Assembly (NCBI GenBank): GCA_017434555.1
Contig: JAFRFB010000052.1
Span: forward strand, 1 to 64,000
Direction: 5' to 3'
Origin: Methanobrevibacter sp.
GTDB taxonomy: Archaea; Methanobacteriota; Methanobacteria; Methanobacteriales; Methanobacteriaceae
Length of the DNA: 64,000 nt
Made by a program: the position numbers and the translations under genes. The notes below the pieces were generated by a model, which worked only from the letters and a program-made list of their open reading frames with translations, did no database searches and was not told where the DNA came from. Positions 1 to 64,000 of the stretch are shown here, piece after piece; the first letter of the stretch is position 1, and the number at the start of each line of letters is the position of its first letter.

Positions 1-53
1 TAAAAAAAGAAAAAATAAAATTATAAAAAAAAATCAGCATGCACCATTACTTT

Positions 54-293
54 TTACTCTTCACACCACACCTCAAACTCACACTCCACTTTACTAAAAT
101 TATAATCCGCAATTAATAAATCAACAATTTCATCCCACAAACGATAAAACTCCTCACCATCCTCCTCATAAAAAGTAACCTCTTTAATTAATTTATTTAA
201 TTCATCTTCACTCCACTTTTTATTTGAAGACAATAAACTACTCTCAATTCCCATACCATCACATACTTTATAAAAAAACATTTTCTTAAACAC
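54..293 (-). CDS. small acidic protein, unknown
   Basis: 79-residue, strongly acidic protein with no recognised domain. The second half is rich in Glu, Asp and aromatic residues and ends in EVWCEE. An AGGAG-type ribosome binding site lies about 10 nt before the ATG and a TATA box about 100 nt upstream, so it is expressed from its own promoter. It resembles the many short acidic proteins elsewhere in the window only in style. Function unknown. Confidence 0.7.
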   Translation of the reverse strand: MFKKMFFYKVCDGMGIESSLLSSNKKWSEDELNKLIKEVTFYEEDGEEFYRLWDEIVDLLIADYNFSKVECEFEVWCEE

Positions 294-388
294 GCTCCTC
301 TATTAATTTTTCTTTTTGAATATTTCTTGGAGGTATACTAATTATAAGTTTTCATACCCCCTCATATATATATTATCTATTCCACATC

Positions 389-408
389 ACATATAAAAGC
401 AGACCATA
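389..408 (-). promoter_or_regulatory. archaeal BRE/TATA promoter
   Basis: Minus-strand TATA box CTTTTATATG preceded by the purine/pyrimidine run TATGGTCTG. The same TATGGTCTG plus TATA arrangement occurs at 31872-31890. It probably drives the gene ending at 54. Confidence 0.55.
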
Positions 409-428
409 AAAAACAAGACACCACGAGT

Positions 429-496
429 CTTAAAAATAAATTATAAGATAAGGTATACCCTTAAAAATAATTATTAAGAATAAAAGACAAGGTATA
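429..496. repeat. imperfect direct repeats beside recombinase gene
   Basis: Two copies of CTTAAAAATAA followed by AT-rich sequence and AAGGTATA lie at 429-457 and 460-496. A third AGGTATAC half occurs near 334. They sit directly beyond the 3' end of the recombinase gene at 563-2167, the usual place for arm-type binding sites or an attachment site. That role is inference. Confidence 0.4.
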
Positions 497-562
497 ACTC
501 ATATAATAAACTACAAACAAATAAAATATAAAAAACAACAGTAAAAACAGGATACACAAAAC

Positions 563-2167
563 TCATAATACTGATTCCTTAAACATTAATAAATGCATTA
601 ATTTTTGATATAATTTTAAATCTTCAATAGGATTTTGAACAACATAATTTCCATGTCCTAAAACATGTTCATGACCCATTAAATTTTCTAAACGGAAATA
701 ATCCATATGAGGAGCCATTATTGTTGCAAAAGCATCACGAAAACCATGAAAATGAATTTTATTAACACGTGAATTATACGCATAAGTATAACCCAACTTT
801 TCCCGAATCTGTATTAATTGTCTTTCAACAGTAACATATCTCAATCTACTATTACGCTTATTAATAAACAATGGAGAATTATTAGTTAATTCATCATCAC
901 GATTTAATAAATATAAAACAATCCAGCGAACAGCTTGAGGATTGAAAAAAGTATAATGAGACTTTTTAGTTTTCATAGCAATATTATGAACAACAGCAAC
1001 AAGAGAATCATCATAAATTTTAGGATAAAGATCATCTAAAAGTTTATTAATTTCAGTTTCATCACTGAAATATTTCATTGATTTAACAAAATCTATACAA
1101 TCCAGTTTCAATAAATCATTAATTCTTAATCCTGAACTAAACAAACATAATAAGATTGGTTTAAAACTAATATCTGCTTCATAAAATAATTTTTCAACAT
1201 CTTGAATAGTTATAATATCTTCTAAGGATTTTTTTAAACGATGTTCTTTTTCACGTGCAATACGGGGATTAACTGGAATGAAAAAAGATTTATAAAAATT
1301 TTTCACTTTTGCAAGTATTGCTGAACGAGTAGTTCCCGATAATCCTTCTTCAATTAAACTCATTTGAAAAGTTGTTAAATATTTATAAACCGTCCCATCA
1401 TCAGGGAATACTTTATTATCATAATCATCTTTTGCTTCTTGTAATATAACTTTTAATGGTTTACCTACAAAAGCTGTGAATTTACTTAAAGAATAAATAT
1501 ACTGATTTTCAGTATTCTTATTTTCCACTTTATTTCTAATCATTAACTCTTTAAAAGTTTCATCTTCAAATCTTAACTTTTGCCTATGACTTAATTTCCT
1601 ATTTAAATCTCTTTTAAAAAATTCTTCCTTATATTCATTATATATTTCATCTTTTCTAATAGGAATCTCATATTTAATACAATATTGATAATAAGCATGT
1701 GCTGCCTGATATTCATCATCAAAAATACCTAAATAGATTAACTTCCCATTCTTTCTAAGACTTGCTTTCCATTTAACATAATCCCCATCTTTTGTTTTAA
1801 TATTTTTAACATTAACACCGGGAAATTTACTTGCACCCCTTGTATACTTTTGCATTAACTGTCCTTTTGTTAATCGTTCAAGATTATCTAAACTAAAATT
1901 AAGAAGATTCCCATCTACAGGAGATATTACTTCATTTTTTCCTCTGTGGAAAAAATAAGTTATTTGTCTTTGATAACCGTCAATTCTACAACTTGTATAT
2001 ATTTCAGGTCTTTTTCTATAAGTATCTATATTCCATTTATATAAGTTAATAATGTTTCTATTGCCTTTGCAGTAAATAAATCTTATTTCCCTTCCAGATT
2101 TTAAAACACGTTTGTAGACAAGTTTTTCACATTTATCACAATATTTACAGAGAATCATATTAATCAA
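563..2167 (-). CDS. HNH-like/AP2/tyrosine recombinase fusion
   Basis: About 530 residues. The N-terminus has Cys pairs (CKYCDKC) and a degenerate HNH-type tail (PVDGNLLNFSLDNL). Near residues 112-165 is an AP2-like DNA-binding fold (KFPGVNVKN, then YLGIFDDEYQAAHAY). After a SAM-like core-binding region, the C-terminal half is a tyrosine recombinase: Arg in SSGLRINDL, HFHGFR, MGHE and the likely nucleophile Tyr in HGNYVV. This looks like a fusion of an HNH-AP2 homing-type module with an integrase, so the AP2 domain may supply arm-site binding. The longest frame begins at TTG; the ATG at 2158 is equally possible. Two strong hairpins separate it from the gene upstream. Confidence 0.85.
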   Translation of the reverse strand: MINMILCKYCDKCEKLVYKRVLKSGREIRFIYCKGNRNIINLYKWNIDTYRKRPEIYTSCRIDGYQRQITYFFHRGKNEVISPVDGNLLNFSLDNLERLTKGQLMQKYTRGASKFPGVNVKNIKTKDGDYVKWKASLRKNGKLIYLGIFDDEYQAAHAYYQYCIKYEIPIRKDEIYNEYKEEFFKRDLNRKLSHRQKLRFEDETFKELMIRNKVENKNTENQYIYSLSKFTAFVGKPLKVILQEAKDDYDNKVFPDDGTVYKYLTTFQMSLIEEGLSGTTRSAILAKVKNFYKSFFIPVNPRIAREKEHRLKKSLEDIITIQDVEKLFYEADISFKPILLCLFSSGLRINDLLKLDCIDFVKSMKYFSDETEINKLLDDLYPKIYDDSLVAVVHNIAMKTKKSHYTFFNPQAVRWIVLYLLNRDDELTNNSPLFINKRNSRLRYVTVERQLIQIREKLGYTYAYNSRVNKIHFHGFRDAFATIMAPHMDYFRLENLMGHEHVLGHGNYVVQNPIEDLKLYQKLMHLLMFKESVL

Positions 2168-2183
2168 AAAAAGTATAAAATAT

Positions 2184-2214
2184 GAGTTGGTCTAATCATG
2201 GGAAAGACCAACTC
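2184..2214 (-). terminator. 10-bp stem hairpin
   Basis: GAGTTGGTCT pairs perfectly with AGACCAACTC across an 11-nt loop. It lies between two minus-strand genes, after the stop at 2254. It is a plausible terminator or processing site for the 3571-2254 transcript. Confidence 0.6.
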
Positions 2215-2226
2215 TAAAATGATTCG

Positions 2227-2252
2227 AGTGTAACAAAGTAATATGTTACACT
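2227..2252 (-). terminator. 8-bp stem hairpin
   Basis: AGTGTAAC pairs with GTTACACT across a 10-nt loop immediately after the stop codon of the gene ending at 2254. Together with the hairpin at 2184-2214 it makes a tandem terminator-like structure. Confidence 0.6.
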
Positions 2253-2253
2253 A

Positions 2254-2772
2254 TTATATCATATTTAACAAGGATTTAAATTTATCCTTGTTGGTTTTAC
2301 CTTCAAGGGATTGGAATTTCTTCATCTCCGAAGGAGTAATCCTTAAACTTAATCTTTCAGTTGCATATTCATATTGTGAAATGTCAACTGAATATAAGTT
2401 AAAAATGAACTCAAAAGTCATCTTGACTTTCTTTTCTTCAGACATATCTTTGATGCTCTTGATATTGTTCAAAGCATCGATGATTGCGTATTTTATCTGC
2501 TCCTCCTTGATGTACATCTCAGTTCCTGCAGAGATTCCCATACCTCCAAAGAAAAGAGAACACATGTATGCAAACGAAGTGGCTCTGATTATGTCAAACC
2601 CATTTTCACGTGCATGATATTGTGCATATGCTGCCCATCTTGTAGGATTATCAATAATTTGAAATCCTACGCCAATTTCATTGAGGAACTGTTGAAGTTC
2701 CTCATCACTTAACTCACAACCAATAATGGTTGGTTGATATTTATTTTTCCAAAACATATTAAAATCCCCCAT
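2254..2772 (-). CDS. unknown protein with ribbon-helix-helix-like tail
   Basis: 172 residues, mostly helical, with a small Gly-rich segment (FFGGMGISAG) in the middle. The C-terminal 30 residues (LRITPSEMKKFQ onward) look like a strand plus two helices, as in ribbon-helix-helix proteins. That is a weak resemblance. A GGGGGAT sequence before the second ATG (2757) favours that start. It is cotranscribed with the gene at 2795-3571. Its base composition is visibly less AT-rich than the neighbours, suggesting a different source. Function unknown. Confidence 0.75.
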   Translation of the reverse strand: MGDFNMFWKNKYQPTIIGCELSDEELQQFLNEIGVGFQIIDNPTRWAAYAQYHARENGFDIIRATSFAYMCSLFFGGMGISAGTEMYIKEEQIKYAIIDALNNIKSIKDMSEEKKVKMTFEFIFNLYSVDISQYEYATERLSLRITPSEMKKFQSLEGKTNKDKFKSLLNMI

Positions 2773-2794
2773 AAAAAATATATTTGGAAGAGTT

Positions 2795-3571
2795 TTATTC
2801 TAACTCTTCATCGATTAGTCCTTGGTCTCTTAAAAACTCATCTAAATTGTCATCGGTTACAAATGCAAGTTTTTGCAACCAGTTTTCATCATAATCTCCA
2901 TCAAGGGCTTGTTCCATTACATCACCATACTTTGCATAGATACCTAATCTGTATGTGAGTATGCGTGCAAATATTCTCCTTGCTTCCTCATTAACATCAT
3001 CTATTATCTCGTCTCTAAAATCTACATCCCAGTAATCTTTACTAATTTCAAAGTAGATGTGTCCTTTTTCAACATAGGAACTGTCATCATCAACATCCCA
3101 AGGGTCAAATTTTTCACCAAATTCGTTCATGTATTCTGCAAAATCATTGATTGTTTTTCCATTCCATTTTGGGATTACTTCAACAAGGTAGTCTTCTCTG
3201 CATGGGAGTTCTTTGATTTCACATTCCATTTTTGCCCCCTCGTTGATGAGGAGTGTGAGATTTTCTCTCACATATGTTCTGTTTTCATCATCGTTTGATT
3301 GTAGGATTATATTTGTAATCCATTCATCATCATCTACTAAATCACTTTCAAATTCCCATATTTCATTTTCTTGTTCGAATGTAGCGCCATTTATTTGAAC
3401 TTCATCATGCAAAATTACTCTTTGTGATTCATAGCCACTACCCTTCCAGTAGTACCAATCTACATCAGTAGCTTCTTCATCGTTAATGGTCACGTAACCT
3501 TCAACATACATGTTAGGATTTTTATTGCTTGTTATTTTGAAATATATATCAAATTCTTCAAATTCACACAT
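2795..3571 (-). CDS. acidic unknown protein
   Basis: 258 residues, very acidic, with many Trp and Tyr and no recognised catalytic motif. It is first in a two-gene unit with 2254-2772 and has its own promoter at 3642-3660. Codon and base use are less AT-rich than the flanking genes, matching its partner, so the pair probably arrived together. Pairing with a protein that has an RHH-like tail leaves a defence or toxin/antitoxin role open, but no motif supports one. Confidence 0.75.
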   Translation of the reverse strand: MCEFEEFDIYFKITSNKNPNMYVEGYVTINDEEATDVDWYYWKGSGYESQRVILHDEVQINGATFEQENEIWEFESDLVDDDEWITNIILQSNDDENRTYVRENLTLLINEGAKMECEIKELPCREDYLVEVIPKWNGKTINDFAEYMNEFGEKFDPWDVDDDSSYVEKGHIYFEISKDYWDVDFRDEIIDDVNEEARRIFARILTYRLGIYAKYGDVMEQALDGDYDENWLQKLAFVTDDNLDEFLRDQGLIDEELE

Positions 3572-3598
3572 TTAAATCATCTCGAATCATTTTTTTCT

Positions 3599-3618
3599 GG
3601 AAACCAAAATATGTTTCC
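3599..3618. promoter_or_regulatory. inverted repeat, possible operator
   Basis: GGAAAC and GTTTCC are separated by 8 nt. The repeat lies about 25 nt downstream of the TATA box and before the gene at 2795-3571, a suitable place for a repressor. Confidence 0.45.
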
Positions 3619-3641
3619 GTCATACCTATATTTGTCTTACT

Positions 3642-3660
3642 AATATATATACTTTATGGT
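3642..3660 (-). promoter_or_regulatory. archaeal BRE/TATA promoter
   Basis: Minus strand reads ACCATAAAGTATATATATTA, a good BRE plus TATA box. It directs transcription of the 3571-2254 pair. Confidence 0.6.
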
Positions 3661-3681
3661 TTATTAATTTAAAAAAATAAA

Positions 3682-4335
3682 CTAACGATAAAACTCAACA
3701 AACAAACCATCCCATATATTCAAAGAATCAAACTCAGGATCAAAAAAAGTAACAAACCTACTCTTATCCCAACCTAATACTTCACTATAATAATCATAAA
3801 CAACCGGATAAGGCAAATCATTACTAACAATATAAGCCCAAACATCATCACTAGACCAATCTAACAAAGGATAACAATCCCCATCTTGAAAATAATTTTT
3901 ATACTTATGTTTTCTACGATTAGACTCTTCTCTGCGAACACCAATCAAACCCATATTCCAACCGTAACACTTCTTATTCTCATTAATTCGTCCAAAAAAT
4001 TGTTCATAACCACTACTTGTATCCTCACCATCACCATGCCGTTTATCTACAACAACATTAATTGCACCTAAACTTTCAAGATTACTTATAACCTCTGATT
4101 CAATAGGTCGTGGCATTAAATCATCACCATAATCCCAATGCCAAACAGGAACACTCTTATTCAAACTTAAACATAAATGAGTTAAAACAGTACTATCTTT
4201 ACCACCACTAAAACTAACATAACAATTATAATTATCTAAAGCTGTTTCAATAATACCTAATGATTTTTTAACTTTTAATTTATACTCTTTTCTCCGCGAA
4301 TGTAATAAGAATCCTTTTTTAGTGTATTTGTTCAT
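3682..4335 (-). CDS. small CysH/PAPS-reductase-like PP-loop enzyme
   Basis: 217 residues. The PP-loop SGGKDSTVL (near residue 42) is the signature of ATP pyrophosphatases of the CysH/DndC class, which adenylate a substrate. A YGDD segment follows, then VRREES and LLDWSSDDVWAY, the usual C-terminal CysH elements. No 4Fe-4S cysteine set is seen. It overlaps the upstream ibrB-like gene by 17 nt and closes the eight-gene operon that begins with csf1. It is the second PP-loop enzyme of the operon and shorter than the IbrA-like one. The true substrate (nucleic acid, nucleotide or sulfate) is unknown. Confidence 0.85.
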   Translation of the reverse strand: MNKYTKKGFLLHSRRKEYKLKVKKSLGIIETALDNYNCYVSFSGGKDSTVLTHLCLSLNKSVPVWHWDYGDDLMPRPIESEVISNLESLGAINVVVDKRHGDGEDTSSGYEQFFGRINENKKCYGWNMGLIGVRREESNRRKHKYKNYFQDGDCYPLLDWSSDDVWAYIVSNDLPYPVVYDYYSEVLGWDKSRFVTFFDPEFDSLNIWDGLFVEFYR

Positions 4336-4972
4336 TTAATTTAGCCTCAAATTCAACCCATGACTTGCTAAAAGTATGATTTTGAAATGCTTCTTTTAAA
4401 CCAGTAATCTGTTTTAACCTTAAAACTTCATCCATGTCCATACCTAATTTAGTACTTATTTCTTCATCACTCCAACCACTTTTAGATAAATCCAATACAA
4501 TTTCACTCATACTACGTATCTGATGACTTCCTCTTGCACGATTATGTCTTATAGTTGAACCCATACGTTCATCTAAAGGTTTATCAATAACTGTTAAAGG
4601 CAAATAACCATGTAATCTCATTGTAATATCTTCATGTTCTTTTCCAACACGGTTACGATGAAACCCATCAACAATCTCATATTCACTATCATTTATCTTG
4701 TAAGCAACAATGGGTTGAGTATAACCATCTAACTTTATACTATTATATAATAATTCCATTTCAGGTGTTGCAACATGATTTGGATTATATTCATTAGCAT
4801 GAACATTTTCCCCTTTAACATATTGCACATTACAAATAGGTTCTTTTAATGGATTTACTTCATTAACTGCTTGATTTAGTTTATTAATAATTTTAATTTT
4901 TTCATCCACATCATCAATATCATTAATAGCTATTGTTAATTCATTTATTAACTCATCAATCAATTTATTCAC
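4319..4972 (-). CDS. ibrB: IbrB-type ParB/sulfiredoxin-fold protein
   Basis: 217 residues. After a short helical lead it carries a ParB-like nuclease/sulfiredoxin fold: VHANEYNPNHVATPEM, DGYTQPIV, VDGFHRNRVGKE, then STIRHNRARGSHQ and a helix-turn-helix region (GWSDEEISTKLGMDMDEVLRL). This order and wording match the IbrB family, whose usual partner is IbrA, a CysH-like DUF3440 protein. Here IbrA lies two genes upstream in the same operon with a GNAT gene between. DGFHR replaces the GGHQR of the other ParB proteins in the window. Such folds can bind or hydrolyse nucleotides. The molecular role of IbrB is not established. Confidence 0.85.
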   Translation of the reverse strand: MNKLIDELINELTIAINDIDDVDEKIKIINKLNQAVNEVNPLKEPICNVQYVKGENVHANEYNPNHVATPEMELLYNSIKLDGYTQPIVAYKINDSEYEIVDGFHRNRVGKEHEDITMRLHGYLPLTVIDKPLDERMGSTIRHNRARGSHQIRSMSEIVLDLSKSGWSDEEISTKLGMDMDEVLRLKQITGLKEAFQNHTFSKSWVEFEAKLNEQIH

Positions 4973-5378
4973 CTACTTTTTTTTCAAGTACAAAGTAACT
5001 TCCCCTTTTACTCCTTTCAACAAAACCTAATTTTTTCCTTAACTTCAATATTATTGGATTATTGCTAGTTGTTGTCATAGTATAATTATCAAAGAAACTC
5101 ATTTGTCCGTTCATTATCCTTTTAGCTAAACCTTGACATCTATATTCTTCAACAACATATAACCCACCTAATTCAACAGTATCTTCTTCAAATTTATAAT
5201 GATAAAAAGCAACTAACTCACCATTATTCTTAAAATATAACACCCATTTATAATCTGTATCATTTATAAGATATGGCATTTCCTTACGATATTTCCGTTC
5301 AGCAAAATATTTACCTACATGACTATAAAATTCACTTTCAGATAACTCCCCAGGATAACATTTAATATTTAAAATCAT
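4965..5378 (-). CDS. GNAT-family N-acetyltransferase
   Basis: 137 residues with the GNAT fold. ELGGLYVVEEYRCQGLAKRI contains the acetyl-CoA pyrophosphate-binding motif A (R-x-Q-G-L-A), and NNPIILKLRKKLGF is the usual C-terminal helix ending in the GF signature. It overlaps the genes on both sides by 4-8 nt, between the IbrA-like and IbrB-like genes. The acceptor is unknown. Its position suggests that it acts in the IbrA/IbrB pathway or on its product. Confidence 0.85.
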   Translation of the reverse strand: MILNIKCYPGELSESEFYSHVGKYFAERKYRKEMPYLINDTDYKWVLYFKNNGELVAFYHYKFEEDTVELGGLYVVEEYRCQGLAKRIMNGQMSFFDNYTMTTTSNNPIILKLRKKLGFVERSKRGSYFVLEKKVGE

Positions 5379-6664
5379 TTTATTTCCTCCGCAAATTTCT
5401 TTAATTTACCATCAGTTGTATTTTCAGGTTTAATTAAATTTGTATTATATTTCTCACGCATTTCATTTAATAATCGAACATCACTTTTTGTTTGACTGAA
5501 GCTTAAACGGTTCATCCAGAAATCATTTCTTTCAATAGCTCTTGCCACACGCTCCCAATAGGGAGTTCTCTTTCTGCCTTCCATTTCCCATTTGGTGTCG
5601 GGTATCTGTGAGGGTTTTAATCCTATTTCTTTTTCCCACCATAACAAGAATTTACGGATTTTATTATAATAATGTATTTCAAGTTCCGGTGCGTATAGTC
5701 CTAAACTTTCTAATAAGAATACACTGTATTGTTGCCAACTCATGTGTGGTGGTTTTTCAGATTTTATATTTCCTAATAAGCTTGTACGTGCATATATGTT
5801 TCCGAAGTTTACTCCTTCAACACGATTTAATACTCTTTCCCATGTTTCAGGTTCTAATTCTCTGAACTGGTCAAGACTTTGTCGTTGATCATCACCATAT
5901 GGTTGGCATAATCTTTGTTGATGTATGCTTACACCATTTTTATATAACCATTCATAGACTTTATTATACTCCCAATCATATTTGCTAATGGCTCCCCAGA
6001 TATCCTCTGTTCTCCAATCGTATATTGGATAAAAATTATAAGTGTTTAAGGTTTTGTTATTAAATTTGACTCGTGTTGTCCAATTATAATTTTCATATGT
6101 TTCTTTAGTAGTGGATACTATTGTTCTGAAACGATTTAGACTTTCATCACTTCTTATTCCTATTCCTGCACCACTTATATCCCCCTTATGTTCTTTGTTA
6201 AACCATTCAGCGAATAATGGGGTGAATTCTTCGAATTCCATATTTTTATGGAAAAAAGGGAATGGATTATTATCTTCAGTTAAACAATCTTTAGGATATT
6301 CGCGAACCCATTTATCTTGTTCATTTAAATCCCAACAAGTCCATTTAGGTTGCAATACACTTACTGCGTTTCTTAAACTTAGTGGTAGACAGCACCAGTA
6401 AAATTCATCAATGACATTTTCTAAGTGCTGCCTCATATATTCAACATGTCTTATTGTTTCAGCGTATTGTGCCTCTAAATCTATGAATAGTACATTGAAT
6501 TTTTTACCAGTTTTTTCTGCCATCATTTTTGCTAAATGTAGCATTACTGTACTGTCTTTTCCTCCACTGAAGCTGAAGTAGATGTCATCGAATTCTTGAA
6601 ATGCTATTTGCATTCTTTTTTTTGCAGAGGTTAATACATCAATATTAGAATAAATTTTAGGCAT
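5375..6664 (-). CDS. ibrA: IbrA-like phosphoadenosine-phosphosulfate-reductase family protein
   Basis: 429 residues, the length of DUF3440/IbrA proteins. It carries the PP-loop SFSGGKDSTVMLHL (near residue 33), then FIDLEAQY and, further on, GIGIRSDESLNR and YDWRTEDIWGA, followed by a C-terminal region with WMNRLSF. The PP-loop implies ATP binding with adenylation of a substrate. CysH-family genes are the standard companion of type IV-B CRISPR loci, and this gene follows csf3 with an 8-nt overlap. It overlaps the GNAT gene by 4 nt. It may serve both as the IV-B CysH partner and as IbrA. Confidence 0.9.
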   Translation of the reverse strand: MPKIYSNIDVLTSAKKRMQIAFQEFDDIYFSFSGGKDSTVMLHLAKMMAEKTGKKFNVLFIDLEAQYAETIRHVEYMRQHLENVIDEFYWCCLPLSLRNAVSVLQPKWTCWDLNEQDKWVREYPKDCLTEDNNPFPFFHKNMEFEEFTPLFAEWFNKEHKGDISGAGIGIRSDESLNRFRTIVSTTKETYENYNWTTRVKFNNKTLNTYNFYPIYDWRTEDIWGAISKYDWEYNKVYEWLYKNGVSIHQQRLCQPYGDDQRQSLDQFRELEPETWERVLNRVEGVNFGNIYARTSLLGNIKSEKPPHMSWQQYSVFLLESLGLYAPELEIHYYNKIRKFLLWWEKEIGLKPSQIPDTKWEMEGRKRTPYWERVARAIERNDFWMNRLSFSQTKSDVRLLNEMREKYNTNLIKPENTTDGKLKKFAEEIK

Positions 6665-7409
6665 TTTTAACCCCTAAGCTTTGTTTTATTTGATTGGGTG
6701 GAACATAACACATTACTTTATTTTTTTTATTCCAGTATGGTGGTTTATATGATGCTTGTTGAAAGGTCATACCTTCAACTATTGGTAGTTTCATTGTTGC
6801 AGGTATGGTTCTCATTATTTGATTGTCTTTGAAGAAGCTGTAATCTTCTTTGGTTTCAGTTATAGTTATGGAGTGTATTTTTCCACCTCCTATACTGGAT
6901 TTTTTACCTATATGATGTAAGTGTGATAATAATCGTTTTAATTCTTTTTTATCACCGTTGCAGTAGAATGTTATTTTATCTGTTATAACTGTTGGTAATA
7001 GTATTATGAAGTCTTTGAAGTGCCCTTGGTTTATTTTTATTCTTCCTTTTTGTTGTTTTTTTGTTAAATGATATGTTTCTTTATCTGTGAATCTTTTGTA
7101 TACTTTATCTGTTTTGAGAGTGTATATGTTACTATAGATTCCAATGCTTGCATGGTATACATCATTTGTTTTTTTCAAGGGTAGGTCTAGTTGTGATATA
7201 TCAATTAGTTCATCTGTTGGTAAGATATAAAATAAATCATTTAATGCATCACGAAAACATAAGTATGAGATTATACTATCAAAATGCAACCATGGACTTG
7301 TTAAATATAATGGGGATGTTATATTAAATACTATTTTTAATGGAGTATAGTTACATCCAGTTGTATATTCATTGATTTTTTCATTGAATATACTATTATC
7401 TATTTCCAT
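6657..7409 (-). CDS. csf3: type IV CRISPR Csf3 (Cas5-like RAMP)
   Basis: 250 residues. The order of elements follows Csf3: an opening strand (LKIVFNITSPLYL), WLHFDSIISYL, a DLPLKK segment before the HAS turn, then KKELKRLLSHLHHIGKK followed by the glycine-rich loop SSIGGGK and IMRTIPATMKLP, closing with PPYW. In type IV complexes Csf3 caps the 5' handle end of the guide. It overlaps csf2 by 10 nt and the ibrA-like gene by 8 nt. Family assignment is by remembered motif pattern; similarity to bacterial Csf3 is low. Confidence 0.8.
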   Translation of the reverse strand: MEIDNSIFNEKINEYTTGCNYTPLKIVFNITSPLYLTSPWLHFDSIISYLCFRDALNDLFYILPTDELIDISQLDLPLKKTNDVYHASIGIYSNIYTLKTDKVYKRFTDKETYHLTKKQQKGRIKINQGHFKDFIILLPTVITDKITFYCNGDKKELKRLLSHLHHIGKKSSIGGGKIHSITITETKEDYSFFKDNQIMRTIPATMKLPIVEGMTFQQASYKPPYWNKKNKVMCYVPPNQIKQSLGVKNA

Positions 7410-8245
7410 ATTTTCACCAATCCATCTAAAAACTCAATAATAGATGATTGATTATCATGTAAATAATCCAAATAAACATCATCAGACAATCCATTAATAC
7501 TAGGATAATCTAATTCAACTTTACCATAACCTGTTGCAGACTTAGCCCCAATATAAGGTCTTTCTTGCCATAATCTGAACATTCTAACAAAACAAGCTTG
7601 TTCAATACTATTACAATTCTCAAGTACAAACTCATGAGTAAACTTAGTACCACGAATTAATGTTTCAAATTCATATTTCATCTGATGATTCTGCTCTTCA
7701 TCACCAGAATATTCTTTCAAATCATCAAGTCTTGTTCCAAAATCAATAGATTTCAAATTATATGCTGAAAAATCAATATCATCATAATCAGATATATAAT
7801 GTTTAGTTTCACTGCAAACTATATTACCCATCCCCACTTTTAATTTACCTTGAATCATCTGGTTACCAATAGCAGAACCTAATAAACTTATAGGAGGTAT
7901 CATTTCCCTTAACTCTTTTTTCAAAGATAAATTAATAGCCCCCTTATCTTTATTATCCAATGCTTCCAGTAAACCCCCAGTGAATAAAAAATGATATATT
8001 TTTTTACTGTTTAAATCATAATCTAATTGAGTTAAATAATCATCCATGATTAACCTACGCAAATAACCTCTTATAGCATTACCATGAATAGTAGGAATAT
8101 TATCAACTTCCTTTTCATTAGTGACTGGATTAACAATTACAGTAGGTAAACTTAAAATCAATTTTGTTGTACCATAATCACTACTATCACCATGATGTAT
8201 TGGTGATAATGCTGTTAAATTACCTTTATATACTTCAGTTAACAT
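7400..8245 (-). CDS. csf2: type IV CRISPR Csf2 (Cas7-like backbone)
   Basis: 281 residues. It opens with a RAMP strand and SPIHHGD, followed by IPTIHGNAIRGYLRRLIMDD, the helix typical of Cas7/Csf2 RAMP proteins, then FTGGLLEAL, PPISLLGSAIGNQMIQGKLKVG and, near the C-terminus, PYIGAKSATGYGKVEL with the RAMP glycine-rich loop. Csf2 polymerises along the guide RNA to form the effector filament. It lies 24 nt after cas11 and overlaps csf3. Confidence 0.88.
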   Translation of the reverse strand: MLTEVYKGNLTALSPIHHGDSSDYGTTKLILSLPTVIVNPVTNEKEVDNIPTIHGNAIRGYLRRLIMDDYLTQLDYDLNSKKIYHFLFTGGLLEALDNKDKGAINLSLKKELREMIPPISLLGSAIGNQMIQGKLKVGMGNIVCSETKHYISDYDDIDFSAYNLKSIDFGTRLDDLKEYSGDEEQNHQMKYEFETLIRGTKFTHEFVLENCNSIEQACFVRMFRLWQERPYIGAKSATGYGKVELDYPSINGLSDDVYLDYLHDNQSSIIEFLDGLVKIWK

Positions 8246-8269
8246 TATTTTTTCACCATCCTTAATTTT

Positions 8270-8608
8270 TTATATTTTTTTTAATTCATCAACCTTTTCT
8301 AGAGCATAATTAGTAACATATAATGATTCTTTACGAATTAAACCCATAGTAAACTCATTATACTCCTCTAATAAACAAATATCCTCTGAATCTAATTTAA
8401 CAAAAGTTACACTAACTTTTCTAGTTAAAATATCTAAAAATTCCTTAAAATTCTTAGCATTAGCACTTGCACGTATACGATCAATGAAGAATTTATGTGC
8501 TGACTTAACACTAATCTTACTCCAAGGTATCTGTAAATAAATTCTAGCAAGAATAATAGCTAATTTCTCCTCTAAATCATCCTCAATTTTATCATCCACC
8601 AACATCAA
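8270..8608 (-). CDS. cas11: putative type IV small subunit Cas11
   Basis: 112 residues, predicted all-helical, no cysteine cluster. The sequence alone does not identify it. The position between csf1 and csf2 and the size match the Cas11 small subunit of type IV-B loci, which packs along the belly of the Csf2 filament. Spacing to the neighbours is 24-33 nt in the same direction. Confidence 0.65.
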   Translation of the reverse strand: MMLVDDKIEDDLEEKLAIILARIYLQIPWSKISVKSAHKFFIDRIRASANAKNFKEFLDILTRKVSVTFVKLDSEDICLLEEYNEFTMGLIRKESLYVTNYALEKVDELKKI

Positions 8609-8641
8609 CTTTTTTCAACTCCTTTTTCATATTATTTTTTT

Positions 8642-9277
8642 TTAATCCTCCAAATACAATGCCAAATCCCATACCGGATTATCGACATTACATTTAATAT
8701 ACTCTAAAAAATCTCTAGCTTTATTTCTACCAAACTTTTTAACAATTTCACGATAATGATGCATTTCCAAATCACCAGTTTCAAATACATTCTTAGGTAT
8801 TTTTAAATTTCTTAACTGTTTAATAAAATCCATCATAGTATATAATGTGTCTAATTTAACTCTAACAATATCATAATCTATTAAGAAATTAATCTCATTT
8901 TTATTGTTTTCATTGTATACTTCATTCATTCTTATCCAACCAATTTTTTGCCATGTTTTAGTAAGATAAATATAAAAAGGTTTATCAGGTAAATTATAAA
9001 CAATGTCCTTTGCATTTTTCTTTTTGAATTTTATTAATTCATCTTCAGTTAATAGAAACATAGTGCGCCTATATTCATTACTATTTTTCACAAGATAATT
9101 ACACTCTGGACAAATTACTTCACCATAGCTTATGTATTCAGCACATGTGAAATTACCACTAAATTTCTTTTTAAATCCATTTGTAGTATGTTTTTTACAT
9201 ATACAACAATCTCCTTCTAATTCCCCTTCCTCGGGAGATACCTTTATAGTATTACATAACATTTCACTAAAAATCAT
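8642..9277 (-). CDS. csf1: type IV CRISPR Csf1 (zinc-finger large subunit)
   Basis: 211 residues. It starts FSEMLCNTIKVSPEEGE and carries two cysteine pairs, CCIC (near residue 25) and CPEC (near residue 57), with a further cysteine between. RRTMFLLTEDEL and PDKPFYIYL follow, in the order seen in Csf1 proteins. Csf1 is the Cas8-like subunit defining type IV systems; four cysteines bind zinc. First gene of the operon, with its own promoter at 9331-9350 and a GGATGAGGTG ribosome binding site. No DinG helicase, Cas6 or array is near, which points to type IV-B. Confidence 0.82.
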   Translation of the reverse strand: MIFSEMLCNTIKVSPEEGELEGDCCICKKHTTNGFKKKFSGNFTCAEYISYGEVICPECNYLVKNSNEYRRTMFLLTEDELIKFKKKNAKDIVYNLPDKPFYIYLTKTWQKIGWIRMNEVYNENNKNEINFLIDYDIVRVKLDTLYTMMDFIKQLRNLKIPKNVFETGDLEMHHYREIVKKFGRNKARDFLEYIKCNVDNPVWDLALYLED

Positions 9278-9330
9278 TTTTTATTTTTTTACACCTCATC
9301 CAATACTCAATTAAAATATTATTTAATAAT

Positions 9331-9350
9331 AATATAAATATTTTATGGTA
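9331..9350 (-). promoter_or_regulatory. BRE/TATA promoter of the csf operon
   Basis: Minus strand reads ATACCATAAAATATTTATATT, one of a family of similar promoters in the window. It lies about 55-75 nt upstream of the csf1 start. Its upstream flank is the U-rich end of the gene at 9390-10649. Confidence 0.6.
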
Positions 9351-9389
9351 TAAAAATTAAAAATATTAACAAAAAAAGAAAAAAATAGT

Positions 9390-10649
9390 TTAGATTAAAG
9401 TCGACTGCACATTACTCTCAAAATCCACACCATACTCCTCATCTAAAGTTTTCTTAGCCAAATCATCATCAGTAACCAACCAATCCAAACCCTGATTAAT
9501 AACTTTCTCCTTAAGCTTCATCAAATCAACACTAGACACTTTCCTATTCTTCTTACTAACTTCATCACGATACTGATAACACCACCTATAACCTTTCTTA
9601 AAGGAATTACCATACTCCTTACTAACACGGAGAAAACCAGTACTAGAATAAGGACCATGAAACTTCTCATACCGTCTATTCAACTCAACAGTTTCCTCTG
9701 CCTTATCTTTATCAACAATATACCATGGCAAACCTTCAGATTTAACTTTTTCTTTTAAGTTATTTAAATCAACATTAGATATAATTCTCCTGTGCCCGTC
9801 ATCTTCACGGAAGTCATATTTAAAAATAAAACCTTGAGTAACTTCTTTTTCTTTTTTGGTATAAACTCTATAGAAACCTGTGAAATTAGGATTCCCATTA
9901 TTATACATTTTATTATCTTCAATAATTTGATTTAATGTTTCTTTTGCATTTTCTTCATCAATTATCATCCAAGGTAAATTTTTAGATTTAACTATTTTTT
10001 CGAGTTCAAGGAAATTTGTTCTTGAAATAGCTTTTTTCTCACCATTTTCAATATATTGATATTTCCAACTGTAACCTTGATCCATATTTTCATCAATATT
10101 CTTACTAACTCTATAATAACCAGTTTTATTGTCACGAGTATGATTAATATCTTTATTTTTTTTATTTACTCTATCCGATAATTCTGCTTTTTCTTTATCA
10201 ATTATTTTCCATTCCAAACCTTTATTTATTACATTCTCTTTCAAAATATCTAAATCAACACTATTTATTCGCCGATATTTATTATTATCGATATAAACGT
10301 ATGCCCATGAAAATCCTTGACTTAGATTAGGTGAATTACATTTACAAACCCTATAATACCCTGTAGTATTATGGTGGTGTTCTCCACCTTTTGTTAGATT
10401 ATAACCATTAGGTTCCAGAGTATCATATTTTTCTATGAATTTAATTTCTTCCACATATAATTCTTCAAAAGAGCATTCCTTAAGGATAGTGAAAGTAAAA
10501 TTATTTTTACCGATTTCATGAATTATTTTACTCACACGAGTTCCATTTTCACGTAAGTGTTCGTTCCATCTTCTGTTAATATTTTTTGATGCTCCTATGT
10601 ATGCTTTACCATTGATTTTATTTGTTATTTTATATATTCCACAAGTCAT
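9390..10649 (-). CDS. GIY-YIG endonuclease with four TGYYRV repeats
   Basis: 419 residues. Residues 1-90 form a GIY-YIG nuclease domain (GIYKITNKINGKAYIG, Arg in NRRW, Glu in EEIKFIEKYD, then GYNLTKGG). Four copies of a repeat of about 65 residues follow, each starting TG(Y/F)xRV and containing GYxWxYxY, a strand pair, and a helix ending near GLxW-I-D-A. The same repeat occurs in the genes at 17584-19509 and 44983-45306. A DNA-binding role for the repeats is likely by analogy with AP2/NUMOD domains. The protein ends in QSTLI, shared with the methylase-like proteins. It has its own promoter at 10697-10716 and an AGGAGG ribosome binding site directly before the ATG. Confidence 0.88.
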   Translation of the reverse strand: MTCGIYKITNKINGKAYIGASKNINRRWNEHLRENGTRVSKIIHEIGKNNFTFTILKECSFEELYVEEIKFIEKYDTLEPNGYNLTKGGEHHHNTTGYYRVCKCNSPNLSQGFSWAYVYIDNNKYRRINSVDLDILKENVINKGLEWKIIDKEKAELSDRVNKKNKDINHTRDNKTGYYRVSKNIDENMDQGYSWKYQYIENGEKKAISRTNFLELEKIVKSKNLPWMIIDEENAKETLNQIIEDNKMYNNGNPNFTGFYRVYTKKEKEVTQGFIFKYDFREDDGHRRIISNVDLNNLKEKVKSEGLPWYIVDKDKAEETVELNRRYEKFHGPYSSTGFLRVSKEYGNSFKKGYRWCYQYRDEVSKKNRKVSSVDLMKLKEKVINQGLDWLVTDDDLAKKTLDEEYGVDFESNVQSTLI

Positions 10650-10696
10650 TTCGACCTCCTATTTACTATATAGATAATATAATATTATACTATTAC

Positions 10697-10716
10697 AATA
10701 TATAAATATTACCATA
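10697..10716 (-). promoter_or_regulatory. BRE/TATA promoter
   Basis: Minus strand reads TATGGTAATATTTATATATTG, about 55 nt before the ATG of the GIY-YIG gene. Confidence 0.55.
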
Positions 10717-10789
10717 ATATAAAATAAACATATAAATATATGAACTAACAAAATAAAAATTATAAAACTAAAAAATAGTGTGAGGCATT

Positions 10790-10921
10790 ATGACAAAAAC
10801 AAAATTAGCAATTAACATTGACAAAGGATTAAAAAAAGAATTCCAAATGAAAGCATTAAGCGAGGACAAAACAATAACAGAAATATTAATCAAATATATA
10901 AAAGAATACGTTGAAAAATAA
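10790..10921 (+). CDS. small ribbon-helix-helix protein
   Basis: 43 residues. It begins with a short basic strand (KTKLAINIDKGL) followed by two helices (KKEFQMKALSEDKTITEIL and LIKYIKEYVEK), the ribbon-helix-helix pattern of CopG/ParG-type DNA-binding proteins. A GTGAGG sequence precedes the ATG. It is on the plus strand, convergent with the yhhQ gene and divergent from the GIY-YIG gene, so a local transcriptional regulator is likely. Confidence 0.75.
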   Translation: MTKTKLAINIDKGLKKEFQMKALSEDKTITEILIKYIKEYVEK

Positions 10922-10942
10922 AAAAATAAAAGGATATAAGTT

Positions 10943-11620
10943 TTAAGATAAACTCATATCCATTTCATTCGATTTTGTCCATTTAACCGCACGATAAGTA
11001 ATTGGTTGTAGGAATGTCTCAATAAGAACTTTCATTACATACTGAGTAAGTATAAAACCCATTAAATTTAGTGTTGGCATAGTACCAACAAAAGCTATGG
11101 AAATAAATAATATAGTATCAATAGCTTCACCGAATATAGTAGAACCAATTGTCCTGATAAATAAATACTTACTATTTGTTAATTTTTTAATTAATACCAT
11201 AGTTTTTGCATTTACCCATTGTCCGCAAATATATCCTATCAAACTTGCAATGACAATCCTTGGTACGAAACCAAAAACATATTCAAGACTAGCCTGAGCT
11301 ACACCAAATGTTACAGGATCATATGGTAAAAGTATTGCTACTGTACCTACAATAACCATGAACACTTTCATACCCATACCTAATAATGCTGTTTTAATCA
11401 TAGTTTCAAAACCAAAACATTCGGTTATAACATCCGCCGCAATATACACGGCGACAAATAAGACACATCCAGCTTCTATTGTAAAATTACCCCATGTACA
11501 AACCTTTGTTGCAAGTAAATCAGATAATACTCCGGCTACTGCAAATAAGGTTATCATTAAAATCTTTTTCTGATTAAAATCTAATCTAAAATAATTTCTA
11601 AAATTCTCAAATTCTATCAT
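10943..11620 (-). CDS. yhhQ: queuosine precursor transporter (VUT/YhhQ family)
   Basis: 225 residues with about six membrane segments. The family pattern is clear: LLATKVCTWGNFTIEAG, YIAADVITECFG, an IGYICGQWVNAK helix and IRTIGSTIFGEAIDTILF. YhhQ proteins import the 7-deazaguanine precursor preQ0/preQ1. It overlaps the dpdA-like gene by 4 nt, so import and use of the deazapurine are encoded together. That link to DNA modification is inference from synteny with a known pathway. Confidence 0.9.
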   Translation of the reverse strand: MIEFENFRNYFRLDFNQKKILMITLFAVAGVLSDLLATKVCTWGNFTIEAGCVLFVAVYIAADVITECFGFETMIKTALLGMGMKVFMVIVGTVAILLPYDPVTFGVAQASLEYVFGFVPRIVIASLIGYICGQWVNAKTMVLIKKLTNSKYLFIRTIGSTIFGEAIDTILFISIAFVGTMPTLNLMGFILTQYVMKVLIETFLQPITYRAVKWTKSNEMDMSLS

Positions 11621-12354
11621 TTTTGTTTTTTCCTCCAGTATTTTTTGTAGTGTTCTTGTTTTTTTCTCCAGTCGAGGAAGCTTAGGATTAGTCTTTCTTC
11701 TCCTGTTAGGCTTTCTCTTGTTATTTTTTTGCCTTGGAATCTTCCGTATACTACGCTGAACATCCAGCTTGCACTGTCTACGCTGTCGAATGGTACATTT
11801 TCGAGGATGTATTTTCGTGTTCCTCCTAGTCCATGTATCATGCAGTCATTATCATGTGCTTCTTTTGCAAACTTAATCAGGTCTTTGTCTGGTATTCCTT
11901 CTATTGGTAGGCAGGATATTGATACGTAATCATAGTTTCGGCACATTTTTTGGTAGTTTTTGTATCCTCTGTTTTTGTGCCATACTGGTATGATTTTATC
12001 TGTTGTTTCTTCGAGTATTCGTCTTAATCGTAGGACGTTTTTGTATCCGATTCGGTTGTCTATGTCCATTTCGAAGTATCCTTGCACATTGGGCTGGTCA
12101 TATTTTCGTATGAATTCACTGTATTGTATTGTGTATTCTTCGAAGTTAGCGTTTTGTGCTGTGTGGAAAGTATGTGCTCCACTATCAATTAATATATTAT
12201 CGATTCGTGGTTGTATCTCCAAGTATTGTTTCAATTTTGTTTTCTGCCTTGTATAATAATAGCTGAATAAGTGATTGTATGCTTGTAGTGTTGGATGTTG
12301 TAGTGTGTAGTTTATGAATGCTTGTGTTTCTGATGCAGCTAAGTATATTTTCAT
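11617..12354 (-). CDS. dpdA: DpdA-like DNA guanine transglycosylase
   Basis: 245 residues of a TIM-barrel TGT-like protein. LIDSGAHTFH, FEMDID, PVWHKNRGYKNY, DYVSISC, HGLGGTRKYIL and FDSVDSASW follow the order seen in viral DpdA proteins, which swap guanine in DNA for preQ0 or a derivative. The conserved Asp residues in IDSGAH and SVDSAS are candidates for the catalytic acids. It is shorter than tRNA TGTs and lacks a PUA domain. It overlaps its neighbours by 4 nt on both sides (yhhQ and a ParB-like gene). Confidence 0.87.
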   Translation of the reverse strand: MKIYLAASETQAFINYTLQHPTLQAYNHLFSYYYTRQKTKLKQYLEIQPRIDNILIDSGAHTFHTAQNANFEEYTIQYSEFIRKYDQPNVQGYFEMDIDNRIGYKNVLRLRRILEETTDKIIPVWHKNRGYKNYQKMCRNYDYVSISCLPIEGIPDKDLIKFAKEAHDNDCMIHGLGGTRKYILENVPFDSVDSASWMFSVVYGRFQGKKITRESLTGEERLILSFLDWRKKQEHYKKYWRKKQK

Positions 12355-13052
12355 GAATTACTCATCCTGCAATTGTACCCCTGACTTATTAGGTTGTCGT
12401 ATTCGGTTACCATTTCGTCTTCTGTGTCGAAGATTAATGTTATATGGTAGTAGCCAGGTACTTTTTCGGATTCACTTATGTTTTCTTCAGTTTCCAAGTA
12501 TTCGTCATTATTTTCGTTTTCATCAATAGTTTCAACGGTATTATTGGATGAATTATTTGTGGTTTTAGTTTTTTCATCAGTTGTGAATTCTATTTTATCC
12601 ATTAAACCGATGTATTCTAATTCTTCATCGTAACTGTTGAAACCTGTTAAATCTAAATCGAAATCTATTTCTTTTAAGTCTTTGAATACTTCACCTAATT
12701 TAGTTAAATCCCATTCACCATTGATACGGTTTAATGCTAGGTTTAATGCTTTTTCCTTACTTGTATCATCGAGTATTAAGTCTTCGTCTATGAACACCCA
12801 TCCGATATCACCTAATCTTATTAGGTTTAGTTCTGCATAAAGATTATTATCAATCATGTATTGGTCTAATAGTACATCGTATCTTTGATGTCCTCCAATA
12901 ATTGTATTATTGTTTAGGTTTATTATTATTGGATCTACTAGACCGAATTCTTTTATACTATTAGTTAGTTTTGTTTTTTCATCACTTGTCATTACACGCG
13001 GATTATAATTGGCTGGTGTAATATCAGTGATTTTTATTTTCTCAAAATCCAT
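12351..13052 (-). CDS. ParB-like protein partnered with dpdA
   Basis: 233 residues. The N-terminal half is a ParB/sulfiredoxin fold: ITPANYNPRVMTSDE, FGLVDPIIIN, IIGGHQRYDVL, then ALNLALNRINGEWDLTKL, typical of phage ParB proteins. An acidic low-complexity linker (residues 150-200) leads to a short C-terminal domain. DpdB of bacterial dpd clusters contains a ParB-like ATPase domain needed with DpdA, so this is a candidate functional equivalent, supported by the 4-nt overlap with dpdA. It is a paralog of the plus-strand protein at 14443-15066. Confidence 0.82.
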   Translation of the reverse strand: MDFEKIKITDITPANYNPRVMTSDEKTKLTNSIKEFGLVDPIIINLNNNTIIGGHQRYDVLLDQYMIDNNLYAELNLIRLGDIGWVFIDEDLILDDTSKEKALNLALNRINGEWDLTKLGEVFKDLKEIDFDLDLTGFNSYDEELEYIGLMDKIEFTTDEKTKTTNNSSNNTVETIDENENNDEYLETEENISESEKVPGYYHITLIFDTEDEMVTEYDNLISQGYNCRMSNS

Positions 13053-13075
13053 AACAACTTTCTTAATATTTTTTT

Positions 13076-13303
13076 TTAATAATCGAGGATGTCACGTATT
13101 GCTTGTTCCCTTAAGCGATATGCTTCGATATCCTCACAATCAACACTTTTATTCATAATGTCACGTACTATTCTTAAATCTTCCACGATTACGGGATTCC
13201 ATAATTCACCAGTAGTCATATTTTTAAGATAGTAGACTTTGTTTTTCCGTATTATAATGTATTTCATAACTTTTTTTTTATTCAAAATCACTCCAAATTC
13301 CAT
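13076..13303 (-). CDS. small unknown protein
   Basis: Up to 75 residues. The internal ATG giving MKYIIIRKNKVYYLKN (13267) is the more natural start, although a GGAGTGA lies well upstream of it, nearer a TTG. It has a beta-rich N-terminus and a charged helix (LREQAIRDILDY) at the end. It lies just upstream of the ParB/dpdA/yhhQ genes in the same direction and may be cotranscribed. Confidence 0.6.
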   Translation of the reverse strand: MEFGVILNKKKVMKYIIIRKNKVYYLKNMTTGELWNPVIVEDLRIVRDIMNKSVDCEDIEAYRLREQAIRDILDY

Positions 13304-13432
13304 TTTTTAGTTTTTTATTTTTTGAAGAGAAAAATATAATCAAAATACTTTTTTTTATTCATTTATTTTTATTCAAATCCAGCTAAAAACATCATATTTT
13401 GTTTTTATAGTGGAGGATTTTAATTGAGAGGA

Positions 13433-13627
13433 CTATTTATTATTTGCCTCCTCATTCTCCAAATCCTCCACTATTTTAATAAAATATTTGTGTTTTGGAT
13501 GTTGGAAATTGAATAAAAAAAAAACTCCAAAAAAAAATTTTAATATTTTTTTTTCTTCAGTTACTTTTTTTTCATATTTTTTCTTTTGAAGGATAAAACA
13601 CCTGTATACATTTGTGTTCCCCTTCAT
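13433..13627 (-). CDS. doubtful small ORF
   Basis: 64 residues, Lys-rich with a Phe-rich stretch (FFFGVFFLF). The sequence is low in complexity and the homopolymer runs could generate it by chance. A GTGA-type sequence near 13636 and a promoter at 13673-13689 make expression possible. No function is suggested. Confidence 0.35.
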   Translation of the reverse strand: MKGNTNVYRCFILQKKKYEKKVTEEKKILKFFFGVFFLFNFQHPKHKYFIKIVEDLENEEANNK

Positions 13628-13634
13628 TACTCAC

Positions 13635-13657
13635 TTTAACACGCCTTTCACGTTAAA
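13635..13657. promoter_or_regulatory. inverted repeat before 13433-13627
   Basis: TTTAAC and GTTAAA flank an 11-nt spacer, about 20 nt downstream of a TATA box. This is a possible operator for the leftward transcript that leads to the ParB/dpdA/yhhQ genes. Confidence 0.4.
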
Positions 13658-13938
13658 ATGGAATCTCCACAAGTTACATATATAAGTAATAAATAAATCG
13701 AATAATATTACCTACGTAAGTCACACGTACATGAACAATATAGTAAAACAAACCATTATGGACATTAATCTATAAAAAAACATTAAAATTAACCTTATTT
13801 CACAAACCAATTACCATAATATTATAGGATACAAGATTAATTTACCCCACATAACCTACAGATACAAGGAAAAGTGTGATACTCGTGTATACAAGTATAT
13901 AAACTTAACCCTTAATTTTTGAATGGTGAGAGTCAATA
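13658..13938. promoter_or_regulatory. divergent promoter region
   Basis: About 280 nt without a gene between divergent transcription units. A minus-strand TATA (ACTTATATATGTAAC) lies at 13673-13689. A plus-strand TATA (AAGTATATAAACTT) lies at 13893-13906, followed about 20-25 nt later by the plus-strand leader. The rest is AT-rich with no repeat array that would mark an origin. Confidence 0.55.
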
Positions 13939-14013
13939 ATGAGAGAGAAGAGGCAAAATTATACTAATGATGAATGGAACAATAAACCCAACAATAAATT
14001 ACCAACAAAGTAA
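13939..14013 (+). CDS. possible 24-residue leader ORF
   Basis: MREKRQNYTNDEWNNK followed by NPNNKLPTK-like residues, preceded by GGTGAGAG 6-8 nt upstream, a better ribosome binding site than that of the longer gene starting at 13967, which it overlaps in another frame. It may be a leader for translational coupling, or a chance frame. Confidence 0.3.
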   Translation: MREKRQNYTNDEWNNKPNNKLPTK

Positions 14014-14446
14014 TATCCGAGTAAAAAAATGCAAAGACTGCACACAAACGGAATGCACTAAACTATACGACCACCACCACGACCTACACTACAGTGAAAC
14101 CTGTGGAACAGTCATACTACAATCCAACACCTACCACGTAGACTACTACAGCGACCCAGACTACTGGGAAAAACAATACCAAAAACGCGAAGAAGCAAAG
14201 CAAAAACGAGAAATAATCAAAGTAATACAAGAAGAACTAGGAATCAACTACCAAATACACGAAGACGGAACAATACAATTACCCAACCTAACCAGTAAAC
14301 AAATCAACAGATTAACCTACCTATGCGAAGGCACACCATTCAAATTAACACCAGTACAAATCCATGATGAAAACAATACTTACTTAGGCTTAAAATACAT
14401 TATAAAAAAAGAAAAAAAAGAAAATAAGGAGAAAAACTATAAATGA
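13967..14446 (+). CDS. Cys/His-rich protein, unknown
   Basis: 159 residues. The N-terminal third has CKDCTQTEC and a DHHHDLHYSETC segment, a plausible zinc site. A charged helix (YWEKQYQKREEAKQKREI) and a C-terminal region of strands and short helices follow. Its codons use C in the third position more than most genes here. It overlaps the ParB gene at 14443 by 4 nt and is one of only three clear plus-strand genes, so the pair forms a separate cassette. Confidence 0.75.
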   Translation: MMNGTINPTINYQQSNIRVKKCKDCTQTECTKLYDHHHDLHYSETCGTVILQSNTYHVDYYSDPDYWEKQYQKREEAKQKREIIKVIQEELGINYQIHEDGTIQLPNLTSKQINRLTYLCEGTPFKLTPVQIHDENNTYLGLKYIIKKEKKENKEKNYK

Positions 14447-15066
14447 CAAGTGAAACAATAGAAACTAGTACAATAAAAATAACCGACATAGTACCAGCAA
14501 GGTACAATCCAAGAAAAATAAGTGCTGAAGATTATCAAAAACTAAATGATAGTATAAGTGAATACGGTCTAGTGGATCCAATCATAATCAACATAAACAA
14601 CAACCGTATAATCGGAGGACACCAAAGATTCGATGTATTAATGAACCAATATCTCGCAGGTGATAAAGATTATGAAACATTAACATTAATAAAACGTGGG
14701 GACATAGGTTGGTTATTCATTAATGAGGACTTAGTTGTTAAAGATTTAAACCATGAAAAAAGCTTAAACATAACACTAAACAAAGTACAAGGTGAATGGG
14801 ATTCCGAGAAATTAGAGATGTTACTAAATGACCTTAGTACAGAAGGCTTAGACCTGAGCCTAACCGGTTGGAGTAAAAACGAAATAAAAGAACTATCAAA
14901 AGAAATAGATTTAAGTCCATTCGGTAAAAATGGTGAAGCATTAGAAGACCCATTAAATGATGAAGAGGAAAGTAAAAAAGAAGTGAGTAATATTAGAAAC
15001 AAGAAAGAAATAAGTTGTCCATTCTGTGGAGCCGTTTTCATGGAGGATGAAGGTATTGATGAATAA
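14443..15066 (+). CDS. ParB-like protein with C-terminal zinc knuckle
   Basis: 207 residues. ITDIVPARYNPRKIS, YGLVDPIIIN and RIIGGHQRFDVL define the ParB fold, followed by KSLNITLNKVQGEWDSEKL. The C-terminus has CPFCG; only one cysteine pair is present, so zinc binding would need dimerisation or is lost. It is close to the minus-strand ParB protein at 12351-13052 in its first 130 residues, with the ends replaced. It is translationally coupled to the gene at 13967. Confidence 0.85.
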   Translation: MTSETIETSTIKITDIVPARYNPRKISAEDYQKLNDSISEYGLVDPIIININNNRIIGGHQRFDVLMNQYLAGDKDYETLTLIKRGDIGWLFINEDLVVKDLNHEKSLNITLNKVQGEWDSEKLEMLLNDLSTEGLDLSLTGWSKNEIKELSKEIDLSPFGKNGEALEDPLNDEEESKKEVSNIRNKKEISCPFCGAVFMEDEGIDE

Positions 15067-15078
15067 TCATATTCTTTT

Positions 15079-15429
15079 TTAGGATAGTAATCTTATGATT
15101 ACATCCTCATATGATTCATTAGGATTAATCTTCAAATCAAGTAACCTATCCTTAGTTCCTTGACTAATACGAATATTAGTAGAATATGATTGATAATCAT
15201 TACTCATCATATACTCTGCAAGTTTATCAGTAACCTCCTTTAACAAGGAACTATTTTTATTATTGGATTCTTCAATTTCAATTAATGCGGATTCCTTAAG
15301 GTAACCATCAATAACCATCTGCCCAATAATATATCTTAGTGTCCGTGTTGGTATATTCCTGTTATAATTTTCATGTAATTGTTTGTGGATTGTTGTGAAA
15401 ATCCACCGGTCGTATTTTAAAATATTCAT
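15079..15429 (-). CDS. putative regulator with RHH-like end
   Basis: 116 residues. The N-terminal region (YDRWIFTTIHKQLHEN, IPTRTLRYIIGQMVIDGYL) resembles a winged helix. The last 35 residues (STNIRISQGTKDRLLDLKIN, then SYEDVIIRLL) have the strand-helix-helix pattern of VapB/RHH proteins of methanogens. It is convergent with the ParB cassette, 12 nt apart. No toxin partner is adjacent, so a plain regulator is preferred. Confidence 0.65.
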   Translation of the reverse strand: MNILKYDRWIFTTIHKQLHENYNRNIPTRTLRYIIGQMVIDGYLKESALIEIEESNNKNSSLLKEVTDKLAEYMMSNDYQSYSTNIRISQGTKDRLLDLKINPNESYEDVIIRLLS

Positions 15430-15490
15430 ACTAAAATATATTATGATTAATCATGTATACGATTTGTGCAAGAGAGCAAATGTGAACTAA

Positions 15491-16279
15491 TCATAATGAA
15501 TTATCTTTCATTTTTTTTAATTTCTCCAACTCCTCACTTAACCTTTTATTCTCCTCACGAACACTTTTTAACTCATCAATGATTAAATCTAACTTCTCCT
15601 CAACATCAATCTCATCTTTACTTATTAAACGTTCAGTTAAATAAGAACTAATACCTGCAGTAATTGTACTGAAGATAAAAATACCAATAACAATCAATAC
15701 TAATGAGATGATTTTTTCATTAAATGTTACTGGTGTTACATCACCATAACCCACTGTAGTTAAAGTAACTATGACAAAATAAAAATCATCGAATAAATCA
15801 TATGTTGGACCCCAAATATATAATAATACAGTGAATATTAATACTGTGAAGAATACTCCTCCCAGTATTTTGTCTAGGTTACTGGTTTTTATGAATTTTT
15901 CGAAACTGTTGAAGAATCTGTTAAACAAGGCAATGACTCTTAATAGTTTTAGTAATCTTAGGTATCTTAATAGTCCTGCTTGAGGTAGTACTATTGGTAG
16001 GAGTACATCGAATGGTATTGATGCTATTAGGTCTATCCAGTTTTCTTTTTGTTTTAGGAATACTTTTTTGGGTGTGGATAGGTAGAATGTTATGCTCCAT
16101 TCGATTAGTAGTATTATACATATTATGAAGTCGAATATTTCAATGTTTGTTTGTATGGTTTCTGGTAAGGGTAGTAGCATTACGATTGTTATTAGGATTA
16201 TATCTATTATGATTAGGATGTGTAGGGTTATCCATATTATCATTCTTTTGTTGGGTTTTTGGTTGTTGATTTTTAACAT
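15491..16279 (-). CDS. voltage-gated-type potassium channel
   Basis: 262 residues with six membrane segments. S4 carries spaced arginines (LLRYLRLLKLLRVIALF). The pore loop has the K+ selectivity filter TVGYGD (near residue 178). The C-terminus is a coiled coil (VREENKRLSEELEKLKKMK) likely to hold the tetramer together. All canonical parts are present. It stands alone, with a non-coding stretch upstream, between element-type genes. Cargo from the host or a virus-type channel are both possible. Confidence 0.92.
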   Translation of the reverse strand: MLKINNQKPNKRMIIWITLHILIIIDIILITIVMLLPLPETIQTNIEIFDFIICIILLIEWSITFYLSTPKKVFLKQKENWIDLIASIPFDVLLPIVLPQAGLLRYLRLLKLLRVIALFNRFFNSFEKFIKTSNLDKILGGVFFTVLIFTVLLYIWGPTYDLFDDFYFVIVTLTTVGYGDVTPVTFNEKIISLVLIVIGIFIFSTITAGISSYLTERLISKDEIDVEEKLDLIIDELKSVREENKRLSEELEKLKKMKDNSL

Positions 16280-16569
16280 GGATTTTCTCCCCTTAATCTT
16301 ATTTATTATATGAAAAAAGTATTTAATTGATAGTATAAATTATGTGTTAAAATATGATTTAAACTTAACCCAAAAAACAAGACCCTGCCAAAAAAAATAT
16401 ATATGCTAAAAAACACAAATACAAAAAACATCCCCAATTTAATAAAAAAAACTGGTTTGTAGAGATTAGTTATCAGTTTATTATTTTTTTATACACGGGG
16501 ATGATAAAAGTAAAAAAAAAAAATAGTGTTTTAAACAAAAATGTGTTATATGAAAATTTTAGGAGTAAG
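16280..16569. other. non-coding region with long inverted repeat
   Basis: About 290 nt without a convincing gene. Leftward TATA-like sequence (ATTTATACTATC) lies near 16330-16350. CATCCCC at 16429-16435 and GGGGATG at 16497-16503 bound a 75-nt stretch with a weaker inner pairing (ACTG with CAGT). It could form a long imperfect hairpin RNA. Confidence 0.45.
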
Positions 16570-16598
16570 AATAATCCCCCATCATATTGGGGATTATT
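16570..16598 (-). terminator. 10-bp stem terminator
   Basis: AATAATCCCC pairs with GGGGATTATT across a 9-nt loop. The stop codon of the gene at 16594 lies inside the hairpin. A T-run on the plus-strand side could make it work in both directions. Confidence 0.65.
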
Positions 16599-17055
16599 TT
16601 TCCCTACCCACTTGAAACTCAGCCACATCAACCATATTCCCAATATCCCTATACTTGTAGATACGATAATGTTCGAAATTCTTACGAATACTAAACAAAT
16701 GACGATGCTTCTTAATAGCTGTCTTATAAGTTAAACACTTACAATTATATTTTAATTCATTATCTAATTTTATCATTTCATCTAGGAATTCTTTAAATTC
16801 CTTATAATTTTCTACTAATTCACACATTTCCTCAAAACTTGCCTCTGGAATAAACTCCCCAGTTAATGGGTCTTTTACTGGTTTGTTTTTATAAGTATCT
16901 TCCATATACTGCGGATTATGAAGATTAAAATCTTTGTTAAGTGATTCATGTAAACCTTTAACAAAACTTTCAACTGCTTTTCTTTGACTTTCACTCCTAC
17001 AAGCTTCATAATTTATTCCATAACTTATACCTGATTCTGGATCCTTAAACATCAT
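16594..17055 (-). CDS. unknown helical protein
   Basis: 153 residues, mostly helical and charged, with KDPLTGEFIPEASFEEMCELV and a long helix before CKC. It ends in FQVGREK within the terminator hairpin. Last gene of the leftward operon that runs from 17564. No domain recognised. Confidence 0.7.
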   Translation of the reverse strand: MMFKDPESGISYGINYEACRSESQRKAVESFVKGLHESLNKDFNLHNPQYMEDTYKNKPVKDPLTGEFIPEASFEEMCELVENYKEFKEFLDEMIKLDNELKYNCKCLTYKTAIKKHRHLFSIRKNFEHYRIYKYRDIGNMVDVAEFQVGREK

Positions 17056-17061
17056 TTTAAT

Positions 17062-17343
17062 TCATTCCTCCAATGTATAAATGAACTTTTTACATTCTTT
17101 ATAGTCATCATCAGTCAAATCCCTTGAACAGAGAACACTAGCTAAAGTAGAAAAATTAAGTTCCAAACGTTCCCTCTTCCTTAAATGTTGAAGTAAATCT
17201 TCAGCTGTTTCTTCATCCTTGCATTCCCATTCAGTAGCATTACCATCCTCATATAATACAGTATTATCTAAACGAGAATAACTGGTGAATTGATTATTCA
17301 CTTTAACTACTCTTTTAAAATATTCCACATCATTATTACTCAT
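17062..17343 (-). CDS. unknown small protein
   Basis: 93 residues. A beta-rich N-terminus (VVKVNNQFTSYSRLDN, VLYEDGNATEWEC) precedes helices (ETAEDLLQHLRKRERLEL). This layout of a short sheet then LL-x-x-L helix matches the many coiled-coil paralogs between 47879 and 52592. It overlaps the next gene by 4 nt. Confidence 0.7.
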   Translation of the reverse strand: MSNNDVEYFKRVVKVNNQFTSYSRLDNTVLYEDGNATEWECKDEETAEDLLQHLRKRERLELNFSTLASVLCSRDLTDDDYKECKKFIYTLEE

Positions 17344-17564
17344 ATAATTTCAATCCCAACTGTTTCCTCAAATAAAGCCTCTTTTAACTTACATGCGTCT
17401 AATTCATAAGAATGTAATCTCATTTTTAATATCCAATGTTCACGAGGATACAGGACTTCAGGATAATTTTTTAATCTTTCTTCAGTTTCTACGATTAATT
17501 GATTTACTATATTTAATCGTTCCTCAAGAATTTTATCTGGACACAAATGTTCTACACTAAACAT
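17340..17564 (-). CDS. unknown helical protein
   Basis: 74 residues, almost all helix (ERLNIVNQLIVETEERLKNY), so a coiled-coil or small helical bundle is likely. It overlaps the following gene by 4 nt and starts 20 nt after the gene at 17584. Confidence 0.65.
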   Translation of the reverse strand: MFSVEHLCPDKILEERLNIVNQLIVETEERLKNYPEVLYPREHWILKMRLHSYELDACKLKEALFEETVGIEII

Positions 17565-17583
17565 TATTTTTTTTATCCTTTTT

Positions 17584-19509
17584 TTAGTATAATTTATTCT
17601 CCCTACGCTTCTGAGGATTATTAATCATAACAACCTGAGGCTTATCCTGCTTTAATAATTTCATAAACATATTTTCATTGTACATTCTGAAAATAAGACA
17701 AATATATTTAGGATTTAAATCTTCATTTAATCGAATAATATTATGTAAGCAAATCTGCTTATTATCGGCATTAATATAATCATTTATAAGCATGTTGCAT
17801 TTAGCTAAAGTCAAACCAGTATTAGTATCATCAATAATTAATACTTCACCATCAGTACTATAAACATGAGTATCATCTAAATAAATAAGATAATCATTAT
17901 ACTCCTCTATTAAATCATCGAATAATGAGGGGTTTGTATAAAAATTATAAATTAATTTTTGAAAATCACTTGATGAGTAATCTATTTTAGAATTTAATGC
18001 TTCTTTAATTTCGGTTACAGTATAATTTTTACTTTTGAATGTTAGGAGTTTATTTTTTAAACTTATAATATCATCCATTACAAAGTATAAATCAATTCCT
18101 TTATAATCTGCTACTGCTTCGTTTCCTTTTAAAATAAATGGGTAAGTAAACTTTTTTTGGTTAATACGCCCTATACCCATTGTCCTATAATAATTTTTAT
18201 CTGGTTTAAAAGTACTTACATTATTATTTTTCATTTCTTCTTCTTTTTTATCGTTAAAATAACCTTGGAATATGTTCCATGTTAGTATTTTGAGTTTGAT
18301 ACCGTCACGTTTCATTATGAAATTAGGATTAACTTTTAATAGGTCATCTTTTATTTCATTGTAGATATCATTGAAATCATAATCATTCCTACAGTAATTA
18401 TCGAAGTTATCCTGTAAGTGTTCTACAGTATCCACTTTTATGTTTAATTTTTTCCCACTTCCTGCGTATACTTTCATTTCATTGTTCGTTAGTAATGTGT
18501 AGTTTTTATTTTTTAATGGTACACGGTAGGATTTTGTGAATATTTTATCTAAGTATTCTGTTTTTGACAATACTTCAGTATCTTCTTCTTTTTTTGTTAT
18601 GTAATTGTCTAATGAACCGATGACTATATTATATATCCATTGTGCGAATGTATTTGTGTTATAGTTATCTGGAGCATTATCTAGTTCATTGAATATATCT
18701 TTAAGTGAATATTTTCTATTTTCAAATTTGGTTAAGTTATTTTTTATATATTTTATTTGATTTAATTGCAGGTAAGCCTCAACACTTTTATTAAACAATA
18801 CTCCATTTTCAAGATACAAGTATTTGAATCTTCTACGGTAATGTTTATTTATTAATTGTTTCCAATATTTATTAAAAACAATAAGATTATCTTCATCATT
18901 ATCATCACTCTTATTATTAGATTTAATATTATTTTTTGATAATACACTCTCCGGAATATCTATTAATTTACTAGCTTTGTTATAATCTAATATTCCCCAT
19001 GGATGACCATTCTTAACCACTTTCAAGTATAATTTATAAATATTATTAGCTCTGAATGCTACTTGCTTACCATTCCTTTGACGATTATAAAAATAATTAT
19101 TCTGATTTTTTACTTGTGACACCCATGCAAAACCAGTTTTATTAAAATTAACAAGGTTCGGTGTTTTATACTCCTCAGGTAAAGGATCATAAATACCATC
19201 ATCAATATAAGAATCAATAACAATATTATTTTTTTTATCCACCTCGTTTTCTTCTTCTTTTTTTTCTTTTAATTTATTTTCTATTTTTTCATCAATAGAA
19301 TCTAATATTTTATTATTTTCTTTTTTTAAATCCTTGTTTTCTTTTTTTAATGTATTGTATTGTTTTTTTAGTTCAAGGATTTCTTTTTCATAACGTGATT
19401 CTAGATTATTATATTCTTCCTTGTAATTAGTTTCGGGTGTTGGTTCTTCGGTGATTGGTTCTTCTTTGTTTCTGGTGAATGCTTTTTTAATACTTTTTAA
19501 AATACTCAT
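17584..19509 (-). CDS. large coiled-coil protein with one TGFxxV repeat
   Basis: 641 residues. Residues 25-95 form a Lys/Glu coiled coil (KKQYNTLKKENKDLKKENNK). Residues 112-170 hold one copy of the repeat found four times in the GIY-YIG protein (KTGFAWVSQVKN, ending GHPWGILDYNKASKL). The remaining 450 residues are not recognised; they include LIIDDTNTGLTLAK and a basic C-terminus (NNPQKRRENKLY). No nuclease motif is evident. It begins a transcript from the promoter at 19603-19622 with a strong GGAGATGA ribosome binding site and the ACCCAAAAAG leader box. Confidence 0.8.
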   Translation of the reverse strand: MSILKSIKKAFTRNKEEPITEEPTPETNYKEEYNNLESRYEKEILELKKQYNTLKKENKDLKKENNKILDSIDEKIENKLKEKKEEENEVDKKNNIVIDSYIDDGIYDPLPEEYKTPNLVNFNKTGFAWVSQVKNQNNYFYNRQRNGKQVAFRANNIYKLYLKVVKNGHPWGILDYNKASKLIDIPESVLSKNNIKSNNKSDDNDEDNLIVFNKYWKQLINKHYRRRFKYLYLENGVLFNKSVEAYLQLNQIKYIKNNLTKFENRKYSLKDIFNELDNAPDNYNTNTFAQWIYNIVIGSLDNYITKKEEDTEVLSKTEYLDKIFTKSYRVPLKNKNYTLLTNNEMKVYAGSGKKLNIKVDTVEHLQDNFDNYCRNDYDFNDIYNEIKDDLLKVNPNFIMKRDGIKLKILTWNIFQGYFNDKKEEEMKNNNVSTFKPDKNYYRTMGIGRINQKKFTYPFILKGNEAVADYKGIDLYFVMDDIISLKNKLLTFKSKNYTVTEIKEALNSKIDYSSSDFQKLIYNFYTNPSLFDDLIEEYNDYLIYLDDTHVYSTDGEVLIIDDTNTGLTLAKCNMLINDYINADNKQICLHNIIRLNEDLNPKYICLIFRMYNENMFMKLLKQDKPQVVMINNPQKRRENKLY

Positions 19510-19602
19510 ATGATGTCATCTCCTTTTTTTCTTTTTGGGTTATATTAAAATACAATAAAATTTTTTTTTAAAATTCTCTTATATGTCAATATAAAAACAA
19601 TC

Positions 19603-19622
19603 ATATATAAACTTAACGGTAT
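19603..19622 (-). promoter_or_regulatory. BRE/TATA promoter joined to U-rich terminator
   Basis: Minus strand reads ACCGTTAAGTTTATATATGA. Immediately before it is a T-rich run (19623-19668) that would end the transcript of the gene at 19670. The leader box ACCCAAAAAG lies at 19531-19541, between promoter and start. Confidence 0.7.
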
Positions 19623-19669
19623 AAAAAATAAAAAAAATAAACTAAAAAGAAAAAAAGATAAAAAATAAA

Positions 19670-20101
19670 TCATCCCATAGGCTGACTCCATTTATTCTCT
19701 AAACCAAACAATCTCCTAAAAGCATGAATATCATCCATCAACCTATAATACTCCTGAATCAGATTATACTCCTCCTGAGAAACAACATGAAACCTCACCA
19801 AACCACCATCATCATTATTACGACTATACAAATAATCCTCAGAACTCTTCACTAATTCATCTTTCAAACGCCCATTCTCCAACCGCAAACGTTCATACCG
19901 TTCAAGTAAATCTAAATCAGCATACTCCTTGATGAAATCAGTTATATCACTTGAAGGCTCCACACCATAAACAGCTAAAGTCAACCTCCTATTAACCTCT
20001 TTTAAATTAGTATTATCCTTTTTTAATACTTCATTCTCCTTTTTCAATTCTTCTAACTCTTTACTTGATGACTTAAACATACCAATTAATAATCCCTCCA
20101 A
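19670..20101 (-). CDS. coiled-coil protein
   Basis: 143 residues. Residues 10-45 are a heptad-type coiled coil (LEELKKENEVLKKDNTNLK), a second helix is at YERLRLENGRLKDELV, and the rest is unknown (HAFRRLFGLENKW at the end). It belongs loosely to the short coiled-coil family of this element. It is followed by a U-rich terminator. Confidence 0.72.
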   Translation of the reverse strand: MEGLLIGMFKSSSKELEELKKENEVLKKDNTNLKEVNRRLTLAVYGVEPSSDITDFIKEYADLDLLERYERLRLENGRLKDELVKSSEDYLYSRNNDDGGLVRFHVVSQEEYNLIQEYYRLMDDIHAFRRLFGLENKWSQPMG

Positions 20102-20146
20102 ATATCTTTTTTTTATAAATTATATTTCGTAATGACCAAATTTCTG

Positions 20147-20350
20147 CTAATACTCCCATTTAAAACTATGCGTATAATGAATAGTACCATCACAATGAAC
20201 AAAATACGGTGGAGTATTCTTTAACATTCTAGATTTAAAGGTTAATTTATTTAAAACATGAGGAATATCCACAGTATATGGTAGGAAGTAAACATCACTT
20301 GAACCTGTGAGATATACTTTAACCCCGTGTTCTTCAGGAACAATTAGCAT
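20147..20350 (-). CDS. small beta-rich unknown protein
   Basis: 67 residues with likely beta strands (MLIVPEEHGVKVYLTG, PPYFVHCDGTIHYTHS). It starts 10 nt after the previous stop in a run of minus-strand genes. No domain recognised. Confidence 0.6.
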   Translation of the reverse strand: MLIVPEEHGVKVYLTGSSDVYFLPYTVDIPHVLNKLTFKSRMLKNTPPYFVHCDGTIHYTHSFKWEY

Positions 20351-20360
20351 AACTACTTTT

Positions 20361-21116
20361 TTATCCGAATATTAAATCCACATCATAATCTATACTATAA
20401 TCCACTAACTCAATAAATTCATACATTTTACTGATTATATGATTATAGTATTCATTATTTTCAACAGTGGATTCATTATGGATTTTTTCTTCATCAACAA
20501 ACAAGCATGGTCTTAACTGTTTGCATTCACTACTTGTTAAACGACCATCACAATCACTATGGTCGATTAGTATACTTAAATCCCCAACTACTGTGAATAT
20601 TTTATTATATAATCGTTCTGTTTCAGAAGTAGGATGCATTATTCCCCTTAGTACATTATTATAATCATTATAACATTCTGTACTATAATGTAATATAAAC
20701 AAACTACGCATAGTACTAAAACTAATATATCCTATATGGAAATTTTTTTCATCATCACTACTCATTATATCTAAACCCATACTCTTATTTACCTCATTTT
20801 TTAATTTTTTTTTAATAATATCCTCTTTTAATTCATTTAATAATCTATCCGCAACACACTTACTACAATCACAATCCATTAAAGGTGCTTTCACTAGTTT
20901 CCCATCAATACTCTCCAGTATTTGTTTTAATAATTCTTTTAACTCACTGTTTTCATTTACAAGTTTATTAGCATCATCAATTAAATCCTGTAAATCTAAA
21001 ACTTCTGAGAACTCTTTTTGAACACCATTCTCCTGCTTACAAATATTATTAAAATCATCAAGGAAATAATATGTACAACCAGTATTCATCCTATCTAATA
21101 CACCTCCTTTAATCAC
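20361..21116 (-). CDS. coiled-coil family protein with Cys pair
   Basis: Up to 251 residues; the GTG start at 21116 is less likely than the ATG at 21089, which has GGAGGTG upstream. The N-terminal 90 residues show the family layout: short strands (CTYYFLDDFNNICKQ), LQDLIDDANKLVNEN and a coiled coil. CDCSKC with a further Cys may bind metal. The C-terminal half is unknown. Confidence 0.7.
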   Translation of the reverse strand: MIKGGVLDRMNTGCTYYFLDDFNNICKQENGVQKEFSEVLDLQDLIDDANKLVNENSELKELLKQILESIDGKLVKAPLMDCDCSKCVADRLLNELKEDIIKKKLKNEVNKSMGLDIMSSDDEKNFHIGYISFSTMRSLFILHYSTECYNDYNNVLRGIMHPTSETERLYNKIFTVVGDLSILIDHSDCDGRLTSSECKQLRPCLFVDEEKIHNESTVENNEYYNHIISKMYEFIELVDYSIDYDVDLIFG

Positions 21117-21118
21117 AT

Positions 21119-21448
21119 TTAATCTTTTTTGTTATCATTGTAAATCCATCTATACTCATTATCTTCACGTGGAGGATAATGTGCTATTGCATGTGGAACA
21201 TTAGTAAATACTTTAGGATCAGGTAACATATACACTTCTTCATGGAGTAAACTACTTATGCACATTTCATCCTGATTTTTATAGTAGAATTGTTTTAATA
21301 ATTCTTTAATTTTTTTCTCACTTTTAAAAATCATCATACATTGACCCCAACTGTATAATCGTATTATGAGTTCTAAAAACATTCTATCACCATAATACTT
21401 ATCATATTTGTAATCTACATGAATAATAATACCTCTTTCCAACTCCAT
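21119..21448 (-). CDS. unknown protein
   Basis: 109 residues from the ATG at 21448, chosen because GGAGTGA lies 8 nt before it; the frame is open to a GTG at 21460. Strands alternate with helices (RGIIIHVDYKYDKYYG, FLELIIRLYSWGQ). It ends in Tyr/Asn-rich EYRWIYNDNKKD. No domain recognised. Confidence 0.65.
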   Translation of the reverse strand: MELERGIIIHVDYKYDKYYGDRMFLELIIRLYSWGQCMMIFKSEKKIKELLKQFYYKNQDEMCISSLLHEEVYMLPDPKVFTNVPHAIAHYPPREDNEYRWIYNDNKKD

Positions 21449-21449
21449 T

Positions 21450-21641
21450 CTATTTTTCACTCCATTTCCTTAGTAAATAGTTTTCAAAGGCAAGTTCATC
21501 ATCATATACATAACGTGTTTTTTTTATTTGTTCTACAATCTCTTCACGTGTTAACTTTGGATAAACCTCACCCTCAGTTAATCTCTGAATATCATCATAT
21601 GTAGGAACACCACTCCATGCACATAGTATAACTGGTTTCAT
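21450..21641 (-). CDS. small unknown protein
   Basis: 63 residues, mainly helical after a short start (MKPVILCAWSGVP). The family-like LTREEIVEQIKKTRYVYDDE is in the middle. The stop abuts the start of the next gene. No domain recognised. Confidence 0.6.
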   Translation of the reverse strand: MKPVILCAWSGVPTYDDIQRLTEGEVYPKLTREEIVEQIKKTRYVYDDELAFENYLLRKWSEK

Positions 21642-21656
21642 AATTTCCTTATTATT

Positions 21657-22460
21657 TTAGATGTGGAAGTCTAATGCTTTAACAATATACTCATCATTAC
21701 CCTTGAATTCTTTTTGGATATTCTTTAATACCTGTTCTAAGTCATTTACTAAGCAATGCTTATTCCATGGATATTTAAAACTTATCTCATCAGTAGTGAA
21801 CAAAACACTTTCATCCGATTTGTCTTTACAAAAGATAATATGCTCCCATACACATGTTAATTCATTAATATTACCTACAGTAGCAGGTACATCTAATTCA
21901 TCCAAACCCATACGATTACTTTTAAACCCCTCCACATCAACTAAAAACATAGTATGCTTAGGGAATCTATGCTCATTAATTACTGTATAATAATCCCATA
22001 ATTCATACGGATTCCTGAAAGTACCGTAACCTCTTCCTTTAATATACACCTCACTTATTTCCTCAGTAGCACTATAAGCATGAGTTTTTATGAATTGTAT
22101 TTGCCTCGGGTCATCACAAGGTAAATCCTTAACCACAACATATTCTTTTAAACAATCAATTTTATACTTATATAATTCTAGACAAATGCGAGCACTAGAA
22201 CCATATTCTTCTCGTGTTTCATCATATGTATGAAATGAACGATAATTTAAAACTTCTAAATACTCATCCCCATCCTTTTCCAAATCATCCCTTATATTAT
22301 CCAGTAAAGTAGGTATTTTTTCTTCAGGTATTGTTAAGTAGAAGTTACATCTGTCGTCACTTATTTTTTCTTCTTGTGTTTTATCCACTTCCTGAAAATA
22401 GTATAATAAATCAGCTAACTCCATACCACGTGGATGTATTACTAAACATTGACTATGCAT
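21657..22460 (-). CDS. unknown phage-type protein
   Basis: 267 residues. The opening MHSQCLVIHPRGMELADLL resembles the start of several phage proteins of unknown function. The middle has KGRGYGTFRNPYELWDYYTVI, and the end is EFKGNDEYIVKALDFHI. Mixed alpha/beta, no catalytic motif seen. It lies 2 nt before the stop of the coiled-coil gene upstream, in the same operon. Confidence 0.72.
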   Translation of the reverse strand: MHSQCLVIHPRGMELADLLYYFQEVDKTQEEKISDDRCNFYLTIPEEKIPTLLDNIRDDLEKDGDEYLEVLNYRSFHTYDETREEYGSSARICLELYKYKIDCLKEYVVVKDLPCDDPRQIQFIKTHAYSATEEISEVYIKGRGYGTFRNPYELWDYYTVINEHRFPKHTMFLVDVEGFKSNRMGLDELDVPATVGNINELTCVWEHIIFCKDKSDESVLFTTDEISFKYPWNKHCLVNDLEQVLKNIQKEFKGNDEYIVKALDFHI

Positions 22461-22462
22461 AT

Positions 22463-22804
22463 TTATTCCTCCTCTTCTTTTCCGTAGATTTCTTCTCTCA
22501 ATTCTTTTAATTCATCATCCAAATAGGGTAAATCTGAGATATCAGCAACATCATAAAGGTAGCTTTTTTCTGCTTCAAACCAATTATCCCTTAACATCCT
22601 ATTCTCCTCCTTTAACTTAATAATAGTATCTTCAAGTTCATTTACTCTTTCCAAATGTTCACTGGAGTATTTTTCAAAACGCTTTGTTTGACTCCAAATC
22701 TGATTCAACCAAACCATCAAAGTAATGAAATCATTAGTCTTTTTACCAGTTAAATTATCCACAACATTAGTAGTAATACTATCAAAAGTAAAACGCTCAC
22801 TCAT
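22463..22804 (-). CDS. coiled-coil family protein
   Basis: 113 residues. The N-terminus RFTFDSITTNVVDN and LIVMV-like helix are followed by a coiled coil (LERVNELEDTIIKLKEENR) and an acidic tail. It belongs to the paralogous short coiled-coil set of this element. It begins 2 nt after the previous gene. Confidence 0.72.
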   Translation of the reverse strand: MSERFTFDSITTNVVDNLTGKKTNDFITLMVWLNQIWSQTKRFEKYSSEHLERVNELEDTIIKLKEENRMLRDNWFEAEKSYLYDVADISDLPYLDDELKELREEIYGKEEEE

Positions 22805-22805
22805 A

Positions 22806-23081
22806 TCAGGTTCTCCAATCAGTTTTACAAGTTAATCTTTTAATATACACTTCATCACGAGCACTTTTAATTCTTAACATGTTAATCTCACATCTTAACT
22901 TATCATTTTCTTTGATTAATTCCATATTATCCTCAAGGACATTATCTAATTTTTCTTTTAACATTATAATTTCATCATTCAACTCATCTGCTAAAGCCAC
23001 TACTTCATGTGGGTCTAACCATTTATCATTATCTTTATCTAATGTCCTGCCATTATAATATAAACTAAACCTTTTACTCAT
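22806..23081 (-). CDS. coiled-coil family protein
   Basis: 91 residues from the ATG at 23081 (GGGAGAT upstream); the frame is open to 23117. It shows the full family layout: MSKRFSLYYNG, then a short linker, VVALADELNDEIIMLKEKL and a long coiled coil (ELIKENDKLRCEINMLR). The function of the family is unknown. Confidence 0.72.
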   Translation of the reverse strand: MSKRFSLYYNGRTLDKDNDKWLDPHEVVALADELNDEIIMLKEKLDNVLEDNMELIKENDKLRCEINMLRIKSARDEVYIKRLTCKTDWRT

Positions 23082-23089
23082 AAGAACTG

Positions 23090-23305
23090 TTATCTCCCAT
23101 ATTCTAGTCTTTCCCATTCCGCCACAGCTTTGTCACGCTCATCCTTACTAAATACAGCTTTCAACATTGGTATACCAGGTCCGGTTAAATGATACTCTTG
23201 TTCACGTATATGATATCTTAAACAGTAACGTTCACCATACTTACTTAACCGTTTACAAACACTATAAGGATACTTCTTCTTTTTCTCTGTTTTCTTCGAT
23301 TGCAT
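23090..23305 (-). CDS. small basic unknown protein
   Basis: 71 residues, basic N-terminus (QSKKTEKKKKYPYSVCKRL), beta-like centre (RYCLRYHIREQEYHLTG) and an acidic helix at the end. It overlaps the gene upstream by 44 nt, so the exact start is uncertain. It could bind nucleic acid, but no motif shows it. Confidence 0.6.
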   Translation of the reverse strand: MQSKKTEKKKKYPYSVCKRLSKYGERYCLRYHIREQEYHLTGPGIPMLKAVFSKDERDKAVAEWERLEYGR

Positions 23306-23642
23306 TAATTATCTCCTCTTTAAACTCAGATAAAAAATTATATATGTCTTCATCATCAGTACTGAAATAATAACCATCATCACGAATAGTATATGCTAAA
23401 TCTGCTTTAGTACAATGATACCATAACTCACCAGTAGTTTCATCAATTGATGGAACAAATAATGGTAATGATACATCAACACATAACGTATACGGGTCAT
23501 CAGGTTTTTCTTTTATTTCAACTAGAACATCTTTAATTGGAATTTTCCCATGCAAACCAGCTTCTATAGATTGATAATTTATAGGTTCGTCAAGTTTAAT
23601 AAAATCAGTTACTGGATGATAAATTTCAGGATTTTCATTCAT
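23262..23642 (-). CDS. unknown protein
   Basis: 126 residues, acidic, with likely beta strands in DPYTLCVDVSLPLFVP and TGELWYHCTKADLAYTI and a C-terminal helix (YNFLSEFKEEIINAIEEN). No domain recognised. Confidence 0.65.
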   Translation of the reverse strand: MNENPEIYHPVTDFIKLDEPINYQSIEAGLHGKIPIKDVLVEIKEKPDDPYTLCVDVSLPLFVPSIDETTGELWYHCTKADLAYTIRDDGYYFSTDDEDIYNFLSEFKEEIINAIEENREKEEVSL

Positions 23643-23668
23643 TAGAGATACTCCTAACTCATTTATTT

Positions 23669-24223
23669 TTATATTAGTCGTGTTTGTCCTGTTGCACCGA
23701 CAGTATTGAAATTAGGTAAACTAATATCCTCCAAAGTACTAGATAAGTCAATATTCTCTAAGTCTAATTCAACATAGTCACTGTATGCAGTATTATATTC
23801 ATGATTATTTTCTTCAGTAAACATTAAATTTTCATTACTTAATGTGTATTTCATTAAATTTTTTAATTCATAAGTCTCCTCAGGTGTAGTATATCGCATA
23901 TTTCGACAAGGATTCCATAATCGGTAATGATAAGTTAATTTTAATGCCTTGTTAATACGATATACTGAAAGCAAATCCTCAGGCTCTAAACGACTACACC
24001 TTTCCACACCCAAAATATCCCTGTCATCCTCTGATAAATCCTTAAAACTAACAATCTGAAAACTATTACTTACCCCAATATCCGTAACACGATTATTACT
24101 ATCCACCACCGCTAATGCAGTATAATAACCATACGACATAGTCAACTTCCTTATATAAGTCAACCTGTCCTGCGGATGAAACAATAAGAACCTGTCAAAA
24201 CTAACCTCTTTATCCTCACTCAT
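23669..24223 (-). CDS. unknown protein with QTRLI tail
   Basis: 184 residues, mixed alpha/beta; the middle has LKLTYHYRLWNPCRNMRY. The C-terminus ends TVGATGQTRLI, which resembles the QSTLI/QTTLI ends of three other proteins of the element and could be a short clamp-binding (PIP-like) tail. It abuts the gene at 24224. Function unknown. Confidence 0.7.
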   Translation of the reverse strand: MSEDKEVSFDRFLLFHPQDRLTYIRKLTMSYGYYTALAVVDSNNRVTDIGVSNSFQIVSFKDLSEDDRDILGVERCSRLEPEDLLSVYRINKALKLTYHYRLWNPCRNMRYTTPEETYELKNLMKYTLSNENLMFTEENNHEYNTAYSDYVELDLENIDLSSTLEDISLPNFNTVGATGQTRLI

Positions 24224-24601
24224 TTATACTACCTCATTTATATTAATACTCAACATTTCAGCATACTTCTCATTTGCTGGTCTTGGTATGTAAATCCAAT
24301 TGGATTCGCATTCATAACCTGCTGGAGAATAAGAATCAACAATATCATGTGCGTATAAAATTAAATTAAACTCTTCACAAAATGATTCATGGATTTCTTT
24401 TGTCCAAAAAAGTTTATTAAAACCACGAACCACAACTGTATCTTCTGTATAACCAAACCATACATCAGATGAATTGTTAAAAACAGTTTTATGAAACAGG
24501 CTTAACAATTCACCAATATCCTCTGGTAAACATCTTTTACTCTTAACAAAATCTTTATTAAAAATTTCAACAACACCTTCCGGCAACCTACTAACACCCA
24601 T
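24224..24601 (-). CDS. unknown protein
   Basis: 125 residues. It has helices around LLSLFHKTVF and strands VWFGYTEDTVVVRGFNKLFW. It lies directly upstream of the 23669 gene (1 nt apart) and downstream of the methylase-like gene. No domain recognised. Confidence 0.66.
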   Translation of the reverse strand: MGVSRLPEGVVEIFNKDFVKSKRCLPEDIGELLSLFHKTVFNNSSDVWFGYTEDTVVVRGFNKLFWTKEIHESFCEEFNLILYAHDIVDSYSPAGYECESNWIYIPRPANEKYAEMLSININEVV

Positions 24602-24633
24602 AATATCCTATTTACAAACCCTCCTTACTCATT

Positions 24634-25377
24634 TTATATTAATGTTGACTGATAACTCCCTTTCCCAGTTATTAATTCCTCTTTCAATGGCTCAACAATA
24701 TTCTTATCATTATTATTTTCTACTCCAAGGTATTGGAAACCATCCTCATAAGAATTTAATAATTCCACATGGGGAACAGGTAAACCAAAACCAAGATATT
24801 GATTTACTTTATATCCTTTAAAGAATTCACCAGATATACTGTTTCCATGTATTACGGTTCCTCTTGCTCCATGAAACATTAAATTAATTGTTGTCATTTT
24901 AACACTTGTTTCATCTAAGTCAATTCCGAATCCTATAACTAAAGGTTCTTTGTTATGGCCTGCTAGGAGGAATCTTCCACTTCCACAGCAACTGTCCATT
25001 AGAAAAGTATTCTTATAATTATTATTTTCCATAGTTAGTTCAGCCATTACTTCTGCTATATGTGGTGGTGTGAAATATTGTCCTCGTGCAGAAGCTTTAT
25101 ATCCTGTTTTAATATTATTTTCATAAAACACTCCAAGATAATCACTCCAACCAACTACACCCGAGTGTCTTACATCTTCTCTCACTTCACGATGCATTAA
25201 TCGTAAATACAATAGGAATAATTCATAATAATCCTTTTCACGACCATTAAAATCTAAGTTCTGATTTACTGTTGTGAATAGGTTAATATCTATCACATAA
25301 TCCAACCATTCCTCCCATGCTTTTTGAGGATCATATGAACTACTTATTTCCTTGAATTTTTTTTCAAAAGTTGTCAT
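24634..25377 (-). CDS. N6-adenine methylase-like protein without NPPY motif
   Basis: 247 residues. It resembles the HsdM/N-6 methylase core: ARGQYFTPPHIAEVMAEL, then SAM-binding motif I DSCCGSGRFLLAG (near residue 128), and GIDLDETSVKMTTINLMFHG. Where the catalytic NPPY/F should follow there is instead GFGLPVPHVELL, and the protein stops soon after. A second copy at 54054-54842 has the same replacement. It may bind SAM without methylating bases. It ends in QSTLI, a PIP-like tail. It overlaps the recombinase gene by 4 nt. Confidence 0.82.
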   Translation of the reverse strand: MTTFEKKFKEISSSYDPQKAWEEWLDYVIDINLFTTVNQNLDFNGREKDYYELFLLYLRLMHREVREDVRHSGVVGWSDYLGVFYENNIKTGYKASARGQYFTPPHIAEVMAELTMENNNYKNTFLMDSCCGSGRFLLAGHNKEPLVIGFGIDLDETSVKMTTINLMFHGARGTVIHGNSISGEFFKGYKVNQYLGFGLPVPHVELLNSYEDGFQYLGVENNNDKNIVEPLKEELITGKGSYQSTLI

Positions 25378-26384
25378 ACTATTGTCACCGCACTTAAATG
25401 TTGAATATATTTCTCTTTTAGTTTAATTGGATTGTCTTTGAAATAAGCATTGTGAGTTGCATCTTTACTACGACCTTGTATTGCATCTATATCTTCCATG
25501 CTCATTCCATCATCGTATAAGTAACTTGCATTAAATTTTCTTAACATATGACTTCTTAATCTTCTATAACCGTTAACTTCACCTAAGTTTAATTTATCAT
25601 TTAACTGTTTAAATCCATAATTTAACTGGTCTCTATTTGTTTTGAATAGCTTATGTTCATTGTAACCCTTGAATTTCCTTTGTGAAATAATAAGATAATT
25701 ACAAATACTTCGTACAGCTTCGGGGCTGCAGAATGTATAGTAATATTTATTTGTTTTTTGTCTGCGAATTTTAAAAGTAGGTACAACATCATCTCTTGCA
25801 AGCAATGTGACTAATACTTCTTGTATTGTGCCACCATTATGATAATCTTTTGTTGCTTCGATGAAATCTTCTAAGGTAATGTTTAATATTTCCTGTCTTG
25901 CACAGCCACTACTTGCACCAAATAATACAACTGCTTTTATCAATGGGTCTGCTTCCATTATAATAGCTTGTAATTCTTCTTTAGTTAGCAAATCATCAAA
26001 TCGTATAGGTTCATTTTTACGTACAGATTTAGTATTTATTTTTGGAATGTATCCCATATCAATTTCAAAGTGATTGTAAAAAGTTTTTATTCTACCAAAA
26101 TGTACTTTAACAGTACCATAAAGATAATTCTCTAATAAATAGGAACGGAAACCTAATAATTTTTGTTTTAATTTACTTTTTTTCCACTGCACACCTGCTT
26201 CTTCTTCATTGTCTGCTTCGTTTAACAATTCCTGCAAATGCATATTACAATACTTGACATATAAACCCATAGCACTATAATATCCATACATTGTCTTTTG
26301 ATTTAAACCTCTTTCACTTTGAAAAGTGTCTAGTAAATTCAAATCATTACTTGATAAATATTTTTTAAACTTAGATTCAATCAT
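25374..26384 (-). CDS. archaeal-type tyrosine recombinase
   Basis: 336 residues from the ATG at 26384, preferred because it follows a GGGGGGA sequence and does not overlap the AP2 gene; the frame is open to 26471. It has a core-binding domain, then the catalytic set: SSGCARQEILNI (first Arg), RSHMLRKF (His and second Arg), QGRSKDATHNAYF (Tyr). A Lys/Arg replaces the usual His of the LGH motif. It is closer to the 563-2167 recombinase than to the tandem XerC/D-like ones (both have PQAVR/PEAVR before the second half). Confidence 0.85.
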   Translation of the reverse strand: MIESKFKKYLSSNDLNLLDTFQSERGLNQKTMYGYYSAMGLYVKYCNMHLQELLNEADNEEEAGVQWKKSKLKQKLLGFRSYLLENYLYGTVKVHFGRIKTFYNHFEIDMGYIPKINTKSVRKNEPIRFDDLLTKEELQAIIMEADPLIKAVVLFGASSGCARQEILNITLEDFIEATKDYHNGGTIQEVLVTLLARDDVVPTFKIRRQKTNKYYYTFCSPEAVRSICNYLIISQRKFKGYNEHKLFKTNRDQLNYGFKQLNDKLNLGEVNGYRRLRSHMLRKFNASYLYDDGMSMEDIDAIQGRSKDATHNAYFKDNPIKLKEKYIQHLSAVTIV

Positions 26385-26409
26385 ATTATTTTTTATGTCC
26401 CCCCTTTTG

Positions 26410-27054
26410 TTACCAATAGCAATTAACTCTAGGTTTATATCGTTTACTATTATTCCACATAACCACATCATTACGATGATTATGTTTTTGGAAAGTTGTT
26501 TTAAGAGTTTTACCCTGTAAATAACCTATTTCACCATTAATAGTTTCATCAATACCTTCACATAATGCATCCCAATCAAAATCAGTTTGGATTAATAAAT
26601 CTCTTTCAAGTATTGCATCATCAACATTATCAAACATACCATAAATCACTTCATCTTTAATTATCCAATATTTTCCTCGTTTCTGTTGAATATATTTCAA
26701 ATGATTATCTGGTCTTAATGATTCATCCCAATTATTTTTTATACATTTATCTCTATGCAGGATAGCTTCTCCTAGTGTATCAAAAGTCCCATAACTGTAT
26801 CTTTTACGATTATTAGATTCATGATTACCAAAACATTTTTCAACTTTATATTTATCACCAATTTTTTGAATAAACTTTGAAGTTGAATAATTTAACCTTT
26901 CATTTAAACAATTACTCCAACCTTTAGATTCAAAATAATCCCGATAATCAATAGCTTCCTCTAAAGAATCATAACTGCCGAAATTATATTCTTTCCCATC
27001 CACATATTTTCTTATGTAAAATTTACCGGAAGCTGAAACACTAATATTCTTCAT
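26410..27054 (-). CDS. AP2-repeat protein (three repeats)
   Basis: 214 residues. Three AP2-like repeats of the form SGKFYIRKYVDGKEYNFGSY-LEEAIDYRDYFE, followed by the conserved tail W-ALCEGIDETINGE and a basic end with KHNHRND. AP2 folds bind DNA through a three-stranded sheet. The tail is shared with the AP2 proteins at 35205 and 40304. It sits directly upstream of the recombinase gene, as such genes do elsewhere in the window. Confidence 0.82.
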   Translation of the reverse strand: MKNISVSASGKFYIRKYVDGKEYNFGSYDSLEEAIDYRDYFESKGWSNCLNERLNYSTSKFIQKIGDKYKVEKCFGNHESNNRKRYSYGTFDTLGEAILHRDKCIKNNWDESLRPDNHLKYIQQKRGKYWIIKDEVIYGMFDNVDDAILERDLLIQTDFDWDALCEGIDETINGEIGYLQGKTLKTTFQKHNHRNDVVMWNNSKRYKPRVNCYW

Positions 27055-27212
27055 AATTTTTTAAGATAACTCCATCGACCTAATCCCCAACCATATAATG
27101 GTTGTGGCGGAGTAGTTAATTCATCGATGAATTCGTTGATTTTAATACTAGCTTCTTTTAATAATTCTAGTCTTTTTTCTTCTTGTCTTGTGTTGATTTC
27201 AATTCTTATCAT
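27051..27212 (-). CDS. small helical protein
   Basis: 53 residues: MIRIEINTRQEEKRLELL, an amphipathic helix, then FIDELTTPPQPLYGWGLG. Its stop overlaps the start of the AP2 gene by 3 nt, supporting a real, coupled gene. The start is like a short DNA-binding or interaction peptide, but this is not established. Confidence 0.6.
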   Translation of the reverse strand: MIRIEINTRQEEKRLELLKEASIKINEFIDELTTPPQPLYGWGLGRWSYLKKL

Positions 27213-27472
27213 TTATAATTAGTTAGTATGTTTTTTTTCGGAGGTAAAAGGGAAAAAAATAAGTGGGGTATTAAAAAGTTTTCCCCCACATACATTATTT
27301 TTTTCCCTTACGGTTCAAATGACATCACAAAAAAAAATTTGTTCTATTTTTTCTTTTGTTTTCGAGTTGATTTTGCCTCACCAATACCCAGCATCTAGAA
27401 GTTCTAAATTTTTCTTAATAGGATATTATATTGGATCATCGGCAAAAATAAAAACTAAACCTAAATTGAATA
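27213..27472. other. non-coding region with terminator hairpin
   Basis: About 260 nt without a gene. GTGGGG (27263-27268) pairs with CCCCAC (27284-27289), and on the minus strand a T-run follows, giving a good terminator for the 28811-27473 transcript. The segment 27330-27470 has no open frame. TTTTGCCTCAC at 27371-27381 recurs in inverse orientation near 31927. Confidence 0.5.
27252..27289 (-). terminator. hairpin followed by U-run
   Basis: 6-bp GC-rich stem with a loop of 15 nt; the minus strand continues TTATTTTTTTCCC. It would end the unit that includes the gene at 27473. Confidence 0.6.
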
Positions 27473-28438
27473 TCATTCTTTTATGAATTGGAAATCATAA
27501 CCTCCATTTCTTAAATCATTAACTTGTTCATCAGTTAATGTTAATTCATTCATTCCACCAGTGTAAATACAGTTAAAACTTAAATCTAATTCCATATGAT
27601 TAAATGGTCCTAACTTATCATTATTCACTGGATTGTATAGTATGAATTTCCGTGCACTATCTATTGTTTTTAAATTCCAGTCAACACCCCAAATAGTATA
27701 ACCCATATTCTCCATATAATATTCAAAGTAATTATCTAATTCTTTGCATTTCACATCATTGTTTTCTCCCCAGAATTGTAGTAATTTATTCCAACCAATA
27801 TGATGATTAGAATATTCGCTAAATGGTTCTTTATGAGTATGAAGTTTTACAAAATTCTTTTTAGTTAATACTGGATATTCTTCCACAATCTCCTCGATAG
27901 TGTCATGTGTTGCTTTGTAGAATAAATCATAACCAGTGTGTTTTTTAACATAACCGTTAATATCATTAATATAATCATTAATATGGGTTATGTTTAATTG
28001 ATAATACATTCCCACAGCATTATTATATCTCATTAAGTACGGATTAATAATATATCCTTCCCATAAGTCACCTAATTCACTTAATATTGTTACAGCCCTA
28101 TCAAATGTTACATATGGGAAGTTAAATATTCCATTAATTAAATAATGATACTGGAATTTACCTATAGTATGGTTAAGTAATACACTATAATTATGGTCAA
28201 GGTCAGGGTATTTCTCTGGTAGTTTACTTATTTCTAAATCCATTAATGGTTTACCCACACCTTCCAAGTGTTGATATTCATTGAAGCATATTAATCGTAA
28301 TAGTTTATTCTCATCAAATAACTTGTTAATGATTTTATGAACATGTAAGTTATTTCTTAGTTTCCATGGTTCATGATCACTTGTTAATTCCTTATCATGC
28401 AACTTTTCAAATTCAATTTCATTAATAAAATTAACCAT
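27473..28438 (-). CDS. unknown protein
   Basis: 321 residues, mixed helix/strand, rich in His, Tyr and Asn; HLEGVGKPLMDLEISKLPE and NNDVKCKELDNYFEYYMEN are typical stretches. No catalytic motif was recognised. It is expressed with the genes at 28431 and 28854 (overlap of 8 nt with the former), next to the ATPase, so a DNA-processing context is possible. Confidence 0.7.
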   Translation of the reverse strand: MVNFINEIEFEKLHDKELTSDHEPWKLRNNLHVHKIINKLFDENKLLRLICFNEYQHLEGVGKPLMDLEISKLPEKYPDLDHNYSVLLNHTIGKFQYHYLINGIFNFPYVTFDRAVTILSELGDLWEGYIINPYLMRYNNAVGMYYQLNITHINDYINDINGYVKKHTGYDLFYKATHDTIEEIVEEYPVLTKKNFVKLHTHKEPFSEYSNHHIGWNKLLQFWGENNDVKCKELDNYFEYYMENMGYTIWGVDWNLKTIDSARKFILYNPVNNDKLGPFNHMELDLSFNCIYTGGMNELTLTDEQVNDLRNGGYDFQFIKE

Positions 28439-28811
28439 TTATTATACCCTCCCTTAGTTCTGCTAAGTATTGTGTTAGTTTCTGTTTTTCATCCATAGTC
28501 AGTTTTTCATCAAATGATTCTGTGCGTAATCGTTTTCCAAAAATAGATTTACATTTCTGTATAAATACTTCTTCATCATTACTTAATTCATAGATAACTT
28601 CAATAACTCTTTGTATTTCTGCTCTTTTCAATGCATCATCAACTCTATCTTTACTTACAGTACCTAATGATTTATTTTCTTGGTATCTTGTTGAATAAAA
28701 CATTAAGCTGAAGTTATTTGATTTATCATTTTTAATGAATCTGAATTTACTATTAGATTCCTTGTTTAAGAAAATATAATCTGAATGAGTTTCACTTATC
28801 ATTTCAACCAT
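28431..28811 (-). CDS. small unknown protein
   Basis: 126 residues. Strands at the start (YIFLNKESNSKFRFIKND) and a helical charged C-terminal half (ALKRAEIQRVIEVIYEL). Overlaps the next gene by 8 nt. It lies between the Sak4-like ATPase gene and the unknown gene at 27473. Confidence 0.65.
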   Translation of the reverse strand: MVEMISETHSDYIFLNKESNSKFRFIKNDKSNNFSLMFYSTRYQENKSLGTVSKDRVDDALKRAEIQRVIEVIYELSNDEEVFIQKCKSIFGKRLRTESFDEKLTMDEKQKLTQYLAELREGIING

Positions 28812-28853
28812 TATATAAGCCTCCTAAAAAAAATATAAAATAATATAGTAATT

Positions 28854-29477
28854 TTATTTGTATAGTACTCCGGGTTTTTCTCTGTACTTTGTACATGTCC
28901 ATTTATATGTGATTTCATCCGGTTTGTAAGTATAATAAGCCCAGTTCACTATACTATTTATTTCCACTACTGGTCTACTATAAGTCTCGTTGTCATCTTT
29001 ATTAGGATGGTCTTTGATAATCATATCTGATTGACCTATAAAGATAATATTCATCTTAGACTTAATGAGACAGTCTACAATTAGTGCTAGTGCTGTGGCT
29101 CTTACTTCCCATTTAGCAAACTTATTTTTCTCATTTACCTTAACTGGTGTTAGTTTATTATCAAATAACCTCCCAGTATCTTCAATTACAATTGTATCGT
29201 ATTCACTTTTACTTAATAATTCAATATATCTTTGTAATTCTCTTAATAAGTAAACATGATTTTTACTAAAATCAATGTCTAAGTTTGGCATTGGTGTGTG
29301 GTTGGTATTGTTAACATCTATGCAGATTGGGTTGTAACCGAGCATTTGGCAGTGTTTCCATGCACCAGTAGTTTTACCACTACCAGGGTTTCCATAGATT
29401 AATGTTATTTCTGGTCTTTTACTTTTATCTTGTACTGGAATACTAATACTATTATTATTTTTGGTTGTTGTTGTCAT
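28854..29477 (-). CDS. Sak4-like RecA-fold NTP-binding protein
   Basis: 207 residues. Walker A YGNPGSGKTTGAW (near residue 28), Walker B DTIVIEDTG, and a polar sensor segment IIFIGQSDM. This matches the phage AAA_24/Sak4 family of short RecA-like proteins that anneal or recombine DNA. It overlaps the helical protein at 29455 by 23 nt. No single-strand-binding protein is adjacent, so its role in recombination is inferred from family only. Confidence 0.85.
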   Translation of the reverse strand: MTTTTKNNNSISIPVQDKSKRPEITLIYGNPGSGKTTGAWKHCQMLGYNPICIDVNNTNHTPMPNLDIDFSKNHVYLLRELQRYIELLSKSEYDTIVIEDTGRLFDNKLTPVKVNEKNKFAKWEVRATALALIVDCLIKSKMNIIFIGQSDMIIKDHPNKDDNETYSRPVVEINSIVNWAYYTYKPDEITYKWTCTKYREKPGVLYK

Positions 29478-29874
29478 TTTCTACTTCACCGTCCTCTACA
29501 TTTTTTTCTTTTTCTTGTTTTTCTTTTAATTGTTCTAATGTATTAATTAATGATGTTAATTCTGTTTCCATATCCTCCATCATGGATTTCATTAATTCAC
29601 TGTTTTCTTCTTTGGATAGGTTATCTTTTAATGCGTCAGCTATGATTTTAGTGTAGAATTCAAGTGTTTGATTTAACATGTGAATTTCTACAGTATTTTC
29701 TAATAGGATCCCGTTTAGTGTTTCTGCTAGTTTTTTTATTGCAGGTAAATCTTCAGGGTCTAATGTTAGAATTGGTTGTTCTTTATAAGTTAAGTAGTAT
29801 TTTTCTTCATTTTCCAATTCATCTGCTTTTCTGGTATTGAATTGGATTATATTTAATTTTTTTTTGAATGTCAT
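29455..29874 (-). CDS. helical partner of the ATPase
   Basis: 139 residues. After a short beta start (LTYKEQPILTLDPEDLPA) it is helical, with a C-terminal coiled coil (LTSLINTLEQLKEKQEKEKN). It overlaps the Sak4-like gene by 23 nt and is the first gene after the tRNA. An adaptor role is a guess; no domain was recognised. Confidence 0.68.
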   Translation of the reverse strand: MTFKKKLNIIQFNTRKADELENEEKYYLTYKEQPILTLDPEDLPAIKKLAETLNGILLENTVEIHMLNQTLEFYTKIIADALKDNLSKEENSELMKSMMEDMETELTSLINTLEQLKEKQEKEKNVEDGEVENDNNNQK

Positions 29875-29951
29875 TGTTTATTTATACCTCCATAATTTAT
29901 TAAAAAAAAATAAAATCTTATTCCCTCCTGAAAAAAAATGAAGATGATTGA

Positions 29952-30025
29952 TGAGTGTTACAGGATTTGAACCTGTATTAGTTGGTCTGGAGCCAACCGT
30001 ACTAGCCAAGTTATACTAAACACTC
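29952..30025 (-). tRNA. tRNA-Trp (anticodon CCA)
   Basis: Folds as a cloverleaf on the minus strand: acceptor stem GAGTGTT/AACACTC, anticodon stem GTTGG/CCAAC around the loop CTCCAGA (anticodon CCA), T-arm ACAGG-TTCAAAT-CCTGT. The D-arm has a short stem (GTA/TAC) with GG in the loop. The discriminator is A and no CCA is encoded. The promoter at 30127-30146 and leader box at 30053-30064 lie upstream. Confidence 0.88.
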
Positions 30026-30126
30026 AAAAATAATTGTATTAGTTCTTAATTTCTTTTTGGGGTTAATTTTATTTTTTTTTAATAGGGCAAGACATTATGC
30101 TTGCACAATTAAATATTAGTTTTTAT

Positions 30127-30146
30127 CATATATAAACTTTATGGAA
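30127..30146 (-). promoter_or_regulatory. BRE/TATA promoter
   Basis: Minus strand reads ATTCCATAAAGTTTATATATGA, joined to a T-rich terminator run (30147-30182). It drives the tRNA and the genes downstream. The leader box ACCCCAAAAAG follows at 30053-30064. Confidence 0.65.
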
Positions 30147-30182
30147 TAAAAAATAAAAAAAATAAACTAAAAAGAAAAAAAA

Positions 30183-30321
30183 AGAATATGATCAATAAAA
30201 AAAAATAATACAAAAACCCACCAATATCATCAATAAAAAAAATAGATAAAATTTATATAATAATTAAAATAAATAAAAAAAAGTAGTGGAGGATGTATTC
30301 TCCACGTAGTTTGTTTGATAA
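30183..30321. other. AT-rich gene-free stretch
   Basis: Lies between the end of the gene at 30322 and the T-rich run before the tRNA promoter. It is nearly pure A/T with no open frame or stable hairpin that I can see. Confidence 0.4.
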
Positions 30322-30735
30322 TTATACATCTTCCACTATCATATCAACTTCTTTTACAGCAACATCAATTAATTGCTGTTTAACCCTATTGAACTCATCA
30401 TCAGATAAAATCCAATTACAGTTATTGATGAAATCATCAATATCAGCTACAGGTTTACCTTGCACTATTGGAGCAGTTAAACCCACATCTGCAAATGAGT
30501 CGTACATGTGGTCTTCAAACCACACATCGAAAATGGCATTTTTAACAGCCATTTTTATTAACTCTTCTTTACTTGCACCTTTTTGAGAAACACTATGTTC
30601 CCCAAAACCTTCAAGTTCATAAGTTAAACTTGAAGCAGTTTCCATAATCTCACAGAATTCATCATCATTTACAATTGCATGTTCATCTGCAAGGAAGGTT
30701 GTTCCTTTTTCAAAGTTTATGATTTTTAATTTCAT
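30322..30735 (-). CDS. unknown acidic protein
   Basis: 137 residues, acidic, mixed strands and helices (LKIINFEKGTTFLADEHAIV, FCEIMETASSLTYELEG, FIDNCNW-type turn). Monocistronic, with promoter at 30808-30828 and a GGAGACAA ribosome binding site. It is under the same 41-nt duplicated promoter segment as the gene at 57209, so the two are likely co-regulated. No domain recognised. Confidence 0.72.
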   Translation of the reverse strand: MKLKIINFEKGTTFLADEHAIVNDDEFCEIMETASSLTYELEGFGEHSVSQKGASKEELIKMAVKNAIFDVWFEDHMYDSFADVGLTAPIVQGKPVADIDDFINNCNWILSDDEFNRVKQQLIDVAVKEVDMIVEDV

Positions 30736-30776
30736 TTAATTGTCTCCTCTTTACTTCTTTGGTTTGTGTATACTTA

Positions 30777-30817
30777 TGTATTCATCTATATTAATATATG
30801 TTTTACTACTATATAAA
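30777..30817. repeat. 41-nt promoter repeat, copy 1
   Basis: Identical over 41 nt to 57712-57752. It contains the TATA box and the start of the leader with the half site TGTATTCAT. Confidence 0.75.
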
Positions 30818-30828
30818 GGTTATGGTAT
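30808..30828 (-). promoter_or_regulatory. BRE/TATA promoter
   Basis: Minus strand reads ATACCATAACCTTTATATAGT, next to a T-rich run at 30829-30866 that ends the gene at 30873. A half-operator TGTATTCAT lies downstream at 30777-30785. Confidence 0.65.
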
Positions 30829-30872
30829 AAAAAATAAAAAAATAAACTAAAAAAGAAAAAAAATAGTTTTTT

Positions 30873-31109
30873 TTATAAAGGTAAAGTATTAATTGCTCGC
30901 CTACTTAATTTCAACATACTTAACCATTCACGATAATCAGTTTTATGAGGCTTACAAGTTATTTGCAAACCATTTTCACAAACCAATATCAATGTCAAGT
31001 AGGGTGTTTTTACTTGCCTACCAATTATATTTAATCCTTGGTTTATATCAAGAATTTCCGTTGCTTTTACATATGTTGATTTCTCAGCATCAGGGTATTT
31101 AATCCACAT
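30873..31109 (-). CDS. small unknown protein
   Basis: 78 residues. Strands at TPYLTLILVCENGLQITC and a helix (YREWLSMLKLSRRAIN) suggest a small alpha/beta domain. It is the last gene of its unit, followed by a U-rich end. No domain recognised. Confidence 0.68.
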   Translation of the reverse strand: MWIKYPDAEKSTYVKATEILDINQGLNIIGRQVKTPYLTLILVCENGLQITCKPHKTDYREWLSMLKLSRRAINTLPL

Positions 31110-31133
31110 TTAAAAATCCCCCATATCTTTTTT

Positions 31134-31346
31134 TTATTCAAAGCATGGAACCATATTGTCCTGACATTTACCTACAATAGCTTCGCGAACAACACCATAC
31201 TCCCTTGCCTCATCAACCAACTCATATAAAGATTCATCATTAACTAATATTGGTTCACCACGAGGATTATTAGTCACCGGATTAAACTCATACAACGCCC
31301 AACAATCCTCACTTAAATGAAATACTATAATATACTGTTTCATCAT
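31134..31346 (-). CDS. small unknown protein
   Basis: About 70 residues from the ATG at 31346 (GGTGGTGGA upstream); the frame is open to 31415 but would overlap the next gene. It begins MMKQYIIVFHLSEDCWALYE and has Pro-rich NPVTNNPRGEPI; small alpha/beta fold, Cys near the end. No domain recognised. Confidence 0.65.
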   Translation of the reverse strand: MMKQYIIVFHLSEDCWALYEFNPVTNNPRGEPILVNDESLYELVDEAREYGVVREAIVGKCQDNMVPCFE

Positions 31347-31380
31347 ATTTAATCCACCACCAATAAAAAAAAGAATATGA

Positions 31381-31782
31381 TTAGTTTGAGAGTTTTTTAA
31401 TACTCCTACAACCATCAGTAATTGTTAAATAATAGCCAACATCATAGTAATCAGTATACGGGTCACTGTTGTCGTAGTTGAATTCATTAGCTAAATATGT
31501 AATGCATTCCATTACTTCATCACTCAAAGCATTAACACGATTACTCTTAAATTGTTTTATTAAACTATTATATAATGATGGATTATTTATTTTCAAATCC
31601 ATTATTTCATTTTCATATTCACTTAATGTTTTAAAGTAATTAGAGTGTGCTTCTTTTATGGTTACGGTGATGCTTGGTGTACTACCTGCAAATGTGCTAC
31701 GTACACTGAATTTCATTGTTTTACCAAATACTTTTTTCAAGTTTCTACGGATGTTTTTTGCTATTTCATTTTTAGTCATCAT
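31381..31782 (-). CDS. unknown basic protein
   Basis: 133 residues, basic N-terminus (EIAKNIRRNLKKVFGKTMK), beta segment (FAGSTPSITVTIKEAHSNYF) and an Asp/Tyr-rich C-terminus ending TITDGCRSIKKLSN-like. It is the first gene of the unit driven from 31872-31890, with an operator-like palindrome in its leader and GGAGACAA before the ATG. Confidence 0.7.
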   Translation of the reverse strand: MMTKNEIAKNIRRNLKKVFGKTMKFSVRSTFAGSTPSITVTIKEAHSNYFKTLSEYENEIMDLKINNPSLYNSLIKQFKSNRVNALSDEVMECITYLANEFNYDNSDPYTDYYDVGYYLTITDGCRSIKKLSN

Positions 31783-31830
31783 TTATATTGTCTCCTTATT
31801 ATTTTTTTTCTTTTTGGGTTCTTTTTAGTT

Positions 31831-31848
31831 TGAATACAATTGTATTCA
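31831..31848. promoter_or_regulatory. palindromic operator
   Basis: TGAATACAATTGTATTCA, a perfect 18-nt palindrome in the leader, 24 nt downstream of the TATA box. The same motif occurs at 57701-57720 and as a half site at 30777-30785. Confidence 0.65.
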
Positions 31849-31871
31849 TCTATTATTATATTGGTCGACAT

Positions 31872-31890
31872 CATATATAAATACAGACCA
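31872..31890 (-). promoter_or_regulatory. BRE/TATA promoter
   Basis: Minus strand reads TATGGTCTGTATTTATATATG, closely like the promoter at 389-408. Followed by the palindrome and the leader box ACCCAAAAAG at 31810-31820. Confidence 0.65.
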
Positions 31891-31918
31891 TAAAAAAAAG
31901 AATATTACATTAACAATA

Positions 31919-31965
31919 GAGGTTTAGTGAGGCAAAAGTCCACCAATATCCTTTAAATAAACCTC
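31919..31965 (-). terminator. 8-bp hairpin after gene 32073
   Basis: GAGGTTTA pairs with TAAACCTC across 31 nt. It lies after the stop of the gene at 32073 and before the promoter at 31872. It is a possible terminator or small structured RNA. Confidence 0.45.
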
Positions 31966-32072
31966 ACCACAAAAAAAAACAATGAAAAAAGTGTAGTAAC
32001 TAATTTTTTTCAAAATTCCGAGAGAAAAAAAAAATAATTCTACAATTAAAATATTATATCATAACTCATATT

Positions 32073-32366
32073 TTAATCTTCCTGTAAAACCCTCCAATAA
32101 TGCACATCACAAATACGATCATTAGCCAAAACCATATCATGAGTTAACTTTTCAAGCAACACCCTATTATCATCATTAATATTCTCATCAATCCAAGACA
32201 ATAACACCCCAAACAACTCCATATTAACATCCTCATGATACATTAAAACATTAAAAAGCTTATTCAATTCACCACAAGCATTCTCCATACTAATTATAGC
32301 CGAATTAGTACCGCGAATATGAATAGCTTCTTGAACACCATCATGATAAACATACCTATCAACCAT
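32073..32366 (-). CDS. small helical unknown protein
   Basis: 97 residues, mainly helical (ENACGELNKLFNVLMYHED, LLEKLTHDMVLANDRIC). It overlaps the small gene at 32366 by its start. No domain recognised. Confidence 0.66.
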   Translation of the reverse strand: MVDRYVYHDGVQEAIHIRGTNSAIISMENACGELNKLFNVLMYHEDVNMELFGVLLSWIDENINDDNRVLLEKLTHDMVLANDRICDVHYWRVLQED

Positions 32367-32473
32367 TATTTAAATCTCCTAACAATTACTCTCCTCTTAT
32401 CCACATAATGTTTATTCATATCCTCTCTCCATGATTTTAACCATCGATGATAACTATTATTATTTGAATACAT
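32366..32473 (-). CDS. very small basic protein
   Basis: 35 residues, basic (SYHRWLKSWREDMNKHY, then VDKRRVIVRRFK). The stop overlaps the start of the next gene (TAATG), and it starts just after the upstream gene at 32481, typical of a real coupled gene. It could bind nucleic acid; no motif proves it. Confidence 0.5.
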   Translation of the reverse strand: MYSNNNSYHRWLKSWREDMNKHYVDKRRVIVRRFK

Positions 32474-32480
32474 TTATCTA

Positions 32481-32801
32481 TTAATGTTTCCTACTACTTT
32501 TATGCTGATTAACCGTACGAGTCAAACCAAGCAACTTATCATCCAACAAATTAACCTTATCCGCCAAATCATCCAACTCAGAAATATTCAGTAACTCTTT
32601 CATCAATTTAAAAAAATTCAAATACACACCCAATCTTTCACTGTTAACCTTTGCAGTATTCTTTAAAAACTCAACATGCTCACAAAAATCATTAAGTTCC
32701 TCACGATTCAAACTATAGCCTTGGTAAATAATCCTTAAATCATCACGATTATGTATATCTAAAATACTATCCCAGTCACGCATATCAACATCCAATCTCA
32801 T
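32481..32801 (-). CDS. helical unknown protein
   Basis: 106 residues, helix-rich, with heptad-like Leu spacing (LMKELLNISELDDLADKVN, LLDDKLLGLTRTV) and a basic Lys/His tail (HKSSRKH). Oligomerising helical protein likely. No domain recognised. Confidence 0.66.
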   Translation of the reverse strand: MRLDVDMRDWDSILDIHNRDDLRIIYQGYSLNREELNDFCEHVEFLKNTAKVNSERLGVYLNFFKLMKELLNISELDDLADKVNLLDDKLLGLTRTVNQHKSSRKH

Positions 32802-32861
32802 AACTTACCCCACTATTTACCTCAAAAAATCAACAAATAGATGCATTTAACTACCATTAAT

Positions 32862-33167
32862 TTATTCTTTTATTCTCTTAACTTTATAATAATCCACTAT
32901 TCCTAAATCAACCACATATTTGGGAATCTTAAAATAATTGAAATTATAATTAAAAACATCAGCATCCTTAATAATAACCAACTTACAATTATCCCATTCC
33001 TGTAAAGCATCATAACCAGTAATACGAGCAATACACTTATCATAAGTTTTTATCTCTTCCACACCATTAATCACCCATTCGCTTTTAACAGTAGTATATA
33101 ATTCAATACAATCATCTTTTCCTTTAATCTCTTCATCAAACACTCTAAATATTTCTTTAGAATCCAT
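32862..33167 (-). CDS. small unknown protein
   Basis: 101 residues, alternating strands and helices (CKLVIIKDADVFNYNFNYF). Acidic start, basic Lys end. It has its own spacing of about 60 nt to the next gene. No domain recognised. Confidence 0.65.
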   Translation of the reverse strand: MDSKEIFRVFDEEIKGKDDCIELYTTVKSEWVINGVEEIKTYDKCIARITGYDALQEWDNCKLVIIKDADVFNYNFNYFKIPKYVVDLGIVDYYKVKRIKE

Positions 33168-33203
33168 ATTATAATCACCTCATACTAAAAAAAATCATAT
33201 TTT

Positions 33204-33542
33204 TTATATATTCACCCAGTCTTGATGAATATTATTCCGTATAGCTTTAATCTTATACGCTGTTTTCATCAAACCTAACGGTGTTTCCTTAAAATTAGGC
33301 TCCACTAAACATTCAATTCTTTCATGAACAAGATTCATATTCCAACCACTAAAATAATGATTATGCTGTGAAAACAAATCAAATAATAAAACAATACCCT
33401 CCCAATCAAAGTCAATACTTCGTAATGTTCCATCAAACATTTGTAAATCTAAACTTAATTTTAAATCATCATCACGACTATGTTTAATAAAACACCAATC
33501 AATTACAATAGCTGAAACTACCTTTTCATCTGCAGACTCCAT
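33204..33542 (-). CDS. unknown protein
   Basis: 112 residues from the ATG at 33542, which has GGGAGGA 9 nt upstream; the frame extends to 33569. Strands near the start (VVSAIVIDWCFIKHS), Asp-rich LKLSLDLQMFDGTL, helices at the end. No domain recognised. Confidence 0.65.
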   Translation of the reverse strand: MESADEKVVSAIVIDWCFIKHSRDDDLKLSLDLQMFDGTLRSIDFDWEGIVLLFDLFSQHNHYFSGWNMNLVHERIECLVEPNFKETPLGLMKTAYKIKAIRNNIHQDWVNI

Positions 33543-33547
33543 TTTTT

Positions 33548-33898
33548 TTAATCCTCCCTTATCATACACTTTAAAATTAACTTGGCTAATTGGTCTTTAT
33601 CTATTTTTAAACCATTATTCTCTGCTTCCACACATACTCTGTGAGCAGTATCATTAACCAACTCCAAATATTCATCACCTTGATATTTTATTGCATCATT
33701 AGTAATACTAATCAAAGCTGATTTTCTACTCTTGAAAAATCTACAATTCCAGTGCTCATCATCACAACCCGGATACTCATCTACACTAGGCGGATTAATC
33801 CAAGTAGGACGACTATAATAATGATAAACACAATTTCTTACTAGTTTTTTCCCTATTTTTTCATCTTGATACCAATAACAATCAATACAACGCACCAT
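33548..33898 (-). CDS. cysteine-rich zinc-type protein
   Basis: 116 residues. The N-terminus has CIDCYWYQ, then CVYHYY, YPGCDDEHWNC, a Cys/His set able to bind zinc, followed by a helical half (ALISITNDAIKY, LAKLILKCMIRED). CxxCxxY openings of this kind also occur at 59205. No enzyme motif seen. Confidence 0.7.
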   Translation of the reverse strand: MVRCIDCYWYQDEKIGKKLVRNCVYHYYSRPTWINPPSVDEYPGCDDEHWNCRFFKSRKSALISITNDAIKYQGDEYLELVNDTAHRVCVEAENNGLKIDKDQLAKLILKCMIRED

Positions 33899-33953
33899 AA
33901 TATATTTTCCTCATTCAGTATTTTTTTTATTAATTTAATTTAAATTCAGACAT

Positions 33954-34133
33954 TTATTTACTCCCCATTTTTTTATCTAATATTATAACATTACCACAAC
34001 TACAATGCACTAACCTACGACCATCATCTTGATAATAAGGATACCTTGTACTAACATCCTCACCACAAACAGGACATTTAACTTTACTAAAATTATCCAA
34101 AAACGTATTTAACCGTTTAGCAAAACCAATCAT
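33954..34133 (-). CDS. zinc-ribbon protein
   Basis: About 59 residues from the ATG at 34133 (GGGAGGATT upstream). CPVCG and CSCG, 23 residues apart, form a zinc ribbon. A Lys-rich tail follows. The frame extends to 34166 but would overlap the gene at 34148. Confidence 0.72.
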   Translation of the reverse strand: MIGFAKRLNTFLDNFSKVKCPVCGEDVSTRYPYYQDDGRRLVHCSCGNVIILDKKMGSK

Positions 34134-34147
34134 CACACTAATCCTCC

Positions 34148-34420
34148 CTAACATGTAAAAATACAATAATCCTTAAAAAAAATACAATTCTCACATTCAC
34201 GTTTACATTGGACTTCAAAATCTAAAGGAGCTCGTTTAATGAATAATGCTACTGCAGTAATATAATCCACACCATTTTTTAACTGAATATCTTTTATCAT
34301 TAACCTCATTTGTTTTTCAAGTTCACTTACAGTATAATCACTCCACTCATGATAGAATTTCTTTAAATACGCCACATCAGGATTATTAGAAGCCATATCA
34401 AAAGTATAATATTCAACCAT
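34148..34420 (-). CDS. small Cys-rich C-terminal protein
   Basis: 90 residues: a helical N-terminal half (SELEKQMRLMIKDIQLKNG) and a cysteine-rich end (CKRECENCIFF, YCIFTC) likely to bind metal. No domain recognised. Confidence 0.66.
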   Translation of the reverse strand: MVEYYTFDMASNNPDVAYLKKFYHEWSDYTVSELEKQMRLMIKDIQLKNGVDYITAVALFIKRAPLDFEVQCKRECENCIFFKDYCIFTC

Positions 34421-34450
34421 ATTTAGAATCTTCCCTGTCTTCTTTGCTCT

Positions 34451-34861
34451 TCAAACTTTTCTAAATCCACCATTTACATACTCCATTATTTTAGTATTTT
34501 CTTTATAATCTAACTCTTCCCAGTGAGGATTATCTTTATAAGTATAAATTATTTTATACCTTAAATAATTATCATTTAATGATTCTTCACGTAACACACG
34601 GATTAACTTCAAATCCAAATAATCTATAAAATCTTCATGAACCCTACAGAACCAATTAGTTATATTCCGTGTTTCAACACACACCATTCCTTTATAAAAA
34701 TAGCTAGTATCCTCACCAATAAAAACATTCTCTAACCTGTCATCAGTATCATATTCTATTTCAAAATCATTCAAACAATTCTTAAATCTTGCAACATATT
34801 GCGAAGATTTCAAACTATAAAATATTATTTGACTCAATAAATGCTCATCACTACTACCCAT
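34451..34861 (-). CDS. unknown protein
   Basis: 136 residues, acidic, alternating strand and helix. A segment CLNDFEIEYDTDDRLENV is followed by YFYKGMVCVETRNITNWF. No domain recognised. Confidence 0.64.
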   Translation of the reverse strand: MGSSDEHLLSQIIFYSLKSSQYVARFKNCLNDFEIEYDTDDRLENVFIGEDTSYFYKGMVCVETRNITNWFCRVHEDFIDYLDLKLIRVLREESLNDNYLRYKIIYTYKDNPHWEELDYKENTKIMEYVNGGFRKV

Positions 34862-34899
34862 ATTAAGTAACCTCCAACTAATTTTATTATTTTAAGGTT

Positions 34900-35196
34900 T
34901 CATAAAATCCTTGATGTATCAAAATCCGTGTACTGACCAATCACTCTTGCTAATTCATCAATACGTGCACGATAACACTCCCTTTCAACCACCAAAGAAT
35001 GTAATTTCTCAACATCCTCCTTATTATACAAAGATGCTTCATGATTCATACCAGCTAATTTGTCCTCAGCTTGATTAGCTCTATCATCAAAATTAACAAT
35101 AGTCCAAACCAAATCCTCCAAAGGAACACTAACCATTTTAACAGTAGTATCCCCCAAAATAGCATCCGTTTTACTTTTAACTTCCTCAAACTCCAT
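34900..35196 (-). CDS. helical unknown protein
   Basis: 98 residues, mainly helical, with LVWTIVNFDDRANQAEDKL and KEDVEKLHSLVVERECYRARI. It belongs in appearance to the short helical/coiled-coil set. It lies directly before the AP2 cluster. Confidence 0.66.
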   Translation of the reverse strand: MEFEEVKSKTDAILGDTTVKMVSVPLEDLVWTIVNFDDRANQAEDKLAGMNHEASLYNKEDVEKLHSLVVERECYRARIDELARVIGQYTDFDTSRIL

Positions 35197-35204
35197 AATT
35201 TTTT

Positions 35205-36056
35205 TTATCCCATAATCTTCTTTATCTTTGCATCATAATCTTTTTTAAGCCGTCGATTATAAGCATAAGCATCATTACGACCTTTATTATATTTTTCAAA
35301 AAATGTTACTGGCCTTTTAATCTCTAAAAATTTTAAACCATCACTTGTTTCATCAATACCTTCACATAACGCATCGTAATCCCAATTACACTTTCTTAAT
35401 AATTTAACTTCAGCTACTGCTGTTTCATAATCATCAAATACGCCATAAGTTTCTTTGATTCCATTTATAGTTTTCACTATTTCATATTTACCATTAGGTA
35501 ATTTTATAATGTTTTTAGTAGTGGTTTCTTGTAATCTAGTATTATCATTTAATACGTTACGCCAACCTTCACGGCGAAGCATGAATAATCTATTTGTAGC
35601 TTCTTCTAAACTATCAAAGGAACCAAAATAATATTCTTTATAATCAATATTCTTATAAATCCTGTATTTTCCATTGTGAAATTTAATATTTTTATTAATA
35701 GATCCAACTAATCTTTCATTAACATTCCAACCATTACTTTGGAAGTAGTCTCTCCATTTTTTAGCTTCTTCAAAGTTATGGTATCTTCCGAAGTATTCGT
35801 TTTTACCGTTAATATTTTTAATGATTTCATAAACATCAAGGTCTTCACGATACTGAATATATTTCCAGTCTGCACTTCTTTTTTTGGGATATGGTTGCCA
35901 GTTATTAGCTTGACACCAATCACGTATCATTAATGCACCTATTAATGTTTTAAAACCACCCATACTCTTAACTTTACCATCAATGAATTTACTTACTGAA
36001 TATCTATCATCATGTTTATGATAGCTAATGTTTGTAGTACCAGGAATTCCTTTCAT
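35205..36056 (-). CDS. AP2-repeat protein (about five repeats)
   Basis: 283 residues. Repeats follow the pattern YxV-K-NG-YFGSFDSLEEA-RD-LxxxGW (residues 8-60, 65-110, 118-165, 175-225). The tail DWDYDALCEGIDETSDGLKF and GRNDAYAYN is shared with the AP2 proteins at 26410 and 40304. Each AP2 repeat is a likely DNA-binding sheet, so the array may bind spaced repeats. It starts a run of AP2 and recombinase genes. Confidence 0.82.
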   Translation of the reverse strand: MKGIPGTTNISYHKHDDRYSVSKFIDGKVKSMGGFKTLIGALMIRDWCQANNWQPYPKKRSADWKYIQYREDLDVYEIIKNINGKNEYFGRYHNFEEAKKWRDYFQSNGWNVNERLVGSINKNIKFHNGKYRIYKNIDYKEYYFGSFDSLEEATNRLFMLRREGWRNVLNDNTRLQETTTKNIIKLPNGKYEIVKTINGIKETYGVFDDYETAVAEVKLLRKCNWDYDALCEGIDETSDGLKFLEIKRPVTFFEKYNKGRNDAYAYNRRLKKDYDAKIKKIMG

Positions 36057-36062
36057 AACACC

Positions 36063-36620
36063 TTAATTGTTCCCTCCATATTTTTTATTATATGTTGATT
36101 CAATAGACCCTGTGTTTGTTGGTTTTTCATTAGAATAAATTGGATTAGATAAACTACCCACTTTAACACCATTTACTTCTTTTTTCCTTTGATTCTTTTT
36201 TCTCTGTTTAATTTTTTTCTTTTTTGTTCTTTTCATTTTAATTGGTTTATATAATTGTTTAAAATAAGTTATACTCCAATCATGTTCTATTAATTTTGAT
36301 ATTGCTTCTTTTGCCTCTTCTTCTGTAGGCCATATTCCAAAGAAATATGTTTTACCATTTAAATTTTTAGTTACTCGATAACCAGTATTAAGGCGAGTAA
36401 TATATCTTAATTCATGACCTCTTTTTAAGGGTAAATATTTCTTAAATTCCTCAGGTAATAAGTTAACATCCCAATTAATACTTTTTAATGCATCAACAAA
36501 TCTTTGCGCATCATAATAATTATCAACTACTCCAAAATAAGTTAATTCTCCATTAACAGATTTTCTAACTTCATATTTGCCTTGTTTATTTATACTACAA
36601 TGTTTTATAGGAATACTCAT
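36063..36620 (-). CDS. AP2-repeat protein (two repeats) with basic tail
   Basis: 185 residues. Two AP2-like repeats (KYEVRKSVNGELTYFG, YRVTKNLNGKTYFFGI), then a basic stretch (KRTKKKKIKQRKKNQRKK) and an Asn-rich end. The basic linker could bind nucleic acid. It is separated from the larger AP2 gene upstream by 45 nt. Confidence 0.78.
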   Translation of the reverse strand: MSIPIKHCSINKQGKYEVRKSVNGELTYFGVVDNYYDAQRFVDALKSINWDVNLLPEEFKKYLPLKRGHELRYITRLNTGYRVTKNLNGKTYFFGIWPTEEEAKEAISKLIEHDWSITYFKQLYKPIKMKRTKKKKIKQRKKNQRKKEVNGVKVGSLSNPIYSNEKPTNTGSIESTYNKKYGGNN

Positions 36621-36665
36621 AATCTCTAAAAATTCACCATCCCTTTATTTTAATTTTCTTTTTTT

Positions 36666-37688
36666 TTAGAATAATTTTGTGTTTTCAAAGTAATTGTCAC
36701 TAACTTGTTTTTTCTTACGATATTTATCCTTATACTCTAAACTGAAATCATGTTCTTCTAAAAAATCCCTTGCAACAATAGCTTCTTCTATTGTGTCGAA
36801 TGAACCCCAAGTAATCTTATCTTTACTAATTTGATAACCATACTTTGTAGTACGAATATATCTGTTAGGATTCTTATTTTTCTTGAATGTTTTTTCATCA
36901 TAGAATTTACTTATGTCCTCAGGATCCCAATTATGCTCTTCAAAATAGTCACGTGCAGTCATAGCTTCTTCTAATGATTCATAATGGCCGAATGTAATTA
37001 CTTCATCATCTATTTTTTTACGAATATAATACACACCTTTGACTTCATAAACATATCTTTTAGGTCTTTCTTTAACTGGAACTTTCACTGGTTCTGATTC
37101 ATTATTCTCTTGCTCCCAGTTATGTTCTCTAAGATAATCTCTTGCAGTTATTGCTTCATCTAAAGTATTATATGTTCCAAAGCATTCATCTTTACCATTA
37201 ATACTTTTGATTATATTATATCCTGTTTTATCAAAGTGGATATATTTATCATCAAACTCTTCAAATGATTCATCATTAGTTATTACTGATTCTTCTTCAG
37301 ATATGTTCTCAGATGAAACTGGTTCTTGGGATTTATCCTCAATTTCTTTAGGAGGATAATCTTCAGGTATGTCCATTTTTATAGGTTCATCTTCAATCAT
37401 TTCCTTTTCAGGTGCAACATCTATAATCTCAGATTCTTTATTTTCATGGTTTATAATTGGTTTTAATGGTTTTATTGGAGAATTGTTAATGTCAGTGATT
37501 CCTTTTAGGTTAATATTCCACTCATTATCTTCAAATAAATCACGATAAATTATAGCTTTTTCAATATCATAGAATACAGCAAAAACATGAGTTTCATCAT
37601 TTAAATTTTTAATGACTTTATAAACTCCATTTTTACGATATAAATTTCGTAATTCATTATCTTCAAAATTCTCCAACATCCAAACCAA
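36666..37688 (-). CDS. AP2-repeat protein (four repeats) with acidic linker
   Basis: 340 residues; the likely start is the ATG at 37679. AP2 repeats sit at residues 10-50, 150-195, 215-255 and 275-315 (GYNIIKSINGKDECFG, VYYIRKKIDDEVITFG). An acidic linker (residues 75-150) rich in Glu, Pro and Asp separates the first from the rest. It is followed at 37702 by a recombinase gene, and by 36063 in the same run. Confidence 0.82.
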   Translation of the reverse strand: MVWMLENFEDNELRNLYRKNGVYKVIKNLNDETHVFAVFYDIEKAIIYRDLFEDNEWNINLKGITDINNSPIKPLKPIINHENKESEIIDVAPEKEMIEDEPIKMDIPEDYPPKEIEDKSQEPVSSENISEEESVITNDESFEEFDDKYIHFDKTGYNIIKSINGKDECFGTYNTLDEAITARDYLREHNWEQENNESEPVKVPVKERPKRYVYEVKGVYYIRKKIDDEVITFGHYESLEEAMTARDYFEEHNWDPEDISKFYDEKTFKKNKNPNRYIRTTKYGYQISKDKITWGSFDTIEEAIVARDFLEEHDFSLEYKDKYRKKKQVSDNYFENTKLF

Positions 37689-37701
37689 CTTTTATTTTTT
37701 T

Positions 37702-38799
37702 TTAGTTTAGTATTCTTCTATGATTATACATTAATTGTTCTTCATCAACTTGAGCATAAATGGTCGTAGTGTCTAAGTTACTATGACCTAATAATTGTTT
37801 GACTTGCTCTATAGGAACTCCTTTATTCAAAAGATTAGTTGCCATCGTCCTTCTAAATTTATGTGGATGACATTTAACACCAACATTACGTCCAGCTAAA
37901 CGGAAACGTCTTTCAATTCCATTTATACCCATTCGATTATAAGGTTTTTTGAAAGCAACAAATAGTGCCGGATTATCATCTGTCCTAGAATTTAAATATG
38001 CTTCCAAAGCTGTTTGTGCTCTAATATTAAAATAAGCTTCACGTTGTTTGTTACCTTTACCTAATACAATCATACTACAATTATTAAAATCAATATCATT
38101 CCTATTTAAACCTACTAATTCTGCAACACGAATACCACTACTCAATAATAATTCGAACATTGCTATGTCTCTTAAACGAGTATTAGGATATCTGTTGAAT
38201 TCATCACGTAGTAATTCAATTTCTTTAGATGTGAATGGTTTCTTAACTTTTTTACGGTCTTTAAGTTTGCTTATTTTAAGAACCGGATTATTTAGAATGT
38301 ATCCTTCTTCATTGAACCATCTGAAAATAGTTGATAAATACCTACGATGATTATCTAAACCAGTGTTACTTATTTCACAATGTTTCTGTTTAAAGGATAA
38401 CCAATCCAATATGTCTTGTGTTGTTATTTCACTTATTGGTTTGCAGGCAAATTCCATGAATTGCCTGTAAGATAATGTGTAGATATCTAAGGTTCTTTTA
38501 CTTTTACCCTCCAAAATATTAGCTTTAAGATATTTCTGGAATATTTCCTCATTTTCTTCTTCAAAATTATCATTCCTTTTAGCACCATCATCAACTAATA
38601 TTTCGAAGTTATTTAAAACTTCAAATAAGGTATCATTTAAGGTTAATAATTCTTTCCCACTCATAAAAGCTTTGCATTCATAGATGATTATATCTATGAG
38701 GTTCTGTAAGCTATTATTATTTAATAGCACATCATTTTCTTGTGAGATTGGTTGACCCATTTCAAATCCAACCCCACCCATTAATAGATTGTTATTCAT
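37702..38799 (-). CDS. XerC/D-like tyrosine recombinase, tandem copy 1
   Basis: 365 residues. SSGIRVAELVGLNRNDIDF (first Arg), GKGNKQREAYFN (Lys), HPHKFRRTMAT (His, second Arg), LLGHSNLDTTTIYAQV (His, Tyr) give the full catalytic set. The N-terminus has the ELLTLNDTLFEVLNN element seen in all four tandem copies. It is first at the left end of the tandem recombinase run (37702-43272). Closely similar to Firmicute-type recombinases. Confidence 0.9.
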   Translation of the reverse strand: MNNNLLMGGVGFEMGQPISQENDVLLNNNSLQNLIDIIIYECKAFMSGKELLTLNDTLFEVLNNFEILVDDGAKRNDNFEEENEEIFQKYLKANILEGKSKRTLDIYTLSYRQFMEFACKPISEITTQDILDWLSFKQKHCEISNTGLDNHRRYLSTIFRWFNEEGYILNNPVLKISKLKDRKKVKKPFTSKEIELLRDEFNRYPNTRLRDIAMFELLLSSGIRVAELVGLNRNDIDFNNCSMIVLGKGNKQREAYFNIRAQTALEAYLNSRTDDNPALFVAFKKPYNRMGINGIERRFRLAGRNVGVKCHPHKFRRTMATNLLNKGVPIEQVKQLLGHSNLDTTTIYAQVDEEQLMYNHRRILN

Positions 38800-38838
38800 A
38801 ACGGTTTTATATTAAATTCTCCAAAAAATTCTTTTTTT

Positions 38839-39870
38839 TTAGTTTGTGTATTTAGTATGATTTAATTTAACAGCATCTTGATCAACATTAACATAAATCA
38901 TAGTAGTGCTTATGCTTTCATGACCAAGTAATTTTTGAACTTGTTCTATAGGCATGCCTCTACGGATAGCATTAGTAGCCATTGTTCTTCTGAACTTATG
39001 TGGATGGCATTTAACACCACATTTCTCACCTAATTCCCTCATTATCCTTTCATGACCTGACTTACCCACACGATCATTTGGTGTATGGCTTGTAACAAAT
39101 AATGCAGGGTTATCATCATCACGTGACATTAAGTATTGTTGAAGATATAATTTTGCTTTATTATTAAAATAACAAGTTCTTTCTTTATTTCCTTTACCTA
39201 ATACTTTAAAAGTTAAATTATTGAAATTCATATCATTACGATTTAATCCAACTAACTCACCTATCCTTATACCACTACTTAATAGTAATTCAAATACTGC
39301 TTTAAGACGTATATCATCTGAAGGTATACTATCACGTAATTTTTCTAATTCATAATCAGTGAAAGCTTTTTTAACTTTTGTCTGACCACGAATCTTTTTA
39401 ATACGAGTCATTGGATTTTTGAAAATATAATCATTCTTATGTAACCAAGCAAATAGGCTAGATAAATGTTTACGAAGATTATCTAATGTAATATGACTAC
39501 AATCATTTAATCCCTGATACCAATCCAGAAATTCACGTATATCATCAGTGGTGATTAAAGAATAATGTTTACGCATATAACTGAAAAAATAATTATAACT
39601 TCTTTTATAAGCCACTAATGTTTTATTACTTAATCCTTCAACACTTTTTGCTTTGAAATATTCTTTTACTATGTGAATGTTTTCATTTTCCCAATCCAAA
39701 TGAATATCTTCTTTTTTCATAGTTAAGGTTACTTTATTAAATTCCTGATTTAATATACGATTTAATTGCATCATCTGATTACCATCAAGAACCTTATCCA
39801 TTCTATCAAGAATATCTTCAGTAGCTCTTCTTTGTGCTTCCGCACTTATTGATTTAATAGCTGTAGTCAT
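38839..39870 (-). CDS. XerC/D-like tyrosine recombinase, tandem copy 2
   Basis: 343 residues, complete catalytic set: SSGIRIGELVGLNRNDM, GKGNKERTCYF, HPHKFRRTMAT, LLGHESISTTMIYVNVD. The N-terminus has ILDRMDKVLDGNQMMQLNR. Overlaps the small gene at 39867 by 4 nt, so it is coupled to it. It is a paralog of copies 1, 3 and 4 with different core-binding regions, which likely give each a different target. Confidence 0.9.
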   Translation of the reverse strand: MTTAIKSISAEAQRRATEDILDRMDKVLDGNQMMQLNRILNQEFNKVTLTMKKEDIHLDWENENIHIVKEYFKAKSVEGLSNKTLVAYKRSYNYFFSYMRKHYSLITTDDIREFLDWYQGLNDCSHITLDNLRKHLSSLFAWLHKNDYIFKNPMTRIKKIRGQTKVKKAFTDYELEKLRDSIPSDDIRLKAVFELLLSSGIRIGELVGLNRNDMNFNNLTFKVLGKGNKERTCYFNNKAKLYLQQYLMSRDDDNPALFVTSHTPNDRVGKSGHERIMRELGEKCGVKCHPHKFRRTMATNAIRRGMPIEQVQKLLGHESISTTMIYVNVDQDAVKLNHTKYTN

Positions 39871-40280
39871 AATTCATCTAATCCTTTTTTAATTTTATCC
39901 AAATCAATACTACCAGTATTAATATATTCTCCGAATAACTCAACTAAATTTTGTATTTTAGTCATTCTTTCTTTTTGATTTTCAGATAACTCTAATATTT
40001 CAGTGAATACTTCACCATCAATATCATTAATAGTTCGCCCTATACTTATCTTTAAATCAATACTATATGGTTTAGAATATATTATTTCTCCATCTCTCGT
40101 ATGGTTTAAAGTGTCGGTATAATTATAAGTGAAAACACCATATCTATCAGTTAATACTTCACTTAGTATTTGTTGCCAAACACTTGGAAGATTAGTAACT
40201 GCATTCAACCAGTTACTTAAATCAATCTCAGGCTTACCATCTTCTATACATATCTTATTTCTTATTTCATTACCAGTCAT
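39867..40280 (-). CDS. small partner of AP2-repeat protein
   Basis: 137 residues. IDLSNWLNAV and WQQILSEVLTDR, with YSKPYSIDLKISIGR in the middle, resemble the protein at 54912 (TWKTLVRELL, RPYTVDLKICISE). Both lie directly downstream of an AP2-repeat gene. The family is not recognised. It is overlapped by recombinase copy 2. Confidence 0.7.
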   Translation of the reverse strand: MTGNEIRNKICIEDGKPEIDLSNWLNAVTNLPSVWQQILSEVLTDRYGVFTYNYTDTLNHTRDGEIIYSKPYSIDLKISIGRTINDIDGEVFTEILELSENQKERMTKIQNLVELFGEYINTGSIDLDKIKKGLDEL

Positions 40281-40303
40281 ATTATTTTTAACTCACCATC
40301 CTT

Positions 40304-40951
40304 TTATTGTTTCCATTCTTTAATGTATTTGTAAAAGAAGTAATCGTTTACTCCTTTTGGATTCTGCCGGTATAATGTACTGGCAGTTTTACCGTTTAAA
40401 AAGAGTAAACCATTACTGGTTTCATCTATACTGCTTATTGCTTCGTAATCCCAGTCACATAATATTAATAAATCTCTTTCAAATTGAGCATCAATTAGAT
40501 TCTCGAAACTACCATAATAAACTGTTTTACCATCTTCTTCACGACCTATACGATAGATTGCTTTTCGACCATCATTCCTTTTAATTATATGTTTCATACA
40601 ATCAAATAGTTTTAACCTTATATCCCAGTTGAATCGTTTGCATAATAATACTTGATATTCAGCTTCCTCTAATGTATCAAAGGTTCCATAGCTGACTTTG
40701 GTATTGTTCCATTGTCTGTTTACTTGGTATCGTCCACTAGGTAATTTTTGTATATAACGTGATTTACTGTAGCATAATCGTTCACTAGTTTTCCAACCAT
40801 GTTTTTGGAAGTAATCACGTGCTCGTTTAGCTTCATTTAAAGTATTATAGTTACCGAAACTAACCTGTCGTCCATCTAATTTTTTACTTACTTGATAATT
40901 ACCAGTAGATTTAATCAGATGAATATACTCCGTACCTTTAACACCAATCAT
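40304..40951 (-). CDS. AP2-repeat protein (three repeats)
   Basis: 215 residues. Three AP2 repeats (NYQVSKKLDGRQVSFGNYNT, RYQVNRQWNNTKVSYGTFDT, IYRIGREEDGKTVYYGSF), then the tail CDWDYEAISSIDETSNGLLF and GVNDYFFYKY, shared with the proteins at 26410 and 35205. It is followed by a small partner and recombinase copy 2. Confidence 0.82.
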   Translation of the reverse strand: MIGVKGTEYIHLIKSTGNYQVSKKLDGRQVSFGNYNTLNEAKRARDYFQKHGWKTSERLCYSKSRYIQKLPSGRYQVNRQWNNTKVSYGTFDTLEEAEYQVLLCKRFNWDIRLKLFDCMKHIIKRNDGRKAIYRIGREEDGKTVYYGSFENLIDAQFERDLLILCDWDYEAISSIDETSNGLLFLNGKTASTLYRQNPKGVNDYFFYKYIKEWKQ

Positions 40952-40957
40952 AAAAAT

Positions 40958-41125
40958 TTAACACCTCTTAAAGTATAATAAATCAAGAATCATGATTATA
41001 ACAGCCACAATTACAGCGAATACTGTGAATAATACTACATCATTAATAAAATAATCCAATATCTTCAATATTATCACTAATAAGGCGAATAAGGATAAAT
41101 CCACAATTAAATATTTATTATACAT
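40958..41125 (-). CDS. small two-segment membrane protein
   Basis: 55 residues with two hydrophobic segments (FALLVIILKILDYFI, VVLFTVFAVIVAVIIMILDLL) and a short basic end (YFKRC). Starts just inside the spacing after recombinase copy 3 and ends close to the AP2 gene start, so it is likely to be translated. Membrane anchor of unknown role. Confidence 0.55.
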   Translation of the reverse strand: MYNKYLIVDLSLFALLVIILKILDYFINDVVLFTVFAVIVAVIIMILDLLYFKRC

Positions 41126-41127
41126 AA

Positions 41128-42183
41128 TTAGTTCACATACCTTTTATGATTATATTGTATTTCTTCATCATTTTCAACTACATATAATTTAGTTGTAGCT
41201 AAGTTAGCATGCCCTGCCATTATCCTTATTTGTTCTAAAGGAACATTTTTACTTAATAAACTACAACAGAAACTTCTACGGAAACGATGCGGATGAACAT
41301 TAACCACATCAGCTCTTTTAGCAATAACATTCAAACTATGCTCAATCCCACCATTTTTTAATCTTTTATATGGTTTATGATAACTTACAAATAATGCTGG
41401 ATTCCTATCAGTTCTGGAATCTAAGTAATTTAATATTGCCACCTTTGATGAATCATTGAAATAACATTTTCTTTCTTTATTACCTTTTCCTATAACATAA
41501 AAAGTATTATTATTAAAATCTAAATCATCACGATTAATATTAGATAACTCTGATACTCTTACTCCACTGCTTAATAGTAATTCGAATATTGCTTTTTCTC
41601 TTAGTTTATTACAATTGTTTCTTAGTCTAGCTATTTCTTCTGAAGTGAATGGTTGTCTCACTTGTTTTGGTTGTTTGATTTTTTCAATTTTCTTCATTGG
41701 ATTACGGAATATTAAACCTTCAATATTGCAGAAACTATAAAAACTGGATAAGTAACGACGGTAATTATCTATAGTTCTTTTAGTTGTTCCATTCTCCAGT
41801 AAATAATTAAACCATTCTCGTATGTCATCACTTGTCATTTCAGCTAAACTTTTATCATGAAACTTTAACAAGTAACCGATAACATCATTATATACTTTTA
41901 AGGTGGTTTCTGCTAAACCGATTAATCGTTTAGTTTTATTGAATTGTTCTATTAATGTTTTGTTAACTTCCGTGTAATCTTCATCAAAAACCGATTCTGA
42001 GGATATACTGTAATTCTTAATAGTTTTATTTAATAATTTATTCAATTCAGATAATTGTCTGCTGTTTAAGAATTTTTGCATGTCTCTTAGTATATTGTTG
42101 ATTAAAACATTAACTTCATTATTATCATTGGTTTTGTAGAAGTCGTTTAAAATTACATTTCCAATATTATTTGTTGAATCCAC
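41128..42183 (-). CDS. XerC/D-like tyrosine recombinase, tandem copy 3
   Basis: 351 residues, full set: SSGVRVSELSNINRDDLDF, GKGNKERKCYFN, HPHRFRRSFCCSLL, MAGHANLATTKLYVV. Here a MAGH replaces LLGH. N-terminal element MQKFLNSRQLSELNKLL. Downstream of copy 4 and upstream of the small membrane gene. The conserved Lys in KGNKE is present. Confidence 0.9.
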   Translation of the reverse strand: MDSTNNIGNVILNDFYKTNDNNEVNVLINNILRDMQKFLNSRQLSELNKLLNKTIKNYSISSESVFDEDYTEVNKTLIEQFNKTKRLIGLAETTLKVYNDVIGYLLKFHDKSLAEMTSDDIREWFNYLLENGTTKRTIDNYRRYLSSFYSFCNIEGLIFRNPMKKIEKIKQPKQVRQPFTSEEIARLRNNCNKLREKAIFELLLSSGVRVSELSNINRDDLDFNNNTFYVIGKGNKERKCYFNDSSKVAILNYLDSRTDRNPALFVSYHKPYKRLKNGGIEHSLNVIAKRADVVNVHPHRFRRSFCCSLLSKNVPLEQIRIMAGHANLATTKLYVVENDEEIQYNHKRYVN

Positions 42184-42207
42184 AATTTAACACTCCCAAA
42201 TTTTTTT

Positions 42208-43272
42208 TTAGAAATTAGTATATTTTTTATGAGTCATTTCAATAGTCTTATCATCCAAATCTATATAACGTAGGGTGGTCTCGATACTATCATGCCCCAT
42301 AAGTTTCTGGACTTGATCTATTGGCATGCCTTTTTTAATCATACTGCTGCAGAATGTTCTACGGAATTTATGTGGATGAGCTTTAACATCTGTTTTTTGA
42401 CCTAACCTTTTTATCATTGATTCCACTGCAGTGATGTCTATTTTATTTTTTTGATTATTAACGAATAGGTGTGGATTATTATCTTGTCTTAACTGTAAGT
42501 ATTGTAGCATATAATTTTTAGCTTTTTCACTAAAGTAAACAATACGTTCTTTATCTCCTTTACCATTTACAATTGCTTTGCATTCATTAAAATTAACATC
42601 ATCTATTTTTAATGATACTAACTCACCTACACGCATACCAGATGATAAAAATAATTCAAAAATAGCTTGGTTCCTCATACCAATTATACTAAGTTTTTCT
42701 TTCTTATATCTCAAGTAAGTATGTTTATTTAATTCCCATCTCATACGTTCAATTTCATCATAAGTAAATGCCTTTCTAAGTTTTTTAGGTTCTTTAATTG
42801 CAGGAACACGAAGCATAGGATTTATTACTATTTTTTCTTCATCAGTTAAAAATCTGAAAAAAGAACTTAAATTACGACGAATATTATTTAATGTTACTTT
42901 ACTACAATCATGTTGTGCTTGGTAAAATATGAAGAAATCTTTTAAATCTTCACTACTTAACTCTAAAAATGATTTTATTGTCCATTTATTCAAATTATTA
43001 ATAGCTCCAGTATATGCTCTTAGTGTTTGTTTGGATAATCCTTTAGTTTTCTTGGATTTTATAAATTCTTTTATTAGAATATTATTTGTTTTTTCATAAT
43101 CTAAATCATGATTAGTAGGATTATCTGCGAATGTTAAATTATTAGTATTATAATATAATGATTTATTCAACTCAGATAACTGTTTATTATCAAGAAATCC
43201 TTCCATTCCATTTAGGATATCTTCTATGAATTGTCGTTTATATTCTCCTGTTATTGTTTGAAATGTAGACAT
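42208..43272 (-). CDS. XerC/D-like tyrosine recombinase, tandem copy 4
   Basis: 354 residues, full set: SSGMRVGELVSLKIDDVNF, GKGDKERIVYF, HPHKFRRTFCSSMI, LMGHDSIETTLRYIDLD. N-terminal element EGFLDNKQLSELNKSL. First of the tandem run, with a promoter at 43298-43317, close to its ATG, so the mRNA is nearly leaderless or has a short leader. Confidence 0.9.
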   Translation of the reverse strand: MSTFQTITGEYKRQFIEDILNGMEGFLDNKQLSELNKSLYYNTNNLTFADNPTNHDLDYEKTNNILIKEFIKSKKTKGLSKQTLRAYTGAINNLNKWTIKSFLELSSEDLKDFFIFYQAQHDCSKVTLNNIRRNLSSFFRFLTDEEKIVINPMLRVPAIKEPKKLRKAFTYDEIERMRWELNKHTYLRYKKEKLSIIGMRNQAIFELFLSSGMRVGELVSLKIDDVNFNECKAIVNGKGDKERIVYFSEKAKNYMLQYLQLRQDNNPHLFVNNQKNKIDITAVESMIKRLGQKTDVKAHPHKFRRTFCSSMIKKGMPIDQVQKLMGHDSIETTLRYIDLDDKTIEMTHKKYTNF

Positions 43273-43297
43273 GATAAATTATAGTTTATATGATAAA

Positions 43298-43317
43298 TTA
43301 TATAAATTTATTGGTAT
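43298..43317 (-). promoter_or_regulatory. BRE/TATA promoter
   Basis: Minus strand reads ATACCAATAAATTTATATAAT. It drives the recombinase run and AP2 genes downstream. It is joined on its upstream side to a T-rich terminator run for the ferredoxin gene. Confidence 0.6.
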
Positions 43318-43369
43318 AAAATTTAAGAATATTATAAAAAAAAGAAAAAAAGTAAAAGATTAAATATTT

Positions 43370-43555
43370 TTAATCTGATAAAATTATGGCCTCAACACCA
43401 CATACATCCAAGCAAACTTCACAGTAAGTACAGTTGTCAGGGTTGAAATAGAATTGTCCAGTTATAGCATTAAATAATAAAGCATGAGCACTGCATAATT
43501 CAACACAATCCATACAATAACTGCATTTACTAAAGTCTATGTCTAAATTAACCAC
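43370..43555 (-). CDS. 2[4Fe-4S] ferredoxin
   Basis: 61 residues. Two clusters of the form CxxCxxCxxxC: CSYCMDCVELC and CTYCEVCLDVC, each followed by hydrophobic residues as usual in bacterial-type ferredoxins. It overlaps the gene at 43543. An electron carrier on a mobile element is unusual; it may serve a radical or reductive enzyme of the element (the CysH-like proteins are one candidate, unproven) or be cargo. Confidence 0.85.
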   Translation of the reverse strand: MVNLDIDFSKCSYCMDCVELCSAHALLFNAITGQFYFNPDNCTYCEVCLDVCGVEAIILSD

Positions 43556-43767
43556 ACCACTTCTCCCCTTTTATAATAAGGACTAGGTGGTTTGATTCGT
43601 AGATAAATATTTTTATCATCCAAAGAATCAATTTCTAAATCAAAGACTTCATCATCTTTTAATAGCTTAACATATTTTTGAGGATAATGTAAACGTTTCA
43701 ATTCAGCAGATACATTATTCTCATGACAATAAACCGCATCCATATATTGTAAATCAACAATCTTCAT
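43543..43767 (-). CDS. small unknown protein
   Basis: 74 residues; YCHENNVSAELKRLHYPQ then strands (DEVFDLEIDSLDDKNIYLRI), and a Pro-Tyr-Arg stretch before the stop. It overlaps its neighbours by 4-13 nt. No domain recognised. Confidence 0.62.
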   Translation of the reverse strand: MKIVDLQYMDAVYCHENNVSAELKRLHYPQKYVKLLKDDEVFDLEIDSLDDKNIYLRIKPPSPYYKRGEVVWLI

Positions 43768-43991
43768 TTACCTATTCCTTCAACTAATTCAATTATTAAT
43801 TGTCTTCTAATTCCACTTTTTAAATCTTCACGTTCCATATATGCTCGTAGATAATCAGCAGTTAATCCTCTTTTTTCATAGAGGTTGGTTTCTTCATCTA
43901 GTTTTTTACTTAAATCTTTAACATGATCATCAATTTGAATATACTTTTCACATAACATTCTTAAACTAGCCATCCTAATTAAACCCTCCAT
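43764..43991 (-). CDS. small helical unknown protein
   Basis: 75 residues, helical (YIQIDDHVKDLSKKLDEETN, DLKSGIRRQLIIELVEGIGK). Overlaps the following gene by 4 nt. A coiled-coil or RNA-binding peptide are possible; nothing is specific. Confidence 0.6.
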   Translation of the reverse strand: MEGLIRMASLRMLCEKYIQIDDHVKDLSKKLDEETNLYEKRGLTADYLRAYMEREDLKSGIRRQLIIELVEGIGK

Positions 43992-43993
43992 TA

Positions 43994-44263
43994 TTATTTT
44001 TGGTATTTTGTATAATCACTTGTTACTGTGCCTTTGCTCCAGTCACCTTCGAATATGCAAAGGTCAGTTGCATTAGCAATAGTCAATGATTCATATTCAC
44101 TATACTCTTCAGGAGTCATATCCTTATTATAATGTTTTTTTAATTCTTCTGGGAAATTCCACATTAACGCCAACTCATTATTAACAGGAGTGTCTTCTGG
44201 GAATTGTTTTAGTAATTCTATTAAACTTGTTGTTGTATAATTAGTCATCACCAGATACCTCAC
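43994..44263 (-). CDS. unknown protein of the P-E-D-x-V group
   Basis: 89 residues. It begins with a helix and then LIELLKQFPEDTPVNNELAL, like the phage-type proteins at 53170 (LKQYPEDSEV) and 58838 (LSKYPRDMEV). The rest is Tyr/Glu-rich. Small phage-type protein of unknown function. Confidence 0.65.
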   Translation of the reverse strand: MRYLVMTNYTTTSLIELLKQFPEDTPVNNELALMWNFPEELKKHYNKDMTPEEYSEYESLTIANATDLCIFEGDWSKGTVTSDYTKYQK

Positions 44264-44544
44264 TCATTATTTACTGGTTTTATTTTTGCATTAGATAATA
44301 TTTTCAATACTTCCAAGCTTGCACGTTCCTCACTAGTCTCCGGAGCAACTACATTAGTATAGAAATATTTCTCCAATTCTAAGTACCTTGATTCAGCAGT
44401 AAAATCTAAATATTCATCATCACCATACTTACGGTGGAATCTTTTTAGTCTAGCTACGAAGTTACGGTGTTTTGTTTTAATACGATTCTCTGCTAAGTAT
44501 GTCATCATTAAATCGTATCCTTCACGCATATAATCCCCATTCAT
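44260..44544 (-). CDS. unknown small protein
   Basis: 94 residues from the ATG at 44544 (GGAGGATTAAAAA upstream); the frame extends to 44592 but would overlap the ASCH gene more. Basic N-terminal half (IKTKHRNFVARLKRFHRKYG), then helices. No domain recognised. Confidence 0.62.
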   Translation of the reverse strand: MNGDYMREGYDLMMTYLAENRIKTKHRNFVARLKRFHRKYGDDEYLDFTAESRYLELEKYFYTNVVAPETSEERASLEVLKILSNAKIKPVNNE

Positions 44545-44551
44545 TTTATTT

Positions 44552-44950
44552 TTAATCCTCCAATTCTTTTGTAATCTTTTTTTCAAATTCATTTAAACAC
44601 TTAAGTAAATCCCGACCATAATTATTTACTAATTCAAAACGGTAATAGTATACATAATCATTAGTTTTAAGTTCAGGGTAAATATTTTTCAATTCATGTC
44701 TTAACAAACATGGATGCATATATCCTTCACTTTCTGCTTCTTTATCAGTTAAATCAATTAACCTTTTACTGTAATGCTCTTTTATCCTAAGTATTAATAC
44801 TTCCCCTATTTCATGGAAATATGCAAAACATAAATCATCCACTCGTAATGGTTTACTACCAGCACGTATAGTAGAATACTTATATCCACTTTTTATTACT
44901 GGATAAAAATCCTTATGGAATTTTAATACATAATCCACTGGTTTATTCAT
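44552..44950 (-). CDS. ASCH-domain protein
   Basis: 132 residues. The ASCH (PUA-like, RNA-binding) pattern: FHKDFYPVIKSGYKYSTIRAGSKPLRVDDLCFAYF, with the strands after it and ELKTNDYVYYYRFELV near the end. ASCH proteins bind RNA or act as nucleases/hydrolases on nucleosides. Here it is in a run of small genes, so the target is unknown. Confidence 0.75.
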   Translation of the reverse strand: MNKPVDYVLKFHKDFYPVIKSGYKYSTIRAGSKPLRVDDLCFAYFHEIGEVLILRIKEHYSKRLIDLTDKEAESEGYMHPCLLRHELKNIYPELKTNDYVYYYRFELVNNYGRDLLKCLNEFEKKITKELED

Positions 44951-44982
44951 AATAATAATCCCTCCTTCAATTATTTATTATT

Positions 44983-45306
44983 TTATTTTAGGTAGATTAT
45001 TGGATAATCCGTTAATCTACTTGTTCGTAAAGCATAATTAATATTAGTAACACTCCATTTTAAACCGGATTCTTTAACTTTCAATCGTAGTTTCATGAAA
45101 TCCACATTATTAAAAACATTTAAGCCATCGTCGTATTTCCAATAATAACCATTGGTGCATCTATGACAGTTCATTTTGTAGACGGCGTAAAATCCGGTTT
45201 GAGTATTTTCTAATACTTTTGTTTTACGTTTTTTAGGTCTTCTCTTCTTTTTCTTCTTTTTGGGTTCCTTTTTTGTTTCGTTTATTAAATCTTTTAATAA
45301 AACCAT
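44983..45306 (-). CDS. small basic protein with one TGFYAV repeat
   Basis: 107 residues. Basic N-terminus (ETKKEPKKKKKKRRPKKRK) and one copy of the repeat found in the GIY-YIG protein: NTQTGFYAVYKMNCH, GYYWKYDDGLNVFNNV, GLKWSVTNINYAL. This repeat also occurs in 17584-19509. It is the smallest member of the set. Confidence 0.75.
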   Translation of the reverse strand: MVLLKDLINETKKEPKKKKKKRRPKKRKTKVLENTQTGFYAVYKMNCHRCTNGYYWKYDDGLNVFNNVDFMKLRLKVKESGLKWSVTNINYALRTSRLTDYPIIYLK

Positions 45307-45431
45307 TTAGTTTTATATTTTTCTCTGAATTTTCTTTTACCTTCGTCATCAAGTTTATGATAAATATATGCCCAACTAACTTTAATGGGAATTATTTCAA
45401 AATCTTTACTTATATTCTTTTTATCCACCAT
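45294..45431 (-). CDS. very small basic protein
   Basis: 45 residues; FEIIPIKVSWAYIYHKLDDE and a basic helix (GKRKFREKYKTKWFY). Its stop overlaps the start of the next gene by 13 nt, typical of coupled real genes. No domain recognised. Confidence 0.5.
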   Translation of the reverse strand: MVDKKNISKDFEIIPIKVSWAYIYHKLDDEGKRKFREKYKTKWFY

Positions 45432-45442
45432 AATAGTTTTTT

Positions 45443-45586
45443 TTATTTCATTACTACCCCATTAACAAAGAATATTACTCCTAAACTTAATAGGAACCCT
45501 GCATAATTCTCAGTTATAATATATGGTACAATATTTAATATTACTAATCCAGTTATTATGAAACTGCATCTAACAACATCAACCAT
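45443..45586 (-). CDS. small membrane protein
   Basis: 47 residues with two hydrophobic segments (CSFIITGLVILNIVPYII, AGFLLSLGVIFFVNGVVM). Ends before the 45294 gene. It resembles the small membrane proteins at 40958 and 47107 only in architecture. Confidence 0.5.
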   Translation of the reverse strand: MVDVVRCSFIITGLVILNIVPYIITENYAGFLLSLGVIFFVNGVVMK

Positions 45587-45605
45587 AATAATATCTACTC
45601 TTTAT

Positions 45606-45851
45606 TTAATCCTCCCATTTCCTAACAGGTATACGCCTTATTTCACACTCCTCAACATCCTCAATTAAATTACCTCTTAATTGTAATGGATATCGGGTAA
45701 TATGTACTTGTTCGTAACTGCAACAGGAGTATTTATTGCAGAACTCCTGTGCAAAATACTCATCATCAACATAACCCACCGTCCAATCAATAATATCCAA
45801 ATAATCATCCTCTACTTCATCAAAATCTAATCTTTGAACAATCCTAAACAA
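45606..45851 (-). CDS. unknown protein with Cys pairs
   Basis: 81 residues, Asp/Glu-rich, with CNKYSCCS and a later CEIRRIPVRKW. It overlaps the gene at 45827 by 25 nt. No domain recognised. Confidence 0.62.
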   Translation of the reverse strand: MFRIVQRLDFDEVEDDYLDIIDWTVGYVDDEYFAQEFCNKYSCCSYEQVHITRYPLQLRGNLIEDVEECEIRRIPVRKWED

Positions 45852-46273
45852 TATACAGCACCTCCTCCTAATATAATAACAGTTTCATTATATGTTTGCA
45901 CACTTCGATATAAGCATGCAAGTTCAGGTATTAAGTGTTCAGGGAAATCAAACCTTACACTCAAATATATTGGTAAAGTATTCTTTTTCCAAGTAACATA
46001 AATACTCTTAAACTTACTTAATTGTTCATAATAAATATTACGTCTTTTACGAGATTGACTATGAACATATGTACTTTGAATATCAAATAATTGTTTAATA
46101 TCTAATCTTAAACGATTAGCCTCCGAATAATTACTCACATTATACTCCCTGATAAACACATACTCCCAAAACTTATAAATTAACCTGTTAATCTTTTTCT
46201 CACGATTAATATACACTTTACCTTTTTTATTACGTCGGCGCCCAACATTTCCTTTCTTATACCTTTTACCCAT
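45827..46273 (-). CDS. basic unknown protein
   Basis: 148 residues. Very basic N-terminus (GKRYKKGNVGRRRNKKGKVY) then helices (REKKINRLIYKFWEYVFIREY). Likely to bind nucleic acid. The C-terminus is hydrophobic (TVIILGGGAVYCLG). No domain recognised. Confidence 0.66.
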   Translation of the reverse strand: MGKRYKKGNVGRRRNKKGKVYINREKKINRLIYKFWEYVFIREYNVSNYSEANRLRLDIKQLFDIQSTYVHSQSRKRRNIYYEQLSKFKSIYVTWKKNTLPIYLSVRFDFPEHLIPELACLYRSVQTYNETVIILGGGAVYCLGLFKD

Positions 46274-46283
46274 AATTCCCCTT

Positions 46284-46823
46284 TTAGTCTAAGTAACCCT
46301 CCTTAATCTTATCATGAAACTCAGCTGATGACTTGAAACCTAACTTCTTAGCCAACTTAACAGCCATAGTTAAATAAGTTTGCCTGTCAGCATCCAACTC
46401 GTTTAATAAATCTACCACTTCATTATTTAATAATACATCACCACCACAGTTCTGATAATCAATAAAACCTAATTCACTATCATAACAGAATCTTTTACCC
46501 TCCATATTATCATCTAATTGTTTTATTTTCATATTCCATTCTGGATCAAGTATCCATCTTCGACCATCCTTGAAACTTATATAAGCTATTGAATCATCAC
46601 CATGTCCACAGCATGCATTATCTATAAAACTACATGTGGTTAATCCTTGCAGGCAAAAGTCAACATCCTCTACACCGTTAATGTCTAAACTTGGTTTATT
46701 ACACTTTGGACATAGTTTTGTTTTTTTACCATGAATATTAACATCACCATCTGGATACTCCCAAGTATTAGACGTATAGTTATATGTTACTTTTTCTCCG
46801 TTTTCATCAAACATGTAAGTCAT
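46284..46823 (-). CDS. unknown protein with zinc-type cysteines
   Basis: 179 residues. CPKCNKPS and later cysteines (CLQGLTTC, CCGHGDD) in the first half suggest a zinc site. The C-terminal part is helical (LLNELDADRQTYLTMAVKLA). Followed by the 46835 gene 11 nt upstream. Confidence 0.68.
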   Translation of the reverse strand: MTYMFDENGEKVTYNYTSNTWEYPDGDVNIHGKKTKLCPKCNKPSLDINGVEDVDFCLQGLTTCSFIDNACCGHGDDSIAYISFKDGRRWILDPEWNMKIKQLDDNMEGKRFCYDSELGFIDYQNCGGDVLLNNEVVDLLNELDADRQTYLTMAVKLAKKLGFKSSAEFHDKIKEGYLD

Positions 46824-46834
46824 GATAATTTTTT

Positions 46835-47077
46835 TTATCCTGTGTATGAGTATTTCTTTAAAGCATCACCAGCATACTTAATACTATTACACATATCACT
46901 TAACGATAATCCTAGTTCATCAAAGCCTTGGCGCATCATCAATTCAATAACCTTACCTCGGATACTTTTAACAGTATAGTAATCATCATCTTTTTGTAAT
47001 CGTTGATAATAATCAATTACCTTATCAATTACAAGGTTACAATATTCCTCATCTAATAATCTAATTAATTCATCCAT
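46835..47077 (-). CDS. helical small protein
   Basis: 80 residues, helical (CNLVIDKVIDYYQRLQKDDD, GKVIELMMRQGFDELGLSL). No domain recognised. It lies upstream of the gene at 46284. Confidence 0.62.
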   Translation of the reverse strand: MDELIRLLDEEYCNLVIDKVIDYYQRLQKDDDYYTVKSIRGKVIELMMRQGFDELGLSLSDMCNSIKYAGDALKKYSYTG

Positions 47078-47106
47078 AAAAATTATATCCTCAATTTCTC
47101 TTTTTT

Positions 47107-47268
47107 TTATACAAATAGGAGCATACTGGAAGCTAATCCAAACAATCCTAAAACAATAATATTAGTTATACACATACTCCATTGATTATAATATAATCCA
47201 GTAATGCAAACAGTGACTATTATGAATATTAGGAAAATCAAAGGTAATGGAATAACTCCCAAATTCAT
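47107..47268 (-). CDS. small membrane protein
   Basis: 53 residues with two hydrophobic segments (PLPLIFLIFIIVTVCITG, MCITNIIVLGLFGLASSML). Its ATG overlaps the stop of the gene at 47265 (ATGA). Membrane anchor of unknown role. Confidence 0.55.
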   Translation of the reverse strand: MNLGVIPLPLIFLIFIIVTVCITGLYYNQWSMCITNIIVLGLFGLASSMLLFV

Positions 47269-47699
47269 TTTTCTCCTATTTGTAATTCATTTATTAATTC
47301 ATTTAAAACATTAACTACTGCTTTCACCTCAGCACCAGTAAGCAGATAACCTTTACGATTATTCACTTCTTCAATCTTACCATACAATTTATCAATTACT
47401 TCTTTTTTATAAGATTCTTCCAATTCCTTTATCTTCTCCGTTAATTCATTAAATTTAAAACATTCATCCACAATACCAATTAATTGCTCACCAGTACGAC
47501 GATTCACAATAAAGCTATCATGAATATACCACTCATCACCATCGAAACAAGACTCAGCAACATAACCAAGATTACGATACAATTCAATGAAATCATGTTT
47601 ATTAAAAACACAAGTACTACTTGGTGTTTTTAAAGTGTATTCATCCTTATTAATGCATTGTACTTTCCAAGTATCATTATTCCATTCCTCAAAAACCAT
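47265..47699 (-). CDS. unknown protein
   Basis: 144 residues from the ATG at 47699 (the frame is open to a GTG at 47711). It has TWKVQCINKDEYTLKTPSST and a C-terminal helical half (KIKELEESYKKEVIDKLYG, then VVNVLNELINELQ). The layout is like the coiled-coil family. The stop overlaps the small membrane gene. Confidence 0.66.
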   Translation of the reverse strand: MVFEEWNNDTWKVQCINKDEYTLKTPSSTCVFNKHDFIELYRNLGYVAESCFDGDEWYIHDSFIVNRRTGEQLIGIVDECFKFNELTEKIKELEESYKKEVIDKLYGKIEEVNNRKGYLLTGAEVKAVVNVLNELINELQIGEK

Positions 47700-47892
47700 G
47701 ATAACCCACACGCCCCGCAGTTTTAACTAATTCTAAAATATCCTCTATATTATAATTACATAAGCATTCTGTATCCCCTGTAACATTTTCACCTTCTTTT
47801 TTACATCTTATGTGTGTTGTTGCTTTTTCTGTCCTGTTATTGTAAGTGTAGCTATTTACTTTTGCATATGGGCACATACTAGTACACTTCAT
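47689..47892 (-). CDS. small Cys-rich protein
   Basis: 67 residues from the ATG at 47892 (GAGGATT upstream). Cysteines at KCTSMCPYAKV, HIRCKKEG and ECLCNYNIEDILEL suggest a compact metal-binding fold. No domain recognised. Confidence 0.65.
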   Translation of the reverse strand: MKCTSMCPYAKVNSYTYNNRTEKATTHIRCKKEGENVTGDTECLCNYNIEDILELVKTAGRVGYHGF

Positions 47893-48181
47893 AATCCTCA
47901 ATCCCTAACTCTCTTTTCAAATTATTCAAATCAATAGTAAAATCTCTGAAATAAGTGTCTCTTGTTTCAAGATACTTCTTATTATTGAATCGTATCTGAG
48001 AATTAATCAACCGAATAGTATCCTCTTTAAATTCTCTTAACTCAGCATTCTCTTTTTCTAATCTTATTAATCTTTTTTCACAAATATTTAATTGTGCTTC
48101 TTTTTTCAATTCCACAGAGTTAGTAACTTCATCTGTTTTCACAATTCCAACAATATCATCCACACTTATTTTATCAACCAT
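47879..48181 (-). CDS. coiled-coil family protein
   Basis: 100 residues from the ATG at 48181. It has a coiled coil (NICEKRLIRLEKENAELREF) and a helix-rich C-terminal half. One of the paralogous short coiled-coil set of this element. Confidence 0.68.
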   Translation of the reverse strand: MVDKISVDDIVGIVKTDEVTNSVELKKEAQLNICEKRLIRLEKENAELREFKEDTIRLINSQIRFNNKKYLETRDTYFRDFTIDLNNLKRELGIEDYEVY

Positions 48182-48222
48182 TTTTTTATACCAACCCATC
48201 CATTCATCATTTATTCTTTTTT

Positions 48223-48591
48223 TTAAGATAATAACCTATCTATTTTTTCTACAACTTCTTTTAACACTTCAATTTGATGTTCTATTTTCAATTTCTCCTC
48301 AGCATCAGTAACATACTCTAATCTTGCATTTAACATATTTAATTCTTCTTGAGGTATAACCTGTATTGCCTCACGAGTATAAAACTCAGTATTCGCATCA
48401 CTATCATACATTATACGGTCATCATTACATTTATTATACAACCTATTAATTTCATTGATACATTCAGGTAATTCCGTATTTAAATCAAATTCACTCTTAT
48501 CATATTCATATTCATAAATATTAATTTTCACAGTATTCTTAGTAGGATTATATTTAAAATAATCTGGAAGAATTATGCCATTTTCAATCAT
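48223..48591 (-). CDS. unknown protein with C-terminal coiled coil
   Basis: 122 residues: beta start (GIILPDYFKYNPTKNTVKIN), then helices with heptads (EELNMLNARLEYVTDAEEKL, EHQIEVLKEVVEKIDRLL). It overlaps the gene at 48588 by 4 nt. Confidence 0.68.
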   Translation of the reverse strand: MIENGIILPDYFKYNPTKNTVKINIYEYEYDKSEFDLNTELPECINEINRLYNKCNDDRIMYDSDANTEFYTREAIQVIPQEELNMLNARLEYVTDAEEKLKIEHQIEVLKEVVEKIDRLLS

Positions 48592-49013
48592 ATATTAAAC
48601 CTCTCTTTTGCAATTGAAATATATTCATTTAATAATTCTCTTTCTTGGTCATGGTCTTGTAGGTCGGCATTATTCCAAATTGCCTCTCCTAAATCTATAC
48701 CGAAATAATCATTGTACATTAAAAACCATGCAAGATTATGATATACTTTTTCTTCAAGTTCAACAACCCTATTTTTTAAATATTCATTCTCATCAACCAA
48801 TGCATTCAATTCCAATGCTAAATCATGTTCTCCCACTTTTAACTCCTCATTCTCCTCTGATAAATTATTTAAGTTGCTGATTATACTTTCTGCACTTTCT
48901 CTGTTGAATTTATCAAAATCAATATAAGGATTATTGATTAAAGTTCCTTTGTGGTATAAATAATAAATTCCATTACTACATAACCTTAATTCATATTGTT
49001 TATTTTTATTCAT
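48588..49013 (-). CDS. coiled-coil family protein
   Basis: 141 residues showing the family layout clearly: KQYELRLCSNGIYYLYHKG, SAESIISNLNNLSEENEELK, and a C-terminal domain with WFLMYNDYFGIDLGEAIW. The paralogous set may make scaffold or anti-defence proteins, but the function is unknown. Confidence 0.72.
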   Translation of the reverse strand: MNKNKQYELRLCSNGIYYLYHKGTLINNPYIDFDKFNRESAESIISNLNNLSEENEELKVGEHDLALELNALVDENEYLKNRVVELEEKVYHNLAWFLMYNDYFGIDLGEAIWNNADLQDHDQERELLNEYISIAKERFNI

Positions 49014-49031
49014 TCTATTTTCAACCCCTTA

Positions 49032-49196
49032 TTAATCATTCCATAACTTATATCGTGATGGTTTCGGAGAGAATATTCTAATTCTTCTACGGTAACCTTT
49101 AAAAGCATTATATTTTCCAAAACCATGAAACTTAGTCTTATGAGAACACCAGTTGTATCGTCTCCATTGGATTGGTAATGTTCTATGAAATTTCAT
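49032..49196 (-). CDS. small basic aromatic protein
   Basis: 54 residues, very basic (MKFHRTLPIQWRRYNWCSHK, FKGYRRRIRIFSPKPSRYKL). Its start overlaps the stop of the gene at 49193 (4-nt type). Likely nucleic-acid binding by charge only. Confidence 0.55.
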   Translation of the reverse strand: MKFHRTLPIQWRRYNWCSHKTKFHGFGKYNAFKGYRRRIRIFSPKPSRYKLWND

Positions 49197-49708
49197 TCTA
49201 TTTCAACTCCCTCTCCAATATTATTTATTTTATCATAAGCTAATTTTAATTGATTATTTAAACGTTCCACTTCATTTTCCAAAGAAATATTATTGTTTCG
49301 TAAGGTTTTATTTTCTTCACCTAAACTATATAAATTATTAGCTGCTATAGCCAAACCATCCTCTTTATAACCTTCCTCTTCATTCAATACTTGAATTGAG
49401 CATTCAGTTATGAATGCATAATGATTAATCCATTTTTGAAGTTTCTGGTTTTTATCTTCCAACACCCCATTTTCATTATTGAAATTATTTAATAATGCGA
49501 GGTTTTCATCAGCAGTTAAACTATACTCATACAAATACTCATAATAATCTTCCATTGCCATACGTAAGACTTCATCTTCACTAAACTCTTCACTATCATC
49601 ACAATGGTAATATTCTTCTTTAAAATCCTCTAAAGATTTTAAACCCTTTGTATCTACGAGGTAATATATTTCATCATCTAATAATTTAACAAAACGATTC
49701 TTACTCAT
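49193..49708 (-). CDS. coiled-coil family protein
   Basis: 171 residues. KNRFVKLLDDEIYYLVDTKG at the start and two coiled-coil stretches (LALLNNFNNENGVLEDKNQK, ISLENEVERLNNQLKLAY). The family layout is preserved with a longer middle. Confidence 0.72.
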   Translation of the reverse strand: MSKNRFVKLLDDEIYYLVDTKGLKSLEDFKEEYYHCDDSEEFSEDEVLRMAMEDYYEYLYEYSLTADENLALLNNFNNENGVLEDKNQKLQKWINHYAFITECSIQVLNEEEGYKEDGLAIAANNLYSLGEENKTLRNNNISLENEVERLNNQLKLAYDKINNIGEGVEIE

Positions 49709-49714
49709 ATGCCT

Positions 49715-50020
49715 TCAACTCATCATATTCATTAACATGTCACGACTGACATTGCTTAATCTTTTCAAATCCTCAAAGTCTTTATGATCCAAATCATCAA
49801 ATGAATGTATATCATCATGAAAATAAGATTGGAATTTGGCAACTACATTCATAAAATCATCTAATATATTATGGGTATTATTTTTCTCAAACTCATAATG
49901 GTTTAATAATCTTATCATTTCAAAAACATTAACTGCATCACACTCTTGGTTATCCCATACTGGATTCTGTACATTGAATTTAATATTCTCCTTGTTTAAT
50001 CTGTTCTCAAAACGTGGCAT
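49715..50020 (-). CDS. helical unknown protein
   Basis: 101 residues, helical (VFEMIRLLNHYEFEKNNTHN, ILDDFMNVVAKFQSYF). GGAGGAA precedes the ATG. It overlaps the gene at 49996 by 25 nt. Related in layout to the coiled-coil set. Confidence 0.66.
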   Translation of the reverse strand: MPRFENRLNKENIKFNVQNPVWDNQECDAVNVFEMIRLLNHYEFEKNNTHNILDDFMNVVAKFQSYFHDDIHSFDDLDHKDFEDLKRLSNVSRDMLMNMMS

Positions 50021-50364
50021 GTTATGTATTCCTCCGGAAATAATTCCTTTAAATCCTCAAGACGTTCCTCATCTTCCAAGAACCATTCAATGAAATAATC
50101 ATATATATCCTGCATATTCTTTTTTAATTCCTTATTCTCCTCACGTACAGTACATAACTGGTTTAGTAAATCCACAGTTTCATCAGCACTTAAACTATTC
50201 TTTTTAATAAAATCCTCATCCACATTAGATAAATTAAATATTGTATCATTATCCATTTCACTTATTAATCCTTTAACATATTCTAGTGCTGCTTTACTGA
50301 ATTTAACTTTATCTAAAACAAAAGCTAAATCATCTTTAAATAATACTTTAATAAAACGTCCCAT
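49996..50364 (-). CDS. coiled-coil family protein
   Basis: 122 residues. It begins GRFIKVLFKDDLAFVLDKVK, has ETVDLLNQLCTVREENKELK and an acidic helical end (EEDERLEDLKELFPEEYI). A typical family member. Confidence 0.72.
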   Translation of the reverse strand: MGRFIKVLFKDDLAFVLDKVKFSKAALEYVKGLISEMDNDTIFNLSNVDEDFIKKNSLSADETVDLLNQLCTVREENKELKKNMQDIYDYFIEWFLEDEERLEDLKELFPEEYITCHVLRTD

Positions 50365-50399
50365 ATTATATCACCATCTCATAATTATTTTATTTTATT

Positions 50400-50837
50400 T
50401 TATTTTTTACTATAATCTTCAATATGTGCATTTATACTGAGGGCATTACGTTTTCTATCTCTAAATAATGTGAATATTGCATCATATTTGCCTTTAAATA
50501 GATTATAATTTGCAGGTATTTTGAAGATATTAGTTTCGATAAACTCACTAAAATCATCTAACTCAATATCTGGATAATCATCTAATTCAAAACGGATTAA
50601 ATTATTTTCTTGTTTTAATTTCAATTCACTTTTCAAATCAGAGTAATCATGTTCCATTACTTCATAGTCTGCTTTAAGTTTATGATGTTCCCATTTCAAA
50701 TTTTCATAATCCTCATTTAACTCGTTGATTATATCCACTAATTCAGTGAAAGTTAATAGCTTATCTCCGTCTTTTATTCCACTACTTTCAGTAAGTACAT
50801 TTAATATTCTGAATCTTCTTTTAGGGTTAGTCTTCAT
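50400..50837 (-). CDS. coiled-coil family protein
   Basis: 145 residues from the ATG at 50837 (GGAGGGAATTC upstream). RRFRILNVLTESSGIKDGDK, LVDIINELNEDYENLKWEHH, then a long coiled coil and an extra C-terminal domain with FTLFRDRKRNALSINAHI. Typical family member with extension. Confidence 0.72.
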   Translation of the reverse strand: MKTNPKRRFRILNVLTESSGIKDGDKLLTFTELVDIINELNEDYENLKWEHHKLKADYEVMEHDYSDLKSELKLKQENNLIRFELDDYPDIELDDFSEFIETNIFKIPANYNLFKGKYDAIFTLFRDRKRNALSINAHIEDYSKK

Positions 50838-51123
50838 TGAATTCCCTCCATTGTCTTCGCATAGTGTATCCTCCAAGGTCTTCTATTAATTTCTCAGCAA
50901 AAGCCAACTTACCCCTAACAGTATTTAAACTCTCATTTAAATTGTTAATATTACCACGATACACACTTAAGACATTACACATTAATTTACAATCCGTTAA
51001 ATCATTAAAATATAAATACGGCATATCATTATAAAAAAGTACATTCTTATTGGGTGTGTCATCTAATGTTTCATGTACAACCACTTTATAATCACCATAT
51101 CTGAGTATTTCCTTTGAAATCAT
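50827..51123 (-). CDS. coiled-coil family protein
   Basis: 98 residues: strand start (ILRYGDYKVVVHETLDDTPN), LMCNVLSVYRGNINNLNESL and a short coiled coil. It overlaps the next gene. Confidence 0.68.
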   Translation of the reverse strand: MISKEILRYGDYKVVVHETLDDTPNKNVLFYNDMPYLYFNDLTDCKLMCNVLSVYRGNINNLNESLNTVRGKLAFAEKLIEDLGGYTMRRQWREFNED

Positions 51124-51380
51124 ATTCTTGAATAATCCTCTCTTACTTCATCAATCCAATATTTAATATCCTCTTCAGCCTCATATAATCCCAAGTGTTT
51201 TTTTAACATTTCAACAATAGCACATTGAATATTCAACTCATCAATAACAATAGATGCATCCCCAATTGGATATAATATTATTTCACTGTCAAAACTTGTT
51301 TTAAGCTTATCCTCAATATCAGTAATTGTTATACAATCATCAAGTTTATCTTCAATTGTTTCAAATCTTTTAATCATCAT
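51120..51380 (-). CDS. unknown small protein
   Basis: 86 residues, mixed (KRFETIEDKLDDCITITDIE, EIILYPIGDASIVIDELNIQ), acidic end. GGGGGAATG precedes the start. No domain recognised. Confidence 0.64.
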   Translation of the reverse strand: MMIKRFETIEDKLDDCITITDIEDKLKTSFDSEIILYPIGDASIVIDELNIQCAIVEMLKKHLGLYEAEEDIKYWIDEVREDYSRI

Positions 51381-51403
51381 TCCCCCTAGTTAAATAATTA
51401 TTT

Positions 51404-51505
51404 TTATAGTAAACAGTCTGTGCATTCGTATCTATCTCCTCTTGTGACATAGATTATTCTTTTGTCTGCTCCACAATCATCTGCAGACTGGTTGATTAAG
51501 ACCAC
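51404..51505 (-). CDS. possible 33-residue zinc peptide
   Basis: GTG start, then VLINQSADDCGADKRIIYV and TRGDRYECTDCLL. The pattern DCGADKRIIYVTRGDRYEC with CTDC could coordinate zinc in a knuckle. No clear ribosome binding site and the start is uncertain, but the cysteine and loop pattern is more than random. Confidence 0.4.
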   Translation of the reverse strand: MVLINQSADDCGADKRIIYVTRGDRYECTDCLL

Positions 51506-51524
51506 ACATTATTTTATTTCCCTT

Positions 51525-51887
51525 TTATTTTTTCTCTTTTCCTTTTTCTTCTAAAAACCATTCCTTTAATTTTTCCGTATATTTCACACTACTATGATAT
51601 GGCTCGTATAATTCCTCACGTAACTCTTTTAAAATAACTTCCTCTTGTTTGTATTTCTCATCACCTGTACGATGATACATTCCCTGCATGTACCATATCT
51701 TATTTTGTAATAATTCATATACACGGTCTTGATAATGACGGTTATTTAACACTTCCACTATTTCAGTTACACTATAAGCCATACCTAAACGCTTGTTATA
51801 GACACATTTATTATTCATGAATTTGCGGTCATTACTGCATTCAGGGCATTCTTCAACACTAAATCTAGGATTATGATTCATCTTCAT
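51525..51887 (-). CDS. coiled-coil family protein with Cys pair
   Basis: 120 residues. RFSVEECPECSNDRKFMNNK holds a CPEC pair, VTEIVEVLNNRHYQDRVYEL is the family helix, and a basic/acidic helix ends the protein. Starts at the stop of the gene at 51887. Confidence 0.7.
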   Translation of the reverse strand: MKMNHNPRFSVEECPECSNDRKFMNNKCVYNKRLGMAYSVTEIVEVLNNRHYQDRVYELLQNKIWYMQGMYHRTGDEKYKQEEVILKELREELYEPYHSSVKYTEKLKEWFLEEKGKEKK

Positions 51888-52243
51888 TATAATAACTCCT
51901 CTAATTCTGTTTGTATTTCTAATAAACCTGTTAGTTTACCATTATAGAATCCTTTAATATAATCAGAATCATTATTCGCTGATGTGTTATGGACTCTACT
52001 GTCCACGTTAATTGTTAACATTACTTTTTTATCAATTAAACTTTCAATCTTCCTTAAAAGTACATGATAATCCTGTACTTCTTCTTCATAATAATCACCA
52101 CGGTCTTTAAGATTATTTATTAACTTGTTAACTTCATCTAAATTAGACACTACTATTAATGAACCATCACGACTATTAACACCAGTAATTTTAAAATCAC
52201 CATCATCTTTTACTTCTAAATTAAATTTTTCATCATTAACCAT
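51887..52243 (-). CDS. coiled-coil family protein
   Basis: 118 residues: DEKFNLEVKDDGDFKITGVN (strands), DEVNKLINNLKDRGDYYEEE, then LLRKIESLIDKKVMLTIN and YIKGFYNGKLTGLLEIQTEL. Overlaps the gene at 52236 by 8 nt. Confidence 0.72.
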   Translation of the reverse strand: MVNDEKFNLEVKDDGDFKITGVNSRDGSLIVVSNLDEVNKLINNLKDRGDYYEEEVQDYHVLLRKIESLIDKKVMLTINVDSRVHNTSANNDSDYIKGFYNGKLTGLLEIQTELEELL

Positions 52244-52592
52244 TGTGAATCATCTCCTTTAATCGTAGTAATTCCATATTGCATAATGTGAAGGTATCCA
52301 CACTATCACCAGTAGTGTATTGTAATTCACTTAATTTATTATTCTCAGCAATACGCTCCTCAATTATTTTATCAACTTCACTTAATTTACTAGCTAACAT
52401 GAAACATTTCGTTTTATATTTGTTTTTACTGTTTTCTTGTTGGTTTAGGAATTCGCATAAACGTTTAATAGCTGGTTCATCCTTTAAAACTAATTGACAG
52501 GTTGGACTTAATAATTCATCATTTTTGTCAATTAAACAATACTCTTTTAACATGGGTATTTCTTCAACAGTGAAACGATCATTATTACTCAT
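52236..52592 (-). CDS. coiled-coil family protein
   Basis: 118 residues: NNDRFTVEEIPMLKEYCLID (strands), AIKRLCEFLNQQENSKNKYK, then a coiled coil (LASKLSEVDKIIEERIAENN). Starts 4 nt after the upstream gene. Confidence 0.72.
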   Translation of the reverse strand: MSNNDRFTVEEIPMLKEYCLIDKNDELLSPTCQLVLKDEPAIKRLCEFLNQQENSKNKYKTKCFMLASKLSEVDKIIEERIAENNKLSELQYTTGDSVDTFTLCNMELLRLKEMIHNG

Positions 52593-52596
52593 TTTT

Positions 52597-52884
52597 TCAC
52601 AACCCTGTAATCCATTTTAATTGAATGTCATATGCTTTATGATTTATGGTGCATTCACTTCCCATGTATTCGTTTAATTCTTTGATTAATTTTGATGGAA
52701 AATCCTCCTGTAAGTATACGCTAATTTCACCCACATCAGAATGTACTATCATTGTTACTTTTTTGAAATCATATGTAGCTAGTATTTTTTTGATGTCCTG
52801 TTTGATTTCTTCAAGTAATTCTTCTTGTTCTACATCAGTTGTCATGAAACTCACTGCTTTAGTTACTGCTTTATTATTAGTCAT
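52597..52884 (-). CDS. unknown small protein
   Basis: 95 residues; VEQEELLEEIKQDIKKILAT (helix), VTMIVHSDVGEISVYLQEDF (strands), then a helix and an aromatic end. Overlaps the next gene by 4 nt. No domain recognised. Confidence 0.65.
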   Translation of the reverse strand: MTNNKAVTKAVSFMTTDVEQEELLEEIKQDIKKILATYDFKKVTMIVHSDVGEISVYLQEDFPSKLIKELNEYMGSECTINHKAYDIQLKWITGL

Positions 52885-53141
52885 ATTTCTTCACCGTTTT
52901 TATTGAATAAGGATTTTCCACTATGCCTGATATATGGGTAGCCTTTTGTTTCACCATATTTTATTAGGTCTTTAAACCATGCTCTTTGATAAATTAAATA
53001 TTTATCTTTAATGTTTTTCACTTGGCATACTGCATCACTATAAGTTAAATGATTATCCAGTAGTGGTTTTATTTCTTCGAATAATTCCTTTGTTTCAGCT
53101 TCTCTTTCACTTGTTGACTGTGATATTACTTTAATTCCCAT
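52881..53141 (-). CDS. unknown helical protein
   Basis: 86 residues from the ATG at 53141, chosen because a GGGAGTGATT is upstream; the frame runs to 53255 but would overlap the gene at 53170 by 86 nt. REAETKELFEEIKPLLDNHL then a helix-turn-helix-like LTYSDAVCQVKNIKDKYLIY. No domain recognised. Confidence 0.62.
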   Translation of the reverse strand: MGIKVISQSTSEREAETKELFEEIKPLLDNHLTYSDAVCQVKNIKDKYLIYQRAWFKDLIKYGETKGYPYIRHSGKSLFNKNGEEI

Positions 53142-53169
53142 AACTATTGTAATCACTCCCATTATATGT

Positions 53170-54027
53170 TTATTTTTCTTTTTTGGTTGATGGTTTAACA
53201 TAATATTCCTTTTTATCATAGGGATGGAAGTATCCGTTACTATCCCATGAACCATTTAAACGATAACTGAAACTATAGTAATGTAGTAATTCAGTTTTAA
53301 TATCCTCAATTACACTACCCCATTCTTTTGCTTCTTGAGGGGTTATGATTTTTTTTAATTCATACTCCCCATCCTTGGTGAAGTATTTGATTATTGGTTG
53401 TGCTATTACACTATTGATTTCATCTGAAAAACCCCATGGTTTATTATCTGTTAATGGGAATGAGCCTCCTCCTTCAAAACATGATATTGGTACTCCATAG
53501 ATTAGGAATAATTCGTCTTCACATTCTTCTCCTACATCATCGTAGGTTCCGACTAGGTAGCATACTTCGGATTTGTGTATTTCATGTATTACTCCTGCAT
53601 GTGATTCTCCGGATTTTATGTTTATTCTCATTCCGTCGTCGAATGCTGATAGGAATCTGCGTAGTCCCCCAACATATTCTAGGTTGGGTTCACTAAACCA
53701 TTGATATTCATCGAAGCTATCACCATCACGATACTTATTCTTATACTTTACATTATATTCACCGTATTTGTATTCTACAACATCACCTGTTTCAATTGAA
53801 TATAAACTAAAAGTATCATCCTTATTGATTTGTGTATTTTCATCATTTTCTAAATCTAATGCATGCTCCAAAGCATGTGGCTGATTAGAAATAATCACAG
53901 AACCCCCATCATCAGTAGCAGTTACACTAAAGATTTTACAATTGTCATCGGTTCCATGGTTTCCCATGTACACTTCACTATCCTCAGGATATTGTTTTAA
54001 GATTTCGATGAATTTATCCAACCTCAT
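53170..54027 (-). CDS. unknown protein of the P-E-D-x-V group
   Basis: 285 residues. It starts LDKFIEILKQYPEDSEVYMG, shared with the proteins at 43994 and 58838. The middle is Asp-rich and beta-like, with GDGDSFDEYQWFSEPN and a Tyr-rich end. Base composition in part (53500-53700) is less AT-rich. No catalytic motif recognised. Confidence 0.7.
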   Translation of the reverse strand: MRLDKFIEILKQYPEDSEVYMGNHGTDDNCKIFSVTATDDGGSVIISNQPHALEHALDLENDENTQINKDDTFSLYSIETGDVVEYKYGEYNVKYKNKYRDGDSFDEYQWFSEPNLEYVGGLRRFLSAFDDGMRINIKSGESHAGVIHEIHKSEVCYLVGTYDDVGEECEDELFLIYGVPISCFEGGGSFPLTDNKPWGFSDEINSVIAQPIIKYFTKDGEYELKKIITPQEAKEWGSVIEDIKTELLHYYSFSYRLNGSWDSNGYFHPYDKKEYYVKPSTKKEK

Positions 54028-54053
54028 TTAAACACTCCCCATCCCTGTTTTTT

Positions 54054-54842
54054 TTAGATTAGTGTTGTTTGACCACCATTAAGTGTTACTTCATCAACTA
54101 CTTTTTCAACTACATTAGTAACACCAACATCATCATTAAAACTATCATCATTATTATTTAATCTGTTTAATTCTATGAAATCTAAAGCCTCATTTTCATT
54201 ATGAATTATTTCAATATGTGGCACAGGTATTCCATGATATAAATAACGATTAACTCTCCAACCATTAAACCACTCCCTAGTTAAAGTATCAACCTGCAAT
54301 ATACTACCTCTCACACCATGCGAGAAAAAGTTTAATACTGCCATGCGTGCAGCTGTACCTTCAAGTTCCTCTCCAAGACAAAACATTTCCCCTTTACTTT
54401 TAACATGTGCTTCCAGTAACATACGTGCACTACCACAAGCAGGATCATTAACTATCTTATTTTTTAAATCAGTGTTTCCAATATCATTATGAACTAAGTC
54501 ATTAACTAATTCACTAACGCAAACTGGACTAAAAAATTGTCCCATCTGGGAAGATTTTACTTTAGAGGTAACTAACTCTTCATAAAATTCTCCAAGAATA
54601 TCATAGTAAGGATATTTTTCAAGTTTAATATTTAACTCATTTAACCATGCACTTAATAAGTCAGCATATGCTTCTTCGTTTCCATGGTAATTTTTCTTGA
54701 ATTCATTTTTGCATTTGTCTTTAGCTAATGTTAATAAGTTTACTTCAATAGCATAATCTAAAAAATCATTCCAGATTACACTACGATCATTGTGTCTTGC
54801 TAATTCTTCGAATATTTCATTAAAACTTTTATTATCATTCAT
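54054..54842 (-). CDS. N6-adenine methylase-like protein without NPPY motif (second copy)
   Basis: 262 residues. SQMGQFFSPVCVSELVNDLV, motif I VNDPACGSARMLLEAHV, then GEELEGTAARMAVLNFFSHG; where NPPY/F should follow there is GIPVPHIEII, matching GFGLPVPHVELL in the copy at 24634. It lacks the catalytic motif and ends in QTTLI, a PIP-like tail. The leader box ACCCAAAAAG is at 54870-54880. It begins a run of leftward genes. Confidence 0.82.
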   Translation of the reverse strand: MNDNKSFNEIFEELARHNDRSVIWNDFLDYAIEVNLLTLAKDKCKNEFKKNYHGNEEAYADLLSAWLNELNIKLEKYPYYDILGEFYEELVTSKVKSSQMGQFFSPVCVSELVNDLVHNDIGNTDLKNKIVNDPACGSARMLLEAHVKSKGEMFCLGEELEGTAARMAVLNFFSHGVRGSILQVDTLTREWFNGWRVNRYLYHGIPVPHIEIIHNENEALDFIELNRLNNNDDSFNDDVGVTNVVEKVVDEVTLNGGQTTLI

Positions 54843-54911
54843 TGTAGTTTGTCTCCTCGAATTTTTTTTCTTTTTGGGTCTAAATAATTTAAAAAATATG
54901 AAAAAAATATA

Positions 54912-55259
54912 TTATTTTTTTAATTTAACACTTAAATCCTCCTTCAAAGCATTTATTAATTCTAATGGCGTATCCTCACCATTATCCAAATAATCAATAA
55001 GCATATTCATTAATTCATCTAATGCTTTGTTTATTTCAGCTTCCCTTTGGGACTCCTCATGTAATTTTTCACAAGTCTCATCATCCACAGGTTCACTAAT
55101 ACATATCTTCAAATCTACTGTGTATGGACGGTTACCTACAATATTCTTATGATGATATGTGCATCCATCCTCGAATTTCAATAATAATTCACGTACTAAT
55201 GTTTTCCACGTATCTGGAAACAATGTATTATTATCTAAAGTACTTGTTAAATCAATCAT
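54912..55259 (-). CDS. small partner of AP2/HTH protein
   Basis: 115 residues. LFPDTWKTLVRELL, NRPYTVDLKICISE, then a helical end (EINKALDELMNMLIDYL). It resembles the protein at 39867-40280. It overlaps the large AP2/HTH gene by 4 nt, so both members of this family lie directly after an AP2-repeat gene. Confidence 0.7.
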   Translation of the reverse strand: MIDLTSTLDNNTLFPDTWKTLVRELLLKFEDGCTYHHKNIVGNRPYTVDLKICISEPVDDETCEKLHEESQREAEINKALDELMNMLIDYLDNGEDTPLELINALKEDLSVKLKK

Positions 55260-56665
55260 ATTATACCTTCATTTTCTGCTTGTAAACGGAACTCCGGAAC
55301 CAAACTTTTATCCCAATCATGCTCCTCTAATAAATCCCTCACACGACGTGCTAACTCCCTAGTTTTAAAACGACCATAAAATATTTTACGTCCTTTAAAA
55401 GATTTACTAATCATATAAGAATCATTTTGATTACTATAATAAACATACCTATCTGGACTAGGTTCATTTAACTCTTTTTTTATACGTGGTAATTCATTTT
55501 TATTCCAATCAACTTTTTTTAATTCACGTACGACTTTCTCAGCCATACGCCTATTCTTATAGGAACCATAATTAATACTTTTACCATCTACTTTACGTTG
55601 TACACGGTAAGCTTTTTTACGACCATTAGTTTTGTAAATATAATTATTGAATTTTTTAGATGGTTCTAAATCCGGATTATATATTACTGGTTTGAATTGT
55701 AATACTGTTAATGGGTCTTTTCCACTGAATATTATTCGTTTGAATTCCATCCAATCCACACCATATTTACCTAACCAGTTGCGTATGTTTTGTGGTGTGG
55801 TGCCTAGTTTTCGTGCAGTATTGGTTTGGTTAATATTTGGATCATCATTAATGATATGAATCATTTCAAGGATTTCTTTTTCACGTGAATTTTTTTTACA
55901 AATGTTTCTTACTTTTTTACGTTCAGGGAATGGTGGTAGTTTCATATTATAATATGGATTTTTTGTATCATCTATAATCTCCACTAGTAAATTGTAATCC
56001 CAATCATATTTTATTAGGAAGTCTCTTTCGTATAATGCATCTTCTATATTATTGTAGTTGATTACATCGAGTTTGTTTTCAACTGTGTATTTTTTAGGTA
56101 TTTTTATTTGCCAATTATTATAATTACGGTCACGTACGATATATTGGTAGAAGTATAATAATTCAGTGTACCATTCAGGATATGAATTTTCTATAACGGG
56201 TAATTGTGTTTTATCCCAGCCACCTTTAATTAGTTCCTGACGGTAGTAGTATGCTTGCTCATATGTCCTGCAACTACATACCCATGTACTATTATAGTAT
56301 ACTCCATAACATGATTTGCTTTTTTTAAGTATTGTTCCTTCACCATATCCTTTACGTTTTGGTCTGCCTTTACGTAAGCGTTCAGGTACTGGATACAATA
56401 AACCATTATTAATATAGGGGTTGTCTTTTTTTAGGTTTACCTTGTTTGGACGTGGTGCTTCATCTACACTAGTATTATAATATAAGTCCCGGTAGTGTAA
56501 TGCTTCCATTATTGTATCAATGGTGCCTAAGTATTTTTCATCTTTGTTTCGTACTTGGTATTTCTTACCAGTTGCATTTAAGCTAATGTGATGGTAGTAT
56601 TCACTAATACGATTCTTTTCTTCAGTTGTTGGTATGTGTTCAGCTACTTTAATTAATCCAGTCAT
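55256..56665 (-). CDS. large AP2-repeat protein with central HTH
   Basis: 469 residues. AP2-like repeats at the start (ATGKKYQVRNKDEKYLG) and centre-left (YGVYYNSTWVCS), then YDWDYNLLVEIIDDTKNPYY and a helix-turn-helix (NQTNTARKLGTTPQNIRNWL), then two more AP2 repeats (YRVQRKVDGKSINYGSYKNR, YMISKSFKGRKIFYGRFKTR). It is a paralog of the protein at 60101-62011, same order. It may bind DNA through both fold types. Confidence 0.82.
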   Translation of the reverse strand: MTGLIKVAEHIPTTEEKNRISEYYHHISLNATGKKYQVRNKDEKYLGTIDTIMEALHYRDLYYNTSVDEAPRPNKVNLKKDNPYINNGLLYPVPERLRKGRPKRKGYGEGTILKKSKSCYGVYYNSTWVCSCRTYEQAYYYRQELIKGGWDKTQLPVIENSYPEWYTELLYFYQYIVRDRNYNNWQIKIPKKYTVENKLDVINYNNIEDALYERDFLIKYDWDYNLLVEIIDDTKNPYYNMKLPPFPERKKVRNICKKNSREKEILEMIHIINDDPNINQTNTARKLGTTPQNIRNWLGKYGVDWMEFKRIIFSGKDPLTVLQFKPVIYNPDLEPSKKFNNYIYKTNGRKKAYRVQRKVDGKSINYGSYKNRRMAEKVVRELKKVDWNKNELPRIKKELNEPSPDRYVYYSNQNDSYMISKSFKGRKIFYGRFKTRELARRVRDLLEEHDWDKSLVPEFRLQAENEGII

Positions 56666-56700
56666 ATATTAAATCACTCCATTTTTTTTGGAATTTTTTT

Positions 56701-56742
56701 TTAGTAGCTAGTAACCTGTAAAAAACTATTAATTATAATCAT
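56701..56742 (-). CDS. possible leader peptide (13 residues)
   Basis: MIIINSFLQVTSY preceded by GGAGGAGG, a very strong ribosome binding site, in the leader between promoter and the AP2/HTH gene. A leader of this kind could couple translation to expression. Its shortness means it is only a candidate. Confidence 0.45.
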   Translation of the reverse strand: MIIINSFLQVTSY

Positions 56743-56827
56743 TTTCTCTTTCTGCCTCCTCCTCATATAAATACATACTTTTTGGGTTTTAAAATTATAT
56801 TGTTGTTTATTATTTATCTAAACATTA

Positions 56828-56846
56828 CTATATAAAAGTAATGGTA
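56828..56846 (-). promoter_or_regulatory. BRE/TATA promoter
   Basis: Minus strand reads TACCATTACTTTTATATAGT with a T-rich run on its upstream side (56847-56880). It drives the 56665-54912 unit. Leader box ACCCAAAAAG is at 56778-56788. Confidence 0.62.
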
Positions 56847-56881
56847 GAAAAATTAAAAAAAATAAAATAAAAAGAAAAAAA

Positions 56882-57175
56882 TTAATAATCCCATTCCAAT
56901 GTAACAGGATACTTCTTACCAGAACCCTCATCACATAACCCGCCACCAACAATATAATGGAAATGCTCATATAAAATTATAGACCATTCCCTTAAAGTAC
57001 ATGTTAATGGTTCTGATTCAATCCAGTAAGGATAAGCATCATCCGTGCACCTAACACAAACAACCAACTCCTCCTTTTCATCATTATAATATAAATTAAT
57101 TAAATCAGCACCATTCTCCAAGTGATCATCATACATCCCAGTTATTATATTACTAATTTCATTAATTGTAGTCAT
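56882..57175 (-). CDS. small acidic unknown protein
   Basis: 97 residues. A helical start (ISNIITGMYDDHLENGADL), strands (NDEKEELVVCVRCTDDAYPY) and aromatic end (FHYIVGGGLCDEGSG). No domain recognised. Confidence 0.66.
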   Translation of the reverse strand: MTTINEISNIITGMYDDHLENGADLINLYYNDEKEELVVCVRCTDDAYPYWIESEPLTCTLREWSIILYEHFHYIVGGGLCDEGSGKKYPVTLEWDY

Positions 57176-57208
57176 ATTTTGATTCCTCCTTAATTAAAAA
57201 AAAAATAT

Positions 57209-57667
57209 TTAGATTAAATGGTGTTTGTACCATTTAATTATTCCTTCTTTCCAGTCCGGTACGCCTTCCCATGGAGTGCCTATCCATTTATCAGTTATAT
57301 CATCTAGTAAGTTTTGGTCTACACAGAAGAGTTCGTTCATTTCATTGTATTTTCTAGGAATAACTCTACGGTCATGTCTTTCTTCTGGTATGCCTCCTTG
57401 GAGGTATGATTGTTTCCATGCTTCAGATAATTCATTGTCAATGAATTGAATTAATAATATTTCTTTGCCTTTGATTATGTCTTTGATTTCATTTATGAAG
57501 TATGGGTCGTAGGTTGTTTCGTATGGCATGCTGAATAGTTTATCGTTTAAGATTATACTGCATTCTTCGAGGTTTTCATTGTTTAATATTATTTCAACAG
57601 CTGTTAATTCTTCTTTTTGGTTTTCGATGTTTTTTATGATTTCTTTTTGGGTTAGTTTTCTCATCAT
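57209..57667 (-). CDS. unknown protein
   Basis: 152 residues. Helical start (QKEIIKNIENQKEELTAVEI), strands in the middle (GKEILLIQFIDNELSEAWKQ), and a Trp-rich end (WIGTPWEGVPDWKEGIIKWY). It is controlled by the promoter at 57743-57762, with the palindrome 57701-57720 in the leader and GGAGACAAAAA before the ATG. Its promoter matches that at 30777-30817. No domain recognised. Confidence 0.7.
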   Translation of the reverse strand: MMRKLTQKEIIKNIENQKEELTAVEIILNNENLEECSIILNDKLFSMPYETTYDPYFINEIKDIIKGKEILLIQFIDNELSEAWKQSYLQGGIPEERHDRRVIPRKYNEMNELFCVDQNLLDDITDKWIGTPWEGVPDWKEGIIKWYKHHLI

Positions 57668-57700
57668 GTTTTTTGTCTCCTTTTAATTCTTTTTGGGGTT

Positions 57701-57720
57701 ATGAATACAGTTGTATTCAT
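57701..57720. promoter_or_regulatory. palindromic operator
   Basis: ATGAATACAGTTGTATTCAT: 9-bp arms with a 2-nt centre, in the leader, 25 nt downstream of the TATA box. The same motif as at 31831-31848. Confidence 0.65.
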
Positions 57721-57752
57721 CTATATTAATATATGTTTTACTACTATATAAA
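57712..57752. repeat. 41-nt promoter repeat, copy 2
   Basis: Identical over 41 nt to 30777-30817; spans the TATA box and half of the palindrome. Indicates recent duplication or strict shared control. Confidence 0.75.
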
Positions 57753-57762
57753 TATTATGGTA
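57743..57762 (-). promoter_or_regulatory. BRE/TATA promoter
   Basis: Minus strand reads ATACCATAATATTTATATAGT, with a T-rich terminator run on its upstream side. Leader box at 57689-57700. Confidence 0.65.
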
Positions 57763-57802
57763 TAAAAAATAAAAAAAATAAGTAAAAAAGAAAAAAGATA
57801 AG

Positions 57803-58120
57803 TTACTCTGAATCATACTCATGTCCATTCAAATACAAATGAGCACTCTTAAAACCCTCATCCCGAACACCTAAAGTAACATTATCACCCACATGCAAAC
57901 TATTATAATCACTTAAACTAACACTAAAAACATAATCATCAGTATAAACATAATACACTGGAATATCATGACCACGACCCTGAAAATTCAAAACCTTATC
58001 AACCACATTTACAGTAACATTACTATACTCAGCAGTCGCCTCATCATAACCAACAATACCAATAGCTACAATAGCTAAAAGAAAAACACCCCAACAGAAA
58101 ACAGCCTCATCTTCCATCAA
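57803..58120 (-). CDS. membrane-anchored beta protein
   Basis: 105 residues. One hydrophobic segment near the start (AVFCWGVFLLAIVAIGIVGY) anchors it, and the rest is beta-rich (VYYVYTDDYVFSVSLSDYNS, LHVGDNVTLGV), like a small OB/SH3-type external domain. It is probably exposed outside the cell membrane. The start overlaps the gene at 58107. Confidence 0.72.
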   Translation of the reverse strand: MMEDEAVFCWGVFLLAIVAIGIVGYDEATAEYSNVTVNVVDKVLNFQGRGHDIPVYYVYTDDYVFSVSLSDYNSLHVGDNVTLGVRDEGFKSAHLYLNGHEYDSE

Positions 58121-58496
58121 AAATCAATCCTACACCATTAATACTTAATAATTGTTTAACAGGTAAATAAAAAAAGTAAGTGCTAAAATTCAACTCACCA
58201 ATACTGATATCATACTCCTCCGTATAACCATTACTTTTAAACCAATCAACCACAACCTTACGGTCACGATAACGAAAAGTACAAAAACAACCTAATTTAT
58301 TAGTAACATATTCCACTCCATGATGAAATGGATCATCTTCAGATAATATGAAATCTGCACTTAAAATCGGTGCATTATTAAAAATAGGAAAAACATCTTT
58401 AACAAAATCAATTAACTCATCTTCAGATATATCCTCAATTTTAGTTAGTAAATTATCATAATCCTTTTGAAGATTAATTAAATCATCAGCCAACAT
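58107..58496 (-). CDS. unknown protein
   Basis: 129 residues: helical start (LINLQKDYDNLLTKIEDISE) and a beta-rich second half (CFCTFRYRDRKVVVDWFKSN). It overlaps the membrane protein gene by 14 nt. No domain recognised. Confidence 0.66.
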   Translation of the reverse strand: MLADDLINLQKDYDNLLTKIEDISEDELIDFVKDVFPIFNNAPILSADFILSEDDPFHHGVEYVTNKLGCFCTFRYRDRKVVVDWFKSNGYTEEYDISIGELNFSTYFFYLPVKQLLSINGVGLIFDGR

Positions 58497-58505
58497 AATA
58501 TTTTT

Positions 58506-58841
58506 TTAATCTACTCCAATATTACCTGTATATCCTAACTCTAAAGAAATCACTGGTTTAGTATAAACCTTATAATAATCATCATCTTTATGAATGAAAC
58601 TATTAAAACCATCCTTAAACAAACGGAATAATTCAAAAGCATCATCAGAACTCAAACCCGTAACACTAAAACGGATATTATTCGGATACCTTTTAAGCAT
58701 ACTATAATCCAAGCACTCCATTAAATCAGGATTAACATGATGCAATATCAAATCAATCTTAGACAACAAAGTATCACGGTCTTCTATAGTTAATTCATCA
58801 ATCACTAAATTTAATCTTAATTTAGGTTCAATAATACTCAT
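58506..58841 (-). CDS. unknown alpha/beta protein
   Basis: 111 residues from the ATG at 58841, which has GGAGAGATG upstream; the frame runs to 58856. RLNLVIDELTIEDRDTLLSK and IRFSVTGLSSDDAFELFRLF look like two halves of a small alpha/beta fold. No domain recognised. Confidence 0.66.
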   Translation of the reverse strand: MSIIEPKLRLNLVIDELTIEDRDTLLSKIDLILHHVNPDLMECLDYSMLKRYPNNIRFSVTGLSSDDAFELFRLFKDGFNSFIHKDDDYYKVYTKPVISLELGYTGNIGVD

Positions 58842-59026
58842 ACTGCATCTCTCCAATCCTTATACTTACTTTTCTCATTATCATCAATATCAATACTAAT
58901 ACAACGACCATCTTCTAACTCATTAACACTACAAGGTACAAGAGCATACTTTGTCGCATAATACACTTCCATATCCCTTGGATACTTACTTAACTCATTA
59001 ATCAAATCATCAACTGTAACAATCAT
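58838..59026 (-). CDS. small protein of the P-x-D-x-V group
   Basis: 62 residues from the ATG at 59026: MIVTVDDLINELSKYPRDME, VYYATKYALVPCSVNELEDG. The frame runs to 59083 but would overlap the membrane protein gene. It is a short relative of the proteins at 43994 and 53170. Confidence 0.62.
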   Translation of the reverse strand: MIVTVDDLINELSKYPRDMEVYYATKYALVPCSVNELEDGRCISIDIDDNEKSKYKDWRDAV

Positions 59027-59031
59027 AATTT

Positions 59032-59223
59032 TTATATTACCTCTGCAAACATCAAACCATAATACATGCCAAATAAAAAACACATGAGCATTATCAAAAG
59101 CCCTAATATACCATCATTTACTCTCATATTAAGAAGAATATAGAATAATATTAATAGGAAACCTATAATAGCTAATATAATCTCCGGTGTGAAACTATTT
59201 TTAATTATTTTTTTAAAGTCCAC
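59032..59223 (-). CDS. small membrane protein
   Basis: 63 residues with two hydrophobic segments (IILAIIGFLLILFYILLN, GILGLLIMLMCFLFGMYYG). Overlaps the gene at 59205 by 19 nt. Function unknown. Confidence 0.65.
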   Translation of the reverse strand: MDFKKIIKNSFTPEIILAIIGFLLILFYILLNMRVNDGILGLLIMLMCFLFGMYYGLMFAEVI

Positions 59224-59513
59224 TTACTCAACTCCCTTTTCAAGTCATTTAAACAGCATTGTAGAAAGAAATCCTCACTACTGAAACTATGAAATTCTTC
59301 AGGATATTTCTCTTTTAAAACTTCACCACTAGTATACATTTCACATATCTTAATGTAATCCTGACACCTACGATATAAGAAATCATAATCCACTTTTAAT
59401 TCTTCATCCGTCCAACTCGGACAAGTATGATCCTTACTCCGGTAACTTAAGTGGAGTGTGCAGAAACCATCATGGTAATAATAGCTGCAAGTTTCACATA
59501 TTCTTTTACACAT
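59205..59513 (-). CDS. Cys-rich zinc-type protein
   Basis: 102 residues. CKRICETCSYYYHDGFCTLH and HTCPSW form a set of cysteines and histidines like the CxxCxxY protein at 33548. The C-terminal part is helical (LQCCLNDLKRELSKWTL). No enzyme motif. Confidence 0.7.
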   Translation of the reverse strand: MCKRICETCSYYYHDGFCTLHLSYRSKDHTCPSWTDEELKVDYDFLYRRCQDYIKICEMYTSGEVLKEKYPEEFHSFSSEDFFLQCCLNDLKRELSKWTLKK

Positions 59514-59530
59514 ATAAAATCAACACTTAG

Positions 59531-59692
59531 CTAATCCCTTTTTTCAAGGTAGCTTTCTTTTATTGCTTTATTAATATATTCGGTTAATGTTCCATCTTTA
59601 ATCATTCTATCTAAAGCTATTTTAATAGCTGTCTTATGCATTTCAATTATTTTATCTGCAACATCCTGTCCACTATTCCATGAATCACCCAT
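59531..59692 (-). CDS. small helical protein
   Basis: 53 residues: GQDVADKIIEMHKTAIKIAL and LTEYINKAIKESYLEKRD, almost all helix. It is in a run of minus-strand genes. No domain recognised. Confidence 0.55.
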   Translation of the reverse strand: MGDSWNSGQDVADKIIEMHKTAIKIALDRMIKDGTLTEYINKAIKESYLEKRD

Positions 59693-59726
59693 AAAAATAA
59701 TCCCCCCATCAATATTCTTTTTATGT

Positions 59727-60104
59727 TTAGTCTTTTAACCATGAATCCTCAACAACACCACTAATAATTTTTAATGGTTTGAAATTATAGAAATACCTTG
59801 AAGCTGTACCATCAGCCATCATTTCAACATTGTTATTATTTAAACGACAACATGCTTCCTTTTCAACACATTTAATAACATCATCTGTTAAATCAGTACT
59901 AGTTATTAAATAGAATTCTAAATCCATCCTTGTCGGAGTAGATGTAACCTCATAAGTAATACAACCAATGTGTGCACTAATATAATTAATATTTAAAGAT
60001 TCAATGAGTATACTCCATTTATTTTCAATGAAATTATAAGTCTCCTGAAGTAAATCATTATAATCATTATACTTTTTTAGTAAATGTTGCATATTCCCAA
60101 TCAT
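59727..60104 (-). CDS. small partner of AP2/HTH protein (divergent)
   Basis: 125 residues. It has NKWSILIESLNINYISAHIG and TRMDLEFYLITSTDLTDDV in the order of the proteins at 39867 and 54912, but with little identity. It is overlapped by the AP2/HTH gene at 60101 by 4 nt. Membership in that family is tentative. Confidence 0.62.
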   Translation of the reverse strand: MIGNMQHLLKKYNDYNDLLQETYNFIENKWSILIESLNINYISAHIGCITYEVTSTPTRMDLEFYLITSTDLTDDVIKCVEKEACCRLNNNNVEMMADGTASRYFYNFKPLKIISGVVEDSWLKD

Positions 60105-61990
60105 TTTCCCATTTCCTCAACTATTTTTAAACAGTCTTTATCCCAATTATTATTTTCTAATAAATCATAAGCAAACAATGCATCATGTTTATTATCATAA
60201 GTGCCGAAAGAAGTTAATTTACCATGCACACGTCTGCGAATCATATACTTACCATACTCATTTTGCAGGATATATCGTGTATTTGTAATATCATAATTAT
60301 TTAATTCTTCAAGATAACAAATATGTTCAATATCCTCCTCAGAGTATACTCCACTGAACATATTAGATTCAAGTAATCTTATTACGGGTAATATTTCTTC
60401 ACATAAGTATCTTAACTGTGGATATTCCTCTTTATTCCAGTCATTTAATATTAGCATGTCACGAACCATAACAGCTAAACGATAATCCTTATAATGACCA
60501 TAATTAATCATCTTTCTATTCTTATCTTTCTTACGAATAGAATATGATTTGCCATTATTGGCGGGGTAAATGTTGCCTCGTTCAGTTAATGGTTTCCACC
60601 CCACACTAGCTTGAATACTAGATACTTTGTTTTTATCCCAATTACATTTCTCTAATAATTTAACAGCTTTACGTGCTTGTTTTTCAGTATGATAACTACC
60701 ATACCTTATACCATCTTTAACAATTTTATATGGGCTTCTCCCATGGTCTTTGCGGAAATGAATATAACCTTTAAAGTTAGGTGGTTTTGGACGACTTAAA
60801 TCCGGAGTATAAATCAAAGGCACCCTTTCTAATACATTACAAGGGTTTTCACCTGTTAAAGCTATTTTTCTAAATTCAATCCAATCACTATTCCAGAATT
60901 TACTTAACCAGTTACGTATTGTAACTTCAGAAATACCTAAATAATCTGAAACATCTTCCTGTGATAAATCAGTATCCATAGATAATAACTCAAATGCATG
61001 TGTTAATTCTTTCTCATGATAATCACGTTCACTATTATTTAATATTCTACGCTGAGGATAAGGAGGCAAATCCATACTATAATAAGGATTAACAGTATCA
61101 TCAATAGCTTCCACTAGATAATCATAATCCCAATCATGATTTACTAGGAAGTCTCTTTCAAATAAAGCATCTTCCACATTACTATAACCAGTGTAATGTT
61201 CTAATTGTTTACCCTCGGATAAATATTCACGTGGAACATTGATTTTATACTTACATTCACCAGTTCTTTTTTTATGTTCATAATCCAAATGAATATAACG
61301 ATAGAACTCCATTAACCAAGTATACCATATTGGATAATCATCTAATATTTTTTGTAATTTTTTCCTATCCCATCCGCATTTGTTCATTTCTTGACGCACA
61401 TAATAAGCTTGCTCATATGTTCTGCAACTACAAACGTATCTGGTATTTTTTTTACTTCCATGGTAAATACTATAGTTGAATTCACCATTACATTTTATAC
61501 TTCCTTTACCATAACCAGTTGTTTTTTTAGGGATTAACTTATCTGGTATTGGATATTTAAGATTATTTTTATAAGGATTGTTTTTGTTTAAATCAATTTC
61601 TTTAGGTCTAGGGCATTCATCAAAACTATGTTCAAAATATAAATCACGATAGTATAATGCTTCAGGTAGACTATTGCAGGTGCCTATGTATTCATATTTC
61701 CGGTTGGTTACTTGGTATTGTCTGTGAGTAATTGTTAAGTTAATGTGACTGTAATATTTCTTATATTCATTAGCATATATTTCTTCAGGTGTTGGTGGTA
61801 ATGGTTCCCAATTATTAGCTATTAAACGGTTACGATAATGTATTGCTTCATCAACTGTTTTACATGTTTTGAAGTGTTTAATTTTACCATTAATAGATTT
61901 ATCAATACTATAAGTACCATATTTCTTTTTATAAATATACTTCAAACTAGCAGGTTTACGTTTCTTTTTATTATTGTTTCTTTTAATCAT
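60101..61990 (-). CDS. largest AP2-repeat protein with central HTH
   Basis: About 629 residues from the ATG at 61990 (GGTGAGA upstream). AP2-like repeats at both ends (KYGTYSIDKSINGKIKHF, YQVTNRKYEYIGT at the start; SYSIRKKDKNRKMINYG, YMIRRRVHGKLTSFGTYDN at the end), with a central DWDYDYLVEAIDDTVNPYYS and an HTH (LSQEDVSDYLGISEVTIRNW). It is a paralog of the protein at 55256-56665 with extra repeats. It is followed by a 4-nt overlapping small partner. Confidence 0.82.
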   Translation of the reverse strand: MIKRNNNKKKRKPASLKYIYKKKYGTYSIDKSINGKIKHFKTCKTVDEAIHYRNRLIANNWEPLPPTPEEIYANEYKKYYSHINLTITHRQYQVTNRKYEYIGTCNSLPEALYYRDLYFEHSFDECPRPKEIDLNKNNPYKNNLKYPIPDKLIPKKTTGYGKGSIKCNGEFNYSIYHGSKKNTRYVCSCRTYEQAYYVRQEMNKCGWDRKKLQKILDDYPIWYTWLMEFYRYIHLDYEHKKRTGECKYKINVPREYLSEGKQLEHYTGYSNVEDALFERDFLVNHDWDYDYLVEAIDDTVNPYYSMDLPPYPQRRILNNSERDYHEKELTHAFELLSMDTDLSQEDVSDYLGISEVTIRNWLSKFWNSDWIEFRKIALTGENPCNVLERVPLIYTPDLSRPKPPNFKGYIHFRKDHGRSPYKIVKDGIRYGSYHTEKQARKAVKLLEKCNWDKNKVSSIQASVGWKPLTERGNIYPANNGKSYSIRKKDKNRKMINYGHYKDYRLAVMVRDMLILNDWNKEEYPQLRYLCEEILPVIRLLESNMFSGVYSEEDIEHICYLEELNNYDITNTRYILQNEYGKYMIRRRVHGKLTSFGTYDNKHDALFAYDLLENNNWDKDCLKIVEEMGK

Positions 61991-62039
61991 AAAAAATATT
62001 ATTCTCACCATCCCTATTTTTGTTACTTTTGCTGTAGAA

Positions 62040-62426
62040 TCATTTTAACCTTCTCTTTTGTCGAGGAATATTATTTTCCATAATAAAATCATCTAATAAT
62101 CTGATATCCCAGTTATTTTCTTCTAAGTAATCTCTGACTAATTTCGCATCCTCAAAGGTTTTATATGTACCGAAATTAATATGAGTATCATTTACTCTTT
62201 TACGCACACGGTAAGTGTAACTCTTTGTTGGTTGAATATACCTCCACTCATCCTTAACTTCAGCTTCAGGTTCATATTTCCGACGAGTAGCCGGATACCT
62301 ATTAATATTACGGAATACTTCACGTAGATTAGTATTGTTTCTTGTTAGTGCTTCGTCTAATGTGTATCCGTTCTGCAGGTCTTTTGTTAACTCATTTAAC
62401 TTATCATCCTTAGACAAATTAAACAC
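62040..62426 (-). CDS. small AP2-repeat protein (one repeat)
   Basis: 128 residues. A helical N-terminal half (DDKLNELTKDLQNGYTLDEA) and one AP2-like repeat (KSYTYRVRKRVNDTHINFGT, then LVRDYLEENNW) before a basic tail (RQKRRLK). Starts the run that includes the large AP2/HTH gene. Confidence 0.75.
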   Translation of the reverse strand: MFNLSKDDKLNELTKDLQNGYTLDEALTRNNTNLREVFRNINRYPATRRKYEPEAEVKDEWRYIQPTKSYTYRVRKRVNDTHINFGTYKTFEDAKLVRDYLEENNWDIRLLDDFIMENNIPRQKRRLK

Positions 62427-62429
62427 CCC

Positions 62430-62906
62430 TCATTTTATTTTAAAGTCAAACCAGAAATATAATTTAAAATATAAATTATAATAAGCCTCAAATAAGAATT
62501 CAACATTATCCTCTTGTAATGCATCGTTTAATAAAGTGAAACTAATATTCAAAACACTCATGAAACACTGTAATTCTTTTAAAGTAGATACAGTGAAATA
62601 CTTATTACAGTACTGGAAATTATACGGTATGCTTTCCTTGAATATTACAAGAAAACCACCAATCCCCTCATTATTGTCATGTTTGTTTAGGAAATACTCT
62701 AAGGTATTATAGAATTCCATTTGAAACAGGTTCAAATAATTTTTCACATAACTATCCAATAATAATTGGTGTAGTTGATCCAGTACCTTATTGAAATCTT
62801 CACTTAGGTTATAAGATAATTCTCTTAGTGTTTCAGGTGAAGGATTTTCAAGAGTATCTAATATATCATGTTCATGCTGGGATAATCTGCAACTAAACAT
62901 TATCAC
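62430..62906 (-). CDS. unknown helical protein
   Basis: 158 residues, mainly helical with many aromatic residues in the second half (EFLFEAYYNLYFKLYFWFDF). It lies between 62919 and the AP2 gene (3 nt before it). No domain recognised. Confidence 0.66.
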   Translation of the reverse strand: MIMFSCRLSQHEHDILDTLENPSPETLRELSYNLSEDFNKVLDQLHQLLLDSYVKNYLNLFQMEFYNTLEYFLNKHDNNEGIGGFLVIFKESIPYNFQYCNKYFTVSTLKELQCFMSVLNISFTLLNDALQEDNVEFLFEAYYNLYFKLYFWFDFKIK

Positions 62907-62918
62907 TCTTATTTTTTT

Positions 62919-63107
62919 TTATCCTAGTAAGCTATGATATTCATTAGTATATTCTTCAATTTGTTTATCTAATTCCTGTAGGCGTAGGCGTGTTTTTTTA
63001 TCTAATTTTTTACGTGTACGTCGACTATTGTCTAATAATTCTTCTTTCTCTTTTTTTAATTTCTCAATTTCCTCTTGATAATAATTTGCCAATTGATAAA
63101 CTGTCAT
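62919..63107 (-). CDS. small basic coiled-coil protein
   Basis: 62 residues, nearly all helix, basic: YQEEIEKLKKEKEELLDNSR, RKKLDKKTRLRLQELDKQIE. A coiled-coil adaptor is likely. First gene of its unit, with the promoter at 63171-63190. Confidence 0.66.
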   Translation of the reverse strand: MTVYQLANYYQEEIEKLKKEKEELLDNSRRTRKKLDKKTRLRLQELDKQIEEYTNEYHSLLG

Positions 63108-63170
63108 CTTCTCATATCCTCATTAAAAAATTTCATTTTTTTGGGTTAATTATTATGTATGTTTAAAACT

Positions 63171-63190
63171 AGTATATAATATTAATGGGA
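63171..63190 (-). promoter_or_regulatory. BRE/TATA promoter
   Basis: Minus strand reads ATCCCATTAATATTATATACT, with the leader box (63136-63147) downstream and a T-rich run upstream. It drives the 63107-59727 run. Confidence 0.55.
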
Positions 63191-63248
63191 TAAAAATTAA
63201 AAAAAAGTATAGTAAAAGAAAAATAATATAATATAAAAAATAAAATTT

Positions 63249-63512
63249 TTAGGCTGAGAGATGATAATAATAATTACCAGACTCTACCGCAACACCACCA
63301 GTTAATAGGAAAATCACCGCAACAAAAACAATGATTCCAACAATGAATAATAAAGTTAATACTATTGGATGAAAACTAAAAATAGGATTACTCCTATTAT
63401 AATTATTAGTAGCTGGATGTAAAGATTTAGGTTGATGATCATAAACCCTATGATTATTACCAGTGAATCCAAGACTAAACAATAAAACCTGCAATAAACT
63501 TCTAATAATCAT
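63249..63512 (-). CDS. small membrane protein
   Basis: 87 residues. A short hydrophobic start (SLLQVLLFSLGFTG), an Asn/His-rich middle, and a strong membrane segment (IVLTLLFIVGIIVFVAVIFLL). Overlaps the next small gene by 4 nt. Function unknown. Confidence 0.68.
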   Translation of the reverse strand: MIIRSLLQVLLFSLGFTGNNHRVYDHQPKSLHPATNNYNRSNPIFSFHPIVLTLLFIVGIIVFVAVIFLLTGGVAVESGNYYYHLSA

Positions 63513-63634
63513 AAACTATCACACTCCAACAAATAAGATTTATATTCAGTTTCACTAACAACATGCTGACGTAATAAATCAACATACTTACTAACAAGAC
63601 TAGTAATTTTTTCTTCTTTTTTTGATGTCATCAT
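63509..63634 (-). CDS. small helical protein
   Basis: 41 residues, basic then helical (MMTSKKEEKITSLVSKYVDL, then RQHVVSETEYKSYLLECDSL). Its stop overlaps the start of the membrane gene (4 nt), and GGAGACGG precedes its start. The leader box is at 63653-63663. Confidence 0.55.
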   Translation of the reverse strand: MMTSKKEEKITSLVSKYVDLLRQHVVSETEYKSYLLECDSL

Positions 63635-63820
63635 ATTTTCCGTCTCCTCGTACTTTTTGGGTTAAATTTTTTTGTGGGATAAAAAAAAATAGTAAGGGAT
63701 GGAAAACATATATTGGGTTTAAATCATGTAATCCGTAATGAAAAATTGAAGAGCTATTAATAATTTTATTCCACCCTTATCAAATTATTTTTTTCCCACA
63801 ATACTAATATATATTAAACT

Positions 63821-63840
63821 ACTATATAAACTTTACGGTA
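63821..63840 (-). promoter_or_regulatory. BRE/TATA promoter
   Basis: Minus strand reads TACCGTAAAGTTTATATAGT, the nearest to the family consensus, with a T-rich run on its upstream side that would end the gene at 63888. It drives the 63634-63249 unit after a long leader. Confidence 0.65.
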
Positions 63841-63887
63841 CAAAAAATAAAAAACAAACACAAAAAAGAAAAAAAGAAAAAAATTAA

Positions 63888-64000
63888 TTATCTAACACCG
63901 AACTGCCTCAAAAACTTAACCATACCAATACCCGTACCTTTATGACCATAATAGCTATTATACTTATGATGACACCACTTACACAAAGCAACACCATTAT
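63888..64000 (-). CDS. partial HNH endonuclease (C-terminal end)
   Basis: The last about 37 residues of a gene that continues beyond the right edge. NNGVALCKWCHHKYN gives the CxxC/HH end of an HNH fold, and SYYGHKGTGIGMVKFLRQFG follows, as seen in phage HNH proteins. Cut by the window edge; start not visible. Confidence 0.72.
   Translation of the reverse strand, partial: NGVALCKWCHHKYNSYYGHKGTGIGMVKFLRQFGVR

Follow-up and report, generated by a model that had tools for sequence, protein, structure and literature searches.

Insertion of deazaguanine into DNA has been proven for Enterobacteria phage 9g and Escherichia phage CAjan, where it blocks restriction enzymes (PMC6884629). Both phages encode a DpdA homologous to the one described here; unlike our locus, they carry full biosynthesis (Gat-QueC in 9g), and no ParB is annotated beside the 9g DpdA. 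In bacterial Dpd islands of the Salmonella Montevideo type, DpdA is accompanied, as in our locus, by a ParB-superfamily protein, DpdB, and sometimes by the importer YhhQ (PMC11888242); these islands differ in that their DpdB is of the DndB type and in that DpdC and a restriction operon are usually present. In Mycobacterium phage Laurie (Rosebushvirus), which stands in for its genus-mate Rosebush in our comparison of gene orders, ParB and DpdA genes overlap by 4 nt and are followed by QueC-QueD-QueE-FolE and terminase. Laurie thus synthesizes preQ0 instead of importing it, its DpdA is longer (346 aa), and its host is a bacterium. The ParB-DpdA-QueC-D-E-FolE order recurs in Arthrobacter phage Sonali. 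Rosebush DNA contains dPreQ0 at ∼28% of G, while none is present in the DNA of Orion, where DpdA is encoded but neither phage nor host has a supply (PMC6884629).

Fusobacterium phage phiFN37 resembles our locus in its ParB/DpdA overlap, in a downstream YhhQ and in having no adjoining biosynthesis genes, and its DpdA is 30% identical to ours; it is a bacterial phage, however, and a DpdC-like DUF6884 gene lies between DpdA and YhhQ, predicting dADG rather than dPreQ0. Phage preQ0 transporters beside complete synthesis genes are already known from EC151 (PMC8310023) and Druskaviridae (PMC8651126). A link between DpdB and ParB was suggested earlier for mycobacteriophages (PMC6392294), and a ParBc protein frequently adjoins CmoX, a cytosine modifier of phages (PMC12783734). 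According to Hutinet et al. (2019), phages with DpdA only form the largest group of unpredictable status, and YhhQ showed no correlation (PMC6884629).

A three-gene cassette on the minus strand

The DNA analyzed here, called the window, comprises 64,000 nucleotides (positions 1-64000 of a 65,642-base contig) from a Methanobrevibacter genome of 3.15 Mb that is 99.5% complete. Its minus strand carries, in 5' to 3' order, a ParB-like gene (12351-13052; 233 aa), a gene for a DpdA-type DNA-guanine transglycosylase with a barrel fold (11617-12354; 245 aa) and a gene for a YhhQ/QPTR (COG1738) importer (10943-11620; 225 aa). Consecutive genes overlap by the 4 nt ATGA, at 12351-12354 and 11617-11620, and the positions, strand and overlaps listed in a sequence-only reading of this DNA proved exact. 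At the end of YhhQ (10932-10961, minus strand) lies a possible terminator, a hairpin with a T-rich stretch, which is a weak pattern match of a kind for which ∼1.5 chance matches are expected in the region. The next gene upstream, a 75-aa open reading frame (ORF) at 13076-13303 on the minus strand, ends 23 nt before the ParB-like gene and is possibly the first of the operon; no relative of it was found near the nearest cassettes.

The transglycosylase matched PHROG 887, "queuine tRNA-ribosyltransferase" (7e-34), annotated phage DpdAs in tblastn searches and, by profile-profile comparison with hhalign, the phage 9g DpdA group (99.2%, E 2.3e-19, 208 columns). Strong homology to an enzyme that has been proven to act on DNA thus upholds its proposed identity as DpdA. 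The predicted catalytic residues are D57 (in DSGAH) and D193 (in VDSASW), plus H126 and H174. Loss of the catalytic Asp residues had been named as what would refute the proposal; instead, D57 and D193 are each retained in 63/63 aligned relatives, as is H174 in 62/63, and these three align with D72, H196 and D215 of 9g in DSGA, HGxG and DSSSW motifs. The search patterns account in part for the invariance at 92-98 and 120-126, but D57, H174 and D193 fall outside them.

The zinc motif of TGT, CxCxxC, occurs in 7/7 archaeal TGTs and in 0/63 DpdA relatives. Its absence sets DpdA apart from the tRNA enzymes, and judging from its sequence the product of 11617-12354 is probably not one of them. A Pfam scan gave no match, PF01702 (TGT) included. 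AlphaFold2 produced a confident compact barrel (pLDDT 93), for which Foldseek against the PDB returned generic TIM barrels only, TGT being absent from the top 50. By sequence, phmmer and profile searches of the PDB retrieved no relative and thus no TGT either, and direct profile comparison with archaeal TGTs gave no match; a mixed DpdA profile aligned the two Asp motifs weakly with archaeal TGT (E 0.001). A second TGT-like match in the genome (C117; 247 aa) has no cassette, is genus-wide and was rejected as a DpdA.

The importer passed the curated cutoffs of NCBIfam TIGR00697, "queuosine precursor transporter" (108.5 bits; cutoff, 51), and of Pfam Vut_1, PF02592 (9e-41; 140 bits; cutoff, 27), confirming its membership in the precursor importer family; it scored far under the cutoff of the E. 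coli-type YhhQ equivalog model (38 versus 252 bits). It is the only YhhQ copy in this genome, although in the majority of the other genus genomes some contig carries YhhQ. The window protein is 65-69% identical to cassette copies on other elements versus 35-40% to eight host-genus copies and hence is part of the cassette and not a recent gene of the host. Because substrates differ within the YhhQ family (preQ0/preQ1 or queuine; PMC11130926), family membership makes preQ0 its likely cargo only.

The ParB/Srx N-domain of the first cassette protein is supported by Pfam (PF02195 ParB_N, 1.1e-6), by profile and by fold, its AlphaFold2 model matching solved ParB/Noc N-domains (E 2e-4); the protein also matched PHROG 620 (ParB-like phage proteins, 9e-35). 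The N-domain holds a GGHQR nucleotide-binding motif, and there is a separate conserved C-terminal segment (YHITLIFDTEDEMVTEYDNLISQGYNCRMSNS). Most relatives retain the G-H-x-R nucleotide motif, and 46/55 end in a CxxC zinc half-motif, in place of which the Methanobrevibacter group has a different C-terminal segment. Among the nearest models were PHROG 498 (ParB domain fused to DNA methyltransferases) and the PADLOC ParB-MTase model (MTase_II; 1.3e-22, N-terminal part only). The score against the full-length partition ParB model TIGR00180 was 21.7 bits, under its cutoff of 58, and a Pfam scan up to E 0.1, which found ParB_N, detected no DndB domain. The protein had been called a DpdB-like helper. 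Membership in the ParB superfamily bears this out as far as it goes, but the lack of a DndB domain and the methyltransferase-fused relatives do not; by its sequence, it appears to belong with the ParBs that occur in fusion with DNA methyltransferases and is not demonstrably DpdB.

A second ParB-like protein (14443-15066, plus strand; PF02195, 6.7e-7), with a CPFCG zinc half-motif, is a paralogue of the cassette ParB and is ∼53% identical over 138-152 aa to the cassette ParBs of relatives. It is encoded on the opposite strand from the cassette, and its membership in the module is uncertain.

A conserved trio and the exchange of its supply gene

We searched IMG/VR and GTDB with a profile and, adding two phage records, obtained 75 usable DpdA loci. 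ParB lies directly upstream of DpdA in 59/71 loci with enough flank, the overlap being exactly 4 nt in 34 loci, and YhhQ lies directly downstream in 50/73, so that the trio, as proposed, is more than a chance arrangement. After clustering at 70% identity, the 53 clusters with both flanks present included 43 with ParB, 34 with YhhQ and 29 with both. ParB matches were rare at other positions of the DpdA loci, which served as the adjacency control (a PAPS-reductase control set gave only one locus). Protein distances of the trio correlate (Mantel r 0.47-0.66, p 0.001, highest for DpdA-ParB), which in part reflects the common descent of their carriers. The nearest cassette is on a 110,529-base contig of another genome of the same genus, and window-type DpdA was present in only 2/60 genus genomes searched. 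Besides the paralogous ParB and two short partial matches, the window has only the trio in common with its nearest relatives, the flanks being unrelated, which indicates that the cassette moves as a unit. The DpdA gene of one locus (L019:5844-6588) is broken into two open frames, through decay or sequencing error.

Loci that lack YhhQ usually have another supply gene instead. QueT, an importer family for queuosine precursors that is unrelated to YhhQ, directly follows DpdA in six such loci (L041, L048, L062, L075, L081, and L085); QueC is present in three (L042, L046, and L054), and a QueC-like gene directly follows DpdA in two (L003 and L063). Among 50 records searched whole, another supply gene was present in 9/14 without YhhQ versus 1/36 with it (Fisher p 7e-6; p 2e-4 after leaving out the two weak QueC-like cases), p-values that are optimistic because the records are related. 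Of the five unexplained YhhQ-less records, four are contigs of <10 kb. No other evidence speaks as strongly as this swapping for a cassette that would feed 7-deazaguanine to DpdA, and it favors the original reading of the trio as a 7-deazaguanine module: a conserved unit whose supply gene is exchanged for other deazaguanine supply genes.

Genes for base tailoring also occur next to DpdA. QueF directly follows it in L042 and L054, for which dPreQ1 is predicted, and a DpdC-like DUF6884 gene adjoins it in L046 (3547-3984) and phiFN37 (L002; 8805-9239), for which dADG is predicted. In L063, a 196-kb virus contig, a SurE-family phosphatase gene (5290-5925) lies directly upstream of DpdA; ParB-like genes occupy 4687-5286 and 7417-8022, and the QueC-like gene occupies 6688-7407.

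Proposed mechanism and alternative readings

We consider it probable that the operon imports a guanine analogue and that DpdA exchanges it for guanine in DNA with the ParB-like protein as its partner. The sequence shows the operon layout, the importer and transglycosylase families, the catalytic residues, the conservation of the trio and the exchange of supply genes; we infer DNA as the substrate, preQ0 as the base, a role for ParB and an anti-restriction benefit. YhhQ would carry the free base into the cell, supplementing the host supply made for archaeosine. At selected guanines, DpdA would break the glycosidic bond by way of a covalent intermediate at Asp193 and put the free base in place, in the manner of TGT on tRNA. 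Its ParB-like partner may bind DNA and/or nucleotide and either direct DpdA to its target or make it act repeatedly. Some guanines would thereby become 7-deazaguanine, most likely 7-cyano-7-deazaguanine (preQ0), shielding the DNA of the element from restriction; dPreQ0 is predicted since neither QueF nor DpdC adjoins the window cassette.

The catalytic layout is common to DpdA and TGT, and it has been suggested that phages which carry preQ0 genes and lack DpdA may increase tRNA modification in the host (PMC6884629). The enzyme could accordingly be a viral TGT that acts on tRNA, tunes host translation and is fed by YhhQ. That reading is very improbable given the missing zinc motif, a closer match to the DNA-acting 9g DpdA than to TGT, a full-length archaeal TGT already in the host, a ParB-like protein as the constant partner, and sibling cassettes that adjoin phage packaging genes. 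About as improbable is a host function, in which the cassette would provide the modifying part of a Dpd-like restriction system and so label the host's own DNA. Although Dpd islands do pair DpdA with a ParB-superfamily protein and ∼9% have YhhQ (PMC11888242, PMC12839542), DpdC (DUF6884) is absent from the whole genome, no Dpd restriction genes or other Dpd match to the cassette emerged from PADLOC (whose library may not cover all dpd models), window-type DpdA is rare in the genus, and the relatives are chiefly in virus records near terminase and portal genes.

It is also unlikely, if slightly less so, that DpdA alone matters and that the ParB gene, serving replication or partition, has no connection with it and is upstream by coincidence. 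Phages commonly carry ParB-like genes, the window itself has three, and 12/71 loci with enough flank have no adjacent ParB; such a coincidence is nevertheless hard to square with the adjacency and exact overlap in so many loci, with the DpdA-ParB distance correlation (r 0.66) or with the same pairing beside other supply genes in phages Laurie and Sonali. A ParB-DpdA cassette with varying supply genes recurs in dozens of viruses, bacterial and archaeal. Beyond the import-and-exchange model itself, we tentatively suggest, with less than even confidence, that it is a general plug-in DNA modification unit, in which the ParB nucleotide switch would serve as a loading clamp for DpdA, a minimal transglycosylase of 245 residues, and the precursor slot would be exchangeable (YhhQ, QueT, or biosynthesis), and which might have crossed between bacterial and archaeal viruses and onto the window element, where there are type IV Cas proteins and no detectable virion genes.

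If the import-and-exchange model is correct, a rule follows for the gene after DpdA: an importer would denote salvage, a QueC-type gene synthesis, and QueF or a DpdC-like gene a tailored base, so that the base could be predicted from gene order. The ParB partner, noted before in phages, becomes a direct experimental question. The model would also bring gut methanogens, by way of their elements and tailed viruses, into the range of DNA deazaguanine supplied through salvage, of which no earlier report for them was found in the literature searched.

Host, carrier element and neighboring genes

The host genome encodes QueC and a full-length archaeal TGT, so the cell can be expected to contain free preQ0 whether or not it imports any. 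The sequence-only reading had noted that the cassette lacks biosynthetic genes and would live on precursor from host or medium; the lack of such genes stands, but dependence on the medium is not needed when the host has its own QueC, and the importer would add to the supply. Its description of the trio as the smallest possible set does not hold, as some phages carry DpdA alone (PMC6884629).

Most relatives of the cassette come from virus records, where terminase and portal genes are their neighbors, and the sibling cassettes in methanogen-type loci L096, L004, and L008 adjoin terminase or portal genes. PHROGs and Pfam found no virion gene within the window, which carries integrases, homing endonucleases, DNA methyltransferases and Cas proteins. 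The element may therefore be plasmid-like or integrative, or it may be an archaeal virus too divergent to see. A circular genome was considered for the 65.6-kb contig and dropped, since a terminal overlap was sought and none was found. At least five tyrosine-integrase-like genes are present (563-2167, 25374-26471, 38839-39870, 41128-42183, and 42208-43272), three of them within 4.5 kb.

The minus strand between 3682 and 9277 encodes the type IV CRISPR-Cas proteins Csf2/Cas7 (7400-8245; 5.7e-67) and Csf3/Cas5 (6657-7409; 1.1e-58); an ORF at 8270-8608 and a Cys-rich one at 8642-9277, on the same strand, are candidates for Cas11 and Csf1. Csf3/Cas5 is followed by genes for a DUF3440 PAPS reductase (5375-6664), a GNAT (4965-5378), a ParB-like protein beside the PAPS-reductase genes (4319-4972) and a second PAPS-reductase-like protein (3682-4335), all on the minus strand. 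The CysH-type neighbor suggests type IV-B. The pair of PAPS reductase (DUF3440) and ParB-like protein at 4319-6664 is also present in phiFN37 (L002; 2772-4560), the two ParBs being 57% identical, and is a second pairing of ParB with an enzyme on elements that carry the DpdA cassette.
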